From: a virus
Direction: 5' to 3' (one strand)
IMG/VR virus record: IMGVR_UViG_3300035698_011739
Coordinates: 1 to 33,211 of that record
DNA: 33,211 bases
The position numbers were made by a program, and so were the translations under genes. Under the pieces are notes generated by a model that saw only the letters and a list, made by a program, of their open reading frames with translations, was not told the DNA's origin and made no database searches. The first letter of the stretch is position 1. Each line of letters begins with the position of its first letter. This document shows, one piece after another, positions 1 to 33,211 of the stretch.

Positions 1-4127: not shown

Positions 4128-5870
4128 ATGTCAAATAAGTATATAATTAATGGTATTAAAATGTTATTTGATAACAAATCAGATGCTGCATTAATTTTGT
4201 CCAGTATTATTGTCAAAAATGATAAATTTAGCAACAATATAGGCGCAAATAAAATAAGAGATAATATTATTGAATCAGGTAATGATTTATATGTAGATGA
4301 TGATTTAAATCAATTACTTCATAATCTTATGAAAAGTGATTTAATTTTAGAACATATTAAAGAAGCTTCTGAAGAAGATATTAAAGAAATTAAAAATGCA
4401 AAAGTTTCAATGGAAAATTTACCAACCTCTATGGATGGTGGACATGTTCATAACGAATTAAATCCATACGGATTACATAGGCATGAATTTAAACATTTTC
4501 TTACAGGCGGGCATTCACATCCAGATGGAACACATTATCATCATGTTATAACAGACGAATATATATTTAGTAAATATATAGATGGTGGAGCACATACACA
4601 TTCTGGTAACAAAAATAAGCGTGGAATACACGAGCATGAATATACAGAGAATTCTAAAAAAGAAGAAGAATTATTAAATAATATTGGCTCTATTGGTAAC
4701 GGAAATGATGAAAGTGGGTATCCTGTTATTCTTATGGAACATGGCGTTGCATCCAGTGGACATTATTATCCAGAAAATGTTATGCAAAATAGCAAACAAG
4801 CTTTTATAAAAAATAATAGAAAACCATTAAGAGCATTTTTAAATCATGCTTCAAAATTAGAGAAAGCGCAAGGTATTAGGAATACAGAGAATATTTGTGG
4901 TATTTATAAAGATATCACTATTAATGAAAACAATAATGTTGAAGCTAAATTTTTTCCTACGATTGGAACGCCAGCAGGAGATTTGGCAAAATCATTATTA
5001 GATAATGATGTATCAATAGTTGATGTATCTACAGTAGTATTAGTAGGGTATAGACTTTTAACAAATGATGAAAAGAAATCTATTGATAATAGTAATGCAC
5101 GATTTATTGTTGAAGAAATTGTAAATTGCGCAAGTTGTGACTTAGTTCCAGATGGAGGTGCAGGTGGGAAATTTATTGAAGCAGTACAAAATGCAGGTTA
5201 TTATTTTAACGATGATGGAACTATTTTAATTAACGATGACATAAATAACAACGGAGGTGTTAATAAATTGGAATTAACACTAGAAGAATTAAAAACGAAA
5301 CATGCGGATTTGTATAATAGTATTATCAAAAACGCAAAAACAGATGTGTTAGGTGAACTTGAAACTCAAGGTAAAGAAGAGGTTTTTAAGTCTCAAATTG
5401 CTGATTTAAAAAATGAGGTTGAAACATCTGTTGAAACTCATAAATTAGAAATTGAAAAGGCTAATAAGGAAGTTAAGGATATTACTGCAGAGAAAGTTGC
5501 AATAGAAAATAAAATTAAAAGGTACGATAATACCGTTCTTGCTAATAAAATTGTAACAGAGCAGATGCCTTCATTATCTGGGAAACAACGAAATTACGCT
5601 ATAGATCAACTTTTAAATTGCAATACTGTTGAGGAAATGAATAGTGAGATTATTGAGTTTAAGGAAATTTTTGGAGACATTCTTGAAAAAAGTCCTGTAA
5701 TTAATAACGGCGATAATTCAGAAGAAAATTCTAAGAAAGATGAAACTGAAGATGCATTGAAAGATATTTCTATAATGTCTATAAAGAGTTTACTTAATGA
5801 CAATACTGGAATTGATAAAGATGGAAAATACAGTTCAATAATATTGAAAGATAGTGATGAAATTGATTAA
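4128..5870 (+). CDS. prohead protease fused to scaffold, with His-rich N-terminal extension
   Basis: The gene starts after a perfect AGGAGGTGAT site (4111-4120). Three parts are visible in the 580-aa product. Residues 1-190 are an extension containing a His-rich stretch (104-172) with six HxH motifs. Residues about 198-350 match the phage prohead protease type with herpesvirus-assemblin-like fold: SSGHYYPENVM, then LNHAS (likely catalytic His), then a VDVSTVVLVGY strand, then NCASCDLVPDGGAGG, whose Ser in ASCDLV is the likely nucleophile. Residues about 381-580 are a Lys/Glu-rich coiled coil typical of internal scaffold. The protein should guide procapsid assembly and then digest itself and the scaffold. 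Roles are inferred from motifs and from position before decoration and capsid genes. Confidence 0.85.
   Translation: MSNKYIINGIKMLFDNKSDAALILSSIIVKNDKFSNNIGANKIRDNIIESGNDLYVDDDLNQLLHNLMKSDLILEHIKEASEEDIKEIKNAKVSMENLPTSMDGGHVHNELNPYGLHRHEFKHFLTGGHSHPDGTHYHHVITDEYIFSKYIDGGAHTHSGNKNKRGIHEHEYTENSKKEEELLNNIGSIGNGNDESGYPVILMEHGVASSGHYYPENVMQNSKQAFIKNNRKPLRAFLNHASKLEKAQGIRNTENICGIYKDITINENNNVEAKFFPTIGTPAGDLAKSLLDNDVSIVDVSTVVLVGYRLLTNDEKKSIDNSNARFIVEEIVNCASCDLVPDGGAGGKFIEAVQNAGYYFNDDGTILINDDINNNGGVNKLELTLEELKTKHADLYNSIIKNAKTDVLGELETQGKEEVFKSQIADLKNEVETSVETHKLEIEKANKEVKDITAEKVAIENKIKRYDNTVLANKIVTEQMPSLSGKQRNYAIDQLLNCNTVEEMNSEIIEFKEIFGDILEKSPVINNGDNSEENSKKDETEDALKDISIMSIKSLLNDNTGIDKDGKYSSIILKDSDEID
5253..5270 (+). 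promoter_or_regulatory. internal ribosome binding site and TTG start for scaffold
   Basis: GGAGGTG (5253-5259) is followed after 8 bases by an in-frame TTG (5268-5270), codon 381 of the protease/scaffold gene, exactly at the junction between protease and coiled coil. The site is as strong as those of the major structural genes. It predicts a separate scaffold of 200 aa (5268-5870), as with the lambda C/Nu3 overlap. Confidence 0.7.
5268..5870 (+). CDS. nested scaffold protein (internal start)
   Basis: The predicted product is the C-terminal 200 residues of the protease/scaffold gene, read in the same frame from TTG 5268. It begins ELTLEELKTKHADLY after the initiator Met and continues as a charged coiled coil (about 30-90), then an acidic Ser/Asn-rich linker and a short C-terminal helical tail that could bind the capsid protein. 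The cleaved or unfused scaffold is normally needed in far larger amounts than the protease, which an internal start would provide. The start is inferred from sequence only. Confidence 0.6.
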   Translation: MELTLEELKTKHADLYNSIIKNAKTDVLGELETQGKEEVFKSQIADLKNEVETSVETHKLEIEKANKEVKDITAEKVAIENKIKRYDNTVLANKIVTEQMPSLSGKQRNYAIDQLLNCNTVEEMNSEIIEFKEIFGDILEKSPVINNGDNSEENSKKDETEDALKDISIMSIKSLLNDNTGIDKDGKYSSIILKDSDEID

Positions 5871-5904
5871 AAAAAAATTAGAGATAGACGGAGGTGAGTA
5901 ATAC

Positions 5905-6453
5905 ATGGCTGTTAGAACACCCTCAAGTTGGGCAAATCACGCAAGAGGAAAAGACATCAATACTTTAGTATTAGAAGCAACTTCTTCTACGTTGCCATAT
6001 AAGGGAAGTATGATTAAAGTTGTTGATGGCGTTGCCACAGCAGTTATTGAAGGAGAAGATAATCTTTTTTATGCAGTTACTTTAACTGATCCTGTTGCGG
6101 ATTTAACAGAAGATCCCACTGGAGCTACATATAAAGTAACAATTAGTAAAGATTTTAATGCAAGATTTTTCTTTGCTATAGATACAGAAGATACTTATGG
6201 CGATTATTATCTTGGTAAAAAAGTAATGATTGGGGACAATTGTCAAACTGTTAAGATTGCTACACAACAGGTTACTCCTGGAACGTATGCATTTGTTGGC
6301 GAAGTTACTGGTATTTGGGATCAAACAAATAGAAGTTTGCCATCATACCAATGGTGTAAAGAATTTTGGGATGACATCGTAGCATCCGCAGATGTAACAC
6401 CGAATTTTAATTATCAACTAGTAGAAATTCAAATTACTGGGTCAGTAGGATAG
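5905..6453 (+). CDS. probable head decoration protein, 182 aa
   Basis: The gene has a perfect GGAGGTGAG site (5890-5898) and lies between scaffold and major capsid genes, where lambda-like phages encode the decoration protein. The product is mostly predicted beta strands, with alternating hydrophobic residues and few long helices, and no signal or membrane segment. The initiation strength fits a high-copy virion protein. I do not see a family-defining motif, so the call rests on gene order, size and composition. Only 15 bases separate it from the capsid gene, and its TAG stop overlaps that gene's binding site. Confidence 0.6.
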   Translation: MAVRTPSSWANHARGKDINTLVLEATSSTLPYKGSMIKVVDGVATAVIEGEDNLFYAVTLTDPVADLTEDPTGATYKVTISKDFNARFFFAIDTEDTYGDYYLGKKVMIGDNCQTVKIATQQVTPGTYAFVGEVTGIWDQTNRSLPSYQWCKEFWDDIVASADVTPNFNYQLVEIQITGSVG

Positions 6454-6468
6454 GAGGTGAAAAAATAA

Positions 6469-7377
6469 ATGAAAAAATATTATTCATTAGAACATGCATT
6501 TAATACAGAGGCTGATTTTCCTCTTCATTTAGAAAAATCTATTCAGGATACTTTATATAAGGCGTACAACGATACTCCTGCTATTTATCCATCTATAGTC
6601 TCTGAAAAGCAGTCAACGACTAATAAAGAAAGATACATGGGTGTTTATGGGTCATTAGACCTTGCTCCACTTGAACCACTTGAGGAATATGCTGATTCAT
6701 CTTTAAACGAGTCAGGATTGGATATTTACAACCGTAAATATGGTAAGACTATTTCTTTTCCTTGGGAACTCATTGAGGACGACATTAGAGGAGTATTTAC
6801 AGATATTCCTTCTAAATTCGGAAAAGGCTATAAAACTACACTTGATAGAGCAGTAATAGATGTTATAACAAATACATCTCATTATTCAGCAGAACGTGGT
6901 AATTTAGTTAGCACTACTCCAGAATTTTCATATGATGGAATCGTAGAAGCGTATGATTTATTTGATGCAATGAGAGGACAAGATGGCGAATACATCAACC
7001 TTGCTCCAGATACATTGCTCATCCATCCAACACAAAAATGGAAGGCATATGAGATTTTTGCTAAGGAAAGAACTATTTTGACACAACCAACTAGAGGAGC
7101 TAGTGCCGAAATGACTGGTTCATCTGTTATTGAGAATCCACTTATTGATCGTTTCAAAATCATTAGTTCACCTTATTTGCCTAACAAATTGGCTTGGTAT
7201 TTATTTAAGGCTAAGGCTGGTATGGTTCATCAGAAGAGAAAAGCTCTTCAAGTTTGGACTACAACTCCAACTTCAGCAACTATGATGCATAACGATGCAT
7301 ATATAATTAAAGCTAGAACACGTTTTGGAATTGGTATGGACGATTATCATTTCCATATATATAGTCCTGGTGTCTAA
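6469..7377 (+). CDS. major capsid protein (HK97 fold, Mu gpT-like)
   Basis: The 302-aa product has a long N-terminal arm, a central stretch YGKTISFPWELIEDDIRG (about 91-108) followed by a helix with GKGYKTTLDRAV, and a C-terminal beta-rich region. The YGKTISFPWELIEDD pattern followed by a helix is characteristic of Mu gpT-like major capsid proteins of the HK97 fold. It is preceded by AGGAGGTGA (6452-6460) and followed by a strong hairpin. Position after scaffold and decoration supports the call. No cleavage site for the protease is obvious; the N-terminus reads MKKYYSLEHAFNTEA, so there is no large delta domain. Confidence 0.85.
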   Translation: MKKYYSLEHAFNTEADFPLHLEKSIQDTLYKAYNDTPAIYPSIVSEKQSTTNKERYMGVYGSLDLAPLEPLEEYADSSLNESGLDIYNRKYGKTISFPWELIEDDIRGVFTDIPSKFGKGYKTTLDRAVIDVITNTSHYSAERGNLVSTTPEFSYDGIVEAYDLFDAMRGQDGEYINLAPDTLLIHPTQKWKAYEIFAKERTILTQPTRGASAEMTGSSVIENPLIDRFKIISSPYLPNKLAWYLFKAKAGMVHQKRKALQVWTTTPTSATMMHNDAYIIKARTRFGIGMDDYHFHIYSPGV

Positions 7378-7384
7378 AAAAAAA

Positions 7385-7421
7385 TATATTATGGGGGAGG
7401 GAATACCTCCTCCATAATATA
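7385..7421. promoter_or_regulatory. 16-bp intercistronic hairpin after the capsid gene
   Basis: Arms 7385-7400 and 7406-7421 pair over 16 positions with one G-U wobble and a 5-base GAATA loop. No T run follows on the + strand, while an A run precedes it, so it would terminate only leftward transcription. On the late message it probably protects or processes the 3' end of the capsid cistron, or acts as a partial attenuator. Confidence 0.75.
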
Positions 7422-7439
7422 ATATAAAAAGGTGAATCT

Positions 7440-7832
7440 ATGCAACTCCCCATTATAATGAATTCATATGTAGGTATAGTAGATGTAATAGGTGTAGATA
7501 ATTTATATACAATAGATAATGACACACATTATACTGAATGGATCGATGTTAGTGACTCATTAAATAAGGCTATTTTTATTAGTGTATCAGATAAAACTGC
7601 TGGTGATATAGTTTGTCAATTACAATTTAGCCACGATGGATCAACAGCATTTGATGCAGATGGTACAAGTACATTTACCATATCAGCAGATGGCGATTAT
7701 GTTTATACTAGCATGTCTAGTTCATTAACATTGCCACCATTAGGTGATTATACCCCTTATATGAGATTAAAAATTGTATCTGCACCAACAACTGCAAAAT
7801 TACAAATTAAATTTACAGGTATTGATGCATAA
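7440..7832 (+). CDS. beta-sandwich virion protein, paralogue of the 31430 gene
   Basis: The gene has AAGGTGA 5-6 bases before its ATG. The 130-aa product is almost entirely predicted beta strand, with motifs LQFSHDGS, TISADGDYVY and DYTPYMRLKI. The same order appears in the 31430-31933 protein (IEYSHNGI, TFNSDGDYEI, DYSQYMRLRF), so the two share one domain of about 100 residues. Lying right after the capsid gene, it may be a head surface or head-fibre protein; this is inferred. It ends directly at the ATG of the next gene. Confidence 0.7.
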   Translation: MQLPIIMNSYVGIVDVIGVDNLYTIDNDTHYTEWIDVSDSLNKAIFISVSDKTAGDIVCQLQFSHDGSTAFDADGTSTFTISADGDYVYTSMSSSLTLPPLGDYTPYMRLKIVSAPTTAKLQIKFTGIDA

Positions 7833-8315
7833 ATGGATTTAAACACTTTCATAGAATACGCTCGTCTTGCGCTTGGAGATACAGGCACTACACAAGAATA
7901 TACAGATTCAGATTTATCTAGTTATATAAATCTTGCAATTTGGGGCGAAGGTTATGAAACTGCAAGCGAATGTAATAGACGTGTTATTCCATTAATTATA
8001 TCATGTACAAAAATGTCTGCTTATGCTAGACGTGCAAGACAATTGGCAGAAGAAGGAAAATATGAAAAATCATTAGATACAGAGCGTATCAAAGTATTAG
8101 TTGATAAAGAAAAGTTAGCTGAACATTATTTAAAATTATATGAAATGGAAAGAAAATATTATTATCAATTAAGACATAATTTACTTAAAGGGACATTAGG
8201 GTCTGATATAGATGATACAACTAATAATGATCAAAATTGGGCTCCTGAACAAGATGAATTTGGAACAGATACTACAGATTGGGGGGATGGAGAAAAAGAA
8301 GGTATAAAATTCTAA
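7833..8315 (+). CDS. head-tail connector (adaptor) protein
   Basis: The 160-aa product opens with FIEYARLALGDTG and a DSDLSSYINLAIW helix, the pattern common in HK97 gp6-like adaptor proteins that attach to the portal. A basic helical middle and an acidic, Asp/Thr/Asn-rich tail follow. The ATG comes directly after the TAA of the previous gene, with only a weak AGGT upstream, so coupling is likely. The stop overlaps the start of the next gene (TAATG). Order after capsid supports the call. Confidence 0.65.
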   Translation: MDLNTFIEYARLALGDTGTTQEYTDSDLSSYINLAIWGEGYETASECNRRVIPLIISCTKMSAYARRARQLAEEGKYEKSLDTERIKVLVDKEKLAEHYLKLYEMERKYYYQLRHNLLKGTLGSDIDDTTNNDQNWAPEQDEFGTDTTDWGDGEKEGIKF

Positions 8316-8800
8316 TGCCATATAGTAATAGAAATAAATATGATATAAAAACGTCAATTACAGAATGGTTGGCTAAAGAAAAAGATGCATTTGAATCTGC
8401 AGATGATTTAGAGAGTATCTTTGTTAGACGATATACATACCCTGATAAAAATGAATTAACTGGAGAACTTGGTGATCCTGTATTAGAATATGAAGTTTCT
8501 ATGATGGCTATTGTTGATAGGTTACATTCTTTAAAATTGATGGGGGAAGCAGTTTTTCAAGATATTGATTTATATTTATTAGCTTGGAATAAATTAGAAG
8601 GATTGGACTCTGTATTATCTGTTACTCCAGAATCTACACCATCTGGTTCTACTTTTGTGATACAACAAGGTGATGTGGTTTATTTACCGTTAGATAATGG
8701 ATTATATAATATAAGAGAAAATCCTAATGCTGTTTATATGGGTGGAAAATTATATTATTGGGAATTATGGTTAGAACGTATAGGAGATGAACATATATAA
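8315..8800 (+). CDS. probable head closure / head-tail joining protein, 161 aa
   Basis: The ATG at 8315 overlaps the previous stop (TAATG), with an AAGG about 13 bases upstream; the frame is open from 8279 but the added residues overlap the adaptor gene. The middle of the product (LTGELGDPVLEYEVSM) and the later beta-rich segment fit a small barrel of the head-closure type, and YYWELWLERIGDEHI ends the protein. The call is based mainly on order between adaptor and tail-completion genes; no diagnostic motif is evident. Confidence 0.5.
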   Translation: MPYSNRNKYDIKTSITEWLAKEKDAFESADDLESIFVRRYTYPDKNELTGELGDPVLEYEVSMMAIVDRLHSLKLMGEAVFQDIDLYLLAWNKLEGLDSVLSVTPESTPSGSTFVIQQGDVVYLPLDNGLYNIRENPNAVYMGGKLYYWELWLERIGDEHI

Positions 8801-8801
8801 T

Positions 8802-9464
8802 ATGTTTATTGACTTTCCATATACAGAAAGCGGAACAATGGGTGCTACAGGAGGACATAATATAGCACAAATTAAGCGTAAGCCAATTTCATTAGATGTT
8901 GAAGATGTAATTAGAAAATCAAAAATAATATCTAATTCTGCAAAAGGGCTTAAAATAATGTTATATAATGCAATGCTTACAAAATTTGCTGAGCTTACAT
9001 ATGAAATAAAAAATATAATGCGTGTAGATACAGGTATTATGGCTGCATCATGGGGAATATATGATGATAGATATATAGTTGGTAGTTTAGAAGATATGAG
9101 TAGATATGGAAGAAGAAAAATATTATATAATCCATCTTACTCTAAATCTATTGCAAACGAGGCTAGTGTATGGTCTGCAAGAGCAGATTTAAGATCAAAT
9201 TCTCCAATGATATTCCAACAAGGGACTAATGTTGATTGGTTAAGGTTTAATGAATATATGCATGGAGATAATGATGGTAATACATTCTTTATAGAAAATA
9301 CATTTTTAGAATATAGACCAAAAATTAATACAGCAGTTAAAAAAGTAGGAAACGAATATATAAAAATAATGAACAATAGTAGATTAAAGAAAAAATTTAG
9401 AATACCTACTAAACTTGATTATAGTAATTTAAATCAAATGAGAAAAATAGGCGAAAGGATATAA
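8802..9464 (+). CDS. probable neck / tail-completion protein (HK97 gp10-like position)
   Basis: I prefer the ATG at 8802, because AGGAGATGA lies about 11 bases upstream; the in-frame ATG at 8787 is inside that site. The 220-aa product has two basic helical parts around a stretch reading MRVDTGIMAASWGIYDDRYIVGS, which resembles the R-V-D-T-G-x-L-x-x-S motif typical of HK97 gp10-like tail-completion proteins. The rest is rich in Asn, Arg and Tyr. Position between head-closure and tail-terminator candidates fits. Confidence 0.6.
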   Translation: MFIDFPYTESGTMGATGGHNIAQIKRKPISLDVEDVIRKSKIISNSAKGLKIMLYNAMLTKFAELTYEIKNIMRVDTGIMAASWGIYDDRYIVGSLEDMSRYGRRKILYNPSYSKSIANEASVWSARADLRSNSPMIFQQGTNVDWLRFNEYMHGDNDGNTFFIENTFLEYRPKINTAVKKVGNEYIKIMNNSRLKKKFRIPTKLDYSNLNQMRKIGERI

Positions 9465-9466
9465 AA

Positions 9467-9991
9467 ATGGAATGGGAACATTACATAAATTCATTTAATG
9501 CGTCTGTTTATAAGCATTTTCAAGATAATTTTAACTTGGATGCAACAAAAGAGAAAATAATTTTTAGCACTGAATTAGATGAGCGAGTGGAACAACCTAC
9601 TATTTCGGTTGTTGCAAAACCTTCATTTGACAGAAATGTTGGATTAGGCAATATCGCAGGAGTTTGTAGTAACACAATAAAAAAAGGTGTTGATAAAAAA
9701 TTCTTTTTAGCTATATCTGCTGGCGTGAATATAGGTGGAAAGTTTGCTGATTCAACATTAATTTCTAATCAATATTTTGACTTATTACAAGGAAGGATAT
9801 TGTGTTATTATCATAATTCTACTGCAATACCGTTTTGGGATTTTACCGAATCATCTACACCAGTACAATATTGTAATAAAATAAAGATTATAAAAAACAC
9901 AGTGTCTTATGATTCTGGCATGTTAATAGGAACTTATATAAAAGTATTTTCTTTAACAGTTGGATTAAGACATATTATTAATTTTAGTTAG
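9467..9991 (+). CDS. probable tail terminator protein
   Basis: The 174-aa product has an alpha-beta layout: an N-terminal helix, then strands around QPTISVVAKPSF, a central helical part with QYFDLLQGRI, and C-terminal strands. Size and place just before the tail tube gene are those of tail terminator (lambda U-like) proteins. AAAGGA lies 7-8 bases before the ATG. I see no motif that proves it. Confidence 0.5.
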   Translation: MEWEHYINSFNASVYKHFQDNFNLDATKEKIIFSTELDERVEQPTISVVAKPSFDRNVGLGNIAGVCSNTIKKGVDKKFFLAISAGVNIGGKFADSTLISNQYFDLLQGRILCYYHNSTAIPFWDFTESSTPVQYCNKIKIIKNTVSYDSGMLIGTYIKVFSLTVGLRHIINFS

Positions 9992-10004
9992 CTGGAGGTG
10001 AACT

Positions 10005-10529
10005 ATGGCTGACGCAACATTTGATTGCTGTGGAACTTTAGAAATAACCGTAGGTGTTGAGGGTTTACTTTATTATTGTGATGCTTTATTAGGAACATTT
10101 GATTATCCTACTGGTGGAACTTGGACTTGTCTTGGATTTGTTACAGAGTTTTCATTTAATGAAACCACAAATGTAAAAAAAGTCCCTTGTAGATATTCCC
10201 CAGTACATCACACTAAGAAAGGTCGTCCTGAAAGAACATTTAATATTGGGCAACTTTATACAGAGTACGCTAATAATATTTGGGCAATTAAAGATACAAC
10301 AGTTGATTTTAGACTTGTTATTAATAAAGATGGAGATGAAACATCCGCTGGAACACCAGATGCAGATGAAGTAATTTTCTTATATAACGCTATTATAGAA
10401 TCTATTGGGTGGAGTATGCCTGATACAGATGAAGTAACTACTACCGCAGATGGTAGTTATGATAGGGTAGAATTTGAGACTGATGGAACTCTTTATGGTG
10501 CTATTTCAGATTATGATCCTACACCTTAA
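10005..10529 (+). CDS. major tail tube protein
   Basis: The gene has a perfect GGAGGTG site (9994-10000), one of only five in the window, consistent with a high-copy product. The 174-aa product is beta-rich; it includes LGFVTEFSFNETTNVKKV and RTFNIGQLYTEY, then DEVIFLYNAIIESIGW, a layout of strands with one helix as in siphophage tube proteins. It precedes a strong hairpin, a paralogous gene and the frameshifted chaperone genes, the classical site of the tube gene. Several Cys (CC near 9-10, plus C25 and others) are unusual for a virion protein. Confidence 0.7.
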   Translation: MADATFDCCGTLEITVGVEGLLYYCDALLGTFDYPTGGTWTCLGFVTEFSFNETTNVKKVPCRYSPVHHTKKGRPERTFNIGQLYTEYANNIWAIKDTTVDFRLVINKDGDETSAGTPDADEVIFLYNAIIESIGWSMPDTDEVTTTADGSYDRVEFETDGTLYGAISDYDPTP

Positions 10530-10548
10530 TTATTAATCGTAATTAATA

Positions 10549-10593
10549 AAATAGTGGGGTGGAGTATTAAATATTAATACAACCCCACTATTT
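10549..10593. promoter_or_regulatory. large intercistronic hairpin after the tail tube gene
   Basis: AAATAGTGGGGT (10549-10560) pairs perfectly with ACCCCACTATTT (10582-10593). The loop holds a second stem, GTATTA with TAATAC. A small A-T hairpin (TTATTAAT/ATTAATAA) precedes it around 10529-10549. TTTATTTT follows, which is only a weak U tract. As with the hairpin behind the capsid gene, it probably stabilises the upstream cistron or partly attenuates readthrough. Confidence 0.75.
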
Positions 10594-10611
10594 ATTTTAA
10601 AAAGGAGTTAT

Positions 10612-11109
10612 ATGGCAACCACATCAGAAGCATGGTCATTTTTAGAATCATCTATGTTTATAAACAAAGGTTTAGTTACTAAGTTTATAGGATTTGCTAC
10701 TGATATATCATTGTCTATTTCATATGAAGTTCTTACAGTAAATGCTGGACGTTTTTCTTCTGATAAAAAACATTATATAACTGCAAAAAATGTAGAAATT
10801 AATATTGGAGCATTATGGTTTGCGAACAATAATGACCCTAGTATAGATGCATATACTCCTTTTGAATTATTTGGTGTTAATGGAAATTACGATGACACTA
10901 ATAGAAATGATGAAATAACATTTTTATTTAAACTTATTAATCAAGATGAATGGACTGACGATTGTGTTACACCAGATTGTGGTGATTATGAAGTTGAAAT
11001 GGAAGTGGTTGGAAAAATTGCCAGTTATGACATAACAGGTAATGATCCAGATATAATGATAAGTAAAATAAGAATATTAGGCGAAAAAATAAAAATAACA
11101 TATAATTAA
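10612..11109 (+). CDS. tail-tube-like protein, second copy
   Basis: The gene has AAAGGAG 4-5 bases before its ATG. The 165-aa product aligns loosely with the tube protein: IGFATDISLS against LGFVTEFSFN, then VEINIGALWFA against RTFNIGQLYTE, then NDEITFLFKLIN against ADEVIFLYNAII. It is therefore likely a divergent paralogue with the tube fold. Options are a minor tube subunit, a tube initiator or a tube decoration. It lacks the strong GGAGGTG of the first copy, which suggests lower output. Confidence 0.55.
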   Translation: MATTSEAWSFLESSMFINKGLVTKFIGFATDISLSISYEVLTVNAGRFSSDKKHYITAKNVEINIGALWFANNNDPSIDAYTPFELFGVNGNYDDTNRNDEITFLFKLINQDEWTDDCVTPDCGDYEVEMEVVGKIASYDITGNDPDIMISKIRILGEKIKITYN

Positions 11110-11130
11110 TCTATAAGGAAGGATACTATT

Positions 11131-11775
11131 ATGTCTGAAAAAGGTGAATTAAAAGAAGATGAAGTAAAAGAAAGCGGATTTGAAATCGCTAGACAACAGG
11201 TTAAAGCAAGAGGGGAACAACGCAAAAAAAAGGCTAAAGCTAAAGCAATTTTAGATGGGAAAATAGCTACAACACCAGAAGAAGTAGATGAAATGGAAGA
11301 TATATATGATGAGATAGAAGATGCTCCTATCATGGCTAGTTTTGCATCTACATTCGCAGAAAAACGCTGGTGCTTAGTTCCTATATTGGGGTTAAGTGGA
11401 GATAAAGAATATATTAAGGTTTTTAGTATTTCTACAAAAGATAGAGACGAAATGACTGTATCGTGTCAAACTAAAAAATTTAATAAACATGTAAAGCGTG
11501 TAGAAGTAACAGATTTTGATGGTGAGAAATTTGCTGATTTAGTATTGGTATCAAGTATAGATAAGGAATTTTTTGATACAATTCCTGGCGGAACAACAGA
11601 TGAGAAAATAAAGAATCTAAAGGAGAAAATTCCATCTTATGATTTGCAATTTATTTTGGATGCTAGTCAACTTATTTCTGGACTTGATATGGACAACGTA
11701 GAATTAATAAAAAAAGAATATGGCTTAGTGGCTTGCCAAGCGAAACCGATCTTTCAACAGTTGTTGAATCTTTAG
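11131..11775 (+). CDS. tail assembly chaperone, short form (gpG-like)
   Basis: The ATG follows AAGGAAGG with good spacing. The 214-aa product has a very charged Lys/Glu N-terminus (about 1-60) and an ordered alpha/beta part from about 70. Near the 3' end it contains a seven-A run in the reading frame A_AAA_AAA, and a second open frame overlaps it in -1. This is the well known G/GT arrangement between tail tube and tape measure genes. The short form ends at TAG 11773-11775. The chaperones coat the tape measure during tail assembly and do not stay in the virion. Confidence 0.8.
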   Translation: MSEKGELKEDEVKESGFEIARQQVKARGEQRKKKAKAKAILDGKIATTPEEVDEMEDIYDEIEDAPIMASFASTFAEKRWCLVPILGLSGDKEYIKVFSISTKDRDEMTVSCQTKKFNKHVKRVEVTDFDGEKFADLVLVSSIDKEFFDTIPGGTTDEKIKNLKEKIPSYDLQFILDASQLISGLDMDNVELIKKEYGLVACQAKPIFQQLLNL

Positions 11776-12086
11776 ATAAAAAATATAAATCTACAATTAG
11801 TTATAATGTAGAATATATTATTCATTCTATATGTAAAGAAAGGGGGTGGACATTACAAACTTTTTATGACTTACCACTAGGCGAACAAGAAGAAATATTA
11901 GCATTTTTTCAAGTAGATATGGCGAAACAAAATTATGATAATTTAAAAGAGCATGAAGCAACAGAAAATGCTACTAAGTCAAAAAATAAAGATGACACAC
12001 AGGCTTTTATTGATAAACTTAAAAAGAGAAAAGAAGAAGAAAAAAAGAATAAAAAGAAGAAAAAAAGAAATAAAGAAGGTGATTAA
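11131..12086 (+). CDS. tail assembly chaperone, long frameshifted form (gpGT-like)
   Basis: A -1 shift at 11709-11715 would join the first 195 codons to the frame that continues from 11715 (AGA) to TAA 12084-12086, giving about 318 aa. The added part reads RIWLSGLPSETDLSTVV, then a small helical domain (SICKERGWTLQTFYDLPL and EEILAFFQVDMAKQN) like the T domains of other phages, and ends in a very Lys-rich tail. The second frame has no good start of its own: the first candidate is a TTG at 11733 with no ribosome binding site. In lambda this form links tube subunits and tape measure; the same role is inferred. Confidence 0.8.
11709..11715 (+). promoter_or_regulatory. -1 programmed frameshift site A_AAA_AAA
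   Basis: In the upstream frame the codons are ATA AAA AAA GAA, so positions 11709-11715 form the heptamer A AAA AAA. The -1 frame is open from 11688 to 12086, so the shift must happen between 11688 and the short form's stop at 11775; the heptamer is the only classical slippery site there. A short GC-richer stretch about 7-25 bases downstream may fold only weakly. Confidence 0.85.
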
Positions 12087-12089
12087 ATA

Positions 12090-15000
12090 TTGTCCAACAT
12101 GGATGTCACATTAAGAGTTAGAGATGAGTTTACTTCTCCAATGCAGAGGTTTAGACGAGTAACTGACCAAACAATGGAGAAGATCAAGACTAGGTTTACT
12201 GGAACTACTGCTGCAGTTGAAAGGATGCAACGTGTTTCTTGGAGATTAGGTCTTACTGGTGCTGCTATTGGTGCAGGATTCTTGCTTGCAACAAAGACAT
12301 CCATGGCGTTTAGACAAGAAATGGCTAATGTTGGGGCTGTTATTAATTCTACGACACATGAAATGTATGGATTGACGATGGCTGCTAGAGAGATAGCAAA
12401 AACAACACCTTTATTAGCTAAAGAAGCTGCTAAAACTTTATTTATCTTAGGACAGGCTGGATTTAGTGCTAAAGAAGCAGGAAAATTATTAAAAGATGTT
12501 GCTACATTGGCGTTGGCTACTAATAGAGATTTAAAATTAGCTGGTGCTATTATGGCTGAAACATCACATTTGTTTGGTGCTGCATTAGGTGATACTACAA
12601 TAGCAATGAATATATTTGCTCAAGCTGCAGCAGCCTCTCATTTGATGCTTGGAGATATTCAACAGGCAATGAAATATGTTGGTGGTTCTGCATCTGCTCT
12701 TGGTGTTGATATGAGAGATTTAGTTGCTGCATTTGGTCTTATGGCTGATAATGGTATTAGAGGAAGTAAGGCAGGTGCTGCTCTTAATATGTATTTCCAG
12801 CGTTTACTTAATCCTACTGCTGCTGCAACAAAAGTATTAAAAGCACATGGCATATCAATTTTAGAATTGACAGATGCAATTAAATCTGGAGATGGATTAA
12901 CTGAAGCATTAAAGATGCTTTCTGAAGCACAATTTGATGCTGGTGAAGTTGCTGTTATATTTGGTAATAGACAAGGTTCTAAATTAATAAAATTAATTAA
13001 CGGTGGTTCAAAAGCATTAACAAAATATAGAGAGAAATTTATACTTGCTGGTAAAGCAACTGAAATAGCTTCTAAAAAAATGGATACTCTTACTGGTGAT
13101 GTTATTAAGTTAAAAAATCAATTTGAAGAATTTCTTTTAAGAATAGGAGATGCTTTAACTCCTGCATCAAGAGCATTAGTACAAGCATTTGAATCTATTG
13201 GAAAAGCAATTAATACAATTCCTGCTCCTATATTGGCATTTATAACTGGTATAGGTGCTGTGTCTGCTGTTATATTAGTATCAGTAGCAGTAATGGGACA
13301 TTTTCTTTCATCATTAATGTTGTTCGCTAACATATATCCTCAAATTACATTAACAATTCACGATTATATATCAGCAATATTTGGCGCTAATACACAAACT
13401 GCTACTAATGTTGCGCTTACAAATAAACAAACAAATGAATTATTAGCATCAACAATATCAACAAAATCTAAAACTACTGCAGTTATGGATTCTACTATTG
13501 CCCTTTCAAATTATAATAAAGTATTAATGACTAACATTGCATTAGAGAATCAAAGATATTCACCTGCAAGACTTATTGGAAGGTCAAAATTATACGATCA
13601 ACAAGTTAAATCAACAAATTTACAAAAACAATTAAATCTTGCAAAATCTTCACATTCAACAGGATTAAGTGCAAGAGAAGCAATGCTTGTTTCTCGTTAT
13701 AAAAATGATGTAACTTCATCTACAATATCAGGTAAAGATTGGGCTAGATTATTTCAGGAAAGAGCTCGTGCTACAACGCCATCACAAAAGAGACAAGTTA
13801 CTTCAGCATTTGCTAATTCTGTTGGTTTATCAACAGATGCAGTTATGACTGGGTTGCTTCTTATGCCAAAAGGTACAAGAACAGGATTATATAATGTTGC
13901 AAAAAATGCATTAAAATTACCACCAGAACAAGCAAGAGCATTATTAGAATTGCGTATAAATAAATTACAACTTAATAAAGGTGCTTATGAAGCATTAAAA
14001 CATAGTGTTGCTACGAAACATTTTGGTGTATCTGGTTCTGATTTAAGTAAATTTATGTCTGGTATGGGTGTATCTGAAAAAACAAAATTAAATGATATGG
14101 CGAAACAAATGCACTCTCAACTTACACAAGTATTTCCAACACATAAAGGAAAAATTAACTTAAAAGATTATGGGCATTTACCTGAAATTAATAAAAATTA
14201 TGATCAATTTACAAATAATATAGCAAATACATATTATGATGATATATATAATATGCAAAAAGGCATTAATAATACTGTTGCTGATCAAATGTTAGGTAAA
14301 AGTAAAAATCCACCATCATTTGATCCAAGTGATGTTTTTTCAAAAGATAAATTTGTTAAAAAATATGGTATGGAAACATATCAAGCAATGATAATTGAGG
14401 ATTTTGAAAAAAAATCAGGTAAACCTATGAGTGCTGCTGGACGTGCAAAATTAGAAAAAGCATTAAATAATAATTTTCGTAAAACAATAGATAAAGTTAG
14501 ATTAGCAAAAGGTAGAAAAGTATCTGGTGTAGCAGATTTGGCTATTGCAGGTAGTATGATGTTTGGACAAGGTGTTGCCGGCATTGGAAGAAAAACAATT
14601 GGTGGACTTGCTGGATTAGCATACAATATGGGAATACTTGGTGATAATACCATTGCAGTTACTTCTGCATTGGCAGCCAACACAACCACTGTTGCTGCTT
14701 GGAGTGCTCAAGTAGGTATTGGTGGAGTTGCTGCCGTAGTTGGTCTTGGAGTAGCAATAGCAGCAATAATAGCCATTATAGGTATAACAATTTATAAATG
14801 GTATAAATTTAATCAAGCAGTTAAGCAATCAAAAATAGAAATGTCTAAATATAATAATGTATTTGATACATATATTGAATTATCAAAAGTGCAATCAGCA
14901 GAAGATCAAAAGTCATCTGGGTTTAATGCAATGGATACCATAGGGTTAGGTAAAAAGCGTGGGCATTTTATAAGAGCAGCAATGACTGAAAATCAAAAAG

Positions 15001-16778
15001 AATTAGATAAAATATTAGATGAAGATGAAATATTGTCTAGGGCATTTACTAAATTAACAACTAAACAAAAAGAATTATTGGATGAATATTTAACACCAAA
15101 AAGTATTTCTAGTGGAACTCCAATATCACGATTAACTAAATTATTCAATAAAGATTTGGATGAATTTAATAAACTTGGGGCTTCATTAACAAAACATCAA
15201 ACTGGATTGTTGAAAAAATCTGCTGTAATGCAATCTATAATTGGTGAATACGAACAGATTAGAACAATCCTAGCAGGTGGTCCATCTGGTCCAAATGGAA
15301 ATAGAGGGCAAAGATGGGATTACCTTAAAGAAAATGAGGCGGAACTTAAAGCACATTCGGATAATATAAAAAAAATAACATCAAAAAATAAAGAAGTTAT
15401 TGGAATAAATTTATATAACAGGTCTAAAGGTGTTACTGGTTTATTTGGACCAGGTGGTCGTGAATACTTATCAAAATATTCTCCTGAATATTGGGATAAA
15501 AAATTTAATAGATATATTATGCGATTAGGCGATGAAGTTATAACAGCATCTGATGCTAAACATTTGGATGAACTTGCTGAAGCATACGATAAGATATCAA
15601 AAGGAAGACTTTTATCAAGAGACTTATCGTTATCTGTTGTAGATGATATAAAATATAAATTAAAACTTAGTAAAGAAAATCTTGATGTTACACAAAGAGA
15701 AGCAAGACTTTTAGGTAAAGAGAATCAATATTTATTAAAAGGTAATCAATTAACACTTCAAAATTTAAGAAATGTATTTGGTGGATTAGATGGTATAGAA
15801 AATGTAATAGAATATAGACAATCAGAATTAGAATTAATGGAAAAAATTGCTGATTTAAAAGTTAAAATGGGCGAAGAAGAAATGTCAAAATATGACAGAG
15901 TAGCCAAATTAACAAAAGAACCATTAGACAACCAAATAAGAGCATATCAGGATATAATTAGTCTTACATCCAAAAGGTTTGAAGGTGAAAAACTTGTATC
16001 GCAACAATTAGTTGACTTCCAACTTAAAGGACTTGAGTCAATTATATCTAAACAAAAAGAACTTGCTGATTTAAGAAAGTCTGATGCAGAGAAATATATT
16101 GATTATTTAAAATCTTCTGGAATGTTAAAGGAAGGCGGAATAAAAGAATTAAATGTTCTTAAAGTGTTACAACAACAATATGCAACTTCTTTTGGTGATA
16201 AACTTTCGTATCAAATCAAAATAGAAGATGTAATGAAAAATATGCTCAAAAATATGGGATATGATTCAAGTAAGTTTGTACCATATGAAACATCAGATAG
16301 ATTTGGTTTTGATAAATCAAATACAATATCTCCATCTAAATTTATGGAAATAGCATCAAAATATTATGGAAAATCAATAAATGATTTATTTACAAGGCAA
16401 TTACAATTTACTGGTGCAAGTTTTAAAAAGACTGCATTAGGGATTCCTGTACCAGAATTAGCTGGTGGGTTTAGAGCAGGAGGACAATCTACTGCAGCAG
16501 ACCTTATAAAGGCAGGCGTTGGATCATTAATGACTGGTGAACAACAATTTAAATTGCCAGAACAATTAAAGGAATTTAAAATTAGTGAAATACATGTTAA
16601 TAATGACCTTAATTTAATATTACCAGATTCTGCTGGTGCAGAGATAGCAAATAAATTAAGAGAAATATCAGCTAGTTATGGAGTTAGATTTAAACAAGAT
16701 AAAAATCAAGAAAATATGAGAGACAAAGCAGAAGAAGAAATGGACAATTCATTATATGATAGGTTTGGTGGTAAATAA
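12090..16778 (+). CDS. tail tape measure protein
   Basis: This is the longest gene, 1562 aa, just after the chaperones as expected. It starts at TTG 12090 with AAGGTGA 7-8 bases upstream; an ATG at 12099 is too far from that site. Residues about 60-320 match the phage minor tail / TP901-type tape measure core, with FRQEMANVGAVIN, TPLLAKEAAKTLFILG, and RGSKAGAALNMYFQRL. Hydrophobic segments near 377-411 and 876-903 may enter the host membrane during injection. The rest is largely helical, with a coiled coil near 1200-1330. It sets tail length and occupies the tube lumen. Assuming about 0.15 nm per residue, a rule of thumb, the tail would be over 200 nm. Confidence 0.93.
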   Translation: MSNMDVTLRVRDEFTSPMQRFRRVTDQTMEKIKTRFTGTTAAVERMQRVSWRLGLTGAAIGAGFLLATKTSMAFRQEMANVGAVINSTTHEMYGLTMAAREIAKTTPLLAKEAAKTLFILGQAGFSAKEAGKLLKDVATLALATNRDLKLAGAIMAETSHLFGAALGDTTIAMNIFAQAAAASHLMLGDIQQAMKYVGGSASALGVDMRDLVAAFGLMADNGIRGSKAGAALNMYFQRLLNPTAAATKVLKAHGISILELTDAIKSGDGLTEALKMLSEAQFDAGEVAVIFGNRQGSKLIKLINGGSKALTKYREKFILAGKATEIASKKMDTLTGDVIKLKNQFEEFLLRIGDALTPASRALVQAFESIGKAINTIPAPILAFITGIGAVSAVILVSVAVMGHFLSSLMLFANIYPQITLTIHDYISAIFGANTQTATNVALTNKQTNELLASTISTKSKTTAVMDSTIALSNYNKVLMTNIALENQRYSPARLIGRSKLYDQQVKSTNLQKQLNLAKSSHSTGLSAREAMLVSRYKNDVTSSTISGKDWARLFQERARATTPSQKRQVTSAFANSVGLSTDAVMTGLLLMPKGTRTGLYNVAKNALKLPPEQARALLELRINKLQLNKGAYEALKHSVATKHFGVSGSDLSKFMSGMGVSEKTKLNDMAKQMHSQLTQVFPTHKGKINLKDYGHLPEINKNYDQFTNNIANTYYDDIYNMQKGINNTVADQMLGKSKNPPSFDPSDVFSKDKFVKKYGMETYQAMIIEDFEKKSGKPMSAAGRAKLEKALNNNFRKTIDKVRLAKGRKVSGVADLAIAGSMMFGQGVAGIGRKTIGGLAGLAYNMGILGDNTIAVTSALAANTTTVAAWSAQVGIGGVAAVVGLGVAIAAIIAIIGITIYKWYKFNQAVKQSKIEMSKYNNVFDTYIELSKVQSAEDQKSSGFNAMDTIGLGKKRGHFIRAAMTENQKELDKILDEDEILSRAFTKLTTKQKELLDEYLTPKSISSGTPISRLTKLFNKDLDEFNKLGASLTKHQTGLLKKSAVMQSIIGEYEQIRTILAGGPSGPNGNRGQRWDYLKENEAELKAHSDNIKKITSKNKEVIGINLYNRSKGVTGLFGPGGREYLSKYSPEYWDKKFNRYIMRLGDEVITASDAKHLDELAEAYDKISKGRLLSRDLSLSVVDDIKYKLKLSKENLDVTQREARLLGKENQYLLKGNQLTLQNLRNVFGGLDGIENVIEYRQSELELMEKIADLKVKMGEEEMSKYDRVAKLTKEPLDNQIRAYQDIISLTSKRFEGEKLVSQQLVDFQLKGLESIISKQKELADLRKSDAEKYIDYLKSSGMLKEGGIKELNVLKVLQQQYATSFGDKLSYQIKIEDVMKNMLKNMGYDSSKFVPYETSDRFGFDKSNTISPSKFMEIASKYYGKSINDLFTRQLQFTGASFKKTALGIPVPELAGGFRAGGQSTAADLIKAGVGSLMTGEQQFKLPEQLKEFKISEIHVNNDLNLILPDSAGAEIANKLREISASYGVRFKQDKNQENMRDKAEEEMDNSLYDRFGGK

Positions 16779-16781
16779 AAA

Positions 16782-17168
16782 ATGGCTTACGAAACTTATA
16801 AACTAAATAATATAACAGAAATAAAAATAGTAGAATTCGATGCAGTTCCAGATGAATCTATAAGTAAATCTTCTGGTGTAATAACAGATACTACCATTTC
16901 AAAAAAGCCTGTATATTGGTATGGTGCAAATGTAAGTCAAATTACACTTAATGGAAAAGTTATTACAGAAGCAGATATAACATTAATAGAAGAAATAATT
17001 ATTGAAAATAGAGAACAAGTAACATATTCAATATTTAACGATGGTATAACAACATATAAAGTTATTATAGGTAATTTTAAAACAAGAGCTATAGTTGGAT
17101 TGCCAGATACAGAGGGATATTGGAGTTTTGATTTAACATTATATTTATTAGGAGAAGTGACTTTATGA
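16782..17168 (+). CDS. small minor tail protein, 128 aa
   Basis: The ATG lies three bases after the tape measure stop, with a weak GGTGG upstream. The product is beta-rich, with YWYGANVSQITLNGKV, then a helix (ADITLIEEIIIENREQ) and strands ending WSFDLTLYLLG. Size and place right behind the tape measure suit a distal tail or tail-tip accessory protein. No family motif recognised. The next gene overlaps it by ATGA, so the two are probably coupled. Confidence 0.6.
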   Translation: MAYETYKLNNITEIKIVEFDAVPDESISKSSGVITDTTISKKPVYWYGANVSQITLNGKVITEADITLIEEIIIENREQVTYSIFNDGITTYKVIIGNFKTRAIVGLPDTEGYWSFDLTLYLLGEVTL

Positions 17169-18205
17169 GTGCATTAATTAGAGTTTATAGAGAAAATCCA
17201 GCATCCGTTGCTTCGCCATGTGTAAGAGAACTGTGCATAGTTAATATTGGCTGGACAGATTCTACTCATGGTACAAACGGTAGTGATTCTGTCATTGATA
17301 CAACAATTACACAAACTATGGACAATGGATTTCTTGTCGCTGATGACTACGATTTAACAATTTCGTATAATTCAACATATGCATCTTGGGAAGCAAGAGT
17401 TGTCAGAGACAATTGGGATGCTGGAGAAGAAGCAGATGCTGATGATACTACACTTATCAATGCAAATGGCTTAGCAAATGAAGATACTATTATTGAAGGT
17501 ATTGATTTGCGATTATTAACTGGTCTTATAACAACTAGAGTTTATACAGCAACAATTTATGTAGGACATAATGCTGGTATTATTGAGGACGGAGACGAAG
17601 AGGCTACACCTCAACAATTCTGGGCTAGGAATGAAGGTTCATCTACAGGAGCAAATGTAGAAATTATGATTGTTTCAGATGCACATCCTGTTAATTGGTA
17701 TGGTAGTGATCCAACAAGTGTACATACGTTAGTGCATGAAGTAAGAGAATCAAGATATCCACCTGCAACATTATTAAATAATCCTGTTACTGCAGAATAT
17801 TTAATAAACGTAGCTGCTGTAACTGTTGGACCTCCAAAAACATATGATATAGAAATATATACTGATTTGGTCTTTACAGAGTCATTTACAGTTAATGGTG
17901 ATAATTTAAAAGAATATGAGATATTAAAAGAAAGTGGTGGAGAGTCTGGTATATTTCTTAAATTTACAGATGAATTAGATGCTACAGATGTTGGTACACA
18001 AGCATTAATTAAAGTTAGTGATGGCAAAGATATGGTTGAAATATCAGATGATGGTATTACATATGCTGCCACTAATATTGATGTTGGAACAATGATTGTA
18101 AATCAAATTACAACTTGGTATGAAAAAGTTACTGTACCTTTAGCAGAAACTCCAGATAAAAATGCAAGAAAAAGTCTCGTACTTGTTCTTTGTGACACGA
18201 TATAA
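17165..18205 (+). CDS. tail-tip structural protein, 346 aa
   Basis: The start overlaps the previous stop (ATGA), with AGGAGAAG about 8 bases upstream. The product is acidic, Asp/Thr-rich and almost all beta, with a pattern of repeated sandwich-like blocks: residues about 10-180 and a second block after VAAVTVGPPKTYDIEIYTD (about 218-320). There is no signal peptide or membrane segment. It is likely a distal tail component. I cannot assign it to a named family. Confidence 0.6.
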   Translation: MSALIRVYRENPASVASPCVRELCIVNIGWTDSTHGTNGSDSVIDTTITQTMDNGFLVADDYDLTISYNSTYASWEARVVRDNWDAGEEADADDTTLINANGLANEDTIIEGIDLRLLTGLITTRVYTATIYVGHNAGIIEDGDEEATPQQFWARNEGSSTGANVEIMIVSDAHPVNWYGSDPTSVHTLVHEVRESRYPPATLLNNPVTAEYLINVAAVTVGPPKTYDIEIYTDLVFTESFTVNGDNLKEYEILKESGGESGIFLKFTDELDATDVGTQALIKVSDGKDMVEISDDGITYAATNIDVGTMIVNQITTWYEKVTVPLAETPDKNARKSLVLVLCDTI

Positions 18206-18206
18206 A

Positions 18207-18470
18207 ATGACAGATTATACAAAAAAACAATATGAAGAAATGATAAATTCAGCAGCAGAGATTATATTACATGCTAATAACGGTAGATGCCCTGTAAAGT
18301 GTACAAAATATATGGATAAAGTAATTGACCCATGTGTTGCTGGTGATATATGTTTATCTAGTTGTCCAGATAGTATATTACAATGCTGGATAAATTACAT
18401 TTATTGTGAAGAATATCATTATAGAGATTTTAATGATAATGAAGAAGAGAATGGAGATGAAATAAAATGA
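18207..18470 (+). CDS. small cysteine-rich protein, 87 aa
   Basis: I choose the ATG at 18207, one base after the previous TAA; the frame is open from 18162 but only across the preceding gene. A helix (1-25) leads to a Cys-rich centre: CPVKC, then CVAGDICLSSC, then a later pair in QCWINYIYC, eight Cys in about 40 residues. This looks like a metal site or, less likely inside the cell, a disulfide knot. The tail is acidic. It overlaps the next gene by ATGA. Its place in the tail-tip operon suggests a small structural or assembly role, otherwise unknown. Confidence 0.6.
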   Translation: MTDYTKKQYEEMINSAAEIILHANNGRCPVKCTKYMDKVIDPCVAGDICLSSCPDSILQCWINYIYCEEYHYRDFNDNEEENGDEIK

Positions 18471-18889
18471 CAGGTGGAAAAATTAATATTGCTCCTACAT
18501 TTACTAAAATAGTACCATCAAATGATATTTTATTTGCCTATTACATTACTTCAAGTCCACTTGCTGGAAGAGATAGTGTTACCAATAAACATCTTATATT
18601 AGATGATATTACAAGTGTTGGATATTGTACGTTAGTTAATGCTATTTGGTCAGAGGTTAGTACAACTATACCAAGCGGAAGCGAAGATTGCGCATTTCCA
18701 ATTGGGTCTAATCCAAATGATGATGTGTATATAAAATACGACGTATATGAAGATGGCGGAAGTAATTATTGTGATATAACAATAATTAATAATAAAGATG
18801 TACCAATTTATTATGGATATATGTTTAGAAAAGTATATCCAGCACCAATTAATACACCATCAACTGGTGGCGGAAATCCTTGGGAATAA
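18467..18889 (+). CDS. tail-tip protein, paralogue of the 20327 gene
   Basis: The ATG overlaps the previous stop. The 140-aa product is beta-rich. Its C-terminal half has NPNDDVYIKYDVYEDGGS followed by IINNKDVPIYYGY, nearly the same as NPNADVFIKYDAYEDSGS and IINNKDVPIYAQY in the 20327-20680 protein, and the similarity is visible in the DNA too. The two copies flank the 18917 gene. A Gly/Asn/Pro tail (PSTGGGNPWE) ends it. The fold is probably a small beta sandwich; the function is not known. Confidence 0.65.
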   Translation: MTGGKINIAPTFTKIVPSNDILFAYYITSSPLAGRDSVTNKHLILDDITSVGYCTLVNAIWSEVSTTIPSGSEDCAFPIGSNPNDDVYIKYDVYEDGGSNYCDITIINNKDVPIYYGYMFRKVYPAPINTPSTGGGNPWE

Positions 18890-18916
18890 CAAATATTAAA
18901 ATAAGAGGTAAATATT

Positions 18917-20326
18917 ATGACAAGTTCAGTTAAATGGGTAACATTAAATGATAGAGCAAATGCTATGCCAGTTTTTGAAACAACATTGCTTGAGGAATTT
19001 GAATCACAAAATTCTTTATATAATTCAGATCTTCAAGGTTATCCTTATCATATATGTGGACATCAGAAAAAAACAGCAATTGCAAGCAATGGCGATGTTT
19101 ATGCAGTAGGATTAAAAACAGTAGATAGTGTTGGTGCTGAAGATAATGCTACATTACAAATTTCCAAATTAGATAGTTCTGATTATGAACCGTTAGGAAC
19201 TGGTTTTGTAAATTTTGATACAATAAATACTGCTTCTGCACCTTATCAATTTACTAGTTTCGATATAGCAATTGTTAGAGATGTTATATTTATAATAGTT
19301 GAACATGATGATATAATGCAAAGAATACTTGGATATTATTGCGATTTAAATAATGGAGAAACTTCATTTACAGGAATAGATGGGCTTGAATTTGCAGATG
19401 CAATTTCTGGGCAAACTCCAGTTATATTATCTAATGATTGGAATCAATCAAGTAGAGCATTTTTGAATGGTGTCATTCCATTTGGATATTGCAATAATTC
19501 GCAAGAAACTAAATATAAAATAATTCATCAATCAACTGGTCTTAATGTTAATAAATTTATGTCACCAGTAACAGATATAGATTTAGTAGAGGGTAGTGTA
19601 GATGAATGTTACACAAATCATATTCTTGCAGGCGGTAGTGATACAAGTATGTGTTGCATGTTTGCTGATAAACATTCTCATATCTATGGTGTGGCTATGC
19701 CATCAGCAGCAATTGTTGCAGATGCATTACAATGGGCTATAAAACCTGTTTTATTTGGAAATTTAGACCCAACATTTTTAATAGCAGGAGAGAATGGACA
19801 AAATTCATTAGTATTAAATTCTGATTGGGAAAACGCAGATGATTATATTAATGTAGATTGCGCATATAATCCATTTGAACATAGATTTTATTATGTAATG
19901 GCTGTTCCAAATGATACAACAAATAAAATGGAAATTTATGTTATAGCAATAGATTTAGATAATATGAACGATAATGAAGGTGGGAATAATATTGAACCAA
20001 TAGTTGCATATGATATAACATATCCAAATGGAGACCCAGAAATTATTTGTTCTCCAACAATTGGATGCGATAACAATGGTAATATGATTGTTATTTATGA
20101 AAAACCAGCAGGTGACTATACTGATTTAATGTATATTACTCATACATTAAATAGTACATGGGGTTCTGAAACAATGTTTTATGATACTTTTGAAAACTAC
20201 GGTAATGCAACTGTATTAAGACCAAGAATATCAAGAAGAATTAATGATGCAATTCCTATTGTTACATTTGATCTGCTTAGTGGAGTTACTCTTGCAGATA
20301 TTATTGCTGGTGAAGTTGCTGTATAA
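18917..20326 (+). CDS. possible beta-propeller tail protein, 469 aa
   Basis: The ATG follows AGAGGTAA. The product is beta-rich with recurring blocks of about 60-80 residues ending in loops such as ASNGDVYAVGL, ADKHSHIYGVAM, and CDNNGNMIVIYEK, reminiscent of propeller blades (x-x-D/N-G-x-V/I-Y). A propeller would suit receptor binding or glycan recognition at the tail tip, as in sialidase-like folds, but I see no catalytic Asp-box set. It is flanked by two paralogous small genes. The call is structural inference only. Confidence 0.45.
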   Translation: MTSSVKWVTLNDRANAMPVFETTLLEEFESQNSLYNSDLQGYPYHICGHQKKTAIASNGDVYAVGLKTVDSVGAEDNATLQISKLDSSDYEPLGTGFVNFDTINTASAPYQFTSFDIAIVRDVIFIIVEHDDIMQRILGYYCDLNNGETSFTGIDGLEFADAISGQTPVILSNDWNQSSRAFLNGVIPFGYCNNSQETKYKIIHQSTGLNVNKFMSPVTDIDLVEGSVDECYTNHILAGGSDTSMCCMFADKHSHIYGVAMPSAAIVADALQWAIKPVLFGNLDPTFLIAGENGQNSLVLNSDWENADDYINVDCAYNPFEHRFYYVMAVPNDTTNKMEIYVIAIDLDNMNDNEGGNNIEPIVAYDITYPNGDPEIICSPTIGCDNNGNMIVIYEKPAGDYTDLMYITHTLNSTWGSETMFYDTFENYGNATVLRPRISRRINDAIPIVTFDLLSGVTLADIIAGEVAV

Positions 20327-20680
20327 ATGGCACTATTTACTAGATATAATAGTAATTGGGGATTATTATTTCGTTATACTACTGTAGATGTTATAAGCGG
20401 TAGAAATAGCGAAACATTTATGCATGAAATAACAGAAGTAATAGATAATCCTTTTTCTATTGTACCTTTGTTATATATTTATGCAGAAGATGAAGATTTT
20501 ACAACTACTCAATTAATGTGTAAAAATCCTAATGCAGATGTATTTATTAAATACGATGCATATGAAGATTCTGGAAGTTATTACGTTAAGGTTAGAATTA
20601 TAAACAATAAAGATGTACCTATATATGCTCAATATGTATTTTTTATTCCATTATATAGTGAAATTAATAACCCAATTTAG
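20327..20680 (+). CDS. tail-tip protein, paralogue of the 18467 gene
   Basis: The ATG directly follows the TAA of the previous gene, so coupling is likely. The 117-aa product shares its C-terminal half with the 18467-18889 protein (about 30 of 50 aligned residues by eye around NADVFIKYDAYEDSGSY and IINNKDVPIY). The N-terminal halves also start alike (FTRYNSNWGLLF against FTKIVPSNDILF) but diverge more. It lacks the Gly/Pro tail of the other copy. Probably a tail-tip subunit that duplicated and diverged. Confidence 0.65.
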   Translation: MALFTRYNSNWGLLFRYTTVDVISGRNSETFMHEITEVIDNPFSIVPLLYIYAEDEDFTTTQLMCKNPNADVFIKYDAYEDSGSYYVKVRIINNKDVPIYAQYVFFIPLYSEINNPI

Positions 20681-20690
20681 AGGTAATATA

Positions 20691-21350
20691 ATGTCAACAA
20701 CATCAGCATCAGCAATAATAAGACTTAAAGAAACAGAACAAATAATGATGGAAGTATATGATTCATTAGGTCAGCTTGAAACTGGAACTCCTGGTGCTGT
20801 ATATATTACTATTATAAAGATAGATGAATGTACTACACCTGAAACTATTATATCAAGAACAAATATAGGCGTTACAGAGATCGTAGATGATGATACACCA
20901 GCAAATGATCTTGGATTATGGTGTTATTGCTGGACTCCTACAGAAGAAGGAACATATCTTGTATTTATGGAATCTGGTGTGACATTTGATAGAAAAAATG
21001 TTACTGTTGCAGAACTTTCAGTAATAGTTAGTCTTTCACCAATAACAGATACAGAACAAAGACGTGAAAGAAATTATTATGCATTAACAGAAGTGAGCAC
21101 AGGATATAGATTTGTTCCAGTAGATCATTGTTCACATGTACATGTACAATTAAAAACTTATAATTCTCCTGATTTTGATGCTGTTGATTATGTAGAGGCG
21201 GATCATATGATTGCTGAATATTACATTGTATATTATTATGACAATGTAACACCACATGATTTACCAAATAAAATGATAAGAGAATCAATAGCACCAGTAG
21301 ATGGCACTTTTGAATTTAAATATCCAAATGGTATTGGAGCACGTTGGTAA
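20691..21350 (+). CDS. beta-rich tail protein, 219 aa
   Basis: The ATG at 20691 has AGAGGTAA 4-5 bases upstream; the frame is open from 20613 only inside the previous gene. Residues about 5-115 look like an Ig-type sandwich: MMEVYDSLGQLETGTPGAV, then LGLWCYCWTPTEEGTYLV. This pattern, with a strand-turn-strand ending in GTYLVxxE, is frequent in phage proteins that describe an applied property with limits. The second half (about 125-219) is another beta domain with HCSHVHVQL. No named family. It overlaps the next gene by 7 bases. Confidence 0.6.
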   Translation: MSTTSASAIIRLKETEQIMMEVYDSLGQLETGTPGAVYITIIKIDECTTPETIISRTNIGVTEIVDDDTPANDLGLWCYCWTPTEEGTYLVFMESGVTFDRKNVTVAELSVIVSLSPITDTEQRRERNYYALTEVSTGYRFVPVDHCSHVHVQLKTYNSPDFDAVDYVEADHMIAEYYIVYYYDNVTPHDLPNKMIRESIAPVDGTFEFKYPNGIGARW

Positions 21351-22681
21351 ACTCAACCCTTAAAGAAATTCTTTGGCGCAATCGTCTTGGACATGCAATG
21401 CAGGTTCAGGATAAACTTGCGCTTCGTAGAGGTAGAATACCAACATGGTTTGGACCAGAATTTAGAACTGTAAAAACCAAATGTTCTATTTCTTTTAAAG
21501 TATTAAATGAAGAAGCACCTATTTATAACACTGTTGGATTTAAAATACGTGGTAATAAGTTTTTTTATAATACAGTAGGGTTTAAAGTTAGAGGTTTATT
21601 ATCAAGTTGGATTCAAGATAATAAAAATACAATAGCTTGGAAAATAAGAGGAGCAAAGTTAAGTAGATTATCACTTGCATTTAATGTAAAATATTATAAT
21701 CAAATAACTAAATGTTCATTATCTTTTAAGATATCAAATAAATTAAGAGTATATAACACAACTGCATTTAGAATACTTAATCATGGTATTGGTAGCTCAA
21801 GAGTAGAAAATACTATTTCATTTAAAGTCCATGGTGAAAAAAGGTTTCTTAATACATTAGCATTTAAAGTATTAGGTGCTAAAAGAACATTTAACACAAT
21901 AGGATTTAAAGTTAAAAATGCTGTTGCTCCAAAATATATGACTGTTGGATTTAAAGTTAAAAATACAGATAGAACATATAATACTGTTGGATTTAAAATA
22001 AATAAAGGAATTAAATTATATACGGATGCATTATTCCTTACGGAGAATGAAAAAGATGATGAAAATTTTCAATCTTTATTATCAACGTTTTTGGAAAATT
22101 ATGATTTGCAATATGGAACAACATTATCGTTGGTCTATGGTGTTCCCAGGGTTTATTCTAATGATGCTACACCTGTTCAATACACATTAGATACAGACTT
22201 TACATGGGATGGACAAAATCATCTTATACAACGTAAAACAGGAGGTAGTATAGCAATAGATGAAGAAGTAGATATAGTATATGGTCTTGATTATTCAAAT
22301 ACAGACAACAATGTAGTAATAAATGATCCATATATTCCATTTGTATCTGATTTAGTTGTTAAAAGTCTTGATGAATTAACTACATATACAGATGGTGTTG
22401 ATTATACATTTGATACAGAAAATTTTAAAGTTACAATTATTGATGGTGGAAATATAGGAAATAGACAATTTGTAAGAATGGAATATGGTACTTCTAATCA
22501 ATTTATGGAAAGGAATTTTATAACACAAGGGCATAGATTAATGGAAATTCCTTATTTTTATGATATAAATTTATTTACAGATGATGGATTCTTTTTAATG
22601 AAAGATGAACATTATATATACACTCCTAGCAATACAAATTTACAATGGACAGCGTTAGGATATAGTTTATTTGGTGGATAA
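21344..22681 (+). CDS. tail protein with twelve FKV repeats and two C-terminal beta modules
   Basis: The start is TTG 21344, with GGAG (21336-21339) upstream and overlap with the previous stop. After a basic N-terminus (1-45), residues 47-222 contain twelve copies of a short unit with consensus [Y/F]NT[V/I]GFKV[R/K]G. The key aromatic is at 51, 66, 80, 99, 113, 128, 142, 160, 174, 188, 203 and 217. The step is 14-15 residues, with 18-19 at two breaks. The rest has two similar blocks, YTLDTDFTWDGQNHL...VDIVYG and YTDGVDYTFDTENFK...VRMEYG, like a common phage sandwich module. The repeats probably form a beta solenoid or stacked strands. Neighbours point to a tail-tip or fibre role. Function unknown. 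Confidence 0.75.
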   Translation: MVNSTLKEILWRNRLGHAMQVQDKLALRRGRIPTWFGPEFRTVKTKCSISFKVLNEEAPIYNTVGFKIRGNKFFYNTVGFKVRGLLSSWIQDNKNTIAWKIRGAKLSRLSLAFNVKYYNQITKCSLSFKISNKLRVYNTTAFRILNHGIGSSRVENTISFKVHGEKRFLNTLAFKVLGAKRTFNTIGFKVKNAVAPKYMTVGFKVKNTDRTYNTVGFKINKGIKLYTDALFLTENEKDDENFQSLLSTFLENYDLQYGTTLSLVYGVPRVYSNDATPVQYTLDTDFTWDGQNHLIQRKTGGSIAIDEEVDIVYGLDYSNTDNNVVINDPYIPFVSDLVVKSLDELTTYTDGVDYTFDTENFKVTIIDGGNIGNRQFVRMEYGTSNQFMERNFITQGHRLMEIPYFYDINLFTDDGFFLMKDEHYIYTPSNTNLQWTALGYSLFGG

Positions 22682-25051
22682 ATGTTTAATATAAATATAA
22701 CACAAGATAATAAAACAAAAATAAAAACAGAAACTGATTATATATTAATTGGTGGCAATACCTATTTATGTTTTTTAAATTCTCCAACATCTAATGCATA
22801 TACTACATTGGTTGAGTTATTAGATGAAAATAATAATATTGGTGCTACGAATTTAACAATTAGTCAAAAAATAAATATGTCAACATTAATTAGTTTTAAT
22901 ATGCTTGGAACTGATATGATGGATATATTTAAAGCAGAAAACAAAACTATTATTGCGGTTTATAGAACTGACAATGATAATACAAATATTCGTGAATTAT
23001 TTAGAGGAGTTGTTACAGGGTATTCAGTAAGTCAAGCAAAAACATTACAAGTTCAAGCAAAAGATTTTTCATGGGCATTATATAATGATGATGTAGAATT
23101 GGGTAAAAGAAATTATGGTATAGAAACATATAGAATGGTTAAAGTAATAAAACAAACTGGTGATTTCTTTTATAAAAGATATAATGTAGATACAGAACCT
23201 CCTCCAAGTTTTTTTGGTGATCCAACAAATAAATTTGCTGAAGTCATTAATTTATATGATATGAAATTATATCCTTATGCATTTGGTATTATTAAAATAG
23301 CATTTGCTAATAGAGATAGTAGCATTGAATATTTAGATAGTTATGAATTATATTTTAGAGATTTTGCAATAGAGAATTATAATGCTGTTGGAAAATCACC
23401 AGGACAAATAATATCAGAAATATGTTCAATGGCTGGAGCATATATGAAAATAGATGGCAATAGATTAATTATATTAGAAAAGAATTATAATATAAATGCT
23501 CCAAAAATAGTGTATAATGATGATAATTTATTATCTCTTGACAAGGCTGATACAAAAAATACATATTATAATGCAGTTATTGTAAGAGGTAAAAGTACAC
23601 CATTTACATCTATAAATTATTTTAAAGAAAATAAACCATTTGATGCATATCCAGATTTTGTTGACTTTAATGGATATGATTTGTTAGCAAATGAAGATGG
23701 GATTTATACACCACAATCTGGGTTTTCACAATCAGAACCACAGCCATTAAAATATTATGTTCAATACGATAGTGATGTATATGATGGAAGTACATTAGAG
23801 ATTGTTGGTAATGCTGTAATGTTACAAGATTTTGAAGCATTTAATGAGAATACAAGCGTTGGACAAGTTGTATTAGGTATTCCAATAAATTATTATGATT
23901 TAAGATTATCACCACCGTTTATTATAGACCCTATAACAAAGCGTAAAATATATAATATGCATGGTGTGGTTGTAGATGCTTCAACTGGATCAGGAGTTCC
24001 AGGAGTACCTGTAAGAGCAGTTCGATTTAAAAATGCAAGTGCATCATTAATGACAGCTCCAGATATATACGAAACTGTTACAAGTAAAACAGGAGCATAT
24101 ATGTTTAATAATGTTCCTCTTGGAGAATATAGAGTAGAATCAAATTATTTAGATAATAGTACAAATTTATATAATTCATCTATAGAAAGTTCAGATTATT
24201 TAAGCGATAGTTATAGAAACCTTATACATGAATCTGAATATTGGGATGGTGTATTATCAGATAATTTTAATTCTGGTTATCAATTGTTACCAACAAGATA
24301 TTCATTTGAAGTATATATACAAAAAAAAGACTATCCAGATTCAAGAGCTAATCCAGGTGGAAACTATAGAGATGGAATAAATAGCACAATAGGAAGCGTA
24401 TTTATGGAAGTTAGGTTACATGGTACTAATAGTAGTAATATTAGATATGCACCAATTTTAGAAAGTGTTAATGTAACAACAGATGAATTAGCTGTACATA
24501 TAGGAGAATTAATACTAAAGGGTTCAGATCAGAAAAAAGATATAACTAATATGGTAGCATTAGGAAGCGAAAATATGCTAATTGGAGATTGTGCTGTATT
24601 AAATAGTTCACAAATGAATTCAAATTATGATTTTTTAGTTGAAGAAATTACAAAAACATTACATGGTGCTGTTCATAAAGATAATATTCGTGGTGGATAT
24701 GGAAGTTTACAAGATGCAGTTTCTAAAGTTAATGGTCTTATGATAAGAGATGATATTATAATAGGTGTTGTTCAAGAGGTGCATGAATTTTCTCCTAATG
24801 TTCCAGTACCAACTCATGATGATGTACGTTATGATGTAGTAATATATAAATCTGGTAATAATAAAATTTTAACAAATGTATCTGCAACTGGTGATAGACG
24901 ATATATTTTAAATTCAAGAGCAGTATTTGAAATGCCACAATACAATGCTGGCGATGTAGTTTTAGTAACGAACGCTGTTTCATCACCAGATAGAATAATT
25001 GTTGGTAAAATTAATAATGCATATCAAAGTAGGAAAATAGTTTATGTCTAA
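22682..25051 (+). CDS. tail hub / baseplate protein with inserted carboxypeptidase-regulatory-like domain
   Basis: The ATG follows the previous TAA directly. The 789-aa product begins with a beta-rich part containing LFRGVVTGYSVSQAKTLQVQ, as in tail hub proteins (gp27/gpD-like), followed by SPGQIISEICSMAGAYMKID (about 242-262), a helix-then-strand block also seen there. Residues about 426-490 (MHGVVVDASTGSGVPGVPV, then TSKTGAYMFNNVPLGEYRV) match the carboxypeptidase-D regulatory-like beta-sandwich. Residues about 692-785 resemble an OB fold (IIGVVQEVHEF...GDVVLVTNA...DRIIVGKI). It probably forms the ring that closes the tail tube. The inserted domain could help adhesion. Confidence 0.7.
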   Translation: MFNINITQDNKTKIKTETDYILIGGNTYLCFLNSPTSNAYTTLVELLDENNNIGATNLTISQKINMSTLISFNMLGTDMMDIFKAENKTIIAVYRTDNDNTNIRELFRGVVTGYSVSQAKTLQVQAKDFSWALYNDDVELGKRNYGIETYRMVKVIKQTGDFFYKRYNVDTEPPPSFFGDPTNKFAEVINLYDMKLYPYAFGIIKIAFANRDSSIEYLDSYELYFRDFAIENYNAVGKSPGQIISEICSMAGAYMKIDGNRLIILEKNYNINAPKIVYNDDNLLSLDKADTKNTYYNAVIVRGKSTPFTSINYFKENKPFDAYPDFVDFNGYDLLANEDGIYTPQSGFSQSEPQPLKYYVQYDSDVYDGSTLEIVGNAVMLQDFEAFNENTSVGQVVLGIPINYYDLRLSPPFIIDPITKRKIYNMHGVVVDASTGSGVPGVPVRAVRFKNASASLMTAPDIYETVTSKTGAYMFNNVPLGEYRVESNYLDNSTNLYNSSIESSDYLSDSYRNLIHESEYWDGVLSDNFNSGYQLLPTRYSFEVYIQKKDYPDSRANPGGNYRDGINSTIGSVFMEVRLHGTNSSNIRYAPILESVNVTTDELAVHIGELILKGSDQKKDITNMVALGSENMLIGDCAVLNSSQMNSNYDFLVEEITKTLHGAVHKDNIRGGYGSLQDAVSKVNGLMIRDDIIIGVVQEVHEFSPNVPVPTHDDVRYDVVIYKSGNNKILTNVSATGDRRYILNSRAVFEMPQYNAGDVVLVTNAVSSPDRIIVGKINNAYQSRKIVYV

Positions 25052-28000
25052 TCCAAGAGATAATATAAATACAAATTATGAAAACTTTAAATCAAAGCCA
25101 AATTTACTTGATTATGGTGACCATGTTGGATTATATACTATTTTTGAAATGTGCAGAAAAAATGGTGGCATAAATGCTGGTATTCAAGCAATTAATCAAA
25201 AACAATTGCCATTAATAATAGATATATTACTTAACAACAACAGCTCTAGCCTTGAACATGTTGTAAATTTAATGCCGTTTAATATTGAACGTGAATTTGA
25301 TAGACCTTATTATGCGTTTACATTTGGTAATGAAAATACAAATGAATATTTAGGCGAAGATTTATCTGGTAAAGTAGAAGCTATTACATTAAAAAAAGGA
25401 ACACAAGTATTTAAACATAAAATAAATGGTAGTAATGTATTATTTAATGGTGGAAATCAATATTTAGATGATATAGAAGAATGGAACAATAATATATTTA
25501 AAATAAAAATTACACTTCCAGATGGTAGCACATTTATAACAAGTTCTGATGTATATCGTTTTTTAAAACAAGAAGAATATGAATATAATTATAAAGATGA
25601 ATCTGAAGAAAATTCACCATTTGGATTTGGAATACATACACCAAATAAAGATGAAAAATATGGGATTAACAATGGACATGAATATCCAAGTAGAGCAATA
25701 AATTATACAGCATTAAATATAAAACAAGATGATAGTGGATTAGCATTCCCTAGTAAACCTGTTATTCCTCCATTATATACAAATTTAGAAAATATAGCTA
25801 TTTGTGATATGGAAAATTGTTGTGCTCCTGGAGAGCCACATATATATGCATCACAACCATACGGAAATGTATTACCTGGTGATATAGAGGATGATGGTGT
25901 AAATGAATTATTTGAATATACTTGGGGACATAATGATTCAACATCAAGAACTGGTTGGTTGATGGAACCAGATAATTTAAAATATGAATTAGATTATTGT
26001 AATTGTGCACTTAAAAATGAAAAATATAATAATGATTGGGGAGAAAATAGTATATATAATGATCCTCCATCTTATGCATATCTTAATAATGGAATACATT
26101 CATTTTGGGAACGTGTACCAAGAATCATAGGATTTTTAAATCCTAAAACATTATATGGTGATTACAATACACAAATAACAGCACCAGAAAGTAGCAATTT
26201 ATATTGTGACCCATGTATGTATCCATCTAAAGCAAAATATAAAGGATTCCCATGTCATTATGAATATGCATCGTTACCTGTATATGAAGTATTAGGAAGT
26301 GGAAATGAAAATAGTGATTATTTTGTAGATGTTATATTAAACTCTAGCAAAACATTATTTAAATTTTATGATTCATATTTTCAATTAGACCAATCTGATT
26401 TTATTGGAAGAAAAACATTACCAATAAAAATAATTGATGGAACTATTTATAATCAAATGATTATAAAAGTTAAAGTCACATATTATGATCCTGTTGCTGG
26501 ATTTAACAAAACAACCACTATGAGGACTTGGTGTGGTGGTGAAATAGTTGGTGCATCTGGAAAATATATTACAGTTAAACTTGATAAAAATATATGGAAT
26601 TATGTAAATGCAATAATCGTATCTTGGAATTCTACATTAGTTAGTATAGAAACATTAGAAGCATCTACTGGAAATATATTTTATAATGATCGTACTCCAT
26701 ATAATCCAGAAATAGATATACAATATGAGGATATGTGGATTGGTACAAATTGGAAACATATTGATTATGTTCCTAAAAGTTGTTGTTATGGTTGGCGTTC
26801 AAGTAAAAATTACGAATATAATGAAACACAAAATGGAAGAGAGTATTTAGAACAATATAAGCATTATGCAATGAGTTATAAATTTAGAAGAGAATTTTAT
26901 ATAATAGATCAAGATGAATCAAGCACAGTATATACAAAATTTAAACATTCATTTGGTTCTGATGATAATGAATATGGTGTTTATGGAGATGTATTATTTT
27001 ATGGATTAGGTGTAAGTCAAGCAGCTTATGAATATCTTGGAAATGAACAAAAAATAGGACTTAAATCAGAATATGATAAAATACATGATGGTTCTCTTGA
27101 AACACGACAATACATAGATGATGATAGAGAGTATTTAGCACCAAAAACTGGATCATCATTACAATTCACATTGGTACAAAATGCAGATTTCATTGATGTA
27201 TTTAACGTAAATTATCAAGATAGATTACTTGTACCAAATAATAGACCAAATGTATTAGAAAAATTTCAAAAACAATATGCTGCTGAAGATGAAAATTATG
27301 TAAAAAGAATAGAAGATATTAAAAGAGGAATTATAAATCCAGATGCAATAGATAATATAGATACAGGATATGCAACAAATAAATATATAAAAGATAAATG
27401 TGGTATTCCAACTGCAAATGCCGGTAAAACATTACTTAATGGAGATTATAGAATTGAAATTTGGTTAGAAAGCCCTATATATATCGGTCCAATAACATTT
27501 AAAGAATATTTTAATCCAAGATATGATTTTTATCCTGGACGTTATGACCCATTAGAACAAATGTCATTATTACCATTTAGAGGAGATACTGGATTTATTA
27601 ATCAAAATTATAGTAAACAAGAGGGATTTCCAACAGAAAATAGTTGGGATAGCGATTATAATCATTATTATAAATATGGGCAGTCATTAGTACAAAATTA
27701 TAGTAGATATGGCACAGGATCGAAGCCACAGCGCACAGGAGAGACTTCTTATAGGTCTTTAGAGGAGCATTGGGGTTGTGGTGGTGCGCCTGTTACATTT
27801 GGTGCAAATTGGCTATTAATATCACATGGAACTGAATTTAGAGAATCGAGAAAAGAATTACATGAATTAGTTGATTTTGAACCTATGATGTCAATACCAT
27901 CAAGAGATTATTGCCTTGATAGATATTACGATTCAGAATATTGGAAAAAACAATATGATGGTGGAGAAGTTCAATCGCATTCTAATTGGTTTTTTAGTGG

Positions 28001-29051
28001 TTCTACCAAATATCAAGCGTATTGGTATAAACAACATATTTATGAGAATGTAGGATTAGTAGAAATAGCAAAACATAGATATGATTTAGTATCTAATATA
28101 TATCTTGATACATTAAATAGTGTTGCTGGAAAATCTGGTATAATGAATCCATGTACAATTTGGGTAAATATACCAAACATGTTTGGTTTTCATAGAAAAA
28201 ATGGAACTTATGAGATTGTTGATGAAAGTACCGTTGTATGGCAACCATTAACAAATGAAGATAAAGATGAAAAATTATCTAAATTACAATTTAATTTTCA
28301 ACCACAATGGATAGAGGAAAATCCATTTGAATATGTGAATGAAATATGGCAAAAGATTTTAGATGAACAATATAGCGTTGCTATAAGAAGTTACGAAATA
28401 GATTACAGAAAACATTTAGGTATATGCGAAGATAAAAGAGAAGCTTATGTATATGCAAAATGGATTAAAATACGACCTCAAAAAATATGTAGTATTAAAA
28501 TAAATCCATTAGATATTATTAAAAATGGATATACATATAAAGAAGTAGATTATAGACAAGCAAAAGATGAAGATGGTGAATTATTAATATATAAAGAAAA
28601 AAATAGAACATTTAATGGAGAACATGCATCTGGCGAAAATGAATTTATGGGTTATCCAGCTAGAATAAATAAAACTCAAAAATATTTTCCGCATATTAGA
28701 CCAATCGTTAACATAATGAGGTTTGGACCTTTTATTAACGAAATATCAGAAACATCTAATCCATATGGTGATGATGTTGTTGATAAACGTAATTTAAAAT
28801 ATGAACCATCTAAAATACCAGGAACTTATAAATATGGAGAAATAGCACCTACTGCATTTATAAATAGTTTAGAACCATATATAGTAGGGCAATATAGATA
28901 TGATGATGGCTATCCAAATAACCATTATAATGAAAGTGGTGAATTAGTAGAAAATGTAATTCCATATTGGTATGAAAAATTTGTAAATGAATTAGAATTA
29001 CCATATAGAAAAATGCTAATTAATAATAGCAAATGGTGGTATAAAACTTAA
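25044..29051 (+). CDS. giant tail protein of unknown family, 1335 aa, probably frameshifted at its end
   Basis: The gene overlaps the hub gene by 8 bases and has AGGAAAA ahead of the ATG. The product is rich in Tyr, Asn, Asp and Glu, with few long helices. It has several Cys clusters: CDMENCCAPGEPH (about 254-266), CDPCMYPSKAKYKGFPCHY (about 390-408) and CCYGW (near 579). This suggests metal-binding or disulfide sites in a large tail-tip or receptor-binding protein. I recognise no domain. The frame ends WWYKT-stop at 29051, but the coding pattern continues without break in the -1 frame (29045 onward), so the true protein may be about 1736 aa including the next entry. Confidence 0.75.
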   Translation: MSNPRDNINTNYENFKSKPNLLDYGDHVGLYTIFEMCRKNGGINAGIQAINQKQLPLIIDILLNNNSSSLEHVVNLMPFNIEREFDRPYYAFTFGNENTNEYLGEDLSGKVEAITLKKGTQVFKHKINGSNVLFNGGNQYLDDIEEWNNNIFKIKITLPDGSTFITSSDVYRFLKQEEYEYNYKDESEENSPFGFGIHTPNKDEKYGINNGHEYPSRAINYTALNIKQDDSGLAFPSKPVIPPLYTNLENIAICDMENCCAPGEPHIYASQPYGNVLPGDIEDDGVNELFEYTWGHNDSTSRTGWLMEPDNLKYELDYCNCALKNEKYNNDWGENSIYNDPPSYAYLNNGIHSFWERVPRIIGFLNPKTLYGDYNTQITAPESSNLYCDPCMYPSKAKYKGFPCHYEYASLPVYEVLGSGNENSDYFVDVILNSSKTLFKFYDSYFQLDQSDFIGRKTLPIKIIDGTIYNQMIIKVKVTYYDPVAGFNKTTTMRTWCGGEIVGASGKYITVKLDKNIWNYVNAIIVSWNSTLVSIETLEASTGNIFYNDRTPYNPEIDIQYEDMWIGTNWKHIDYVPKSCCYGWRSSKNYEYNETQNGREYLEQYKHYAMSYKFRREFYIIDQDESSTVYTKFKHSFGSDDNEYGVYGDVLFYGLGVSQAAYEYLGNEQKIGLKSEYDKIHDGSLETRQYIDDDREYLAPKTGSSLQFTLVQNADFIDVFNVNYQDRLLVPNNRPNVLEKFQKQYAAEDENYVKRIEDIKRGIINPDAIDNIDTGYATNKYIKDKCGIPTANAGKTLLNGDYRIEIWLESPIYIGPITFKEYFNPRYDFYPGRYDPLEQMSLLPFRGDTGFINQNYSKQEGFPTENSWDSDYNHYYKYGQSLVQNYSRYGTGSKPQRTGETSYRSLEEHWGCGGAPVTFGANWLLISHGTEFRESRKELHELVDFEPMMSIPSRDYCLDRYYDSEYWKKQYDGGEVQSHSNWFFSGSTKYQAYWYKQHIYENVGLVEIAKHRYDLVSNIYLDTLNSVAGKSGIMNPCTIWVNIPNMFGFHRKNGTYEIVDESTVVWQPLTNEDKDEKLSKLQFNFQPQWIEENPFEYVNEIWQKILDEQYSVAIRSYEIDYRKHLGICEDKREAYVYAKWIKIRPQKICSIKINPLDIIKNGYTYKEVDYRQAKDEDGELLIYKEKNRTFNGEHASGENEFMGYPARINKTQKYFPHIRPIVNIMRFGPFINEISETSNPYGDDVVDKRNLKYEPSKIPGTYKYGEIAPTAFINSLEPYIVGQYRYDDGYPNNHYNESGELVENVIPYWYEKFVNELELPYRKMLINNSKWWYKT

Positions 29052-29054
29052 CTT
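29040..29054 (+). other. apparent 1-base frameshift joining two tail ORFs
   Basis: The read frame TAT AAA ACT TAA ends the 25044 gene. With one more A in the four-A run (29043-29046), the text would be TAT AAA AAC TTA ACT TAT GAA and continue to 30253. The -1 frame from 29045 codes NLTYEKWKISNKNF and onward with no start codon until TTG 29126. No classical slippery heptamer is present at the junction, so a real deletion or an assembly indel is more likely than programmed frameshifting. Confidence 0.65.
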
Positions 29055-29125
29055 ATGAAAAGTGGAAAATTTCCAATAAAAATTTTGTAAAATTAACTGA
29101 TGTATATAATAATCCAGTTGAAGTT

Positions 29126-30253
29126 TTGGACTTCTCTGATGGAGAAACATCTGGTGGAGAAAATAAATATGGCAATGGCGTTAATTATATAGATCAATTT
29201 GCAGGCAAATTTATAAATAAAATAGATGGAGAATATAATATATATGAATATAGGTGTAAAAATCTTTTAGTACAATGTGATATTCCAGATTCAGAAACAA
29301 AACATGCAACTAATACTGCTGGATACGCTTTAATAACAAGGCAATCGGCAGATATAAGGTTGGCTTGGGTAAAACCAACTATAGATAAAACTCGATCTAT
29401 ATTTGGCTTATTATTAAATACAAATAAGGTATTATATACTGGAAAGACAATTGATATAACACAAAATTCTGGGACATTAGTAAAAGTATCAGGAATAAAA
29501 ACAGCTAATTTAAATTATAATGACTTTACAAATTGTGTTATAAAATTTGATGATGATAATATATTTGATATAGTATCGTGGGATAGTAATAGCATTACGT
29601 ATAAAAAAGATATACATAATGTATTACCGCATAAATATTTAACGTTTCAGATATTAACAAAATGGGAATTAGATGATGGCAATATAATACCTGATTATGT
29701 ATATATAACAGATGCGGATAAGGAATATGGGTATCCTCCATTTGAAAAATTAAATATAGGATTATCATATGCCCCACAATATGTAGATACACAAGATAAT
29801 AATAAAAGTGGCGGTATAGAAGTTCCAGATGAACAAATAAGATTTGTATTTGAAAGAAATATATGGGTAATTGATGAATTAATTGATAAAATTTTATATA
29901 TACGTAATCCAGATGATGGTATATATAATTTTTATACAATAGTTAGTAATAGAGCATATAAGATTTATGTAATTGCGTTACAAATCAGTAGTAATTTTGA
30001 TTGGTATGAAGATGGTGAATTAAGACAATTTGGTATTGGTATTGTTAATGAAATTTCATCTGATATTAATAATAATTTTGGTGATGAATTATTGCAAAAT
30101 TTAGACTTAAAAGATAATTATTATGAAGTAGGTAATATGGAATTTGATACAAAAAAACGATTTATTATAACATGCATATATAAATTAAGCGGAACTGTAA
30201 ATATTGATTTTTCAAGAATAAAAATGTCAATGAATTTTAAGGTGCAAGCATGA
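29126..30253 (+). CDS. tail protein, C-terminal part probably continuous with the 25044 gene
   Basis: The first usable start is TTG 29126, with no ribosome binding site; the same frame is open back to 29045 and reads as normal protein (YEKWKISNKNFVKLTDV, then NNPVEVLDF). I therefore think this is the end of the 25044 gene, split by one lost base. From TTG it encodes 375 aa, mainly beta strands. One segment, from ITQNSGTLVKVSG to HKYLTFQIL (about 110-175), resembles a small module also seen in the next gene (position and boundary value followed by strands). The tail ends MSMNFKVQA. It probably belongs to a tail fibre or tip. Confidence 0.6.
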   Translation: MDFSDGETSGGENKYGNGVNYIDQFAGKFINKIDGEYNIYEYRCKNLLVQCDIPDSETKHATNTAGYALITRQSADIRLAWVKPTIDKTRSIFGLLLNTNKVLYTGKTIDITQNSGTLVKVSGIKTANLNYNDFTNCVIKFDDDNIFDIVSWDSNSITYKKDIHNVLPHKYLTFQILTKWELDDGNIIPDYVYITDADKEYGYPPFEKLNIGLSYAPQYVDTQDNNKSGGIEVPDEQIRFVFERNIWVIDELIDKILYIRNPDDGIYNFYTIVSNRAYKIYVIALQISSNFDWYEDGELRQFGIGIVNEISSDINNNFGDELLQNLDLKDNYYEVGNMEFDTKKRFIITCIYKLSGTVNIDFSRIKMSMNFKVQA

Positions 30254-31428
30254 ATAAAAGATACTATATAGAGACATATAGAAATGAATCACCAACAAAT
30301 ATGCTTCATTTTGGAACTACGCTCACAAACGACGATAGCAAATTAAGTGTATTAGATATATATTGGTTAAAAAATTCAAATACATATGAACTTAAACAAA
30401 GTGCATCTCTTAGCTCATATACTGTAGGAACAGGAACTACTGCTATAACAGATCAATATTTAAATATAGTACCAAATCAATATATAGGATATCGTATTAA
30501 ATTTAATACTGGTTCATATACTGGTAATATATATAAGATAACAAGCAATACATCTAGTACAATAAATGTATCTACTGAATTAGCATTGTTATCATTAGAA
30601 GATCAATTTGATATAATAAAATATGATTATAAATATTCAGAAGATATTGATATATATACAGAAGAAGATTATGGACTTAAATATAGAAAAGGAACTTATT
30701 GTTATTTATCTGATGATATTGGTGATACAATAGATTTAGATGCTAGCACTTACGTTACAAATAACGGCGCAATAAGATTTTATTTTAAACCATTATGGGA
30801 ATTAGATGATACATCAGATAATAATATATTTGCTGTATATAGTGGAGTAACATATCAATTTTTATTAAAATATGACAAAAATACTAATACAATTAAGTTT
30901 TATCCAGATTATACAGCGTTGCCTACTGTATATGTTGAATCAGATATTTTATCATCGTCATTTTTTAATGATTTAGATTGGAACTATATAGAGGTTAAAT
31001 ATAGTACAAATAATATATCATTACAAATAAATGAGAATATATATTCTACATCTACATCATATACGTTTTTATCTATGGTTGGATATATATTAGAAATAGG
31101 TACAATGGCATATTATGATGATTTATTAATATTAATTAATAATTTTAGTTGGGTTAGTTCTATCAATAGTGATGAATATTATTTATCGCTTGAATCACAA
31201 ATTGAAACAGAAGCATTTAGTGGTGTATCTTTAACTGGAACATTCCCAATAGGAGAAAATTGGCGATTATGTCCTATTGAATTAAATAATAAATTGCCAA
31301 TTCATAGAAGAATGACTCCAAATCAATTTATTACATTATTATTTAAAATCAACAGCGATACTTCCGGAAGATTTGAATATTTTGTAAAGTTTGATGGCGA
31401 ATGTAATTTTAATGACTTAGGAGATTAA
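30250..31428 (+). CDS. tail fibre-like protein with LamG/concanavalin-like domain
   Basis: The ATG overlaps the previous stop (ATGA), with AAGGTG 5 bases upstream. Residues about 70-125 carry a phage fibre module (YLNIVPNQYIGYRIKF, then GNIYKITSNTSSTINV). Residues about 148-290 look like a LamG or concanavalin-type jelly roll, with GAIRFYFKPLWELDD, YQFLLKYDKNTNTIKFY, and DWNYIEVKYSTNNISLQIN. This is the usual order of strands with the W-x-x-I-x-V-x-Y centre. Such domains bind glycans, so a host-surface adhesion role is likely. The C-terminal part (about 295-392) has no recognised family. Confidence 0.65.
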   Translation: MNKRYYIETYRNESPTNMLHFGTTLTNDDSKLSVLDIYWLKNSNTYELKQSASLSSYTVGTGTTAITDQYLNIVPNQYIGYRIKFNTGSYTGNIYKITSNTSSTINVSTELALLSLEDQFDIIKYDYKYSEDIDIYTEEDYGLKYRKGTYCYLSDDIGDTIDLDASTYVTNNGAIRFYFKPLWELDDTSDNNIFAVYSGVTYQFLLKYDKNTNTIKFYPDYTALPTVYVESDILSSSFFNDLDWNYIEVKYSTNNISLQINENIYSTSTSYTFLSMVGYILEIGTMAYYDDLLILINNFSWVSSINSDEYYLSLESQIETEAFSGVSLTGTFPIGENWRLCPIELNNKLPIHRRMTPNQFITLLFKINSDTSGRFEYFVKFDGECNFNDLGD

Positions 31429-31429
31429 A

Positions 31430-31933
31430 ATGAAAAATATGATAATAAATAAGAATACTTCAATAAATGGTATAGAAAGAAATATATCTACTGGATATTC
31501 TTTATTAACAAGTGGTTCTGAATATGTAACTGATGCTATAGATATACGAAATATTGCATCAAAAACAATATATTATAGTACAGAGTTTATAGATTCATCA
31601 AATACTGTTACTTTTCATATAGAATATAGTCATAATGGCATTACATGGTATGAACCAGATTCTACTGTATCGTTGACGTTTAATTCAGATGGGGATTATG
31701 AAATAGGATTATATACATTAACAAAATTAAATGATTATTCTCAATATATGAGATTGCGTTTTGAATCTTGTACTGAAGATTATGTAATAAAAATAAAAGT
31801 ATGTGGTATAAGTTTATCATCGAAATATGTACGTTCCCCATTTTGGAACAATGATTCTGAAATATATTATTTATTAACAGAATCAGGGGATTATGTATTA
31901 ACAGAAGATGGAGATAGAATTATCTTAGGGTGA
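31430..31933 (+). CDS. beta-sandwich protein, paralogue of the 7440 gene, with C-terminal LTEDGD motif
   Basis: The ATG follows AGGAGATTAAA. Residues about 35-128 share a domain with the 130-aa product of the 7440 gene: IEYSHNGITWYEPDS and NSDGDYEIGLYTL, DYSQYMRLRFE, KIKVCGI. The last 20 residues, YYLLTESGDYVLTEDGDR, contain a tandem LTExGD unit of the kind often found at the ends of phage structural proteins, possibly a trimerisation or attachment tip. The copy near the head genes lacks this tail. Probably a fibre-tip or virion surface protein. Confidence 0.7.
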   Translation: MKNMIINKNTSINGIERNISTGYSLLTSGSEYVTDAIDIRNIASKTIYYSTEFIDSSNTVTFHIEYSHNGITWYEPDSTVSLTFNSDGDYEIGLYTLTKLNDYSQYMRLRFESCTEDYVIKIKVCGISLSSKYVRSPFWNNDSEIYYLLTESGDYVLTEDGDRIILG

Positions 31934-31939
31934 TAAAAA

Positions 31940-32479
31940 ATGATTATATATAAAGCAGAATATAAAAATAAAGTTTATATAGGACAAACTATAAACGATT
32001 TAAAAGTTAGGAAGTGGCAACATAAAACTAAATCTAAATTAGACAATAAAAATTCACATTTTCATAATGCGTTAAATAAATATGGTTGGGATAATTTTAA
32101 ATGGACTATATTAACTAGACCAAGTTGTCAAGAAGCATTAGATAAAGCAGAAAAATTTTATATTAAATTTTATAGAGGATGTGAAGATATTGAATGTTTA
32201 AATTTAACAGACGGTGGTGAAAGTCGATCTAGAGGATATAAACATTCAAAAGAAGCAAAAATAAAAATGAGTAATTTTCAAAAAGGTAAAAAACTTTCTG
32301 ATGAAACTAAAAGAAAAATAAGTGAATCTGGTAAAGGTAAAAACAAAGGTAAAAAATTTTCTGATGAACATAAGAGAAAATTAAGCGAAGCAGGTAGGGG
32401 TAAAAAATTATCTAAAGAATATAAGAGAAAAATGAGTTTATCTGCTAATGGCAAAAAAGCATCTAATGAACTAAAATGA
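31940..32479 (+). CDS. GIY-YIG homing endonuclease with NUMOD3 repeats
   Basis: The 179-aa product starts [17 protein letters not shown] (a GIY...YIG variant with IIY at 2-4 and YIG at 13-15), has the catalytic Arg (R24 in VRKWQHK) and Glu (E71 in [11 protein letters not shown]), and N88 in LNLTDGG. Spacing matches I-TevI-type nucleases. From about residue 100 there are four NUMOD3-type DNA-binding repeats ([37 protein letters not shown]). The gene sits between a fibre gene and the next fibre gene with its own AGGGTGATAAAAA site, as free-standing homing genes do. It stops inside a fifth repeat because of an apparent one-base deletion. The core domain is intact, so activity is plausible. Confidence 0.92.
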
Positions 32480-32571
32480 AAATGAGTGAATCTGCAAAAA
32501 AACGATGGATTAAAATAAAAGATTTAAAAGAAATTATAAAAATAAAAGAAGGTGAGAATAATGGCGAATGA
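32476..32571 (+). pseudogene. fifth NUMOD3 repeat and C-terminus of the homing endonuclease, out of frame
   Basis: In the +1 frame, right after the homing-gene stop, the text reads [19 protein letters not shown]... to TGA 32569-32571. [10 protein letters not shown] is a typical NUMOD3 end. One more A after GAA (32468-32470) would turn NELK-stop into [13 protein letters not shown] and restore a protein of about 210 aa. The tail overlaps the next gene's start by 11 bases. Confidence 0.65.
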
Positions 32572-33211
32572 AAAATTATCAAATATGCCTATTCATAACG
32601 AAATTACAGCTAACACTCGTATTTATACGGTTAAAAATACAACTCACGGTTACAATTTGATCAGTGATTTAGGGGTAATAACAGATCATGGAGCATTATC
32701 TGGTAAGGCAGATGATGATCATACACAATATGTATTAGTGCATATTGAAGCATCCACTGATCCTACTGTTGACGATGATATTGATGATGGATATAGAAAA
32801 GGAACTATATGGGTAAACGAAGCAGATGATGATACATTTTTATGTACTGATTCAACAGCAGAAGCTGCTGTATGGAAGAAAATTACAAATTTAACATATA
32901 CATATGCTGATATTACTGCTGCAGACAGTGGAACTAATGTAACAGCATCCGAATTAGAAGAATTAACAGATGGTTCTGAAACAACTAAACATTCACATGC
33001 TAGTGATAATACTGACAAATTTATTGGTATTGATGCAGCAGCAACTCCTGGATATTTAGGTGCTGCTTATAATGATGGCGTATTAAGAACAGGAGATGGA
33101 TTAAGTTATACTGATGGAGGAGATTTTATTACAATAGCTGTTGATGCTACGTATGCTGATATAACTGCAAATGATGCATTAACAGATGTAACTGCAGAAG
33201 AATTAGAAGAA
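32561..33211 (+). CDS. tail fibre / collar-type protein, N-terminal part (truncated by window end)
   Basis: The ATG at 32561 follows AAGGTGAG (32549-32556, with a 4-base gap). The frame is open for 217 codons to the end of the window. Residues about 44-60 read ITDHGALSGKADDDHTQY, the familiar DHGAL-x-G-x-DDDH-x-QY signature of phage tail fibre and collar proteins. GYRKGTIWVNEADDDT followed by AAVWKKI (about 81-111) is another known fibre module. A repeat of the type YADITAxD...TxVTAxELEEL then appears at about 115-137 and again at about 197-217. The protein is probably the receptor-binding fibre of the phage. C-terminal content is unknown. Confidence 0.85.
   Translation, partial: MANEKLSNMPIHNEITANTRIYTVKNTTHGYNLISDLGVITDHGALSGKADDDHTQYVLVHIEASTDPTVDDDIDDGYRKGTIWVNEADDDTFLCTDSTAEAAVWKKITNLTYTYADITAADSGTNVTASELEELTDGSETTKHSHASDNTDKFIGIDAAATPGYLGAAYNDGVLRTGDGLSYTDGGDFITIAVDATYADITANDALTDVTAEELEE

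Follow-up and report, generated by a model that had tools for sequence, protein, structure and literature searches.

What does a viral tail-region protein build from twelve copies of a 14-15-residue unit? The reach of viral attachment organelles is set by repetitive shafts and, to our knowledge, few sequence rules for such shafts have been described. The window analyzed here (33,211 nucleotides, IMG/VR record IMGVR_UViG_3300035698_011739, positions 1 to 33,211) encodes a conspicuous repeat array in a 445-residue protein. An earlier note on this DNA had ascribed the array to a tail protein and had considered a beta solenoid or a stack of strands as its architecture. We have reanalyzed the array, the remainder of the protein and its genomic setting, and have compared the units with known repeat folds.

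The repeat array

The gene of the repeat protein and the features referred to below are the following:

21344-22681, + strand: repeat-protein gene, 445 aa, TTG start (open reading frame list and sequence)
21344-21475, + strand: residues 1-44, basic N-terminal segment, net charge +6, possible anchor (assigned from charge)
21482-21595, + strand: repeat group 1, units 1-3, central F at residues 51, 66 and 80 (motif positions)
21626-21781, + strand: repeat group 2, units 4-7, central W99, F113, F128 and F142 (motif positions)
21809-22006, + strand: repeat group 3, units 8-12, central F at residues 160, 174, 188, 203 and 217 (motif positions)
22016-22678, + strand: acidic C-terminal half, residues 225-445, net charge -24, pI 4.05 (charge)
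22181-22285, + strand: tail beta module, first copy, residues about 280-314 (self-alignment; alignment to the sheath gene L327)
22337-22486, + strand: tail beta module, second copy, residues 332-381 (L327 sheath; phrog_18315 and phrog_807; NF052337)
12090-16778, + strand: tail tape measure protein, given for context (TIGR01760, 1.7e-48; phrog_1533, 2.3e-62)
22682-25051, + strand: 789-aa product of the next gene downstream, a probable Tal-like tail hub (from its position and N-terminal sequence)

The TTG at 21344 was chosen as the probable start codon because it overlaps the end of the preceding gene (stop TAA, 21348-21350) and is shortly preceded by a GGAG at 21336-21339. The twelve units occupy residues 47-222 of the open reading frame, which confirms the previously given coordinates 21482-22009. 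Their consensus is N-[TS]-[VIL]-[GAS]-F-K-[VI]-x-[GN] (n = 12) with a dominant period of 14. Successive central aromatic residues are 15, 14, 19, 14, 15, 14, 18, 14, 14, 15 and 14 positions apart; six of the 11 spacings are 14, three are 15 and two are 18-19, and the long ones (residues 80 to 99 and 142 to 160) divide the array into groups of 3 + 4 + 5, exactly as had been noted. A 5-mer motif was matched 12 times, whereas 2000 shuffles averaged 0.06 matches and never exceeded 2; the identity autocorrelation at lag 14 reached z = 7.1. Twelve copies of 14-15 residues are hence well beyond chance.

Conservation is concentrated around the central aromatic (F in 11 units, W in one). T or S is found at F-3 and G, A or S at F-1 in all twelve units, F-2 is aliphatic in 11, F+1 is K or R in 11, F+2 is V or I in all twelve, and F+4 is G or N in 10/12. 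The longer consensus proposed in the earlier note, [Y/F]NT[V/I]GFKV[R/K]G, is overstated in part: the leading aromatic (F-5) occurs in 6/12 units only, G directly before F in 5/12, R/K at F+3 in 6/12 and the final G in 5/12. The linkers between units are variable. Among the repeat families seen in the DNA, the longer ones are 60-75% identical, and conserved residues are encoded by differing codons; the duplications are thus old, with a maintained protein motif. The array is a real, well-maintained repeat without an assigned family, in a tail protein.

Tail setting and C-terminal half

The repeat-protein gene sits between the tape measure gene and the long protein that opens the following baseplate-like genes. 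This long protein, the probable hub, begins at 22682 directly after the stop of the repeat-protein gene. It is without a PHROG match and contains a carboxypeptidase-regulatory-like insert (PF13620, 1e-5, below cut-off).

Residues 225-445 hold two copies of a beta module, whose self-alignment score was reached by 2/1000 shuffles; the score of either copy against the sheath encoded by the prophage gene L327 was reached by 0/1000. The second copy is 42% identical to a stretch of L327, which is a tail sheath gene by Pfam (PF04984, 3e-26). For phrog_807 (“major tail protein with Ig-like domain”), the same stretch of L327 gives a match at 1.3e-10 and the window module alone a weak one (0.0072). For the second copy, further weak matches were obtained with phrog_18315 and, below cut-off, with the NCBIfam tail tube model NF052337 (8e-4). 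L327 was found in a search of 395 genomes with E = 3.8e-4 per genome, so that the relation is drawn from the agreement of several weak signals. The module is common to phrog_807 major tail proteins, an insert in the L327 prophage tail sheath and, in two copies, the window protein; however, phrog_807 proteins are not known to carry an FKV array, and none is present in the L327 sheath. No credible match came from PDB sequence searches, and in the AlphaFold2 single-sequence model the whole C-terminal half remained below pLDDT 50. Judged from sequence, the modules in common with sheath and tail proteins are the best evidence for a tail protein and, together with gene order, lend independent support to the earlier assignment.

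It is conceivable that a repeat-rich, non-virion accessory gene came to lie in the tail module by chance, and the whole protein indeed matches no tail family. We regard this as highly improbable, given the C-terminal modules in common with tail sheath and tail proteins and the tight packing of the gene, whose start codon lies within the end of the preceding gene and whose stop is followed directly by the next start.

Searches for relatives

No Pfam or NCBIfam family and no PDB sequence matches the array, in line with the earlier statement that no named domain could be assigned. A faint match to phrog_36276 (function unknown; E = 0.0014) covers 43 residues only, and repeats can inflate such scores. 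Protein searches found no relatives of the array in IMG/VR, plasmids or GTDB contigs, none in phage records even at E = 10, and none in 1138 genomes of three phyla; a match in L326 was discarded, as it read through two stop codons and opposite other open reading frames. A protein search of viral contigs with the repeat protein, the probable hub and the capsid protein likewise returned no relative. The array is thus an “orphan” only within the collections searched.

Viral contigs and genome contigs were also scanned with degenerate DNA patterns spanning two or three units. Almost all matches in viral contigs were out-of-frame or antisense readings and were rejected; among the matches listed in one scan, many were YadA-type SHAEG repeats read on the antisense strand. 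The genome contigs yielded no phage tail relative. One comparable case emerged among the listed matches, a gene in the IMG/VR contig L076:

L076, 1-1341, - strand: gene adjoining baseplate genes, ending in at least three SFDFKV units at 14-residue spacing and cut by the contig end

These units resemble the window array in their 14-residue spacing, their F-K-V core and the position of the gene beside baseplate genes. In contrast to the window units, they read F-x-F-K-V-x-V with D before F, and at least three are present. Searching with a profile of the window units gave them no score and no significant alignment; the two repeats may be convergent. A further pattern match, in L116, lies on the antisense strand and was dismissed. 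The sense gene there (4560-4904, + strand) has an unrelated 14-residue repeat: its 114-aa product starts with a YG-rich segment, continues with four 14-residue TLTLKRTVREFV-like units and ends in TKPTTNW repeats. This gene is small and lies among structural-looking genes.

Comparison with known repeat folds

The triple beta-spiral forms the shaft of the adenovirus fibre and of reovirus sigma1. Like the array, it combines a repeat of ~15 residues with alternating hydrophobics on one strand (c, e, g) in a viral attachment organelle. Its consensus requires hydrophobic residues at c, e, g, k and m and Gly/Pro at turn j (PMC3150272). With c, e and g placed on F-2, F and F+2, these positions are hydrophobic in 11/12, 12/12 and 12/12 units, but k and m are so in only 4/12 and 5/12, and Gly/Pro at j occurs in 1/12, the G/N of the array (10/12) falling one position earlier. 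The alternative register, with k and m on F and F+2, leaves c, e and g hydrophobic in only 4, 5 and 4 of 12. The period, too, is mostly 14 instead of ~15. The failure of k, m and j led us to reject membership in this fold, although the array may work like a triple beta-spiral.

A one-chain beta solenoid, for example a left-handed beta-roll of the YadA-head type, was the other candidate. The YadA-type motif, GxNSVAIGAxSxAx, has a conserved glycine at position 8 (PMC9543794). Its layers share the 14-residue period of the array (lag 14, see above), and the first five positions of the unit resemble the canonical NSVAI (N in 8/12, S/T in 12/12, V/I/L in 11/12, a small residue in 12/12, a hydrophobic one in 12/12). 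The regular small residues of the second half of the motif, however, are absent: Gly8 is found in 0/12 units, G1 in 0/12, a small residue at position 9 in 0/12 and at position 13 in 1/12. No YadA model matched the array in Pfam scans, and in the fetched loci a profile of the units did not significantly detect the repeat proteins of YadA type that phages encode. The lack of Gly8 argues against a YadA-type beta-roll, and because each of the two folds fails at a defining feature the window protein is filed under neither. A closed one-chain coil would moreover lack a second hydrophobic wall, as each 14 residues supply a single hydrophobic strand and the linkers are polar; by this reasoning from the strand pattern, burial between chains or sheets is more likely. 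A beta solenoid in the sense of a closed one-chain coil, as suggested before, is therefore not borne out, and we consider any solenoid quite improbable.

Structure prediction added little. AlphaFold2 run on the single sequence (mean pLDDT 34.9) placed a strand at most units, with pLDDT about 35-46. For a five-unit stretch with 4 alignment rows pLDDT was 60.8 without any secondary structure, and four of the five models remained near 40. Neither prediction supports a fold. The stack of strands raised in the earlier note is plausible from the V-x-F-x-V alternation, and is weakly suggested by the low-confidence model.

A putative oligomeric shaft

The best explanation, to which we give a little less than an even chance, is a tail-tip structural protein in which a beta-stranded, probably oligomeric shaft joins an anchor to acidic Ig-like modules. 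Each 14-15-residue unit would form one short beta strand (T-V-small-F-K-V) and then turn at G/N into a variable linker. The strand would have one hydrophobic face (V, F, V) and another bearing T, the small residue and K. Since there is only one hydrophobic strand per unit, the hydrophobic faces would most likely be buried between chains, which would create a stiff, probably trimeric beta shaft running from the putative N-terminal anchor to the C-terminal pair of acidic Ig-like tail modules. The alternating V-x-F-x-V pattern, together with the all-small F-1 and the T/S F-3 columns in twelve units, is consistent with this scenario, as are the strands predicted at most units, despite their low pLDDT. 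The position between the tape measure gene and the baseplate-like genes, the C-terminal tail module and the SFDFKV gene next to baseplate genes in L076 point in the same direction. On the other side, the units do not fit the triple beta-spiral, the known trimeric shaft consensus; no oligomerization domain was recognized in the repeat protein, and the searched collections provided no relatives for a comparison of conservation.

Two alternatives must be weighed against the shaft. The array could be chiefly an electrostatic surface, in which a ladder of positive charge, made of the lysines aligned at F+1 and further basic side chains, binds an anionic host-envelope polymer or acidic neighboring tail proteins. 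Charge is unevenly distributed along the protein: the N-terminus plus array carries +34 and the C-terminal half -24. The array itself has a net charge of +28 over 180 aa and a pI of 10.6, and among the window's open reading frames of at least 180 aa the most basic 180-residue stretch is found in this protein (+29; tape measure protein, +18), nearly all other tail open reading frames having a pI of 4.1-5.1. Yet the array's positive charge may do no more than pair with the acidic half of the same protein or with its neighbors, and any binding is putative. We regard a chiefly electrostatic role as rather unlikely; it can be compatible with a shaft, which possibly has a charged face as well. A globular, non-fibrous antiparallel beta domain of 12 strands (a meander, sandwich or barrel) would likewise accommodate one amphipathic strand per unit, linkers of about 7 residues would suit a meander, and the groups of 3 + 4 + 5 could be sheets. 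But strands this alike and this evenly spaced are uncommon in globular domains and nothing speaks positively for such a domain, which makes this arrangement improbable.

Should the array prove to be a trimeric shaft, the unit would provide a readable rule for finding such shafts in other viruses and for counting their length. That it even represents a new beta-fibrous fold used in viral attachment organelles, with one strand per 14 residues, V-F-V faces buried between chains and the lysine ladder exposed, analogous to the triple beta-spiral but following another repeat rule, seems unlikely to us. If it is not a shaft, the array is a clean orphan repeat all the same, linked to tail modules, and a useful target for structure determination.

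Other features of the window

The major capsid protein is encoded at 6469-7377; its best annotated relative, identified by tblastn, belongs to a virus of the archaeon Methanoculleus (L4768; 26% identity). When L4768 was compared directly with the window proteins by phmmer, no match passed the reporting threshold. Several pairs of related genes were detected. The products of 18467-18889 and 20327-20680 are paralogous small tail-region proteins (E about 1e-17), both with INNKDVPIY and separated by a 469-aa gene. Adjacent genes at 10005-10529 and 10612-11109, upstream of the tape measure gene, are probably related (E 7e-4) and possibly encode two tail tube proteins; the product of the former matches phrog_15602. 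Another paralogous pair (E about 1e-13) comprises 7440-7832, near the capsid genes, and 31430-31933, at the distal end of the tail module; the latter has a weak DUF6385 match. A GIY-YIG homing endonuclease with four NUMOD3 motifs is encoded at 31940-32479.
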